Assembly (NCBI GenBank): GCA_013297775.1
Contig: JAAFIL010000033.1
Coordinates: 1-38,514, forward strand
From: Bacteroidota bacterium
GTDB lineage: Bacteria; Bacteroidota; Bacteroidia; B-17B0; Aurantibacillaceae
Direction of reading: 5' to 3'
DNA length: 38,514 nucleotides
Shown: one piece after another, positions 1 through 38,514 of the stretch
Layout: each line of letters starts with the position of its first letter
How positions within the stretch are numbered: position 1 is the first letter of the stretch
Program-made: the position numbers and the translations under genes
The notes under the pieces: generated by a model
Told to the model about the DNA's origin: nothing
Database searches by the model: none
Seen by the model: the letters and a program-made list of their open reading frames with translations, nothing else

Positions 1-1
1 T

Positions 2-754
2 CGCGAATTAAAACAACTTTATCCCAATTTAAAATTGCACGCACTTGGGCCACCCGAAATAGCCCACATTACAAAACTCGAAAAAAGTACGCACACCGAA
101 GTTTTAAAAGCACTCAAAGACGCAGGGCTAGATAGCTTACCCGGTGCAGGTGCCGAAATATTAAACGATCGCGTACGGCGATTAATTAGCAAAGGCAAGT
201 GTACTGGTCGCGAATGGTTAGAGGTGATGCGGGCAGCTCATCAATTAGATATTACCACCAGTGCCACTATGATGTTTGGACACATCGAAACCATTTACGA
301 ACGCTTCGAGCATTTGGTTTGGTTACGCGAAGTTCAAGCCGAAAAGCCTGCACACGCCAAAGGATTTTTAGCATTTATTCCTTGGCCCTTTCAAGACGAT
401 GGCACGCTATTAAACCGTGTAAAAGGGGTAAAAAATACAACTACTGCCGACGAGTACATTCGCATGTTGGCTCTAAGTCGCATCATGCTCCCTAACATCA
501 TTAATATACAAGCCTCGTGGCTAACGGTAGGTAAAGCTACTGCGCAAGTTTGCTTGCACGCCGGCGCTAACGATTTTGGCAGTATTATGCTCGAAGAAAA
601 TGTAGTAAGTGTAGCGGGCGCACCACATCGGTTTACTTACAAACAGATTCAAGAAGCCATTACCGAAGCGGGCTTTACACCTCAATTGCGCAATCAACAA
701 TACGAATTCCGCACTTTACCCGAGCAAATTGAAGAACAAGTTATTGATTATTAA
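2..754 (+). CDS. mqnC: Cyclic dehypoxanthinyl futalosine synthase MqnC (3' part, cut by window start)
   Basis: Radical-SAM enzyme of the futalosine menaquinone pathway, which cyclises dehypoxanthine futalosine. The reading frame is open from the first bases (it reads RELKQLYPNL just before the LHALGPPEI stretch), so the real start and the CxxxCxxC cluster motif lie upstream of the window. The retained part shows family hallmarks: HALGPPEI, then LPGAGAEILNDRVR, then TTSATMMFGHIET, then a C-terminal half with GFLAFIPWPFQ and GANDFGSIMLEENVV. The TTG at 35 is an internal Leu codon, not a start. It converges on the DUF4349 gene with 36 bp between the stops and no clear terminator. Assignment rests on motif recognition; the close relative MqnE is less likely because of the GAGAEIL/FIPWPFQ pattern. 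Confidence 0.9.
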   Translation, partial: RELKQLYPNLKLHALGPPEIAHITKLEKSTHTEVLKALKDAGLDSLPGAGAEILNDRVRRLISKGKCTGREWLEVMRAAHQLDITTSATMMFGHIETIYERFEHLVWLREVQAEKPAHAKGFLAFIPWPFQDDGTLLNRVKGVKNTTTADEYIRMLALSRIMLPNIINIQASWLTVGKATAQVCLHAGANDFGSIMLEENVVSVAGAPHRFTYKQIQEAITEAGFTPQLRNQQYEFRTLPEQIEEQVIDY

Positions 755-790
755 TTTGCTATCCTAAGAAGACACTTATTTAAAAATTGT

Positions 791-1720
791 TTAACTCCGA
801 TTAATTTTTTCGGCAGATGTTTTGAGCTTTAAGCGTTGGCGGTAACGACGAAACCACAATAAAGCAATGAATAGTATTACAACCACTGGCCATATATAAA
901 CCAAAAACACCACGAAAGCAACAATACCTCTCCATCCCGTTGAAAGCGCATTTTTAATGCGTTCGCCAAAGGGATCGGGTTCGCTAGGTTTATAAGTATA
1001 AGCTTTGGTAAATACTAAACTTATATCTAGCGTACTCCAAGCCACTTGATTGTTTAAATAATTTAAGCGTCCTTCCGTGCTTTCTATCTCTTCTAAAATA
1101 ACACGAATGTTCTCTTCAATAGCCAATATATCTTTAATCGTATTCGCATTACTTAATAATTCGCGGTAGCGTTTCAAATAGGCACGCTTATTTAGTAACC
1201 GCGATTCCAGATCTACAAACTCTTCGGTTACATCGTTAGCATGTATGCTTTTATCATTTATTTCATCGCTACCCATTTCTAGCAAATTTATAAATGCTTC
1301 AAAATTTTGAGAAGGGATGCGCAATTTAAGTTGGTAAGTAGTGCTATAAGCCTCATTTTGTAATGCCTCCTTTTCGTAATACCCTTGTTGCTGCTTTAGC
1401 AAAGCATCTATCCTTTTTTTTGAAACCAAAATATCTTTAGAAACAAGTGTCAAACTTCCATCTTTAATAATGCGCTTTTCTTTCACCAAGGTGCTTTGCA
1501 ATACATTGGTCGAATTATCTTTTGCCTTTAATGACGCCAACCGTTTATCAACTGTTCCCGATGCCTCTCCATCTAAATTACTAATACTGGCAATTGCTTC
1601 ACTAGCCGCCATCTCAGTACCTTTGTTTTTTGAATCTGCTAAAGTTTCATCCTTATTGCAGGCCAACAATCCCAACAAAAAACAAAGTAATAAACTATAA
1701 TTTGCAAATTTCATGCGCAC
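791..1720 (-). CDS. DUF4349 family lipoprotein
   Basis: 309 aa envelope protein of unknown role. The N-terminus (MRMKFANYSLLL...LLGLLAC) is a lipoprotein signal with the lipid-attachment Cys at about residue 21, so it should be anchored in a membrane. A Ser/Ala/Asp-rich linker follows, then a DUF4349-like domain from about residue 80 (IIKDGSLTLVSKDI, YQLKLRIPSQNF, VDLESRLLNKRAYLKRYRELL, a coiled-coil middle) and a single membrane helix at about 265-288 (GIVAFVVFLVYIWPVVVILFIALLW) followed by a basic tail. This is the usual domain order of the family. A start three codons in (second Met) is also possible. A TATATTTG box, matching the Bacteroidota -7 consensus, lies just upstream. Function is not established; family members are often described only as cell-envelope proteins. 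Confidence 0.8.
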   Translation of the reverse strand: MRMKFANYSLLLCFLLGLLACNKDETLADSKNKGTEMAASEAIASISNLDGEASGTVDKRLASLKAKDNSTNVLQSTLVKEKRIIKDGSLTLVSKDILVSKKRIDALLKQQQGYYEKEALQNEAYSTTYQLKLRIPSQNFEAFINLLEMGSDEINDKSIHANDVTEEFVDLESRLLNKRAYLKRYRELLSNANTIKDILAIEENIRVILEEIESTEGRLNYLNNQVAWSTLDISLVFTKAYTYKPSEPDPFGERIKNALSTGWRGIVAFVVFLVYIWPVVVILFIALLWFRRYRQRLKLKTSAEKINRS

Positions 1721-1727
1721 TTTTTAT

Positions 1728-1735
1728 CAAATATA
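1728..1735 (-). promoter_or_regulatory. Putative -7 box (TATATTTG) for the DUF4349 gene
   Basis: The minus strand reads TATATTTG here, an exact match to the Bacteroidota housekeeping -7 pattern TAnnTTTG, 7 nt before the ATG. No convincing -33 TTG is visible at the usual distance, so this is a weak call. Confidence 0.35.
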
Positions 1736-1792
1736 ATAACTATTTAACACTAAATGCGGATAGATTCTCATTCCATCTACTTACTATTTTTT

Positions 1793-2040
1793 GGGCGTGT
1801 CCCCTCATCAATTTCTAGTGGCTGTGCTTCATCAATAGCCTGTTATCTGGCTAAAAGGTTACACTAAAACGTAAAGTCGGGGTCGGGCTATCGGCTTTAG
1901 CCAATGCAGCGTTGGCGGCTTTTGTTGCGGTCTGCGGGGTCTTCGTGCCTCAGCCTCCTCGCTCGCACAAAAGCACACCAACGCCCGCATTGGGCTACCG
2001 CCGAATTTATATTGAGCGAAGTCGAAATATCCCTCACGCA
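1793..2040 (+). repeat. SE1 structured dispersed element, copy A
   Basis: One of four full copies of a non-coding element. It opens with TTGGGCGTGTCCCC (GCGTG at 1795-1799) and closes with ATCCCTCACGC (CACGC at 2035-2039), so the ends pair. GTCGGGGTCGGGCT follows about 80 nt after the start and its GGGG can pair with the initial CCCC. The rest is a long imperfect hairpin whose arms run GGCTTTAGCCAATGC..GTTGG..GCTTTTGT and ACAAAAGC..CCAAC..GCATTGGGCTACCGCC. The loop (TGCGGGGTCTTCGTGCCTCA) is shared with copy B. A 60-aa reading frame on the opposite strand is a by-product of the conserved sequence. Confidence 0.8.
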
Positions 2041-2106
2041 AAAAGAATCTAAGAAAAAAGGTTTACTTCAAATTAAATTTAGTGTCAACAATTTATTCAT
2101 TTCTAT

Positions 2107-2373
2107 CTTTGCCCCTTTGCGTGCCACTAATTAACAAAAACAAATCACTCTAAATTCCTTTGCGAACTTTGCACCTTTGCGTGCCACCAATTAACAAAAA
2201 CAAATCACTCTAAATTCCTTTGCGACCTTTGCCCCTTTGCGTGCCACTAATCAACAAAAACAAACCCCTCTAAATTCCTCCTTTGCGATCTTTACCCCTC
2301 TGCGTGCCACTAATCAACAAAAATAAATCCCTCTAAATTCCTTCTTTGCGACCTTTGCGCCTTTGCGTGCCAC
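2107..2373. repeat. Tandem repeat array 1 (TTTGCG-rich, 60-63 bp unit)
   Basis: Five occurrences of the core CTTTGCnCCTTTGCGTGCCAC, with GTGCCAC at 2121, 2181, 2241, 2304 and 2367, hence spacings of 60, 60, 63 and 63 bp. Between the cores is a conserved AT-rich block (taat.aacaaaaa.aaat..ctctaaattcc). Whole units are alike, with no unique spacers, so this is a tandem repeat rather than CRISPR. The core matches, in reverse complement, that of the second array near 19.3 kb. Together with SE1 copy A it fills the gap between the flanking genes. Confidence 0.85.
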
Positions 2374-2427
2374 ATCCATTTCATAACTCTAAACCCACAC
2401 ATTCTATCACCCTCACTCAACTCCATC

Positions 2428-2468
2428 AAAAAAGCCCCGCCTCGGTGTGCTGAGGGGGGCTTTTTTTT
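2428..2468 (-). terminator. Rho-independent terminator of the M43 protease gene
   Basis: AAAAAAGCCCCGCCTC..GAGGGGGGCTTTTTT forms a GC-rich stem (one or two mismatches) with A/T tracts on both sides. It lies 17 bp beyond the stop of the minus-strand metalloprotease gene and could also work from the other strand. Confidence 0.8.
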
Positions 2469-2484
2469 GGGGATGATAATCTCT

Positions 2485-4905
2485 TTATTTATTAATGACA
2501 ATGCGTTTTACCACTTTTTCTTGTCCATTGTTGAGCGTTATAAAATACACACCACTCGCATACGAACTTAAATCGAGGTTAAACACTTGCGAACTCACAT
2601 TAGCGTATTGCCCTTTATTCATAATCTGTCCCATCGTATTTGTGATTACAATATCCACATTGTCTTCTTTCGGCAACGCAAAAACCAGTTGCACTTGACC
2701 ATTAGATGGATTTGGCAAAATGCCTATACTGTTGGCAAGTACATTATTTTCATTATTCAAACCAACACTATTACAAACAATTTTTGGTAAAATAGCCAAC
2801 GAAGCTTTTAGCTGCCAAGTACTATTAGTGCCATCATCAAACGGATACCAAACGTTATTACTCTGCATTTCCCACGCAGTAGAAACAGGATGCGTACTTT
2901 CGCCACTTGTAAACACAACGGCTGTATCGCCAGTAGTACTTGGTAAAGTTACACCCAATAAGAAATCGTTTGTAATAGCCGTTGAAGCTGCAAAATTAAA
3001 ACTATACGGACGAATAATATTAGTGGAGAATGCTAAATTAGGATCGCCGCAATATTTAACGCTGCTAGTAGCCGTGCTCGATGCTAAAATATTATTAATA
3101 GTAGCCGAGAAGGTATTAACGGCTGCACCCGAAGGACCAGAGGTGTTATTACCATTGTATAACTTAAAGGTTAAATTACTAGTTCCTTTTGTTCCAATGT
3201 TGGCTGTAGCGTGGCGGTAAAATAAAACAATTCCTCCGCTAACACGATAGTTCCCTACTAAACCTGCCGATGAATAATACTCTGCCTTTTCCTTATCGGC
3301 ATAGCCATTATTTCCACCTACATAACCTGGGGCAACACTACCCGAGCGAATAACGAATAAAGTATCGTTGTTATAGAAATTAGTTAAAGTATCGGGGCAA
3401 CTTAGCGCTACTGTGCAGCTATTTACAACAATAGTACGCGTAAATGAGTTAGTTCCTACGGTATTTGTTGCCACTAAACTAACCACATAAGTACCCGTAT
3501 TGGCAAAAGTAATACTTGGGTTAGCCGCCGTTGAATTAGGATTAAAAACTACACCCGCTGCTGGTGCTGCACTCCAAGCAAAGGTAGGAGGAGGATTACC
3601 CGCAGAATTATTACTTACACTTACTGCCGAAGAAGTACATGCCGTTGACGGGGCGTTAAAACTGGCCGTTGGAGCCGTAGTAATGGTTGAACTGCATACC
3701 GTATTTGTAAGCGAATTAGCCGTTAAGTTACTACGAAAAGTACCATTGGCCATAGCGGTTTGAATGCGTGTGCGTTGATCGTTAGTAAACATATACATAA
3801 CAGGATCGTCCGTATAATCCATAAAATTCATAAACATATTACCATTAGGCGCACCAGCACAAGAGTTAGTACCAGTTGCATAAAGCGGATAGGTGGGGGC
3901 ACCATAGTTTTGCCCATACTCTCCACCCGCAAAACCACCTTTTTGTGGAGGGGTATCGGCACAATAATCCGTAGCCGAACAATCGCCCGCAACAACAGGT
4001 GCTCCTGTTCCATTAGGCTGCCCATCGCCGCCAATATGACGTAAACCCACCCAATGTCCTACCTCGTGGGTGGCCGTGCGACCTCGGTTATAGGTTGGGT
4101 CTAACGTTCCAACAGTACCCGTTGCACTAGCCCATAACCAAACTCCATCCGTTGTTGCAGTTCCAAAACTACCACCAAGCCCCGTTAATCCTGTTCCAGC
4201 AGGAAATGAGGCAAAGCCCAATAAGTTAGGTCCTGTAAAATTGGGTGCACCGCTATTATATTGGTGCGTTACCCAGATATTCAAATATTTAGTCGGATTC
4301 CAAATGGTTTGTGGTTTAACCGTTGTATTAATAAACGATTGGAATGACGCTGGTGTATTGTAAACACTATTAGCTGGGTCTTTTTGAGTAACACCCGTAA
4401 AGGTATTAAAATCAATACGGTCAATGCCTGGCGTAGCCATTGTAGCACCACCAGGTGTTTTATTAGCCAAACAGAAAAAGATATTGCAATTAGCTTTAGC
4501 CGGAGCAAATGGTGCGGGTGCATTGGCATTGTTTAGTCCTACTCCCGCAAAATCGTTATTTAACACGGCAATTTGCGAAGTTACCTGCGCCACGCTGAGG
4601 TTAGGATAGGTACCAATGGCTTGGCCACCATGTATAATGTGAAAAATAACAGGAATAGTGTAATTGGCTACTGCCGCACCTTTAGCTTGCTGTTGTTGCT
4701 GTTTAAATTCTTCTACTTTCTGATTAAACCAAGCATCCCACTCGGGCGGCGGGGCGGGTGTTGCACATCCTCTGTTCACTAATTGTCTTTTTTGTTCTTG
4801 TAGCACAGCTACATTTCCATTTTTAGACGCTGTACGACCTTTTTGAGCCATTGCGCCTATACATAGTACTAAGCTTAGTGCCCCTAATTGTAAGTGTTTC
4901 CTCAT
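2485..4905 (-). CDS. Secreted M43 (pappalysin-type) zinc metalloprotease with PKD domain and T9SS sorting domain
   Basis: 806 aa extracellular protease exported by Sec and then T9SS. A signal peptide (MRKHLQLGALSLVLCIGAMAQ) is followed by the catalytic domain, with the zinc motif HEVGHWVGLRH at residues 280-290 (HExxHxxGxxH) and the Met-turn segment MNFMDYTDD near 360. A PKD-like Ig domain spans about 410-495 (TASFNAPS..., GTYVVSLVATN). A beta-sandwich-like region of unclear identity follows, and the last ~80 residues form a type A sorting domain (GILPNPSNGQVQLVF ... SGVYFITLNNG..VVKRIVINK). This is the order seen in cytophagalysin-like Bacteroidota proteases. It probably degrades external protein; substrate unknown. 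All catalytic residues appear intact. It has its own strong terminator and no co-directional close neighbour. Confidence 0.9.
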   Translation of the reverse strand: MRKHLQLGALSLVLCIGAMAQKGRTASKNGNVAVLQEQKRQLVNRGCATPAPPPEWDAWFNQKVEEFKQQQQQAKGAAVANYTIPVIFHIIHGGQAIGTYPNLSVAQVTSQIAVLNNDFAGVGLNNANAPAPFAPAKANCNIFFCLANKTPGGATMATPGIDRIDFNTFTGVTQKDPANSVYNTPASFQSFINTTVKPQTIWNPTKYLNIWVTHQYNSGAPNFTGPNLLGFASFPAGTGLTGLGGSFGTATTDGVWLWASATGTVGTLDPTYNRGRTATHEVGHWVGLRHIGGDGQPNGTGAPVVAGDCSATDYCADTPPQKGGFAGGEYGQNYGAPTYPLYATGTNSCAGAPNGNMFMNFMDYTDDPVMYMFTNDQRTRIQTAMANGTFRSNLTANSLTNTVCSSTITTAPTASFNAPSTACTSSAVSVSNNSAGNPPPTFAWSAAPAAGVVFNPNSTAANPSITFANTGTYVVSLVATNTVGTNSFTRTIVVNSCTVALSCPDTLTNFYNNDTLFVIRSGSVAPGYVGGNNGYADKEKAEYYSSAGLVGNYRVSGGIVLFYRHATANIGTKGTSNLTFKLYNGNNTSGPSGAAVNTFSATINNILASSTATSSVKYCGDPNLAFSTNIIRPYSFNFAASTAITNDFLLGVTLPSTTGDTAVVFTSGESTHPVSTAWEMQSNNVWYPFDDGTNSTWQLKASLAILPKIVCNSVGLNNENNVLANSIGILPNPSNGQVQLVFALPKEDNVDIVITNTMGQIMNKGQYANVSSQVFNLDLSSYASGVYFITLNNGQEKVVKRIVINK

Positions 4906-5129
4906 GTTAAAATAAAATAATAAATACTTAACGTTAAATTTTAAAATAAAATTCGAGAAAAAGATGTTTTCAGTCTTTTTTCGATAGTATTTTTTCTACT
5001 TTTTCGACAAAGCCTATTTCTAAACGATAAAATAATTTAGATAACCTCATTTTAAACATTAGCCTGTCCACAATATTAAGTAGCCCACATCTATTGACTT
5101 TAAAAAGAATATTACTTTTAAAATTAATA

Positions 5130-5657
5130 GTGTATATACGGCGTAAAATAGTTATTCTCATGTGCTTTGCAGTTTTTATAGCTTGTAAAGGCAAACAGAA
5201 GTCAACTAAAACCGAAACTAAAAAACCCGATGAAGTAAAAACCAACACCAAAGTTCTTTCAACAAAAACGGGCATTCCAGAAAAAGAAATGACCAATAAA
5301 AAACTATATAAATTTATTGATGAATGGTATGGCGTACCCTATAAATTTGGAGGTTGCACCAAAAGTGGTGTAGATTGCAGTTGCTTTACCAATCAACTCT
5401 TTAAAGAAGTATTTAATCAAACGCTTGCTCGCTCTTCGCGCGATATTTATAAAGAGAGCGAAAAAATAAAAACACAGGCTTTAAAAGAAGGTGATTTTGT
5501 CTTTTTTAAAATCAATAGCCAAGAGGTTAGCCATGTGGGTGTTTTTTTAACCAACTCTAAATTTGTGCACGCCAGCACCAGCAAAGGCGTTATGGTAAGC
5601 GACCTTAACGATGCCTACTATAAAAAATATTACTTTGGTGCCGGCCGAACTAAATGA
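5130..5657 (+). CDS. NlpC/P60-family (C40) cell-wall hydrolase lipoprotein
   Basis: Cysteine peptidase of the NlpC/P60 fold, expected to cut peptidoglycan stem peptides at the envelope. I prefer the GTG at 5130 because it gives a compact lipoprotein signal: MYIRRK, a hydrophobic run, then VFIAC with the lipidated Cys at residue 19. A TTG at 5094 and an ATG at 5160 are alternatives. After a Lys/Thr-rich linker the domain begins at WYGVPYKFGG, followed by the catalytic Cys in SGVDCSCFTNQLF, GDFVFFK, the catalytic His in SHVGVFL, and FVHAS. At 175 aa it is a minimal single-domain member. It is followed by an independent promoter for the next gene, so it is probably transcribed alone. Confidence 0.85.
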   Translation: MYIRRKIVILMCFAVFIACKGKQKSTKTETKKPDEVKTNTKVLSTKTGIPEKEMTNKKLYKFIDEWYGVPYKFGGCTKSGVDCSCFTNQLFKEVFNQTLARSSRDIYKESEKIKTQALKEGDFVFFKINSQEVSHVGVFLTNSKFVHASTSKGVMVSDLNDAYYKKYYFGAGRTK

Positions 5658-5689
5658 GACCAATGTTTACACTCCATTCATAAAAAAAT

Positions 5690-5719
5690 TTGGTTAAGCT
5701 AACCTAGCCCTTATCTTTG
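5690..5719 (+). promoter_or_regulatory. Promoter of the ompH-like/mazG-like operon
   Basis: TTG at 5690-5692 and TATCTTTG at 5712-5719 match the Bacteroidota primary sigma consensus (-33 TTG, -7 TAnnTTTG) with a 19-nt gap. The ATG at 5737 would leave a leader of roughly 10-12 nt. This is the cleanest promoter in the left half of the window. Confidence 0.65.
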
Positions 5720-5736
5720 CCACAAATTTAAAATCT

Positions 5737-6384
5737 ATGAAACCTTTACTTATTGGGTTAAATCTTTTACTCACCGCTGCTGTTATTTACTTATTTGTGA
5801 AAGTAAATACCCTAGGTGAAAATTCTACCGAAAAAACAAAAGCAATAAAAACAGATGAAGTTGTAACAAATAAAGCGGTCAACTCTACTGGAGTTTTAAC
5901 AGGCAAAATTGCTTTTATCAATATTGATTCGTTAAACGAAAAAAGTTTGTACATAAAAGATTTAATGAAAGAATTAAATGGCCGCAAATCTTCGTTAGAG
6001 GGAAGTTTTCAAAGTTTGCAAAACACTTACCAAAATAAAATGCAAGAGTTACAAGAGTCCTATAAAGCGGGTATAGCCTCCGAAGCGCAATTAAAAGCCG
6101 AAGCGCAAAAAATTCGTCAAATGGAAAATGACATGGCCAATAAGCAAGTGCAAATGGATAACTTAGTAACAGAAATAGGCGAAAAAAATGCCAAGTTTCA
6201 AAACGATGTTAGAAATTTTCTTAAAGAATTTACACAAGGCGAATACGATTATGTATTGAGTTATAGCAGTGCCAGCCCAGCTTTATTAATTGGTAATGCA
6301 CAATTAGATTTAACACAAGACGTTATTAAACAATTAAACACACGCTACGAAGCCGATAAAGCCACTAAATCCTCAAAAAAATAA
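5737..6384 (+). CDS. OmpH/Skp-like periplasmic chaperone
   Basis: 215 aa. An N-terminal hydrophobic segment (LLIGLNLLLTAAVIYLFVKV, residues 4-23) acts as a signal or anchor. The OmpH-type beta strand GKIAFINIDSLNEK follows at about 56-70, then a long charged coiled coil (about 75-165: LKDLMKEL-like heptads, QNTYQNKMQELQESYKAG, QKIRQMENDMANKQ) and a C-terminal strand region (YDYVLSYSSASPALLIGNAQLDLTQDVIKQLN). This is the Skp jellyfish pattern of a chaperone that holds unfolded outer-membrane proteins. It shares a transcript with the MazG-like gene (2-nt gap). The closing LNxRY segment is typical of Bacteroidota OmpH paralogues. Confidence 0.85.
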   Translation: MKPLLIGLNLLLTAAVIYLFVKVNTLGENSTEKTKAIKTDEVVTNKAVNSTGVLTGKIAFINIDSLNEKSLYIKDLMKELNGRKSSLEGSFQSLQNTYQNKMQELQESYKAGIASEAQLKAEAQKIRQMENDMANKQVQMDNLVTEIGEKNAKFQNDVRNFLKEFTQGEYDYVLSYSSASPALLIGNAQLDLTQDVIKQLNTRYEADKATKSSKK

Positions 6385-6386
6385 AC

Positions 6387-6779
6387 ATGAGCCAATTATA
6401 TACTAAAATAAAATCAGTCGAAAATTTTCACGAGGTATTTCAAATTGGCAATGCAACGCAACCTACTTTGGTTTCGGAACGAGATTACACCTTGCGTTTT
6501 AACCTCATTAAAGAAGAAAACGAAGAGTATTTAGAAGCTTGTAAAAATGGCGATTTAGTTGAAATAGCCGATGCCTTAGGCGATCAACTCTACATTTTAT
6601 TTGGTACTATTTTAAAACATGGCCTACAACATAAAATAGAAGAGGTATATGATGAAATACATCGGAGCAACATGAGTAAACTCGACGAAAATGGCGCCCC
6701 TATTTTTAGAGAAGATGGTAAAATTTTAAAAAGCAATTTATACTTTAAGCCCAACATAAAATCGGTGTTAGATAAATAA
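6387..6779 (+). CDS. MazG-like nucleotide pyrophosphohydrolase
   Basis: 130 aa all-helical NTP-PPase of the MazG/phosphoribosyl-ATP pyrophosphohydrolase superfamily, expected to hydrolyse (d)NTPs or a related nucleotide to the monophosphate and pyrophosphate. The metal-binding signature is present: E43 E44 N E46 E47 in IKEENEEY, then E59-I-A-D62-A-L-G-D66. The C-terminus reads SNMSKLDENGAPIFREDGKILKS, as in phage and bacterial stand-alone versions that end in an extended tail. It sits two bases after the OmpH-like gene, so the pair should be co-transcribed. Substrate is not predictable from sequence; a house-cleaning role is a family-based inference. Confidence 0.85.
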   Translation: MSQLYTKIKSVENFHEVFQIGNATQPTLVSERDYTLRFNLIKEENEEYLEACKNGDLVEIADALGDQLYILFGTILKHGLQHKIEEVYDEIHRSNMSKLDENGAPIFREDGKILKSNLYFKPNIKSVLDK

Positions 6780-6830
6780 GTTAAAGCCCACTAAACAATA
6801 AACAGTAATTTTACACGTTAATACTCATAT

Positions 6831-7907
6831 CTGAAAAATTTAAGTTTCATATTTGTTTACGCCGCTCTCTTGTGCTTCAATCCTGTAAAAGCACAAATAG
6901 GTGGCATTGGTTCTTACCGCTTTTTAAGCATCCCTCTAACAGCGCGCGCTGCGGCCTTGGGCGGCAACCCTATTGCCGTGTGGGATAACGATGTTAATTT
7001 AATGTACAGCAATCCGGCTTTGCTTAACAAAGGCATGAACCGCCAATTAAGCGCTAATTATTGCAACTACGTGTCGGATATGAATTTTGGTTATTTAGGT
7101 TATGCTCATCACCTTAGCGATAAACATGGCACCATTGGTGGCGGACTCGAATTTTTTAATTTTGGTAAAATTCAAGGGTACGACGAGTTCGATCAAAAAA
7201 CAAGAATGATTCAAGCGAGCGATTACATGTTGTCGTTAAACTACGCCAAAGCCATGGATGATAGTAGCTTTCAAATTGGTGTGGCTCTAAAAACAATTTA
7301 TTCGCAATACGACGAATTTTGGAGTATGGGCAATGCCCTCGATTTTGGCGTAACCTATCACAACAAAAAAAACTTAACCCTTAGTGTTGTTGCTAAAAAT
7401 ATTGGTATTATTTATAAAAATTACTCGGCGGTTAACGGCGTAACCGAAAAGTTACCACAAAACGTTCAGTTAGGTTTAAGTTATAAACTACCCAAAGCGC
7501 CCTTGCGCTTAATGGTAACCTACGACCAATTATTACGATGGAACTTGAATTACATTAGCCCTATTGATACGGCGGGTAAAAATAGTACGTTTGGTCAAGA
7601 TAACACCGTAAAAAAAGACAGCAGTAATTGGCAAAAATTTCAAACTAATTTCGGAAACCGAAGCGATGTATTCATGCGCCATATTATTATTGGTGCCGAA
7701 ATTTTAGTAACTAAAAACTTACACATTCGTGTGGGCTACAACTACCGCCGCCAGCGCGAGTTTCGCCTACCCGAGCGCAGAGGTGCGGGTGGCTTAAGTT
7801 TAGGCTTTGGCTTTAACATTAAACGTTTTGGCATTAGCTATTCATTTAATAAAATGGCATTGCCAGGTAATTCAAGTATTTTTAGTTTTACTTATCGCCT
7901 ATCTTAA
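6831..7907 (+). CDS. porQ: Type IX secretion system protein PorQ
   Basis: Outer-membrane beta-barrel of the T9SS, linked in Porphyromonas to the attachment complex that processes cargo sorting domains. Hallmarks after the signal peptide are GGIGSYRFLSIPLTARAAALGG, then NPALL near residue 55, GTIGGGLEFFNFG, and a C-terminal barrel ending IFSFTYRLS. No ATG lies upstream of the conserved domain in frame. The frame is open from 6822, and reading from the CTG at 6831 gives a textbook signal peptide (MKNLSFIFVYAALLCFNPVKAQ), so I place the start there; the next candidate, TTG at 6870, would cut the signal peptide in half. Fits with the four T9SS cargo genes in the window. Confidence 0.88.
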   Translation: MKNLSFIFVYAALLCFNPVKAQIGGIGSYRFLSIPLTARAAALGGNPIAVWDNDVNLMYSNPALLNKGMNRQLSANYCNYVSDMNFGYLGYAHHLSDKHGTIGGGLEFFNFGKIQGYDEFDQKTRMIQASDYMLSLNYAKAMDDSSFQIGVALKTIYSQYDEFWSMGNALDFGVTYHNKKNLTLSVVAKNIGIIYKNYSAVNGVTEKLPQNVQLGLSYKLPKAPLRLMVTYDQLLRWNLNYISPIDTAGKNSTFGQDNTVKKDSSNWQKFQTNFGNRSDVFMRHIIIGAEILVTKNLHIRVGYNYRRQREFRLPERRGAGGLSLGFGFNIKRFGISYSFNKMALPGNSSIFSFTYRLS

Positions 7908-8046
7908 CACCAATTAATTTTAAAAGGTTTATTTTTTAGGCTTAACTCAGGCTTAATGCTGATTTAACTTAAACTAGACCAGTAGGTTAATTTTTACGAT
8001 AAACGAGTATATTCTACCCTTTAGATAAAAAATCCGATAAAAATCG

Positions 8047-8054
8047 TACATTTG
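8047..8054 (+). promoter_or_regulatory. Putative -7 box (TACATTTG) almost touching the next start codon
   Basis: TACATTTG matches TAnnTTTG exactly and ends 5 nt before the ATG at 8060. A TTA (not TTG) lies at 8021-8023, 23 nt upstream. If used, the transcript would be leaderless or nearly so. Confidence 0.4.
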
Positions 8055-8059
8055 ACTAA

Positions 8060-9841
8060 ATGGAAAAAAAAAATAAACTTTTTCTTTTTTTTGTTTTTGC
8101 AAAAATTTTTGTGTTTAGCCAAATAGGGCCAAACAATCCAGCCACCGCTGCCAACGACGCCGCAACAGGAACTTCTTTATGGCTAAATCCCAATAATTGT
8201 TTTACGTCTAACAATGCCCGTGCTACTCAATCGGTGCAAGGCTTGTCGCAGTATTTAAAAGCCACCAACTTTGGGTTTGCCATTGGTGCAGCTAATAACA
8301 TTGATGGCATTCGTGTAGAAATTGAGCGCAGCACTATTGGAAGTAGCGATGTTGCCATTTTAAGTGGTTGGCAAACAGGTTTAGTGCGCAGTGCCGCTAT
8401 TCCCGCTGGGCGAAATCGCTTATTAATATTTTCATCGGGTTTTGAAAACGGAGCTGGCGTAACCAAATCTTTAACTGCCGTTAGTTATGGTGGGCAAAGC
8501 ATGACCCGTGCCATTTTGAGTGCTACAGGCACCGCAGGAGGTTTTTCGGGTTCGGTTGAATTGTGGTATTTATTAGAAGCCGGCATTGCCGCAGCCACCA
8601 GCACAAGTTTTGTTGTAACCGAATCCGTAGGTACCGAACTCGAAATTGTAAGGCACCGAGGTCATGTTGTATTTCAACATGTGGATCAATTTACGTCCAT
8701 TTTTTCTTCAGGTAGTTCGTCGTTTAATGGCTCTGCTAATCCCTTAGCATTACCAGCCATGGCGGTACTTAAAGGCAGCATGGCGGTTACTATGATTATG
8801 TGTGGCTCTGTCCCCAACTCTAATCCAGCATGTGGCACCAGCAACGCATCGTTTATTCCTCAAACACCAGGTTACACCGAAGGCTACGACACTTATACCT
8901 GCAACGCTTCTTGCTGTTCAACATCGGGTGCTAATTTTGAAACAGCAACGGCACCCTTCACGGCCACAGGCACTACTGCCCCTAGTTTTAGTTATCAAGG
9001 AACGCCCAACCGATTAGCCGCCGCTGGCATTATCTTGCAACGCGCACAAGAACTAGATGTTAACGTACGCATTGTAAAAGCAGGGGTTGTGCAAACGACC
9101 AACCTTGCCTCTACCCTAACAGCTTGGCCCGAAGTAGATGCTTACCAAGCGTATGGAGGCCCTACTAATTTATGGGGCACTACTTGGACTCCCGCCGACA
9201 TCAATAACGCTGGGTTTGGTGCAGCCATTAGTGGCCGCGTACAAAATGGAACGGCTGCCGTTGACCACATACGAATTACTGTATTTTTAACCAGTACTTT
9301 ACCTATTGAATTGTTAGGGTTTGATGCTGCTCCTCAAAATCAAAATGTTATTTGCAATTGGAGCACAGCCACCGAAATACGCTCGTCGCATTTTGAAATT
9401 GAACGCAGCCGCGATGGCGTGAAATTTGAATACCTAGGGCGCGTGCAAGCTGCGGGCGAAAGTTACAGCTTTAAACATTACGAATTTTTAGACACAGAAC
9501 CACTAGATGGAATCAGTTATTATCGTCTTAAAAAAATAGACTTGGATAGAAGTTTTGATTATACCCAACTAAAAGCCGTAAACTTTTCGCGATTAAGCGA
9601 TTTATTGATTTACCCTAACCCTAGCCCTAATTTATTTACCATCGAAGAAAAAGATTTTAAACAAGGGAGCCTTAGCCTTTTTAACGAAGATGGAAAATTA
9701 TTGAAAGTATTTGAACATCCAAAACACGATAAATTTAGTATTAGCTTAGGCGATTTGGCGGATGGCACGTATTTAATTGTGTTGGAAGAAAACGGCATCA
9801 AAAAAGTAAAAAAAATAATTAAACAAACCCGCCAACAGTAA
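8060..9841 (+). CDS. T9SS-secreted surface protein with a nested domain
   Basis: 593 aa secreted protein of unknown function. A signal peptide (MEKKNKLFLFFVFAKIFVFSQ) is followed by a beta-sandwich-like domain that appears split. Its first half (residues ~10-112: LWLNPNNCFTSNNARAT, IDGIRVEIERS) resumes at about 335 (DVNVRIVKAGVVQTTNLAST, YGGPTNLWGTTWTPADINN, AVDHIRITVFLT). Between them lies a ~220-aa Gly/Ser/Ala-rich insert with its own strand pattern (IPAGRNRLLIFSSGFENG, YGGQSMTRAI, AAAGIILQRA). Then comes the linker LPIELLGFDA and a fibronectin-like segment (WSTATEIRSSHFEIERSRDG), typical of Bacteroidota T9SS cargo, and a type A sorting domain (LLIYPNPSPNLFTIE ... DGTYLIVLEENGIKKVKKIIK). 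Stands alone with no obvious partners. Confidence 0.8.
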   Translation: MEKKNKLFLFFVFAKIFVFSQIGPNNPATAANDAATGTSLWLNPNNCFTSNNARATQSVQGLSQYLKATNFGFAIGAANNIDGIRVEIERSTIGSSDVAILSGWQTGLVRSAAIPAGRNRLLIFSSGFENGAGVTKSLTAVSYGGQSMTRAILSATGTAGGFSGSVELWYLLEAGIAAATSTSFVVTESVGTELEIVRHRGHVVFQHVDQFTSIFSSGSSSFNGSANPLALPAMAVLKGSMAVTMIMCGSVPNSNPACGTSNASFIPQTPGYTEGYDTYTCNASCCSTSGANFETATAPFTATGTTAPSFSYQGTPNRLAAAGIILQRAQELDVNVRIVKAGVVQTTNLASTLTAWPEVDAYQAYGGPTNLWGTTWTPADINNAGFGAAISGRVQNGTAAVDHIRITVFLTSTLPIELLGFDAAPQNQNVICNWSTATEIRSSHFEIERSRDGVKFEYLGRVQAAGESYSFKHYEFLDTEPLDGISYYRLKKIDLDRSFDYTQLKAVNFSRLSDLLIYPNPSPNLFTIEEKDFKQGSLSLFNEDGKLLKVFEHPKHDKFSISLGDLADGTYLIVLEENGIKKVKKIIKQTRQQ

Positions 9842-9994
9842 GTTTTGATTTTTGGTTAACAATAACAATTTTTGAATGTTAACATCATAATCTTCTTTTA
9901 AAAAAAATCCTTTTTGCAATTCACTAAACAAAGATTGAGTGTTTCTCATTTTTTAACTGTAAATAAACTTTTAGAACTATCATCACTCTTTTTT

Positions 9995-10207
9995 CCGTGA
10001 GGGATGAAGGCGGCAGCGAGTGCAGGTTTTTTGTAGGCCATTGCGCAGGCGAGGCGGCTGAGGCACGAAGACCCCGCAGCCGCTGCAATGCCGCAAAAAA
10101 CCAAGCGACTAAAGCCGACAGCCCGACCCCTAAGAAGAACATGCTACCAAAAGTAACTCTAGCTTAAATTTATTTTTTGTGTTTCATAAACACTATTGGG
10201 GGCACGG
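9995..10207 (-). repeat. SE1 structured dispersed element, copy B (most divergent)
   Basis: Read on the minus strand it opens GCCGTGCCCCC, continues to CTTAGGGGTCGGGCT, and ends ATCCCTCACGG. The closing stem is CCGTG/CACGG where the other copies have GCGTG/CACGC, a two-sided change. The hairpin arms have GGTTTTTTG/CAAAAAACC instead of GCTTTTGT/ACAAAAGC, again changed on both sides. The loop shares TGCGGGGTCTTCGTGCCTCA with copy A. It fills most of the gap between the T9SS cargo gene and the plug-protein terminator. Confidence 0.75.
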
Positions 10208-10235
10208 CATTATTCTATATCATTTATACAAACCA

Positions 10236-10270
10236 AACAGCCGCTTTCTATTTCCTAGAAGCGGCTGTTG
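10236..10270 (-). terminator. Hairpin terminator of the plug-protein gene
   Basis: AACAGCCGCTTTCT..AGAAGCGGCTGTT is a GC-rich stem with about one mismatch, 18 bp past the stop of the minus-strand gene. The minus strand after the stem continues TTGGTTTG, so the U tract is interrupted and the terminator may be weak. Confidence 0.6.
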
Positions 10271-10288
10271 ATTGGTGAAGCAGACCTA

Positions 10289-11131
10289 TTAATTGACAGC
10301 GTCTTTTAATTGGTTTTGTGAAGCGGCCTGCTTTCTTTCTTTTTGTTGTTTTTCATAATTTTCGTTAGCGCGTGCTGCACGAATGCGCTTATCGCGTATG
10401 CCCGAAAAATAACTTTTAGTTGTAACAATAACTACACCTCCACCAGTATCACCATACGCAGCTGGAATGCCTCCACTAAACACCGTTAAATTTTCGATAC
10501 TTAAGCCAGGCAAGGTACCAATATCGTTAACCCTTACCCCATCTACAAAGTAAGCACTGCTACCGCTACGCCCACCTCTAAAATGTAAGCCGCCGTCCGA
10601 CCCCTCAATAATTTCAGAAGTCATACTTGGTAACAAACTAATAATATCGCCTCTGTTACCGCTGGCTTGTTGCAATATTTCTTCCGAACTTAACGACTTC
10701 ATTTGAAAGACATTTTGATCAACACCCGTATTGGTATAATCACGTTCGATGGCTTTGGCAGTTACAACAACATCCGTTAAAGTATTTGAGGCCATTGTTA
10801 CATTTACATAAGCCGTTGCATTGGCACCAATTTTTATTTTATTTATTTTGGTGGTTTGATGACCGCTTTCTTGCACCACCAATTCATAACTACCCGCCTC
10901 TAGTGGTTTGTAAACATACTGCCCATTCATATCGGCTTGGGTACCGCCCACAAAGCGCGTACCTTGCAGCACTTGTATGGTTGCCAAAGGTACTTCTTCG
11001 TTAGCATCGTTTTTAATAGTACCACGTATTTCGCCGTAGCCCGATTGCGCCCATAAAACTTGAGAACTTACCAAGTAAAATGCCAAGGCACTAAAGATTT
11101 TTTTTGCTGTTTGTTTGTTTAAGGGTTTCAT
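10289..11131 (-). CDS. Plug-only TonB-receptor-like protein (carboxypeptidase-regulatory-like domain plus plug, no barrel)
   Basis: 280 aa. A signal peptide ends near QVLWAQS. Residues ~33-112 form a CarboxypepD-regulatory-like/SusC-type N-terminal domain (GEIRGTIKNDANEEVPLATIQ, GGTQADMNGQYVYKPLEAGSY). Residues ~115-240 resemble a TonB-dependent receptor plug (LTDVVVTAK, DIISLLPSM, LHFRGGRSGSSAYFVDGVRV, FSGGIPAAYGDTGGGVVIVTTK). Instead of the expected ~600-aa barrel it ends in a charged, Lys/Gln-rich tail (RAARANENYEKQQKERKQAA). The 447 bp downstream hold only a repeat and a terminator, so there is no decayed barrel. It is divergent from an ECF sigma factor gene, suggesting a signalling or docking role. 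A truncated former receptor is the alternative, but the terminator and the clean end argue that it is an intact gene. Confidence 0.8.
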   Translation of the reverse strand: MKPLNKQTAKKIFSALAFYLVSSQVLWAQSGYGEIRGTIKNDANEEVPLATIQVLQGTRFVGGTQADMNGQYVYKPLEAGSYELVVQESGHQTTKINKIKIGANATAYVNVTMASNTLTDVVVTAKAIERDYTNTGVDQNVFQMKSLSSEEILQQASGNRGDIISLLPSMTSEIIEGSDGGLHFRGGRSGSSAYFVDGVRVNDIGTLPGLSIENLTVFSGGIPAAYGDTGGGVVIVTTKSYFSGIRDKRIRAARANENYEKQQKERKQAASQNQLKDAVN

Positions 11132-11239
11132 AACATCTGTTTTTAAAAAGTGAATAAATTTTTAAAACCGGCTTCTGATATTAAGACGGAGCGTATTTTA
11201 CCTTTCCATAAAAAAATAAGTAATTATAATTTTATGGAA

Positions 11240-11247
11240 TATCTTTA
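11240..11247 (+). promoter_or_regulatory. Possible -7 element of the sigma-factor operon
   Basis: TATCTTTA differs from TAnnTTTG only in the last base and lies 30 nt before the ATG at 11278. No good -33 TTG is seen at the right distance. The operon may use its own sigma factor instead. Confidence 0.25.
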
Positions 11248-11277
11248 CGTTAGCGTCTTAAAAAAAAGAAAGCTTTA

Positions 11278-11868
11278 ATGTGGCTGTTTAAAAAACATAA
11301 AGAAGGAAATGATGAGGAATTGGCAGCCGCCTATTTTGCAAGCGGCAACCGTTCGCAAATGGGTGAGTTGTTTGATAGACATGTAAAAACAGTATATGGC
11401 GTATGTTTATTTTATTTTAAAGATAGAGATGCGGCGCAAGATGCAGTAATGGCTATTTTTGAAAAACTACTGGTAGAATTGCGTCGGCATAAAGTAGAGC
11501 ATTTTAAAGCGTGGTTAGGATTTGTTACGCGTAATTATTGCATTAGCGAACTCCGAAAAAATAAACCAGGACGTTTTGTGAGCGAAGCCTATTTAGATTT
11601 TGAAGTAAAGCCCGCCGATTGGGACGAAGAAGCCATTATTGCTGGTGTTAACGACGAGGTTTTATTGAACTACTTACAAGCGTGTTTACCCTTATTAAAA
11701 GATAAACAACGCACGTGTGTGGAATTATTTTATTTGAAAGATTATACCTATCAACAAATAGAAACCGAAACGGGTTTTACACTTAACGAAGTAAAAAGTT
11801 ATATCCAAAATGGAAAACGAAATTTGAAATTAATCATTGAAGAAAAAATAAAACAACATGTTGCTTAA
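11278..11868 (+). CDS. ECF-type RNA polymerase sigma factor
   Basis: 196 aa sigma-70 family regulator with only regions 2 and 4. Region 2 spans about 20-95 (MGELFDRHVKTVYGVCLFYFKDRDAAQDAVMAIFEKLL, FKAWLGFVTRNYCISELRKNKPGRF). Region 4 spans about 138-188, with a helix-turn-helix (KQRTCVELFYLKDYTYQQIETETGFTLNEVKSYIQNGKRNLKL). It directs RNA polymerase to a small regulon. Its stop overlaps the ATG of the next gene by 11 nt, so the two products are made from one message, as is usual for an ECF factor and its membrane regulator. The plug-only receptor-like gene is divergent 146 bp away. Confidence 0.88.
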   Translation: MWLFKKHKEGNDEELAAAYFASGNRSQMGELFDRHVKTVYGVCLFYFKDRDAAQDAVMAIFEKLLVELRRHKVEHFKAWLGFVTRNYCISELRKNKPGRFVSEAYLDFEVKPADWDEEAIIAGVNDEVLLNYLQACLPLLKDKQRTCVELFYLKDYTYQQIETETGFTLNEVKSYIQNGKRNLKLIIEEKIKQHVA

Positions 11869-12877
11869 CAAACATAGTGCCGATGATTTGGAGTACCTAG
11901 CAGAGTTGGGTTACGCTGAAAACCCTACCGCCGAGGCTGATGTAAAAGGTTTACGTCATCAACTTAAATTACGCTATGGCAAAAGCCTATCGCCACTTTG
12001 GTTAATGGGTAGCAGCATTGTCATTGGAAGTTTAGCGGGCACCATCTTATTTTTTATTCTACAAAAATATGCCGCCGAACCTAAAGTAGCCCATTCGGTA
12101 ACACCAACCGTTCAGCCTACAAAACCGAAAGTGAATACACTTTTCAATACTTTAGATACATTAGAAGTAAAAAGTTTAAGCCCTACTCGCACCCTTTATA
12201 CGAACGAATCGTTTTCTAAACCCTTACATCAAAAACCGATTAGCATACAACCCGATAGTGTGTATGTGTTAAACAGTAGGTTACCTAATGTGAAGCTAAC
12301 TACCGACGAAACTGAAGCCTCGTCCATTTCACTAAAATACATGGCCAATGCATCGTTTCTTTTTATACACAATTTAAAAGTAACCAACTATCATCAATTG
12401 TATTTTAAAAAGAATTTGAGCATTGATTTAGAAAATAATTTTGGACACAACTTAGAAGCAGCCAACGAAAACAGAGAAACAAAACCATTGGATGCGTTTT
12501 TAAACAGCGGACGGCAACGGCATTACTATTTACACCAAGCCCTCAGCGATGCCTTGTACTATTTTAGCACCGAGCAGTATAAAAATGCCCAAACACTATT
12601 TTACCGCATTAAAGGTTACACCCAACAAGATGTAAATTGCGATTTTTATTTAGCAATGAGTTATTACTATGAAAATGAACCTTTAACCGCTTTAAAGTAT
12701 TTTAATTTGGTTTTAGAAAATAGTAATAATGTTTTTTTACCCGAAGCCCATTTTTATAAAGCCTTATGCTTAATGGAAACGGGCGAGCCAGAAAAAGGTA
12801 AAACACTATTAAAACAAATTGCAACAGAAGGTGGGTTTTATAGCCCAAAGGCTTTGCTATATTTGAATGGAAATTAA
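11858..12877 (+). CDS. Single-pass membrane protein with periplasmic TPR region, likely sigma-factor partner
   Basis: 339 aa, not a recognised anti-sigma family. Residues 1-46 are cytosolic and charged, 47-69 form one membrane helix (PLWLMGSSIVIGSLAGTILFFIL), then comes a Pro/Thr-rich spacer, a middle region of unknown fold (~120-200), and TPR-like helices from about 205 to 330 (YYLHQALSDALYYFSTEQYKNAQTLFYRI, CDFYLAMSYYYENEPLTALKYFNLVL, PEAHFYKALCLMETGEPEKGKTLLKQI). The topology, with a short cytosolic N-terminus next to an ECF sigma gene and 11-nt overlaps at both ends, suggests a role as regulator of the sigma factor. That is inference from context; no FecR or zinc-binding anti-sigma motif is visible. 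Confidence 0.75.
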   Translation: MLLNKHSADDLEYLAELGYAENPTAEADVKGLRHQLKLRYGKSLSPLWLMGSSIVIGSLAGTILFFILQKYAAEPKVAHSVTPTVQPTKPKVNTLFNTLDTLEVKSLSPTRTLYTNESFSKPLHQKPISIQPDSVYVLNSRLPNVKLTTDETEASSISLKYMANASFLFIHNLKVTNYHQLYFKKNLSIDLENNFGHNLEAANENRETKPLDAFLNSGRQRHYYLHQALSDALYYFSTEQYKNAQTLFYRIKGYTQQDVNCDFYLAMSYYYENEPLTALKYFNLVLENSNNVFLPEAHFYKALCLMETGEPEKGKTLLKQIATEGGFYSPKALLYLNGN

Positions 12878-13622
12878 ACCTTTATTATTTTGCCAACAAA
12901 AAGTAGCTTTTGGTTTAATACCAACCTATCTAGAAAATGAATACCTTAGAGCAATGGATCAAAAAGTTGTGTTTTGGCATTTAAAAAACAGTCCGCTTTT
13001 TAATGAATTAGTGGACGAAGATTATAAAACACTTAATGTTATTAATGGCTTTAAGCAAGCAAAAAAAAACGAAATCATTTATTTTTCGGAATCTGTAAAA
13101 CGCATTTATTATTTAAAGGTAGGTACACTTAAAATTGTAAGTGAAGATGCGAATGGTAACGAAATTACAAAAGAGGTATTAAATGCGGGTGATTTTTTTG
13201 GTGAGATTACTTTAGATGAAACGGCTACCAACCAAAGTAACGAATATGCGAAAGTAGTAAGCGACCAAATGTCGTGCTGCTCGTTTACATTGCCCGATTT
13301 TAAAGCCCTACTGGCGCAACGCCCCGATTTATCGTTGAAATACACCGTAAAAATAGGCGATAAAATGAAAGCGTTAGAAAGTAAATATGCAGATTTGATT
13401 TTTAAAGATGCGAAAACACGCCTGCTCGATTTTTTACAAAGTTATGGCAAACGTCATGGACAAACTAACAAAAATAATGAATTGATTTTTGCAAACGATT
13501 TTACACAACACGATATTGCTTGCTTAATAGGCACCACCAGGCAAACCGTTACAACGCTTTTAAATGAACTAGAAAAAGAAGGAAAATTGGTTTACTCGCG
13601 CTCGAGCATTGTGTTGCGCTGA
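12867..13622 (+). CDS. Crp/Fnr-family transcription regulator
   Basis: Cyclic-nucleotide-binding-like domain (about residues 42-155: FKQAKKNEIIYFSES, YYLKVGTLKIV, NAGDFFGEITLDE) followed by a dimer helix and a Crp-type winged helix (NDFTQHDIACLIGTTRQTVTTLLNELEKEGKLVY). No iron-sulfur Cys cluster is seen, so it is not Fnr-like in sensing. The start is ambiguous. The ATG at 12867 overlaps the preceding gene by 11 nt, the same geometry as the previous junction, and gives 251 aa. The ATG at 12954 gives 222 aa, the more usual family length, and starts at MDQKVVFWHLK. It ends the sigma/TPR operon and lies about 100 bp before the cyanophycin gene island, so it could control either. Confidence 0.85.
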   Translation: MEIKPLLFCQQKVAFGLIPTYLENEYLRAMDQKVVFWHLKNSPLFNELVDEDYKTLNVINGFKQAKKNEIIYFSESVKRIYYLKVGTLKIVSEDANGNEITKEVLNAGDFFGEITLDETATNQSNEYAKVVSDQMSCCSFTLPDFKALLAQRPDLSLKYTVKIGDKMKALESKYADLIFKDAKTRLLDFLQSYGKRHGQTNKNNELIFANDFTQHDIACLIGTTRQTVTTLLNELEKEGKLVYSRSSIVLR

Positions 13623-13722
13623 AAGGTTATACCACAAATTTCGTGCATTATCATTTCCATCCATCCATGGTAACAAATAGATTTTAGCGTTCGTTTTAAG
13701 TTTATTACTTTAGTTGCATTAA

Positions 13723-14664
13723 ATGGAAACAATGAAAAAATACGCATTAGCCATTCATGGTGGCGCAGGAACAATTTTACGCAGCAGCATGACCCTTGAA
13801 AAAGAACTAAGTTACAAAAATGCCCTGCAATTGGCTATTGAAACAGGTGAACTTATTTTGAAAAATGGAGGTACGGCCTTAGATGCCGTAGAAGCAGCCG
13901 TTATGAGTTTGGAAAATAATCCCTTGTTTAATGCGGGTAAAGGGGCTGTTTTTACGCACGACGGCACGCACGAGTTAGATGCATCTATTATGAGTGGAAT
14001 AGATTTAAGCGCGGGCGCAGTAGCGGGTGTGCGGGGTATTAAAAATCCGGTTGGCTTGGCGCGTGCAGTAATGGAAAAATCGGAACATGTATTATTAAGC
14101 GGTGCAGGCGCCGAAGCATTTGCGAAAAAAGTAAATGCTGAATTTATGCCCGATGATTATTTCTTTGTTCAGATGCGCTACGAGCAATGGCAACAAGCCA
14201 AAGCCAGCGATTCGATTGTGTTAGACCACACGGTTAATCCCGAAAAAAAATTTGGTACCGTTGGAGCAGTAGCATTAGATATGAATGGAAATTTGGCAGC
14301 CGCTACCAGTACAGGGGGTATGACCAATAAAAAACATGGGCGTGTGGGCGATACGCCTATCATTGGTTCGGGTACTTATGCCAATAATGCCACTTGCGCC
14401 ATTAGTTGCACGGGACATGGCGAGTTTTTTATACGTTCGGTAGTGGCTCACGATATTTCGTGTTTAATGGCCTATAAAGGTTTATCGTTACAAGAAGCTT
14501 GCGAAGTAGTGGTAATGGATAAACTGGTGAAAATTGGTGGCGAAGGTGGGCTTATTGCTTTAAATACAATGGGTACTATTGTGTTACCATTTAATTCGGA
14601 GGGTATGTACAGAGCCTCGGTTAAACAAGGAGAAGCCAGTTATATTGGTATTTATAAAGATTGA
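13723..14664 (+). CDS. iaaA: Isoaspartyl peptidase / L-asparaginase (plant-type Ntn hydrolase)
   Basis: 313 aa threonine N-terminal-nucleophile hydrolase that cleaves beta-aspartyl dipeptides and asparagine. The precursor self-cleaves before the catalytic Thr of GTVGAVALD (T179 in this numbering) into alpha and beta subunits. Other conserved elements are AIHGGAG near the N-terminus, NPLFNAGKGAVF with ELDASIM, and GDTPIIGSGTYAN plus SCTGHGEFFIR in the beta subunit. It is near cyanophycinase and cyanophycin synthetase, so a natural role is hydrolysis of the beta-Asp-Arg released by cyanophycinase to free Asp and Arg. That link is inference from context. A second ATG three codons in (13732) is an equally good start. 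Confidence 0.92.
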   Translation: METMKKYALAIHGGAGTILRSSMTLEKELSYKNALQLAIETGELILKNGGTALDAVEAAVMSLENNPLFNAGKGAVFTHDGTHELDASIMSGIDLSAGAVAGVRGIKNPVGLARAVMEKSEHVLLSGAGAEAFAKKVNAEFMPDDYFFVQMRYEQWQQAKASDSIVLDHTVNPEKKFGTVGAVALDMNGNLAAATSTGGMTNKKHGRVGDTPIIGSGTYANNATCAISCTGHGEFFIRSVVAHDISCLMAYKGLSLQEACEVVVMDKLVKIGGEGGLIALNTMGTIVLPFNSEGMYRASVKQGEASYIGIYKD

Positions 14665-14683
14665 TTTTTTTGGCTAAATGAGA

Positions 14684-15205
14684 TTACAACGATTCGTGCA
14701 AGGCAATGCGGTTGCCTTCACAGTCTTCAAACTCGGCTACAAACCCTAAAGCACCATTTGATGTTTTTGGATAAAGGATATGCGCCCCGTGTTTTACAGC
14801 TAAAGCTAAAGTTTCATCTATACTTTCGGTTCTAAAATAAATCACAACCCCATCTTTTGTTGGCTTATAAATAGACCCTTTTGCCAAAGCACCCGAAATG
14901 CCCAACTTTGTTTTTGAAAAAGGGAACAAAGCCATTTCGTTGCGGTCAATAACTTCGTCTTCAAACACAACATCAAAAACAGTCGAATAAAAAGTTTTAG
15001 CCCGAGTTAAATCGTTTACAGGAATCTCGAAATAAATCACTGGATTGTAAGAAACTGCTGATGCAACTGTATCTTTTTGAGTGGACGATTTAGCCTCGTC
15101 TAAATTAGTTTTTAAACGGCACGAAAAAAATAAACAAGCTATACTAAGCGTGTAAAAAATTATTTGTCGAAAGCCTTGTCTATTTAAGAAGTTATCATTG
15201 AACAT
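14684..15205 (-). CDS. VOC-fold (glyoxalase/bleomycin-resistance-like) lipoprotein
   Basis: 173 aa. An N-terminal signal ends in a lipobox (ACLFFSC, Cys29), followed by a short linker and one vicinal-oxygen-chelate domain from about residue 54: YFEIPVNDLTRAKTFYSTVFDVVFED, then GDGVVIYFRTESIDETLALAVKHGA-like, then GALGFVAEFEDCEGNRIALHES. Similar single-domain VOC proteins are usually cytosolic; the lipid anchor makes this one unusual. No metal-binding set can be assigned with confidence from one domain, and the substrate is unknown. It converges on the isoaspartyl peptidase gene (19 bp between stops) and is co-oriented with cyanophycinase, but 240 bp separate them. Confidence 0.8.
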   Translation of the reverse strand: MFNDNFLNRQGFRQIIFYTLSIACLFFSCRLKTNLDEAKSSTQKDTVASAVSYNPVIYFEIPVNDLTRAKTFYSTVFDVVFEDEVIDRNEMALFPFSKTKLGISGALAKGSIYKPTKDGVVIYFRTESIDETLALAVKHGAHILYPKTSNGALGFVAEFEDCEGNRIALHESL

Positions 15206-15448
15206 ATTTCATTCCACTTTTTTGTGTTATACTGTTGGAGAGTACTCGGTTCAATCTTTATTTAAAGCTATTAACAGCACTTCACATTATTTTTTATAAT
15301 TATCGTTTGAAAGACTAAGTTAAGATACAAAGACTGTGATCAAAATTCAATCCCTTATCAATCAAAACCCATTCAGTATTATTTTTTAAACCCGTCTAAA
15401 TTAATAAATAGGTAAGCCTAACATTTATAAACAGTAAATGGAAAAGAT

Positions 15449-16324
15449 TTACTCTACACTTGCTTTTGGATGATGTAAGGTTAATTTTTTCGTCCGTAAA
15501 TCGAATTTATCGGTAATGCTCATCACATGTACAATTAAATTTTCGATAGAAACAGGTTCGCCCATGTCCACATCGGTAATATTGGTATCGCGCATTTGCG
15601 TACCATCTACTAAAATAACCAAGCCCGAACCAATGGCTTCCATTTTATAACCCTCGGTAATTAAAAGCCCTGTATCTTCGCCCAAGCCTATGCCTAAGTT
15701 AACTGGATTACTAGCGCAGGCATACAGCAAACGCCCAATCCGCCCACGTTGCACAAAATGCGTATCTATAATTACATTGTTTATAAAACCCAATCCACCT
15801 GTAATTTTTACTTCGCCCTTTAATAAAGCCTCTTGGCTGCTGCCTTGGTAAATCATGTTATTAGAACTGGCGGCGGCACCTGCCGAAGTACCCGAAATAA
15901 CAAAGGCTTCGTTTTGATACCTATCTAACAATACTTGGTGAAATTGTGTCCCTCCAAAAATAGAAGACAACCGCAATTGATCGCCACCCGTAAACATCAC
16001 CACATCGGCTTTTCTCAGCCGCTCTAGGTACTCTGGCTTATTGGCCTCCTCGCGCGTTCTAATATCTAAGATAGCCGTATCTAATACATTTAATTGTTTA
16101 AACGCATTAACATACCCCTCGCCTACCTCTTGCGGAATACTGCTGGCGGTGGTAATCACTTCAATGCGCGAATCGGTTTTATGTTTCGACTCGGTAATAA
16201 TTCGGTTAAGAATACCTTGCTCAAAAAATTTAAGCCGAGCTTGTAAATTTTCTTCTTTCTCTGTAAAACTGCCTTTATCAACGCTTCCGCCAATGATTAT
16301 TAATTTTCCTTTAGGTAAATTCAT
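15449..16324 (-). CDS. cphB: Cyanophycinase (S51 serine exopeptidase)
   Basis: 291 aa. It degrades cyanophycin, a polymer with a poly-Asp backbone and Arg side groups, to beta-Asp-Arg dipeptides. The nucleophile elbow GTSAGAA places the catalytic Ser at residue 147. Preceding elements are GKLIIIGGSVDKG at the start, VITTASSIPQEVGEGY, and VVMFTGGDQLRLSSIFGGT. Downstream are FINNVIIDTHFVQRGRIGRL and GIGLGEDTGLLI, all typical of the intracellular CphB type. There is no signal peptide, so it acts on internal granules. It is divergent from cphA across a 263-bp region, which may allow coordinated or opposed control. The length matches family members. Confidence 0.93.
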   Translation of the reverse strand: MNLPKGKLIIIGGSVDKGSFTEKEENLQARLKFFEQGILNRIITESKHKTDSRIEVITTASSIPQEVGEGYVNAFKQLNVLDTAILDIRTREEANKPEYLERLRKADVVMFTGGDQLRLSSIFGGTQFHQVLLDRYQNEAFVISGTSAGAAASSNNMIYQGSSQEALLKGEVKITGGLGFINNVIIDTHFVQRGRIGRLLYACASNPVNLGIGLGEDTGLLITEGYKMEAIGSGLVILVDGTQMRDTNITDVDMGEPVSIENLIVHVMSITDKFDLRTKKLTLHHPKASVE

Positions 16325-16587
16325 TGTTATAAATAAAGTTTAAAGTTACGGCTTTCTCTTTAGTGTAAAACGGCAGTTATAAGCGTATTTCAAACAATAG
16401 TTTGTTTATTTAGAAAACAAAAACTACATTGTAAACTGTTTAAAATAACGTTGTAAAAGAAAGCTAAACCTAACATTTGCATCTTTGGTACGTTACTTTG
16501 AATAAATTTATTAAAACACGTTTAACCATAAACCCCTTAAATGCCCGTAAATAAAGGCATTTAAAGGTTAAAACTAAAAATAAACTC
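16325..16587. promoter_or_regulatory. Divergent cphB/cphA control region
   Basis: 263 bp between the two divergent starts. On the minus strand TAACTTTA precedes cphB and resembles the -7 box with one mismatch. On the plus strand AACATTTG and CATCTTTG (about 16475-16490) are imperfect -7 candidates for cphA. The region just before cphA holds an inverted pair, ATGCC..GGCAT, around 16540-16561. I see no recognisable operator. Confidence 0.35.
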
Positions 16588-19206
16588 ATGAAAATCATTG
16601 AAACAAAAGTGATGCGCGGCCCCAACTACTGGAGCAATTTTCGTAAAAAGCTAATTGTTATGAAACTGGATTTGGAAGAATTGGAAGAGCGTCCAACTAA
16701 CCTTATTACAGGGTTTAGCGAACGTTTAGAGGCGTTGTTTCCAACTATGCGTAGCCACCGATGCTCTAAAGATTACGAAGGTGGTTTTTTTGAACGGGTA
16801 AAAGAAGGAACCTGGATGGGGCATGTTATTGAACACATTGCTTTAGAAATACAAACCTTAGCGGGCATGGATGTGGGCTTTGGCCGAACCCGCGGAACGG
16901 GGAAACATGGGGTTTATAATGTAGTATTCTCTTACGCCGAAGAAAATGTGGGCTTATATGCCGCCAAAGCCTCTGTTAAAATTGCACAGGCTTTAGTAGA
17001 TGCCGCTGCGTACGACCTAAGTGAAGATATTCGCTTGATGCGTGAAATGCGCGAAGAAGACCGCTTTGGCCCAAGCACCGGAAGCATTGTAGATGAAGCC
17101 ATTGCGCGCGATATTCCTTACATTCGATTAAATCAAGAGTCCTTAGTGCAATTAGGTTACGGAAAAAACCAAGTACGTTTTAGAGCTACCATGACCGATC
17201 GCACCAGTAGCATTGCAGTTGATTTAGCCAGCAATAAAGATGAAACCAAACGTTTGTTGCAAGATGCCGCCATTCCAGTAGCGAAAGGCGTTTGTATTGT
17301 TCGCGAGAGCGAGTTGGATGATGCCATTGAAAAAGTGGGCTTTCCTTTAGTGTTTAAACCGCTAGATGGCAACCATGGCAAAGGGGCTTCGATAAACGTA
17401 AAAACCAAAGAGGAAGCGGTCTTAGCATTTGAACACGCTAAAAAATATTCACGAAAAATTATCATCGAAAAATTTATAACGGGCTATGATTTTAGGGTGT
17501 TGGTTATTAACAACCGCTTTATTGCAGCAGCCTTGCGAGAGCCAGCGCATGTGGTGGGCGATGGCCTACAAACCATTCAACAATTAATAGACCAAGAAAA
17601 TAAAGACCCGCGCAGGGGGTATGGCCACGAAAATGTTTTAACCGAAATTAGCATAGATAAAGAAACACACGATCAATTAGCTAAGCACAATTACACCCTC
17701 GATACAATTTTAAAAAAAGAAGTTAAGTGTTATTTGAAAGGCACCGCTAACCTCAGTACAGGCGGTACTTCTACCGATGTTACCGATATTGTACATCCAC
17801 ATAATATTTTTATTGCCGAACGCATTTCGCGGGTTATTGGCTTAGATATTTGTGGGATAGATATTATGGCCGAAAATTTAAGCGAGCCTTTAGAGGTAAC
17901 GGGTGGCGTGGTACTAGAAGTAAATGCTGCACCGGGTTTCAGAATGCACTTGGCTCCTGCTAATGGTTTAGCGCGCAATGTGGCCGCACCTGTTATTGAT
18001 ATGTTGTATCCTCCCGGAAAAACTTGCCGCATCCCAATTATTGCGGTAACCGGAACAAATGGTAAAACTACAACTACTCGTTTAATTGCACACATTGTTA
18101 AAAATAATAATTACCGTGTGGGCTATACCACTAGCGATGGTATCTATGTTCAAAATAGTATGCTTACCAAAGGCGATACAACGGGGCCGGTAAGTGCCGA
18201 ATTTATTTTAAAAGATCCAACAGTAGAATTTGCGGTATTAGAAACGGCTCGCGGTGGCATTTTACGAAGTGGCTTGGGCTTTGGCCGTTGCGATGTGGCC
18301 GTTATTACAAATATTCAAGAAGATCACATGGGGCTGTCGGATATTAATACATTGAAAGATATGGCCAATGTAAAAGCAGTGGTTACTAAGAGTGTGAAAC
18401 GAGATGGTTATGCGGTATTGAATGCCGACAATGAATATTGTGTAGGCGTTGCTAAAGACATGGATTGTAAGGTGGCTTATTTTAGTTTACACGAAACCAA
18501 CAAAGTTGTTGCCGAGCATTGTAAAAAAGGAGGCATTGCTTGTATTTACGAAAACGGATACGTTACCATAAAGAAAGGCGATTGGAAATTTAGAGTAGCC
18601 AAAGCCTCCACCATTCCGTTAACTTTTGGCGGTAAAGTAACCTTTATGATTCAAAATGTATTGGCGGCTACTTTGGCAACGTATGCGTATGGCTTCACCA
18701 TCGAAGATATTAAAACGAATTTAGAAACGTTTATTCCAAGTGCCGCACAAACACCGGGCCGTATGAATATTTTTGATTTTAAAGAACATAAGGTGTTGAT
18801 TGATTTTGCACACAATCCCGATGGATTTAAAGGCATTAAAGAATTTTTAAGCACAGTGGACTCGCCTTACAAAATAGGCATTATAACGGGTACAGGCGAT
18901 AGGCGCGATAGCGATATAAAAGAGATGGGGAAGATAAGTGCCGAAATGTTTGATCATATTATCATTCGTCAAGATAAATTTTTACGTGGTCGAAATGCGC
19001 AAGAAATTGTTGACTTATTGGTAGAAGGTATTAAATCGGTGGATAGCAACCAATCGTTTGAGTACATTCCAAAAGAAATTGAAGCCTTAAAACATGCACT
19101 AAGTTTGGCTAAACCGCGTTCGTATGTGGTGGCATTAAGCGATGTGATAGATAATGCCATTGAGTTGGTGCAATCGTATTTAGATAAAGAACGCGAAGGA
19201 AAGTAG
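16588..19206 (+). CDS. cphA: Cyanophycin synthetase (CphA1 type)
   Basis: 872 aa bifunctional ligase that extends cyanophycin by adding Asp to the backbone and then Arg to each side chain, using ATP twice. The N-terminal domain (1-160) includes KDYEGGFFERVKEGTWMGHVIEH. The ATP-grasp domain (about 165-480) includes FPLVFKPLDGNHGKGASINV, a GKGTANLSTGGTSTDVT-like segment, and VLEVNAAPGFRMH. The Mur-ligase-like domain (about 490-872) carries the P-loop VTGTNGKTTTTR, LETARGGILRSGLGF, TNIQEDHMGLSDI, and AQTPGRMNIFDF with DFAHNPDGF. Both active sites look complete and the length is that of full CphA1. It is divergent from cphB; together with iaaA this is a full make-and-break set for a nitrogen/carbon store. 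Confidence 0.95.
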   Translation: MKIIETKVMRGPNYWSNFRKKLIVMKLDLEELEERPTNLITGFSERLEALFPTMRSHRCSKDYEGGFFERVKEGTWMGHVIEHIALEIQTLAGMDVGFGRTRGTGKHGVYNVVFSYAEENVGLYAAKASVKIAQALVDAAAYDLSEDIRLMREMREEDRFGPSTGSIVDEAIARDIPYIRLNQESLVQLGYGKNQVRFRATMTDRTSSIAVDLASNKDETKRLLQDAAIPVAKGVCIVRESELDDAIEKVGFPLVFKPLDGNHGKGASINVKTKEEAVLAFEHAKKYSRKIIIEKFITGYDFRVLVINNRFIAAALREPAHVVGDGLQTIQQLIDQENKDPRRGYGHENVLTEISIDKETHDQLAKHNYTLDTILKKEVKCYLKGTANLSTGGTSTDVTDIVHPHNIFIAERISRVIGLDICGIDIMAENLSEPLEVTGGVVLEVNAAPGFRMHLAPANGLARNVAAPVIDMLYPPGKTCRIPIIAVTGTNGKTTTTRLIAHIVKNNNYRVGYTTSDGIYVQNSMLTKGDTTGPVSAEFILKDPTVEFAVLETARGGILRSGLGFGRCDVAVITNIQEDHMGLSDINTLKDMANVKAVVTKSVKRDGYAVLNADNEYCVGVAKDMDCKVAYFSLHETNKVVAEHCKKGGIACIYENGYVTIKKGDWKFRVAKASTIPLTFGGKVTFMIQNVLAATLATYAYGFTIEDIKTNLETFIPSAAQTPGRMNIFDFKEHKVLIDFAHNPDGFKGIKEFLSTVDSPYKIGIITGTGDRRDSDIKEMGKISAEMFDHIIIRQDKFLRGRNAQEIVDLLVEGIKSVDSNQSFEYIPKEIEALKHALSLAKPRSYVVALSDVIDNAIELVQSYLDKEREGK

Positions 19207-19255
19207 GAGTACTATTTTTTACGTTTTAAATGGGGAGAAAGTAGTGCGGTTGAAT

Positions 19256-19444
19256 AGCACGCTAAGTTCGTAAAGAAGGAAATGATACGGCGGTGATGAG
19301 TTGTTGAGTGGCTCGCAAAGGCGCAAAGTTCGCAAAGAAGGAAATGATGCGGTGGTGATGAGTTTGTGGATGGCACGTTAAGACGCAAAGTTCGCAAAGA
19401 AGGAAACGAAGCATTGGTGATGAGTTTGTGGATGGCTCGCTAAG
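19256..19444. repeat. Tandem repeat array 2 (62-bp unit)
   Basis: About three units beginning TGGCTCGCAAAG-like at 19309, 19371 and 19433 (period 62), preceded by a shorter 5' unit. Each unit holds GCGCAAAGTTCGCAAAGAAGG followed by aaatgatgcggtggtgatga. The core is the reverse complement of the CCTTCTTTGCGaaCTTTGCG core in array 1. It lies directly after cphA and has no unique spacers. Confidence 0.8.
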
Positions 19445-19501
19445 ATAATCTTAATCTTGTTAAAAGATTGACACTTAAACCGTTTATTGCGCGAGCAATT
19501 T

Positions 19502-19759
19502 ATGAGCAAATATACTTTAGCCATTAGCGTGCAAACAAAATCTATTTTGGCGGCTCAATTTAATTGTCGCCAGAGCAATAACTTCACTCACATACTAGTG
19601 CGGTTGTTTCAACAAAAATTAATACCCATTTCCAATTCAATAGATGAACTTTTTTATTTTATAAAAGAGTTTAAATGGAATCATTATTTAGTAGATAAGT
19701 TAAGCTATATGGAATACGGCATTAACCATTCTATTAAAAATTCATTTTTTCAAAGTTAA
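19502..19759 (+). CDS. Small hypothetical protein (doubtful)
   Basis: 85 aa from the ATG at 19502 (a TTG at 19487 adds five residues). The sequence MSKYTLAISVQTKSILAAQF ... LVRLFQQKLIPISNSIDELFYFIKEFKWNHYLV has a mixed composition that could be coding, and no member of a known family is recognised. There is no clear promoter, and no neighbour suggests a job. It is as likely to be a chance reading frame or a gene remnant downstream of the tandem array. Confidence 0.3.
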   Translation: MSKYTLAISVQTKSILAAQFNCRQSNNFTHILVRLFQQKLIPISNSIDELFYFIKEFKWNHYLVDKLSYMEYGINHSIKNSFFQS

Positions 19760-19972
19760 GAAGTATAGGACTTGTAGTTTTGATAGGTATTTTTTTGATG
19801 AAGATATTTAATAATTCATGTGACGAAACAGTGGCAAATAGCAATTTTACTTTTTAGTTTAAGATGTTAAATATTTAGGATTACAAGAATCCAAAATACT
19901 ATTTCAATTATTTCCTAAACAAAACAAGGTTTGGTGTTGTTAAATAATCATAAACCATAAAAAATAAAAACT

Positions 19973-21658
19973 ATGAAAAAAACAATTCAATTGTTAATGG
20001 CAGGTGCTTGCGTAATTCTTGCCGAGCAAACACTTCAAGCCCAATGGATTTTGGGGACTAATATTGTAACAGCAACGCAGTCAAATCAAATCGGAACGAA
20101 TGTATCGTCGGCAGCTACACGGAAGCAATTTAATATTGCTACTAATAGTATAAATCGTATTGCTGTTGATGGTACTCTATTTCAAACACGGTTTTTAGGA
20201 ACTACGGGATTATTAATTAATAATGTTAATACGAAAAATGCCAACATTACCTCATCGGGCGATTTAGGTTTATTTGCAGCCAACCCGTTTTGTTTGATTC
20301 AAGCCACCTTTGCAGTTGGTAGCGAGCCAGAGTCAGCCAGTTCATCAACAGCAATACCAGTTCCAACAAATGGTCCTGGAGATAATATCATTATGGCAGG
20401 ACGAAACATTTATATGCAATCAAAAAATATTATTCCTGATGGTTTTGGGCCTGTTGCACCACATCGTGTTTTTATTGGTGAAGTAACAACCGCCGCTGTT
20501 TCGCCCGCTACACCTAAGTTTTTGGTGCGTGGTGGTGGAACAGTTGAAGCCAATGCTGCTTGTGGCGCACCATTTAATGATGCCGATAATATTGGTTTAG
20601 TAAGCCAAGGTAATTTTGGGGAGTCGCCTGCTTCTCCAAATGCAAACCGTTGGATTTCTTTAGGATCGCGTCCAACTAGCACCATTAGCGATTTAAACTC
20701 TTATGGGTATCGTACACAATGGAATAATTATGCTGGTGATTTAACGGTTCAAAATCAAAATACTTCGGCTACAGTTAAAGATATTTCTTTAACGTGGCAA
20801 GACGGCTTGGCTGCTGTATCGCCAACCAACATTACTTACACAAGTCCTAATGGTTTACTGGTTCAGTTCCGCAACGGTCTTGGTTCGTCGGGTGGACCCA
20901 TTGGTAATTTACGTTTTACCGTAGCACGTTACAGCATGTTAGGCGGTACAGGTTTGTTTCAGGTAAACGGTGGAGTTATATCACCTACCTTTTTAAATCC
21001 TTCGGATGCTCGTTTAAAAAAGGATATAAACCGTATGGGTAATTCGTTAGAAATTATTAAAAAATTAAATCCTGTTACTTACGATTATAAAGCCGATGAA
21101 TTTGGCGACATGGGTTTGCCGCGCACACTTCAATATGGCTTTATTGCACAAGAGTTAGAAAAAGTTTTACCAACGCATGTAGCCGATTTAGACAATGGTT
21201 ACAAAGCCGTAAACTATACCATGTTAATTCCATTACTAACAAAAGGGATGCAAGAAACAACAACACAACTTGAGCAAGCAACTGCTAAAATTGTAACACT
21301 CGAACAACAAATGAATGAGATGCTAAAGAAAAATGAAGAGTTGATTAATCAATTAGATCGTAAAGGCATCACATTGCAAACGAATGGTTCAAGCATCAGC
21401 GATCAATTCTTTCAAAATCGTCCTAATCCATTCAGCGAGTCAACAACTATTGCGTATAACTTTATTGCCGATGGCAATTATAAGTTAGTATTAACCGATT
21501 TAACTGGTAAATTAATTAAACAATATGCTAACTTACAAGGTAAAGGCGAAGTAAAAATCAATAAAACCGATTTACCTTCGGCTGGCATTTATTTGTACAG
21601 CATCATTACCGAGAATGGCGAGATTGCAGCAAGCAAACAATTAATTCTTGAGAATTAA
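19973..21658 (+). CDS. T9SS cargo protein with S74 intramolecular-chaperone (tail-spike) domain
   Basis: 561 aa. A signal peptide (MKKTIQLLMAGACVILAEQTLQAQ) is followed by a ~310-residue, Gly/Asn/Thr-rich beta region of unknown fold. An endosialidase-chaperone (peptidase S74/ICA) domain covers about 343-455: SDARLKKDINRMGNSLEIIKKLNPVTYDYK, YGFIAQELEKVLP, YKAVNYTMLIPLLTKGMQE. A coiled coil (TTQLEQATAKIVTLEQQMNEMLKK) and a type A sorting domain (FFQNRPNPFSESTTIAYNF ... AGIYLYSIITENGEIAASKQLIL) close the protein. In phage tail spikes the domain trimerises and then cuts itself off before the Ser of SDxRxK, here S344. A strong terminator follows. Adhesin-like function is only a guess. Confidence 0.85.
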   Translation: MKKTIQLLMAGACVILAEQTLQAQWILGTNIVTATQSNQIGTNVSSAATRKQFNIATNSINRIAVDGTLFQTRFLGTTGLLINNVNTKNANITSSGDLGLFAANPFCLIQATFAVGSEPESASSSTAIPVPTNGPGDNIIMAGRNIYMQSKNIIPDGFGPVAPHRVFIGEVTTAAVSPATPKFLVRGGGTVEANAACGAPFNDADNIGLVSQGNFGESPASPNANRWISLGSRPTSTISDLNSYGYRTQWNNYAGDLTVQNQNTSATVKDISLTWQDGLAAVSPTNITYTSPNGLLVQFRNGLGSSGGPIGNLRFTVARYSMLGGTGLFQVNGGVISPTFLNPSDARLKKDINRMGNSLEIIKKLNPVTYDYKADEFGDMGLPRTLQYGFIAQELEKVLPTHVADLDNGYKAVNYTMLIPLLTKGMQETTTQLEQATAKIVTLEQQMNEMLKKNEELINQLDRKGITLQTNGSSISDQFFQNRPNPFSESTTIAYNFIADGNYKLVLTDLTGKLIKQYANLQGKGEVKINKTDLPSAGIYLYSIITENGEIAASKQLILEN

Positions 21659-21673
21659 GAATTAGAATACTAT

Positions 21674-21711
21674 AAAAAATCCCGCCTTAATTATTAAGGT
21701 GGGATTTTTTT
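21674..21711 (+). terminator. Rho-independent terminator after the S74/T9SS gene
   Basis: AAAAATCCCGCCTTAA / TTAAGGTGGGATTTTTT forms a 15-16 bp stem with one G-T pair, followed by a run of T. It begins about 16 bp after the stop codon. Confidence 0.88.
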
Positions 21712-21832
21712 ATTTTGATATGTGAATTTGTTTTCTAACCTTTTATTTTAAATGGTTCGATTTTTTAATTACACTTCAACTCGATATATTTTAATCCAAT
21801 TAGATTTAACTCGCTCGGCATAATCACTACTA

Positions 21833-21994
21833 ATACCAACATCATTTCTAAAAGATACGTTGACCCAGTTTCTTTTTCTCTTATACTTCCTCAAAAATTA
21901 TACCCGTAACCCTTGCTACGCCTATAATTTTTTCGTTGCCTAAAAGAAAAATAATTCTGGTTCAACTTGTATCTTTTAGAACCGATATTGGTAT
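21833..21994. repeat. HP162 inverted-repeat element, copy 1 (MITE-like)
   Basis: 162-bp near-palindrome. The left end ATACCAACATC..TTCTAAAAGATAC..GTTGA.CCAG matches the reverse complement of the right end ATACCAATATC..TTCTAAAAGATAC..GTTGAACCAG. Inside, CTTTTTCTC..AAAAATTATA pairs with TATAATTTTTT..AAAAG, so the whole element folds as one long hairpin with a ~20-nt tip. It shares all but about six bases with copy 2 at 30.0 kb. It carries no protein. It fills most of the gap between two convergent T9SS cargo genes. Confidence 0.85.
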
Positions 21995-22051
21995 AAGTCC
22001 AAAAAAGTCCTAGGTAGTATTACAGTTTAATCGAACTCAATTACAAATCCA

Positions 22052-23686
22052 TTACTTTATTACTTTTCGCGTGATGTCAATTTGATTTTCGGGTGATTGA
22101 ATTTTTAAGAAGTAAACACCACTAGCAAATGTTTCTGTTTTAATTTTTAGTTCGCTGTCGGCTTCATTAAATGTGGTATTTTCATACATCAGTTTTCCAA
22201 CCGTATTATAAACACTTACTTGATACGTTCCTTTTAAGGGTGTTGAAATGTTTAGGTCGTTTGTGAACGGAACAGGATAAACAGAAGGTTCGAGTATTGA
22301 GTTTGATGAACTTTGCCCTAAGTTAGCCATGCGGAAGGTAGCACTGGCAAACGGTTTATGTTTATACACCATTGCATAATTACTTGGAAAAAAGGTATTG
22401 AATTGTGCAAATGCAGCATTAATGCCATCGAACGAACTTTGAACGTTTTGACCCGAGAAAGCAAGAACTGGAAAAGGATCGCCTTGCACATTTGAAATCA
22501 TCATTAACGATGCAGGAATTGTAACGGGTAATCCAGGTCCCGGATCGGAAACATATTGTGCTAAATATTTTATAGTGCTAGTGCCTGGCAATACAGCGGT
22601 ACTTTCTTTTGTCATCCATCCTACAGTAATTTGTGAGCCAGAAGCATCGTAAGCTAATACTGGATTTTGACGAATAAACGAGTTGGTAGCGTAGGACACA
22701 TTGCGAACCAAAATGTTTGAAGGCGTTCCTGGAACCGATGAGTTGTAAACAATTGCCCAGATGCGTTCGCCAACAGTTATAGGCCCAACTCCCGACGTAA
22801 CGTACTCGGCATATACATACGCAAATTTAGCCGTTGATAATTGATCGGGACAATCTACGCGAGGTGAAGTAAATCTATTTATGGTTGATACCGTATGTTG
22901 AAGGGTTAAGCCAGCGGGACTGCAAGCGGCAACATTAAATAAACTTATTTTATATTCGTTAATTGTATTTTCGGCATTATTTAAGTGCACCAATTCTAAA
23001 TCAAGTGCACCGCTCGAACGGCGTATGGCTAAATCTGGGTCTTTGAAGCCCGAAGTACCCGCCAACAATAAATTACAGCCAAATGCCACTGTTGGCAGTT
23101 GTGAGGCTTTTAAATAAATTCCAGTTCCGGGTACGCACCAAGTAATGGCTAAACCATTAGGAGTATTGGCATCTACATTTATTCGTCCAAAGCTGGCCGA
23201 TAGGGTTAGTAAAACAGGTGCGCCCAAGATAACTCCTCCAGGGTTAAACGTACATATCCGATAGTAGTGTCCGCGTGTGGCGGGGTTAGCAGGATCGTTA
23301 AAGTAGTAGGCCGCTAATATATAATACAAGCCCGATGATTCGTAGATAGCAATATCAATATCTTGTGCAAAGGGAATAATAACCTGCCCTTGATTTTGTA
23401 TAACACCCGCTGAGTTTGTTCTTTGCCACGCAATGCCGCTGTTACTTGCTAATGAGGCTACATCCCAACTGTGGGCATACAAATTAGTACCAGGTGCTGT
23501 TGAGCCTCCACTTAAAATAAAATTAATGTTTTGCAAAGTGCTACTGCCTGCATTTTGTGGCCTTAATACCGGACCTGCAACAGTTGGCAAGGGCGCATCG
23601 GGAATAACCGAGGCAAGTTGCGCATTGGAATTGTTTGTTAAACCGAATGCCGCTAAAATGGCCATTTTAATAATTCGTGTTTTCAT
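22052..23686 (-). CDS. T9SS-secreted protein of unknown function
   Basis: 544 aa. A signal peptide (MKTRIIKMAILAAFGLTNNSNAQ) is followed by a ~440-residue all-beta region without recognisable motifs. Recurring patterns such as GSSTLQNINFILSGG, DIDIAIYESSGLYYILAAYYF, DPDLAIRRSSGALDLELVHLN and NPVLAYDASGSQITVGWMT hint at blades of a beta-propeller. The C-terminal ~80 residues are a type A sorting domain (SILEPSVYPVPFTNDLNISTPLKG ... SGVYFLKIQSPENQIDITRKVIK). It converges on the S74/T9SS gene with the HP162 element between them. No catalytic residues can be named. Confidence 0.78.
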   Translation of the reverse strand: MKTRIIKMAILAAFGLTNNSNAQLASVIPDAPLPTVAGPVLRPQNAGSSTLQNINFILSGGSTAPGTNLYAHSWDVASLASNSGIAWQRTNSAGVIQNQGQVIIPFAQDIDIAIYESSGLYYILAAYYFNDPANPATRGHYYRICTFNPGGVILGAPVLLTLSASFGRINVDANTPNGLAITWCVPGTGIYLKASQLPTVAFGCNLLLAGTSGFKDPDLAIRRSSGALDLELVHLNNAENTINEYKISLFNVAACSPAGLTLQHTVSTINRFTSPRVDCPDQLSTAKFAYVYAEYVTSGVGPITVGERIWAIVYNSSVPGTPSNILVRNVSYATNSFIRQNPVLAYDASGSQITVGWMTKESTAVLPGTSTIKYLAQYVSDPGPGLPVTIPASLMMISNVQGDPFPVLAFSGQNVQSSFDGINAAFAQFNTFFPSNYAMVYKHKPFASATFRMANLGQSSSNSILEPSVYPVPFTNDLNISTPLKGTYQVSVYNTVGKLMYENTTFNEADSELKIKTETFASGVYFLKIQSPENQIDITRKVIK

Positions 23687-23935
23687 AAAAATTGGTTTTA
23701 ATTGGTTTCGAGATTGAAGATAAGTTGTTTTTCAAAAAAAACATGTTCAAACTATTTCTAAAATAGAAATCCTAATGGTAATTATTTGGGTTCAGTTGTA
23801 AAGATTAGTATTATACCACAAGTAAATATATTGAGATGGCTTCAAGCTAAAACCCTTTTTGGACAAGGCTTGCGGCAATCTTATTTCAAGTTTAAGATTT
23901 ACAGTTATTTTTGAAGGCATTTGCAATAATACCTT
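23687..23935. other. Gap between a T9SS gene and the atp operon end
   Basis: This AT-rich stretch holds only the upstream region of the minus-strand T9SS gene. The final ~35 bp before atpG carry the operon terminator, listed separately. I see no gene, RNA or repeat in it. Confidence 0.5.
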
Positions 23936-23971
23936 CAAAAAAAAATCTCAGCGTGTGGTGCTGAGATTTTT
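23936..23971 (-). terminator. Terminator of the ATP synthase operon
   Basis: AAAAATCTCAGC-GTGTGGT-GCTGAGATTTTT is a perfect 12-bp stem. On the minus strand it is followed by a run of nine T, about 20 bp beyond the atpG stop. Confidence 0.88.
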
Positions 23972-23993
23972 GAAAAAATTTTAATACCATTCT

Positions 23994-24875
23994 TTATCCA
24001 TTCAATGCTTCGGCTCCACCAACAATTTCTAAAATTTCTTTGGTAATAGCAGCTTGACGGGCTTTGTTATAGCTAATTTTTAAATCGCGCTGCATGGCTT
24101 TGGCGTTGTCGGTTGCTTTGTGCATGGCCGTCATACGCGCACCGTGTTCGCTTGCAAACGAATCTAAAATGGCTTTATAGAATTGTGTTTTAAGGCTACG
24201 TGGAATTAAATCGTTAACGATAAATTCTTTGTTAGGTTCAAAAATATAATCGCCTGTTGTTTTAGAACTAGATGCTTGTGCCGTTTGTTCAACCGGTAAA
24301 AATTGCTCGGTGGTGGCAATTTGTACAGCGGCATTTTTAAATTGGTTATACACTAACACTACTTTGTCGAACTCTTTAGAGGCAAAGGCTGTCATAATTT
24401 TTTCGGCAACAACGCTAACGTTAGCAAAAGTTAGTTTATCATACAGTTCGTTGTTGTGATGAGGAATGTCTTGTCCGCTAATAATATAATCGGTGCGCTT
24501 AAACGCATCGTGTGCTTTTTTTCCAACGGGCACAATGGTAACGTTACAATTGGCGTAATCGTTTTTAATAAGCTGCCACGTTTGTTTGATGATATTATTA
24601 TTGAATGCACCCGCTAAACCACGGTTACTTGTAAACGCTACAATGATAACATTTTTAACAGTTCCAGTTCGGGCATACACATTTTCAGAGGTGTCTAATG
24701 TTCCACTTACGTTTTCTAAAATTTCTTTTAGTTTGTTGGCGTAAGGGCGCATTTGGGTGATTGAGTCTTGGGCACGTTTCAATTTAGCAGCACTTACCAT
24801 TTTCATGGCACTGGTAATTTGCATGGTACTGCCTACCGATACAATTCTATTTCTGACTTCCTTTAAACTTGGCAT
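23994..24875 (-). CDS. atpG: ATP synthase F1 gamma subunit
   Basis: 293 aa central stalk that rotates inside the alpha/beta ring. The start MPSLKEVRNRIVSVGSTMQITSAMKMVSAAKLKRAQ is the classic N-terminal helix, and the end ISYNKARQAAITKEILEIVGGAEAL is the matching C-terminal helix; the middle holds FTSNRGLAGAFNNNI. It is the last gene of the operon, 78 bp after atpA, and is followed by a strong terminator. Beta and epsilon subunits are not encoded here, as expected for Bacteroidota, where atpD-atpC form a separate unit. Confidence 0.95.
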   Translation of the reverse strand: MPSLKEVRNRIVSVGSTMQITSAMKMVSAAKLKRAQDSITQMRPYANKLKEILENVSGTLDTSENVYARTGTVKNVIIVAFTSNRGLAGAFNNNIIKQTWQLIKNDYANCNVTIVPVGKKAHDAFKRTDYIISGQDIPHHNNELYDKLTFANVSVVAEKIMTAFASKEFDKVVLVYNQFKNAAVQIATTEQFLPVEQTAQASSSKTTGDYIFEPNKEFIVNDLIPRSLKTQFYKAILDSFASEHGARMTAMHKATDNAKAMQRDLKISYNKARQAAITKEILEIVGGAEALNG

Positions 24876-24953
24876 CGTTGTCTATTCGATTTGATGTTAT
24901 GCCGATAAGAATAAGTTGCGGTATTTAAAGCGAGCCTATTCTTATCTTAGCGT

Positions 24954-26531
24954 TTAATTATATTTACTTACTAGTTCTTTGGCACAGGCTTCTAATACGC
25001 TGGTTATTTCGTCGGTGTATTGACCGGCTTTTAATCCATCTAAAGTAGCTTTGTGTTTACGTTCTAATAGATCTAAAAATTCTTTTTCGAACTCGCGTAC
25101 TTTGTTAACGGGCACGCTTCTTAATAAGTTTTTCGTTCCTAAATAAATGATGGCGATTTGTTGTTCTACACGTAAGGGTGAGAATTGTCCTTGTTTCAAA
25201 ATTTCAACGTTGCGGCTTCCTTTATCTAGGATAGATTTTGTGGCTGCATCTAAGTCCGATCCAAATTTTGCAAACGCTTCTAGTTCGCGGTATTGGGCTT
25301 GGTCTAACTTTAATGTACCAGCTACTTTTTTCATGGATTTGATTTGAGCGTTACCACCTACACGCGATACCGAGATACCTACGTTAATAGCTGGACGCAC
25401 ACCCGAGTTAAATAAATTCGACTCTAAGAAAATTTGTCCATCGGTAATGGAAATAACATTTGTTGGAATATAGGCCGAAACGTCTCCTGCTTGTGTTTCA
25501 ATGATAGGAAGGGCGGTTAACGAACCTCCACCTTTAACAATTGGTTTTAAAGACTCGGGTAAGTCGTTCATGTTTTTGGCAATGTCGTCGCTGGCATTAA
25601 TTTTTGCAGCACGTTCTAACAAGCGCGAGTGGAGGTAAAATACATCACCTGGGTAGGCTTCGCGGCCTGGCGGGCGACGTAGTAATAAAGATACCTCGCG
25701 GTAAGCTACGGCTTGTTTCGATAAATCGTCGTAAACAATTAAGGCTGGGCGACCGGTATCGCGGAAAAACTCGCCAATGGCGGCACCTGCAAATGGCGCA
25801 TAAAATTGCATAGGTGCAGGGTCCGATGCGTTGGCTGCAACAATGATGGTATAAGGTAAAGCACCGTTTTCTTCTAAAGTACGCAACACGTTAGCCACGG
25901 TTGAACCTTTTTGGCCAATGGCTACATAAATACAATACACGGGTTTACCTGCTTCGTAAAATTCTTTTTGGTTAATGATGGTGTCAATACAAACCGCAGT
26001 TTTACCAGTTTGACGATCGCCAATTACTAACTCGCGTTGACCACGTCCGATGGGAATCATGGCATCAATGGCTTTAACGCCTGTTTGAAGTGGTTCGTTA
26101 ACTGGTTGACGGTAAATAACCCCAGGTGCTTTGCGCTCTAAAGGCATTTCGTAAGTAGTACCAGTAATAGGACCTTTTCCATCAATAGGAGTTCCTAAAG
26201 TATCTACCACACGGCCTAACATGCCTTCTCCAACTTTAATGGAGGCAATGCGTTTGGTGCGTTTACAGGTAGATCCTTCTTTAATATCGGTGCTGGCACC
26301 CAATAATACGGCACCTACGTTGTCTTCTTCTAAGTTTAAAACGATGGCTTGAAGTCCGTTTTCAAACTCAATCAATTCGCCCGATTGAACTTTAGTTAAA
26401 CCATAAATGCGGGCAATACCATCGCCCACTTGTAATACGGTTCCTACTTCTTCTAATTCTGATTCGTTTTTAAAACCAGATAATTGTTCTCTAAGGATTG
26501 CAGATACTTCTGCGGGTTTTATTTGTGCCAT
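24954..26531 (-). CDS. atpA: ATP synthase F1 alpha subunit
   Basis: 525 aa non-catalytic nucleotide-binding subunit of F1. The N-terminal beta-barrel includes [10 protein letters not shown]. The Walker A motif GDRQTGKT is at residues 171-178, followed by [18 protein letters not shown], the [41 protein letters not shown] region, and [33 protein letters not shown]. This is full-length with all expected motifs. It is 12 bp after atpH in the same operon. Confidence 0.97.
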
Positions 26532-26543
26532 TGTTTTAATTTA

Positions 26544-27095
26544 TTAATTCAAATCGGGTAAGTACGCATTACCTGAAAAATTTTTTCTTAAATCGTTAAG
26601 TTTGCGTTTTACGCTGGTGTCAATGCGTTGACCATTCACATTTAAAACAAAGCCGCCTATTAAAGACTTATCTGTTTTTTCAATAATTTCGATGCTACCA
26701 GTTGCTGATTTAGCAACAATAGCCATAATTTGCGCCTTATTATCTGCATCTAGTGGCGTTGCACTAATCACTTCAACGGTAGTGATGTTTTTATAGGTTT
26801 TGTATTGTTCATCAAAGGCGTAGGCGATGTCATCTATATAACCTTCGCGGCGTTTAACGGCAACCATATTTAAGAAAGCCATGGTTGTATTCGATATTTT
26901 ATCTTTGAAAATTTCGTTAAAGATTTTCATTTTTTTATCGGTTTTTACCACAGGGCTTTCGAGTAACAACACAAAATCGGGGTTGCTTTGGCAAACCATT
27001 TTAATGTTTTTCATGTCTTCGCGCACTTCCTCTAACTGTTTGGTTTCAACGGCTAGGTCAATGAGTGATTTGGCATATCTTGAAGCAATAATCAT
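26544..27095 (-). CDS. atpH: ATP synthase delta subunit
   Basis: 183 aa peripheral-stalk connector between F1 and subunit b. The N-terminal helical domain begins IIASRYAKSLIDLAVETKQLEEVREDM and includes NPDFVLLLESPVVKTDKKMKIF. The C-terminal domain contains GSIEIIEKTDKSLIGGFVLNVNGQRIDTSVKRKLNDLRKNF, the family signature. It starts one base after the atpF stop and ends 12 bp before atpA, so it is tightly coupled. Length is normal. Confidence 0.94.
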   Translation of the reverse strand: MIIASRYAKSLIDLAVETKQLEEVREDMKNIKMVCQSNPDFVLLLESPVVKTDKKMKIFNEIFKDKISNTTMAFLNMVAVKRREGYIDDIAYAFDEQYKTYKNITTVEVISATPLDADNKAQIMAIVAKSATGSIEIIEKTDKSLIGGFVLNVNGQRIDTSVKRKLNDLRKNFSGNAYLPDLN

Positions 27096-27096
27096 T

Positions 27097-27609
27097 TTAA
27101 TTTAGGTTAACGTCTTTCATTAATGAACTCACTAAGGCTTTTTGTTTTTCGTCGCTGGCTAAATCAGACTTTAAAATTTTCTCAGCAATATCAATGCTTA
27201 AAGTTGCTACTTGATTTTTTAATTCGGTGATGGCGGCATTTTTTTCGTTAGTGATTTGTTCGCGTGCCGAAGTTAGAATGCGGTCGCTTTCTTTTTGCGC
27301 TTTTACTTTAGCTTCGTTAATAATACCGTCTTTAATCTCGCGGGCTTCTTTTAAGAGGGTGTCGCGTTCGACACGAGCTTCGGCTAATATTTTTTCGTTA
27401 CCAGCTTTCAAAGATTCCATTTCTTTTTTGGCGTTTTCGGCACTTTTGAGTGCGTTTTCGATACCTTCTTCGCGTTCTTTAACGGCGGCTAAGATGGGTT
27501 TCCATGCAAATTTAGCGAGGATGAAAAACAACAAAAGAAACACGATGCTGCTCCAAAAAATAAGACCAACACTTGGTGTGATTAAGGCGTTTAAAATAAA
27601 CAGATTCAT
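27097..27609 (-). CDS. atpF: ATP synthase F0 b subunit
   Basis: 170 aa. A single N-terminal membrane helix (PSVGLIFWSSIVFLLLFFILAKFAWKPIL) is followed by a long charged coiled coil (AVKEREEGIENALKSAENAKKEMESL ... KAQKESDRILTSAREQITNEKNAAITEL) and the C-terminal delta-binding part (ATLSIDIAEKILKSDLASDEKQKALVSSLMKDV). It forms the peripheral stalk. It is preceded by a 70-bp gap with a hairpin after atpE and followed after one base by atpH. Confidence 0.94.
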   Translation of the reverse strand: MNLFILNALITPSVGLIFWSSIVFLLLFFILAKFAWKPILAAVKEREEGIENALKSAENAKKEMESLKAGNEKILAEARVERDTLLKEAREIKDGIINEAKVKAQKESDRILTSAREQITNEKNAAITELKNQVATLSIDIAEKILKSDLASDEKQKALVSSLMKDVNLN

Positions 27610-27637
27610 ATTTTTATTTTTTAATGTTTAATGAAAT

Positions 27638-27666
27638 AAAGCCTGCTGCCAACCGCAACAGGCTTT
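27638..27666 (-). promoter_or_regulatory. Intra-operon hairpin between atpE and atpF
   Basis: AAAGCCTGcTG..CAaCAGGCTTT forms a stem of about ten pairs in the 70-bp gap after atpE. On the minus strand it is followed by ATTTCATT rather than a clean T run, so partial termination or an mRNA end-protecting structure is more likely than full termination. Either would raise subunit c output relative to the later genes. Confidence 0.55.
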
Positions 27667-27679
27667 AATTTTGTACTTC

Positions 27680-27892
<213 letters not shown>

Positions 27893-27918
27893 TTATTTAG
27901 GGTTAATTAATTTTTTGT

Positions 27919-29127
27919 TTAGTGAGCGTGTGCCATTTTCTCATCGTCTTCGTTGTGTACACCGTCTTCGTTATGGTCGGCTACGGCCGAACCAATGTAT
28001 AAGGCGGTTAACATGGTGAAGATGTAGGCTTGTAAGAAGGCTACTAAAAGTTCTAACACATCAATAAACAAAGCAAAACCAACGGCTACTGGCGAAATGT
28101 ACAAGGTTTTGAATATAAAGATTAAACCTACTAAACTAATAACAATGATATGACCTGCGGTGATGTTGGCAAACAAACGAATCATTAATGCCACTGGTTT
28201 AATAAATAAGCCTGCAATTTCGATAGGGATTAAGATTGGCCATATTGCGATCGGAGCGTGGGGTTTAAATACATGACCCCAGTAAGATTTGTTGCCATTA
28301 ACGTTGGTGATAATAAATGTGATAACGGCTAATACTAGAGTTACAGCAATGTTACCAGTTAGGTTAGCTCCAAATGGTAACAAGCCTAATAAGTTATTTA
28401 TCCATATAAAGAAGAAGAGTGATAAAAGGTAGGGTACAAATTTATCGGATTTGCTACCGATGTTGGTTTTGGCTACATCGTCGCGAATGAATAGGATAAG
28501 TGGCTCTAAAAACGATTGTTTGCCTTTTGGGGCTGAGGTAATGCCTGTGTTTTTATAAGCTTTGGCGGTAGATAGAAATAACCACAAGATAATGATTACA
28601 GAGATTAACATCGAGATTACATTTTTAGTCATCGAAAAGTCTAAGGGTGATGCGTTTAAAACAATTTCTTTTCCTTTATCGTCTTTGCCAAATTGAAGCC
28701 ATTGCCCGTGTTCGTTTTGCGTTTCGGCGGCGTAGTAAATGTGTTCTTCAAAATTAACAAAGCGTTCGCCATTCATTTCAACAAGGTGCATGCCTTTCAC
28801 GTCGTGTTCAAATTGCGAAGACATGAATGAAACAATACCGTTGTTTGATTTTAAAATAACGGGTAATGGCAATGATACTGCATGATGCCCTTCGCCCCAA
28901 AAGTGCCAGGAGTGTGCATCTAAGATGTGCTCAAAGGCTACTTCGGCAATGTTAACTTTGCCGGTATCTGATTTGGCAGGATGGGCTGCGGCTGTGGAAT
29001 CCGCTCCAACAATAGGATCTTCGTTAGGTTCTGAAGCATTGAGATGAGGGAGCGTGAGCGCAAAAACAGCAAAAAATAGGGCAATTAATTTCGTTTTTTG
29101 CAGAAATATATTGATTTTACTAGTCAT
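27919..29127 (-). CDS. atpB: ATP synthase F0 a subunit, Bacteroidota long form
   Basis: 402 aa. The conserved membrane part (about 165-385) includes PYLLSLFFFIWINNLLGLLPFGANLTGNIAVTL, the essential Arg in VALMIRLFANITAGH, and VLELLVAFLQAYIFTMLTALYI. Before it is a ~160-residue extension not found in E. coli: a signal-peptide-like stretch (LIALFFAVFALTLPHLNASE) and a periplasmic, His-rich segment (FEHILDAHSWHFWGEGHHAVSLPLPVIL ... FEEHIYYAAETQNEHGQW). This extension is usual in Bacteroidota. The C-terminal tail is acidic and His-rich (HNEDGVHNEDDEKMAHAH). First gene of the operon, with a good promoter 40 bp upstream. Confidence 0.94.
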   Translation of the reverse strand: MTSKINIFLQKTKLIALFFAVFALTLPHLNASEPNEDPIVGADSTAAAHPAKSDTGKVNIAEVAFEHILDAHSWHFWGEGHHAVSLPLPVILKSNNGIVSFMSSQFEHDVKGMHLVEMNGERFVNFEEHIYYAAETQNEHGQWLQFGKDDKGKEIVLNASPLDFSMTKNVISMLISVIIILWLFLSTAKAYKNTGITSAPKGKQSFLEPLILFIRDDVAKTNIGSKSDKFVPYLLSLFFFIWINNLLGLLPFGANLTGNIAVTLVLAVITFIITNVNGNKSYWGHVFKPHAPIAIWPILIPIEIAGLFIKPVALMIRLFANITAGHIIVISLVGLIFIFKTLYISPVAVGFALFIDVLELLVAFLQAYIFTMLTALYIGSAVADHNEDGVHNEDDEKMAHAH

Positions 29128-29723
29128 TCGGACAATTAATACGTGAACGGTTTAATTCGGGTGCAAATGTAGGTATATTTTAACGAATTGCACAACATTT
29201 ATACGGGTTTTTTTAATGAGAAGAGCGTTTATTGCTTATTGTTTAAAACGAATTCTGTGCTACAAATTAATTTTTATATCTTGATAATCAGTTAGTTATA
29301 ATTTTATTAGCTGGGTTACTGAACGCTATTTAAGCGATTTCATTTACTAACAATTGTTTGATAAGGTGTTGATAATATTGAGTTGAACGAGGGCTTGCTT
29401 TGGAAACGTACTAAATGGTAATTAGGGTTTAACTTAGTCGTTTGATAAAAATTGATGTTATTTTTTGATGCTAATTTTGAATAAGGAAAACATCTCGTGA
29501 GGATTTGTGTCAACTTATTCAACGCTTTGCTGCGCCTTTGTGAACACCTCGATTCCTTTTATTGCTATTGGCCAAATTTTTTAGTTAAACATGTATTTGT
29601 TTGTTGTGTTGTGAGTGGTTGAAATCACATTGTTGTTAATTGTTTTAAACTCAACGTTTGAATATTCATTATCCTGATTCATTTGACGTAGCGTTTCTTT
29701 TCAATTTAGATTGAACTTTTTTT
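29128..29723. other. Gene-free region upstream of atpB
   Basis: 596 bp, AT-rich. The first ~70 bp hold the atpB promoter. The rest contains no convincing reading frame, RNA or repeat; a 60-aa frame on the minus strand (29340-29522) has no coding character that I recognise. No atpI-like gene precedes atpB. Confidence 0.5.
29164..29195 (-). promoter_or_regulatory. Promoter of the atp operon
   Basis: On the minus strand TTG (29193-29195) and TACATTTG (29164-29171) match the Bacteroidota consensus with 21 nt between them. The leader to the atpB ATG would be roughly 30 nt. Confidence 0.65.
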
Positions 29724-29770
29724 TCGTGAGGGATATTTCGGCTTCGCTTAATATAAAGCCGCCAAAGCCC
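29724..29770 (-). repeat. SE1 remnant (copy E, truncated)
   Basis: CGTGAGGGATATTTCGGCTTCGC matches the 3' end of SE1 in reverse. After AATATAAA it jumps to GCCGCCAAAG, which resembles the opposite hairpin arm, so the hairpin appears deleted. It stops where the next inverted-repeat element begins. Confidence 0.65.
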
Positions 29771-29772
29771 TT

Positions 29773-29992
29773 ATACCAAGTGAACTTATATTTTAGTCCA
29801 ATCTACTCGTTCTTTTTCATCATTACTTCTTTAAAAATTTGTTCCAGGGCAAACATATAGTATATGTTTGAGCCAGTTTGTGTGCTAGGGCTATGCAACA
29901 AATTTTTTCATCGTATTGATAAAATTTATACTGAGCATAGCCGAAGCAAATAACTTCGCATCTTTGGACTAAAATATAAGTTCATTTGGTAT
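29773..29992. repeat. IR220 inverted-repeat element (MITE-like)
   Basis: 220 bp bounded by 28-bp terminal inverted repeats with one mismatch in the core: ATACCAAGTGAACTTATA..TTTTAGTCCAA on the left and its complement (ATACCAAATGAACTTATA..) on the right. A second nested palindrome lies inside (AAAAATTTGTT / AACAAATTTTT around AAACATA-TAGTA-TATGTTT). It is non-coding and single in this window. It shares the terminal ATACCAA with the HP162 family. Confidence 0.75.
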
Positions 29993-30021
29993 TATACCAA
30001 ATTTTAAGAAAGTAGAGCTTT

Positions 30022-30183
30022 ATACCAACATCATTTCTAAAAGATACGTTGACCCAGTTTCTTTTTCTCTTATACTTCCTCAAAAATTATCCCCGTAGGC
30101 CTTGCTAAACCTATAATTTTTTCGTCGCCTAAAAGAAAAATAATTCTGGTTCAACTTGTATCTTTTAGAACCGATATTGGTAT
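30022..30183. repeat. HP162 inverted-repeat element, copy 2
   Basis: Same 162-bp length and orientation as copy 1 at 21.8 kb, with about six substitutions, all near the hairpin tip or inner stem. The terminal arms (ATACCAACATC... and its complement) are unchanged. It sits between IR220 and SE1 copy C. Confidence 0.85.
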
Positions 30184-30257
30184 TAGAATAAAATAGCTAA
30201 CTCTGTAAAAAATACTTGAACTCAAATAGGCAACAAAAATTTTTTGAGAATCTCACT

Positions 30258-30524
30258 GCGTGAGGGATATTTCGACTTCGCTCAATATAAATTTGGCGGT
30301 AGCCCAATGCGAAGTTTGGCGTGCTTTTGTGCGAGCGAGGAGGCGACCTTAGAAGCCACCGCAGCGACTTCGGCAGGCTCAGCGCAGACCGCAACAAAAG
30401 CCGCCAAAAGTGCATTGGCTAAAGCCGATAGCCCGACCCCGACTTCAGTTTTAGAGTTCTCTTTATAGTTACTTAACCAGCTACTGGCTTAGATGAACCT
30501 TTTAAACAGACAAGGGGGCACGCC
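30258..30524 (-). repeat. SE1 structured dispersed element, copy C
   Basis: Read on the minus strand it opens TTAGGCGTGCCCCC and closes ATCCCTCACGC; GTCGGGGTCGGGCT lies inside. The hairpin arm has TTTGG/CCAAA where copy A has GTTGG/CCAAC, a two-sided change. The loop (CTGCGCTGAGCCTGC..AAGTCGCTGCGGTGG) is shared with copy D, not with A or B. A 74-aa frame across it is a by-product. Confidence 0.8.
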
Positions 30525-30672
30525 TAAAAAATAATAGATAAATCAACGGTACATAACTTGTTGCAAATTCACAGAAATCAAACGTTTAAAAACAAGTTGT
30601 AAACTTTCTTTCTTGAAATTTGGTGAAGATTAAAATTTCAAGAAACTTATGATACGTTAAAGGCGAGTCGTT

Positions 30673-31365
30673 TTATTTATAATTCGCATTAAAGCTAAGG
30701 TCAACTATTAATTTGCTGGCATATTCTATTGGTGTTGCTGTAAAATTGGCATCGGCATACATGTCTCCTTTTAGTGTACCGATAATGTGGGTTGATGTTA
30801 TAGAAGTAATGGTGATTGTACCTGTTTTGACGATGGGATTACCTCCATAATTCCACGGTGTTGTTGTTGTATTTGCTTGCCGCACTTCGCTAAATAATTT
30901 TTGAGTTCCCTGATATAGATAAGCACTTGTAAAAGTTAAACCATAGTTTGGAGTTGTTTGGTTAACGCCCGCAAATGAGTAGGTGCCTAATGTAATGGTA
31001 TCTGCTGCGCTTGAAACGAAACAATCTATATCATATACTTCGGTTTGACTAACTTGGTAACGAAATTTTAAAGTAAGTTCTTTTTTATTAGCCGAAATTA
31101 CAGCCCCCCAGCCAAAAAAATTAGCGGCACCTTTACCAGCAAATTGAACGGTTCTATTGTTTTCGTTTACATATTTGAAAGTACCTGTGCATTGGATAGG
31201 CACGGTAGAAGTAGGTGTGGTGGTTGGTGTAGGCGCAGGTGACGGCGACGGATTAGTGGGTGTTGAATTGTTGGATGCTGTTTCCTCTTTTTTGCAAGCG
31301 CTCAGGCTAACTAAACTAGCAAGGGCTAACACATAGAACCATTTGTTGGAATTAATTGTTTTCAT
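30673..31365 (-). CDS. Hypothetical lipoprotein with Pro/Thr linker
   Basis: 230 aa. The lipoprotein signal ends in SLSAC (Cys24), followed by KKEE. A Ser/Pro/Thr-rich linker (about 30-56) leads to a ~170-residue beta-rich domain (FKYVNENNRTVQFAGKGAANFFGWGAVISANKKELTLKFRYQ, ITLGTYSFAGVNQTTPNYGLTFTSAYLYQG, KTGTITITSITSTHIIGTLKGDMYA). The last motif resembles repeats in Bacteroidota surface lipoproteins (DUF6252-like), but I cannot assign a family firmly. Probably anchored at the outer membrane. It is separated from the next lipoprotein gene by a strong terminator, so it has its own promoter. Confidence 0.7.
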   Translation of the reverse strand: MKTINSNKWFYVLALASLVSLSACKKEETASNNSTPTNPSPSPAPTPTTTPTSTVPIQCTGTFKYVNENNRTVQFAGKGAANFFGWGAVISANKKELTLKFRYQVSQTEVYDIDCFVSSAADTITLGTYSFAGVNQTTPNYGLTFTSAYLYQGTQKLFSEVRQANTTTTPWNYGGNPIVKTGTITITSITSTHIIGTLKGDMYADANFTATPIEYASKLIVDLSFNANYK

Positions 31366-31390
31366 TGTTTAGATTTTAATGGGTGAATAT

Positions 31391-31430
31391 TAAAAACGAC
31401 ATAACTCGTCATAGGAGTTATGTCGTTTTA
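31391..31430 (-). terminator. Terminator of the beta-helix lipoprotein gene
   Basis: AAAACGACATAACTC-ctatgac-GAGTTATGTCGTTTT is a perfect 15-bp stem on the minus strand, followed by T and an AT-rich run. It begins 16 bp past the stop of the upstream gene. Confidence 0.88.
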
Positions 31431-31445
31431 GTGAGCCTGTGCCTG

Positions 31446-32660
31446 TTAATAGGTGCAGGGCAAGGTTAAAATTAAACTTGAGTTGTTAGTAATTGTACTA
31501 CTTGCACTTCTTGCTAAAACACAACCGCTCGAATTGGTAGAAGACGTATTAGCTCCTACCTTTAAAAATCCCGGGCCGAAATTCCAACCAACTGCAATGT
31601 TACCTTTTGAAGCATTTGGTAATTGGAAATACGCAATTGAATTTCCACCACCACTAATGTTACAATAATCTATTTCGTTGAGTGGATTTGTTGTTGATAT
31701 ATATAAACCATTCCAAAAGCCAGCCGCGTTTGACTCACCTGTTAATGTAATTGGTTCAGTTGCTGTGCCAATCATTTTGATAAATCCTGAGCCTAGGATG
31801 CCAAATGTTTTAGAGGCTTTACTGTGTATGGTTACACCAGCATTTACTGTTAAATTATTTTGAAAGTAGATGTCGTTTAACAACAAGTACGGCGCATTTG
31901 CTTTATTTATGGTTACTGATTCTGCAACTTCTTTATTAGTACTTATAGAATACAAGCCAATGTAATTTTGTGTGTTACCTACAAAAGTACTGGTGGCTAC
32001 TCCCAAATTTGCAAGGTCGCCAGCATACATAACAACTGCATTTTTTGCGCTGTTGCTTACAACATTATTTGAAAAGGTTAGTAGGGCTGCTTCCTCATAC
32101 ATATAAATTCCATCGCCGCCCGAGCCTGTTACAATGGAATTAGATAATTTAAAATTACCCGAAACCCAAATATTTGCTTTGGTATCGTAGGAAGAAGTAC
32201 CAATGTAGCCCGTGTACTCGGTGTTACCGCCATTGCGAACCACACAATAATCCATGCTGTTACGTGGGTCGTTCGATTCGATGAAGAGTCCTCTCCACGA
32301 TGCAGGGGCATTTACGGTGCCTTCAAATACAATGGTTTTAGATGGCGTTCCTTTAGCATCTATGTACGCGTTATCTTTAATTTTTAAAGAGCCACCTGTT
32401 GTAAATTGAATGATGACGTTGGTATCAATGGCTAATTTACCACCTGTAATTTCACAATCGCAATTAATGATGTAGTCAACACCAGATCCGTTTTGATTTT
32501 GATTGGTTAGTGTTAAGCCGTTGTTATAGTTACAACCTAAAGTAATAGGGCCTGCAACTGGCGGCGGTGGTGGAGGCGGTGGTGTTGGTTCAACAGTTTC
32601 TTTTTCACATGCAACAGTTACCATCGAAAGTAACATGAGGCCTAGTATAGATTTTTTCAT
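31446..32660 (-). CDS. Surface lipoprotein with parallel beta-helix-like fold and internal duplication
   Basis: 404 aa. The lipoprotein signal ends at VTVAC (Cys18). A run of eight prolines (VEPTPPPPPPPPVAGP) forms the stalk, followed by a right-handed beta-helix-like domain of short hydrophobic strands. Two halves share the pattern PASWRGLFIESNDPRNSMDYCVVRNGGN (about 120-146) and AAGFWNGLYISTTNPLNEIDYCNISGGGN (about 310-340), which indicates an internal duplication. Similar repeats occur in pectin-lyase-like and choice-of-anchor surface proteins. No catalytic residues are apparent, so binding or adhesion is as likely as polysaccharide cleavage. The helix repeats are real in the sequence; the fold name is inference. 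Confidence 0.75.
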   Translation of the reverse strand: MKKSILGLMLLSMVTVACEKETVEPTPPPPPPPPVAGPITLGCNYNNGLTLTNQNQNGSGVDYIINCDCEITGGKLAIDTNVIIQFTTGGSLKIKDNAYIDAKGTPSKTIVFEGTVNAPASWRGLFIESNDPRNSMDYCVVRNGGNTEYTGYIGTSSYDTKANIWVSGNFKLSNSIVTGSGGDGIYMYEEAALLTFSNNVVSNSAKNAVVMYAGDLANLGVATSTFVGNTQNYIGLYSISTNKEVAESVTINKANAPYLLLNDIYFQNNLTVNAGVTIHSKASKTFGILGSGFIKMIGTATEPITLTGESNAAGFWNGLYISTTNPLNEIDYCNISGGGNSIAYFQLPNASKGNIAVGWNFGPGFLKVGANTSSTNSSGCVLARSASSTITNNSSLILTLPCTY

Positions 32661-32923
32661 AATTTAGTTTTGTGCAAAGGTGCGGCATCTATAACTTTTG
32701 CCACATAGGGAAAACCCTTTATTTTTGTGAGATTAGCGTGTAATACTATTTAACCGAGATTATGGATTGTAATTTTTTAATAGTTAACATCATAACTAGG
32801 ACTTATTGATTTTACAGGGTAATCAAATAACATAAAACAATTTTCATTTTGAACGCTATACAGAAAGAGATTGAAAATCAATTATTTTAATCCTTAATTC
32901 AAGTTATTTAATTCGTTAAGCAT
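32661..32923. other. Gene-free spacer upstream of the beta-helix lipoprotein
   Basis: AT-rich. It holds the upstream region of the lipoprotein gene (the minus strand has CACCTTTG, one mismatch from the -7 box, shortly before the ATG). Nothing else is seen before the structured element that follows. Confidence 0.45.
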
Positions 32924-33087
32924 TTCTTAATTCCTCTTTCCCCCTCGTGTTTGTTTGAGCGTTAGCGGAAACGAGGATGTGATAAACGGGCGTTTGTAAA
33001 GCCCACACCATTACTTTATCTGCGTTACAAACGCAGTTCTCAAACGTCCTCGTTACGCTTCGCTGAACAAGGACGAGATAAGGGGTC
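32924..33087. repeat. SE134 structured element, copy 1
   Basis: The core at 32944-33077 is 134 bp. Its ends pair imperfectly (CTCGTgttTGTTTgAGCG with CGCTgAACAAGGACGAG). An AACGAGGA/TCCTCGTT stem follows, and inside GCGTTTGTAA.GC and GCGTTACAAACGC can pair with each other or form two separate hairpins. The core differs from copy 2 at about eight positions, and similarity continues slightly outside. It lies 45 bp beyond the stop of the response regulator gene. Confidence 0.8.
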
Positions 33088-33131
33088 ATCCATAATTCAC
33101 GTTATTTACTCTGGCGACTCGCTTTCTCGAA

Positions 33132-33761
33132 CTACAAATTAAACCCCTCGTGCATAACCTGCGTGAGAAGCACTTTGTTGATAAGCCCAGTTACATTTTG
33201 GACATCAAATTTTATAAATAAATTACTTCTGTGCATCTCAACGGTTTTTGTAGAAATGAAAAGTGTTTCAGCAATTTGTTTAATGGTTTTAGAATGAAGT
33301 ATTTCGGTTAGGATTTCTTTTTCTCGTTTACTTAATATAATTTCGGTGGATTGGTCGAACGATTTTTTTAAAAGTTTTATTTGCGCACTTTCATACACTT
33401 GTTTTTCTAAACAGTTTTTTATAGCCTGTATCAGTTCTTCGGTGTTATCTGATTTTAAAACGATGCCATTTATTTTTAAATGACTTAATTTATTGATGAT
33501 GACTAAACTGCTGATGCTTGTTAACGCAATGATGATAAGTTGTGGGTATTGTGTTTTAATGTCGGGTAAAAAAGACAGGGCATCGTCAGCTCCAAATCTA
33601 ATATCTTGAATTAAGAGGTCTATTGACGTGGCACGTAGGCAATTGTACAGTTCTGTTTTGTTAAGGGCTTTATAAACTTTAAAGGGATGAAAGGTTTTTG
33701 CTATCAAGTCGGCAATGCCATTAATAATTAATTCGTGATCATCTGCAATTAAAATATTCAT
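33132..33761 (-). CDS. NarL/LuxR-type response regulator
   Basis: 209 aa. Receiver domain (1-120) with the acidic pair D7-D8, the phosphorylation site D53 in LLIQDIRFGADD, a conserved Thr/Ser in ALTSIS and Lys in VLKSD. The output domain (about 140-205) is a LuxR-type helix-turn-helix: LSKREKEILTEILHSKTIKQIAETLFISTKTVEMHRSNLFIKF. Its gene starts 3 bp after the kinase stop, so the two form a cognate pair. Target genes are unknown. It ends the dxs-kinase-regulator operon. Confidence 0.92.
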   Translation of the reverse strand: MNILIADDHELIINGIADLIAKTFHPFKVYKALNKTELYNCLRATSIDLLIQDIRFGADDALSFLPDIKTQYPQLIIIALTSISSLVIINKLSHLKINGIVLKSDNTEELIQAIKNCLEKQVYESAQIKLLKKSFDQSTEIILSKREKEILTEILHSKTIKQIAETLFISTKTVEMHRSNLFIKFDVQNVTGLINKVLLTQVMHEGFNL

Positions 33762-33764
33762 TCG

Positions 33765-35618
33765 TTAAAAATCAATTTTAAGTTTAATTTCAATAAAAGT
33801 TCCTTTGTTAAGTTGCGATTGTAAAACAAAACTTCCATTTAAGTTTTTAATTCTTTTTTGAATACTTTTTAAGCCTTGATGCGTGGTGGTTTCATCGCTA
33901 TTAAAACCAATTCCTTCATCTTCGAGGGTTAATGTGATGTGCTGGTCTGTTAAACTTAAATTGATGAATACGACTGGCGATTGCGAATGTTTTATGACAT
34001 TCTGAATGAGTTCTTGTGTCATTAAAAACAAGGTTTTGGTAACCAATTTATTAACTACATTATAGTCTTCTTTTTGTTGAAAGAAATGTACTTTGAAATC
34101 GGGACTATTTAAAAGCTGAATGTAGTCGTTAATTAAATTTGGTAAATTATAATTCGCACTATCTAAAGGCATTAAGTCGTGTGCAATTTTTCTGACTTTG
34201 TTTTGTAAACTCTCTATGGCAGCCACCAATTGTTGTTCGTTTTTTGTGGCTAAAAACGTTGGGATGTTAAGTTTTAAACCTGTGATATTACTGGCTAAAT
34301 CGTCGTGCAATTCGTTCGATATTCGTTCGCGTTCTTTCTCTTCGCTAATAATGGCCACTTCAAATAAGTTTTGTTGATTGGCTTTATTTATTTTTTGAAT
34401 ATTAAGTTTGTTATACGAGATGATTATAATTAATACCAAAGCAATTGACGCAACTATAATTATTAAAATAAGAATCAAGTTATTTTTTTTAATCAGATTG
34501 TTTTCTTGTTTTTGAATCTTAATTTCGTTCTGCGCTAATTCTTTATTCTTTTTTTCGTATTCATATTTTAAAAGTAACGCTGCGGTGATGCTTGAAACTT
34601 CTTCGTTGGCATAGCTTTTATAAGTTTCTAAAGCTAAGTTAGTGTAGTAATATGCACTGTCTAATTTATTGAGGCCTTTGTAACACGTTGCTAAGTTTTT
34701 GAAAATGGCAAACGTTGTATTTTTATTGGTAAGCTGTTTGGCTTTTAAACCATGATAGAGCCCTTTTGAATAGTTACCCAATTCTGAATAGGCACTGGAC
34801 AATGCAATTTGATTGATTAAAACATAAGGCATTTGTTTTAAGTTTTCGCTAATTTGCAAAGAGGTTGAGTACTGTTGTATGGCCAAAGGGTAGTTTTTAG
34901 TGGCCGAATTGTAATCGCCTGAGGCGTATAAATATAAAATAGTACCTAAGCTACTTTGGCGTTTATCTAATAAATTTTTGGTTTTATTTAAGTAAAATTG
35001 GGCTTGGGGTAAAGAGTCGAGTTTGATGCAAGATATAGCCACAATGGCGCATACACCCGATGTGTAAAGGGTATCGTTAGTAGCCAATAAGCCAGCTAAG
35101 GCTTCTTTGCTGTATTGATACGAAAGTTTAAAATTGCCAGTAGTAAAAAACATATTGGCTAAATTATTTTTTATTTGCGATGCCACTTTTACATTTCCAT
35201 CTTTCTCTAAAATGATGATTGATTTTTTAAAGTATTCAATGCTGCGGATAAAATCGTTTTGCGTGGCATAAATTGAAGCTTTAATGTTGTAAAATTTAGC
35301 AAGCAAAGGATTGAGGGTGTCGTTTTTATATTGACCAATGGCATAACTGGCGTAATAGCCAGCACTATCTAAGTTTCCAATCAAAAAATAAAATTTTGAA
35401 ATTTGGATGAGATAAGTGTCTTCTAAGGGTTTTGTTTTAGCCAGTTTAAATGCGGCTGTAATAGCGTTGGTATAGCTACGCTGACTTTTAATGTTTTGAA
35501 GAGCTTCGCTGAAATAATTGGTAATCCGCAACGAGTCGTTGCTTCGACTTTGGAGCGTATTTAATAAAATAAGCGAAACCCATAAAAGTTTAAAGTTTAT
35601 TAAACTTGAACGTTTCAT
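33765..35618 (-). CDS. TPR-type sensor histidine kinase (HisKA_3)
   Basis: 617 aa. A signal peptide (about 1-26) is followed by a periplasmic TPR region (about 35-350, with repeats such as SIEYFKKSIIILEKDGNVKVASQIKNNLANMFFTTGNF and LDSAYYYTNLALETYKSY), a short coiled coil, one membrane helix (about 378-400: LILILIIIVASIALVLIIII), and the transmitter. The phospho-acceptor is H438 in ERERISNELHDDLASNITG, and the ATP-binding domain carries ELIQNVIKHSQ and LEDEGIGFNSDE. This is the common Bacteroidota layout. The signal is unknown; TPRs suggest a protein partner or peptide. Its start is 12 bp after the dxs stop. Confidence 0.92.
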   Translation of the reverse strand: MKRSSLINFKLLWVSLILLNTLQSRSNDSLRITNYFSEALQNIKSQRSYTNAITAAFKLAKTKPLEDTYLIQISKFYFLIGNLDSAGYYASYAIGQYKNDTLNPLLAKFYNIKASIYATQNDFIRSIEYFKKSIIILEKDGNVKVASQIKNNLANMFFTTGNFKLSYQYSKEALAGLLATNDTLYTSGVCAIVAISCIKLDSLPQAQFYLNKTKNLLDKRQSSLGTILYLYASGDYNSATKNYPLAIQQYSTSLQISENLKQMPYVLINQIALSSAYSELGNYSKGLYHGLKAKQLTNKNTTFAIFKNLATCYKGLNKLDSAYYYTNLALETYKSYANEEVSSITAALLLKYEYEKKNKELAQNEIKIQKQENNLIKKNNLILILIIIVASIALVLIIIISYNKLNIQKINKANQQNLFEVAIISEEKERERISNELHDDLASNITGLKLNIPTFLATKNEQQLVAAIESLQNKVRKIAHDLMPLDSANYNLPNLINDYIQLLNSPDFKVHFFQQKEDYNVVNKLVTKTLFLMTQELIQNVIKHSQSPVVFINLSLTDQHITLTLEDEGIGFNSDETTTHQGLKSIQKRIKNLNGSFVLQSQLNKGTFIEIKLKIDF

Positions 35619-35630
35619 TTATTAATAAAT

Positions 35631-37592
35631 TTAGTTAGCCAATTTAGTGAGCGGTTTGCTTTTAGAATCTTTTAAAATAGTTAGAGCCGCTTCAACAATT
35701 TGTTGCGGCGAAAACCCGCACTCTTCGTACAATTCGGCTTGTTCGCCGTGTTCAATCCATTTATCAGGAATGCCTAAACGAACCACTTTAGCAGCGTATT
35801 CGTGGTCGGCCATAAATTCTAATACGGCACTTCCCATTCCGCCTTGAATACAACCGTCTTCGACAGTAATGACAGCACTATAGGTTGAAAAAACTTCTTG
35901 TAACAAGGTTTCGTCAATTGGTTTTACAAAACGCATGTCGTAATGTGCAGGTTCAACACCTTGTTCTTGCAAGGTTTCGATTGCTTTTGTAACCATATTG
36001 CCTGGATGCCCCAACGATAAAATAGCCAAGGTTTTACCAGATTTGATACGACGGCCTTTTCCAATTTCGAGTAATTTGAAAGGGGTTTTCCAATCTACCA
36101 TCACGCCATTGCCCCGTGGGTAACGGATGCTAAAAGGATGTGTATTGCTCTCGTGTTGTGCAGTGTACATTAAGTTGCGCAATTCTTCTTCGTTCATGGG
36201 TGCACTTACTACCATGTTAGGAATGCAACGGAAATATGCAATGTCGAATGCGCCATGATGTGTTGGCCCGTCGGCACCTGCAAGGCCACCGCGGTCTAAA
36301 CAAAATACAACTTTCAATTTTTGTAGAGCCACATCGTGCACCACTTGGTCGTAGGCGCGTTGCATAAACGAAGAGTAAATGTTACAAAACGGCACTAAAC
36401 CTTGTGTGGCTAAACCAGCACTAAAAGTTACAGCATGTTGTTCGGCAATACCCACATCAAATGCGCGGGTAGGCATGGCTTTCATCATAATGTTGAGCGA
36501 ACACCCTGTTGGCATAGCTGGGGTAATGCCCATAATTTTAGGATTACTTTCTGCTAATTCTACTATGGTGTGTCCAAACACATCTTGGTATTTAGGCGGC
36601 TGCGGGCTTTTAGGACTTACTTTAATAATTTCGCCAGTATCTTTATTAAATAAGCCGGGCGCGTGCCAAATGGTTTCGTTACCTTCTTCACTAAATTTAA
36701 AACCTTTCCCTTTTTTGGTTAAGATGTGTAATAATTTAGGACCTGGTATATCTTTTAAATCGCTGAGTATTTTGGTTAACCGCACCACATCGTGCCCATC
36801 AACAGGCCCAAAATACCTAAACTTTAAAGATTCAAATAAATTACTTTGTTTTAATAAACTGGTTTTTACTGCATTTTCAACTTTACTTGCAATTTCTTGT
36901 GCATTAGGGCCAAATTTGCTTATTTTACCTAGCAATTCCCACACCTTATCTTTCGCTTTATTGTAAGTATGCGAGGTAGTAATGTCGGTTAAATATTCTT
37001 TTAAAGCGCCCACATTAGGGTCAATGCTCATACAGTTATCGTTTAGTACTACCAAAAGATTGGCGTTTTCTACCCCAGCGTGGTTAAGTCCTTCAAAGGC
37101 TAAACCCGCAGTCATAGCCCCGTCGCCAATAACGGCAATGTGTTGCTTGGTGTGCAAACCTTGGTACTTACTGGCAACAGCCATACCTAAAGCCCCACTA
37201 ATAGACGTTGAAGAGTGCCCAACGCCAAATGTATCGTATTCGCTTTCGCTGCGTTTCGGAAAACCACTAATACCTTTGTAAATGCGGTTGGTATGAAACA
37301 CCTCGCGGCGACCCGTTAAAATTTTGTGACCGTAAGCTTGATGACCTACATCCCAAACCAATTGATCGTAAGGCGTATTAAAAATGTAATGCAAAGCCAC
37401 GGTTAACTCCACCACACCTAAGGAAGCCCCAAAATGCCCGCCCTTAACCGATACAAGGTCAATGATGTATTGACGCAATTCGTTAGATAATTGTTCTAAC
37501 TGATCTTCTTTTAATAATTTTAAATCAGCAGGGGAGTTGATTTTAGCTAATAATTCACCGGGAATAAAACCGGCTCCTTTTACAATTTCCAT
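35631..37592 (-). CDS. dxs: 1-deoxy-D-xylulose-5-phosphate synthase
   Basis: 653 aa thiamine-diphosphate enzyme that condenses pyruvate and glyceraldehyde-3-phosphate to DXP, the first step of the MEP isoprenoid pathway. Cofactor motif GDGAMTAG at 156-163 with NDN at 184-186. DVGHQAYGHKILTGRR and FGVGHSSTSISGALG are in the N-terminal domain, and GIAEQHAVTFSAGLA (catalytic Glu), CLDRGGLAGADGPTHHG and IRYPRGNG follow in the pyrimidine-binding domain. It ends with a transketolase C-terminal domain (VEDGCIQGGMGSAVLEFM). All family residues look intact. It is first in an operon with a sensor kinase and a response regulator; isoprenoids feed the menaquinone side chain and carotenoids. Confidence 0.96.
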   Translation of the reverse strand: MEIVKGAGFIPGELLAKINSPADLKLLKEDQLEQLSNELRQYIIDLVSVKGGHFGASLGVVELTVALHYIFNTPYDQLVWDVGHQAYGHKILTGRREVFHTNRIYKGISGFPKRSESEYDTFGVGHSSTSISGALGMAVASKYQGLHTKQHIAVIGDGAMTAGLAFEGLNHAGVENANLLVVLNDNCMSIDPNVGALKEYLTDITTSHTYNKAKDKVWELLGKISKFGPNAQEIASKVENAVKTSLLKQSNLFESLKFRYFGPVDGHDVVRLTKILSDLKDIPGPKLLHILTKKGKGFKFSEEGNETIWHAPGLFNKDTGEIIKVSPKSPQPPKYQDVFGHTIVELAESNPKIMGITPAMPTGCSLNIMMKAMPTRAFDVGIAEQHAVTFSAGLATQGLVPFCNIYSSFMQRAYDQVVHDVALQKLKVVFCLDRGGLAGADGPTHHGAFDIAYFRCIPNMVVSAPMNEEELRNLMYTAQHESNTHPFSIRYPRGNGVMVDWKTPFKLLEIGKGRRIKSGKTLAILSLGHPGNMVTKAIETLQEQGVEPAHYDMRFVKPIDETLLQEVFSTYSAVITVEDGCIQGGMGSAVLEFMADHEYAAKVVRLGIPDKWIEHGEQAELYEECGFSPQQIVEAALTILKDSKSKPLTKLAN

Positions 37593-37598
37593 GATTTA

Positions 37599-37606
37599 CA
37601 AATATA
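37599..37606 (-). promoter_or_regulatory. Putative -7 box for dxs
   Basis: The minus strand reads TATATTTG, matching TAnnTTTG, ending 6 nt before the dxs ATG; this predicts a leaderless or near-leaderless transcript. No TTG is visible at the usual -33 distance. Confidence 0.4.
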
Positions 37607-37811
37607 CAAATTAATATAAATTCTGCTTTCCGTATTTAAGACCTACACTTTGTTAATTAGTGTAAACAGGCAAAATGGAGTTTTGTTTAACCCCTATTTC
37701 AAGAAGGAGGCCGTGCAATAAAAGCAATAAAGTATTTCCGAATGTTTGATTTCGATACCTTAATAACATACTAACTTAGTGATTTAGGTTTAATCTTATC
37801 CTCTTATTTTT

Positions 37812-38118
37812 GGGCGTGTCCCCTTTTGTTTATTTAAAGGGATAGGTTGAGCCAATAGTTTATGACCTCGTTAAATGATCACACTTAACATTGATGTCGG
37901 GGTCGGGCTATCGGCTTTAGCCAATGCGGCTTTAGCGGCTTTTGTTGCGGTCTGCGCTGAGCCTGCAAAAGTCGCTGCGGTGGCTTCTCGGCTTACACAC
38001 AGGCTGGCTCAAAAGTCCACTGGACTTTTGCCCCCCCTCGCTCGCACAAAAGCACGCCAAACCCTGCATTGGGCTGCCGCCAAATTTATATTGAGCGAAG
38101 TCGAAATATCCCTCACGT
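37812..38118 (+). repeat. SE1 structured dispersed element, copy D (longest)
   Basis: Opens TGGGCGTGTCCCC and closes ATCCCTCACGT; the closing stem GCGTG/CACGT keeps pairing through a G-U. GTCGGGGTCGGGCT lies inside. The loop carries the same CTGCGCTGAGCCTGC..AAGTCGCTGCGGTGG block as copy C plus an extra ~45 bp with its own perfect palindrome, CAAAAGTCCACTGGACTTTTG split as 10+1+10. Confidence 0.8.
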
Positions 38119-38157
38119 AAAAAGTGTTCATTCAGAAGATTGGATTAAACCGAGATC

Positions 38158-38304
38158 ATGCAATAGGAATCTTAGTGAGAAGCGAAAGCCCAATAAAACA
38201 GGTACTTTTTCGACTGAGGCATAGTGCCTCTATGGTGAAGAAGAAAAAGTGGCGAAGTGCCCTGTTTTGAAGGGATTTCGGCTCGTAATAGATTTCTATT
38301 GCAT
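38158..38304. repeat. IR147 inverted-repeat element
   Basis: 147 bp. Ends ATGCAATAGGAATCT and AGATTTCTATTGCAT are complementary with one mismatch. Inside, AAAACAGG pairs with CCTGTTTT, ACTTTTTC with GAAAAAGT, and the tip has GAGGCA-TAG-TGCCTC. The nested stems make one long interrupted hairpin. Single copy in this window; no coding content. Confidence 0.75.
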
Positions 38305-38332
38305 AATTCCATCTAACTCATTTTTTAAGCGG

Positions 38333-38496
38333 TTCTTAATTTCTCTTTTCCCCTCGTCCTTGTTTGAGCGTTAGCGGAAACGAGGATGTGCTAAACGGGC
38401 GTTTGTAACGCCCACACCATCACTGTATCTGCGTTACAAACGCAGCTCTCAAACGTCCTCGTTACGCTTCGCTAAACAAGGACGAGATAAGGGTTC
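38333..38496. repeat. SE134 structured element, copy 2
   Basis: The core at 38353-38486 is 134 bp with stronger pairing than copy 1: CTCGTCCTTGTTTgAGCG with CGCTaAACAAGGACGAG, hairpin GGGCGTT-TGT-AACGCCC, and hairpin CTGCGTT-ACA-AACGCAG. It is in the same orientation as copy 1, on the far side of the dxs/kinase/regulator operon. Confidence 0.8.
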
Positions 38497-38514
38497 AAGT
38501 ATTTTTACAGAGTT

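Follow-up and report, generated by a model that had tools for sequence, protein, structure and literature searches.

SE1, a structured intergenic module related to Flavo-1, is probably multiplied as cargo of short non-autonomous MITEs in a Bacteroidota genome

What kind of element recurs between the genes of a Bacteroidota genome with its base pairs kept and its bases changed, and by what means has it spread? The question is raised by SE1, found in the window analyzed here (38,514 nt, the whole stretch of DNA; contig 56 of a 4.35-Mb draft genome of 128 contigs). Type IX secretion tail and TonB plug domains, together with the distribution of relatives, suggest Bacteroidota as the source. The initial annotation recognized four full copies of this dispersed element and took the compensatory differences among them for the signature of a structured RNA or a folded-DNA mobile element, not of decaying sequence. 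The four copies are real, in that the boxes described are present on the strands described and covariance model R1, built from 30 complete copies of this genome with the window's four included, places each of them. The copies and one fragment are:

1794-2039, + strand: SE1 copy A (subfamily A), full three-way junction, 213 bits with R1, in the model alignment
9995-10208, - strand: SE1 copy B (subfamily B), closing stem CCGTG/CACGG, 165.9 bits with R1
30258-30524, - strand: SE1 copy C (subfamily A), 194.6 bits with R1
37813-38118, + strand: SE1 copy D (subfamily A, the longest), 175.8 bits with R1
29725-29757, - strand: partial copy, the 3' end of SE1, 94% identical to 30259-30291 in the repeat search

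The count of four gives way to at least 62 copies when R1 is run over the whole genome, and at least 62 R1 matches are found in the sister species G027 as well. The word GTCGGGsTnTCGGCTTTA alone has 35 strict and 46 looser matches in this genome; read backwards as a control, it has none. Thirty complete copies were delimited for alignment A2, from which 5 of 35 were left out as partial, and a later set comprises 39 copies, after 2 of 11 extra copies were dropped. The four sites hold as annotated and their extent does not: the unit is longer than marked, extending by ~100 nt on the left side and 45 nt on the right in stretches of which parts are weakly common to the commoner subfamily. Optional submodules, CTGCGCTGAGCCTGCCGAAGTCGC and TTTATATTGAGCGAAGTCGAAA, occur in some A2 copies and are missing from others (e.g., 30258-30524 in the window); they lie towards the tip of P3 and ahead of the 3' box, and look like small hairpins inserted into the arm.

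Compared with one another, the copies support a three-way junction consisting of a closing stem P1, a CCCC/GGGG arm P2 and a long arm P3, which in copy A are placed as follows:

1795-1799 with 2035-2039, + strand: P1, GCGTG with CACGC (RNAalifold and pair counts, 30 copies)
1801-1882, + strand: P2, CCCC (1801-1804) with GGGG (1879-1882), a variable loop of ~70 nt between
1885-2033, + strand: P3, the long arm with internal loops, the Flavo-1-homologous part (opposite strand)

Both sides have changed in 20 of the 41 pairs predicted by RNAalifold from the 30 copies (shuffled mean 13.7), 94.5% of the paired cells can pair (84.5 +/- 0.5% after shuffling), and the covariation score is 0.289, against 0.121 for shuffled columns and at most 0.095 for slid partners. 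Not one of 500 shuffles reached any of these three values; the test is one of shuffling, in which phylogeny is not modelled. A weaker contrast is seen in the number of further pair types (44 vs 39.3 shuffled, a value reached by 15 of 500 shuffles). The closing stem behaves alike in two species, with 14 distinct stems among 39 copies of this genome (184 of 195 cells paired; shuffled mean 167, maximum 177) and 11 among 20 copies of G027 (89 of 100 cells paired; shuffled mean 57, maximum 73). A single SE1 copy folds only moderately better than its shuffles (z ~ -3.2, about three standard deviations), so folding energy alone would be insufficient to reveal the fold.

Most of the compensatory changes cited in the initial annotation can be read in the alignment, namely the closing stems GCGTG/CACGC in copies A and C, CCGTG/CACGG in B and GCGTG/CACGT in D, an arm segment that is GTTGG/CCAAC in A and TTTGG/CCAAA in C, and the CCCC/GGGG pairing kept in all four copies. 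One example was misaligned: GGTTTTTTG/CAAAAAACC of copy B, given as the counterpart of GCTTTTGT/ACAAAAGC, sits at the position of GCGTTGG/CCAACGC in copy A, and the counterpart of GCTTTTGT in B is GCATTGC. The claim of compensatory change is confirmed despite this example, and its strength bears out the reading as a structured RNA or folded-DNA mobile element and not decaying sequence.

The initial annotation could name no described family and had allowed that one in Rfam might cover these coordinates. None does: the window has no Rfam match at the cut-off, and the model of Flavo-1 (RF01705) has none in it even at E <= 5. Flavo-1 is nevertheless a described family close by, and sequence comparison indicates that SE1 is a divergent relative of it; we call it a relative rather than a member because the score that defines the family (gathering score 42 bits) is not attained. 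The genome search with the Flavo-1 model gave no match at E <= 1, and two loci of this genome, L165 and L163, score 35.8 and 22.8 bits against it, both below the cut-off. The homology is argued from a chain. L165 and an SE1 copy (L004) share 89% identity over 168 nt, and L165 matches Flavo-1 with E 4.9e-4; L179, of G027, is 77% identical over 134 nt to another SE1 copy (L001) and matches Flavo-1 with E 0.0079. Sister-species loci with the same boxes match RF01705 on the opposite strand. Together with the R1 matches to Flavo-1-type loci, this chain shows the P3 arm to be homologous.

R1 found matches in 35 of 40 tested sources (E <= 1), Flavo-1-type loci of the genus included, and the five sources left unmatched are L101, L174, L175, L187, and L229. 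Within the genus, 17 of 37 genomes have a match, this one among them; beyond it, so do seven of the eight loci of G045, which belongs to another family, and five of six viral-labelled contigs (E 1e-13 to 3e-8). Flavo-1 itself is found in 32 of the 37 genus genomes at E <= 1, 21 of them above the cut-off and this genome not among them; of 14 control genomes, four match at E <= 1 and none is above the cut-off. Over the class, 61 of 149 genomes match at E <= 0.01 (34 above the cut-off), against 0 of 14 controls.

Like Flavo-1, SE1 is dispersed, intergenic and from Bacteroidota, and its P3 arm has the paired internal loops (...AGCGGAnAGC / GGGATnG... on the Rfam strand). SE1 differs in its extra closing stem P1 and arm P2, and its P3 is longer, with inserts in some copies. 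The first internal loop of this arm is mostly GNA/GNA in Flavo-1 types and mostly GAG/CGA in SE1 (20 of 26 extracted), where a G-C substitutes for an A.G pair. Table 1 of Weinberg 2010 (PMC2864571) rates Flavo-1 as 'probably' RNA and probably not cis-regulatory. Rfam classes it as 'Gene; sRNA', and a passage of PMC9029176 places it among abundant sRNA families without giving it a function; RF01705 is also named in PMC3765529 and PMC7682815. No description of Flavo-1 as transposon cargo was found in the literature searched, and its repetitiveness may have been noticed earlier. At L178, L172, and L182, whole Flavo-1-type elements are tandemly duplicated along with their flanks (periods of ~349, ~325, and a similar length, respectively).

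The module also occurs on plasmids. SE1 itself has no match there, and the plasmid matches come from a minimal element, taken from the viral-labelled contig L084, which matches eight plasmid records (Phocaeicola 2, Moraxella 2, Bacteroides 1, and Vibrio 3, the three Vibrio matches spanning 43-45% of the query). R1, checked on five plasmid records and one phage record, matches both Moraxella elements (E 3e-7 and 1.7e-5), the Phocaeicola element (E 9e-8) and the faecal phage record (E 2e-5), and has no match in the tested Vibrio (L365) or B. ovatus element; the latter matches Flavo-1 below the cut-off (E 0.002). The two Moraxella elements lie 737 and 1,354 nt past an antirestriction gene, and by this proximity they can be likened to the Frpo/ssi single-stranded DNA promoters, which a passage of PMC11541004 describes as folded single-stranded DNA on mobile plasmids; the comparison is an analogy only. 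The full box pattern is matched 10 times among 2.9 million viral contigs, a looser one 29 times. A short word occurs in at least 120 of these contigs, about what is expected by chance according to our estimate, and the closing box is present in 6 of the 120 listed. Five of the seven L084 proteins match PHROGs, all of them of unknown function, so the term 'viral' rests on the IMG/VR label for this contig.

How such a module moves is best seen in a sister species, G018. Of the 20 copies fetched there, 12 are enclosed by 13-bp inverted repeats of the GGGTCAAnCGGAA type at a distance of 228-360 bp from each other. The eight outer bases adjoining the two ends agree at 84.4% of positions, against 35.2% (maximum 59.4%) for shuffled partners, and the match drops to 50% and 48% when seven and nine bases are taken. 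Four of the 12 duplications are perfect, five agree at 7/8 positions and the remaining three at 6, 5, and 3. The flanks thus contain an 8-bp target duplication, the module-bearing unit has transposed, and the G018 units have both the terminal inverted repeats and the fixed-length target duplication of MITEs. Mobility, as proposed in the initial annotation, therefore holds in the sister species with its 8-bp target duplications, the transposition seen there being that of MITEs with the module as cargo.

The elements of this genome that bear on carriage are:

29996-30624: MITE enclosing copy C, ends ACCAAATTTTAAGAAAG (29996-30012) and CTTTCTTGAAATTTGGT (30608-30624), no clear target duplication
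30022-30196: second, unrelated MITE-like repeat nested in the copy C MITE, also at 21833-22007 (94%)
ACCAAATTTCAAGAAAG: MITE end type of this species

Unlike that of G018, the MITE end of this genome, CCAAATTTCAAGAAAG, occurs 41 times at no more than one mismatch; reversed, it does not occur at all. Complete inverted ends enclose SE1 at copy C, L160, and L289 (462 bp), that is, there are three complete pairs of terminal inverted repeats around SE1, none with a clear target duplication (only AT is shared outside two of the three pairs). The left end was found at its expected place in 4, 5, and 11 of 29 subfamily-A copies when up to 2, 3, and 4 mismatches were allowed, compared with means of 0.00, 0.02, and 0.17 for shuffled controls and 0 of 116 in each case for windows further left. 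The ends in G018 and in this genome being different, the module is carried, by this comparison, by two unrelated MITE families. Six of 20 G027 copies have ~250 nt of right flank in common, which is perhaps a third carrier. No shared flanks were seen by eye in the G026 and G032 copies examined, where several copies form inverted (head-to-head) pairs, and no shared outer flanks were found in the classic Flavo-1 copies examined from G100 and G057; MITE carriage is thus not general.

No transposase with either MITE end was seen among the ORFs near the fetched ends of these draft genomes, as judged by eye; the same inspection found no parent transposase in the G018 contig ends and, in a 1,082-bp end-to-end pair at L286, only a 157-aa ORF on the other strand. 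Near atpB, the core word is absent in 29 of 29 relatives, by a pattern that may miss divergent copies, and the compared stretches did not extend to the gene upstream of atpB. Other elements with the MITE end of this genome bear different cargo, e.g., CGCAAAGGCGCAAAG repeats. Words of the type CGCAAAG are likewise cargo of the MITEs with the ACCAAATTT end, and they recur in two tandem arrays of the window (2090-2373 and 19260-19445), which are built of 60-63-nt units and stand in mutually inverted relation. Two MITE-like repeats with ATACCAA... ends are present in the window, one at 21833-22007 and 30022-30196 and one at 29773-29992.

In size and ends the carriers resemble known MITEs, with 228-360 bp, 13-bp inverted repeats and 8-bp duplications in G018 and units of 462-654 bp with inverted ends in this genome. 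The difference lies in the cargo, which appears to be an ancient structured module common to unrelated MITEs, viral-labelled contigs, and plasmids. Within the insertions, it is the module that is conserved. Among 29 subfamily-A copies, the mean pairwise identity is 0.71 for the core (0.48 shuffled, GC 0.60), 0.60 for the loop (0.53), 0.57 for the left arm (0.54) and 0.55 for the right arm (0.52), and the stretch further left is at background (0.51 vs 0.51). The structured core has stayed more alike than the flanks belonging to the same insertions, which again speaks against decaying sequence. Of the 39 copies, 34 could be placed, the 5 without both neighbors being left out, and none of the 34 overlaps an ORF of at least 90 aa. 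Eighteen lie between tandem genes (12 on the same strand and 6 on the opposite one), while 11 have divergent and 5 convergent neighbors, with no significant orientation preference with respect to the neighboring genes. This placement argues against a terminator and against an sRNA with its own promoter.

SE1 is therefore probably a non-coding structured module, homologous to the Flavo-1 stem, that has been multiplied as cargo of short non-autonomous MITEs. We favor this explanation because of the covariation, the homology chain, the target duplications in G018, the inverted ends in this genome, the conservation of the core, the minimal forms on plasmids and viral-labelled contigs and the intergenic placement. 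Fold, covariation, homology with Flavo-1 types, presence on plasmids and viral-labelled contigs, and transposition of the unit in G018 are each shown by comparison of sequences; function is what we infer. Transposases acting in trans would move the MITEs, and the module would be kept since in its folded, single-stranded form it serves the element that carries it, most likely as DNA exposed in replication, transfer or transposition and possibly as a transcript too. Once stranded between genes, the MITE arms would decay faster than the module.

Folded single-stranded DNA is thus a live alternative to RNA, and the unpaired bases of the family bear on the choice. On the Rfam strand, elements with a short P2 have a GNA loop in 20 of 25 three-base P2 loops (GAA 14, GTA 4, GCA 2; the others are AAA 3 and AAC 2). 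The three-base register is adopted because the outer pairs vary (GCC/GGC, CCT/AGG, CGCC/GGCG, and ACCC/GGGT), and these pairs would be disrupted if a four-base UNCG register on the other strand were assumed. The first internal loop of P3 is GNA/GNA in 22/27, 6/7, 18/19, 28/32, and 7/7 elements of five sets and in 2 of 26 SE1 copies of this genome; the second is GNA/GNA in 55 of 85 elements of the first four sets, in none of the seven from G027 and in none of the 26 SE1 copies, all these counts being made on related copies that are not independent. The pattern used recovered 1 of 20 G100/G057 copies (not GNA) and 7 of 20 G027 loci, and the 20 loci of G026/G032 yielded 7 matches. Internal loops of the GNA/GNA type occur in DNA, and the RNA counterparts of GNA hairpins in DNA are less stable; sheared G.A loops occur in RNA too. 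GNA loops closed by two or more G-C pairs are described as unusually stable DNA mini-hairpins in a passage of PMC4686876.

In structure prediction, 41 relatives were compared: the Rfam strand forms the full junction in 33 of them as DNA and in 28 as RNA, the other strand in 20 and 19, respectively. The corresponding numbers for the 39 SE1 copies of this genome are 25 and 22 on the Rfam strand and 18 and 16 on the other strand. The predictions would thus favor the Rfam strand, and DNA only slightly. On the SE1 strand, G.U exceptions outnumber those of the A.C type 12 to 4 (p 0.08), in an underpowered test that gives only 5 to 2 for E. coli rRNA; no 23S rRNA match turned up in the draft genome to serve as a yardstick. 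With that power, the exceptions lean to the strand opposite to that of a DNA reading.

On this basis we put forward, tentatively and as something possible that we would not yet expect to hold, that Flavo-1 and SE1 are folded single-stranded DNA devices on the Rfam strand and no RNA family. The P2 loop (C-GNA-G) and the internal loops of P3 (GNA/GNA) would use the motif of stable DNA hairpins, phages, plasmids, and MITEs would carry the module so that its folded DNA is recognized in their single-stranded phase, and the chromosomal copies would be the residue of repeated capture by unrelated MITEs.

That SE1 is instead a true structured RNA, a trans-acting sRNA or a cis element that MITEs merely copy, appears unlikely, though it is the strongest of the competing explanations. 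It can draw on the published rating of Flavo-1, on the 28 of 41 relatives whose Rfam strand folds to the full junction as RNA, and on the sheared G.A loops shared with RNA. Transcription data described in part of PMC9723704 cut both ways, as some 5' transcribed regions of F. psychrophilum overlap Flavo-1 matches, and the matches are indistinctly sense and antisense, with many outside transcribed regions. At least 62 intergenic copies with 12 same-strand and 6 opposite-strand cases between tandem genes, and two unrelated MITE families as carriers, are hard to reconcile with such an RNA.

Two further explanations are improbable, and about equally so. A neutral palindrome could acquire compensatory changes, and a fold without use, by gene conversion and hairpin-templated correction, for which many similar copies are available; the G.U/A.C strand test, not being clearly asymmetric, is compatible with it. 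Palindrome correction does not explain the conserved unpaired G and A with a free base in the middle, nor why the three-way topology recurs in other families, on plasmids, and on viral-labelled contigs. A bidirectional terminator or transcription insulator would account for the T-run, GC stem, and A-run of subfamily A, in which T-runs precede the closing stem and A-runs come after it. Subfamily B has no T-run, the conserved unpaired bases are unnecessary for termination, and with 11 of 34 placed copies between divergent genes and 5 between convergent ones the gene context does not fit, so we rejected a terminator.

Very improbable is a REP/BIME-type repeat moved by a RAYT (TnpA_REP) HUH nuclease, despite the short palindromes, the many intergenic copies, the inverted head-to-head pairs of G026 and G032, and the 'atypical secondary structures' mentioned in a passage of PMC6006769 beside Bacteroidetes genes of subclass 2.6. 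SE1 is longer, three-armed, embedded in MITEs in two genomes and without a general RAYT association. The one intact RAYT-like gene of this genome (188 aa, with YIHQNP, as read from the sequence) is flanked by another repeat, which is also present in the window at 32885-33088 and 38294-38497. R1 had no match in 31 Y1_Tnp loci at E <= 10, and an Rfam scan of the same loci gave a single Flavo-1 match, at L215 of G010 (27.3 bits, E 0.11 over all Rfam families). There (1408-2045), what is plausibly a truncated Flavo-1, consisting of P3 and the 3' end, starts 15 nt past the RAYT stop codon, with the RAYT's own palindrome replacing the 5' part; perhaps a RAYT unit was inserted into a Flavo-1. With one truncated element in 31 loci, beyond the RAYT palindrome, and the intact gene adjoined by a different repeat, RAYT was rejected as the general mover. 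A match at L195, a reading frame-like stretch lacking the other boxes, was taken as chance.

The repeat beside the intact RAYT (CTCGTCCTTGTTTAGCGAAGCGTAACGAGGACG...) is BIME-like and dispersed, flanks the gene at ~900-1380 and 1985-2125 of L033, and also occurs shortly downstream of SE1 in at least 10 loci of this genome. A Y1 transposase locus of G035 (L201) has sub-threshold, inverted matches to Acido-Lenti-1 (RF01687, 30.4 bits, E 0.0055) at 278-323, 1241-1286, and 1297-1341, and this other Rfam 'sRNA' may also be a REP-type DNA element.

For the family as a whole, the results indicate that relatives of Flavo-1 are carried by transposons, with target duplications in at least one species, and that the Flavo-1/SE1 family extends to plasmids from a different phylum. 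A DNA-hairpin rule is obeyed by many of the unpaired bases. Given the transposon cargo, the plasmid reach, and this rule, Flavo-1 matches in annotated genomes would have to be read differently.
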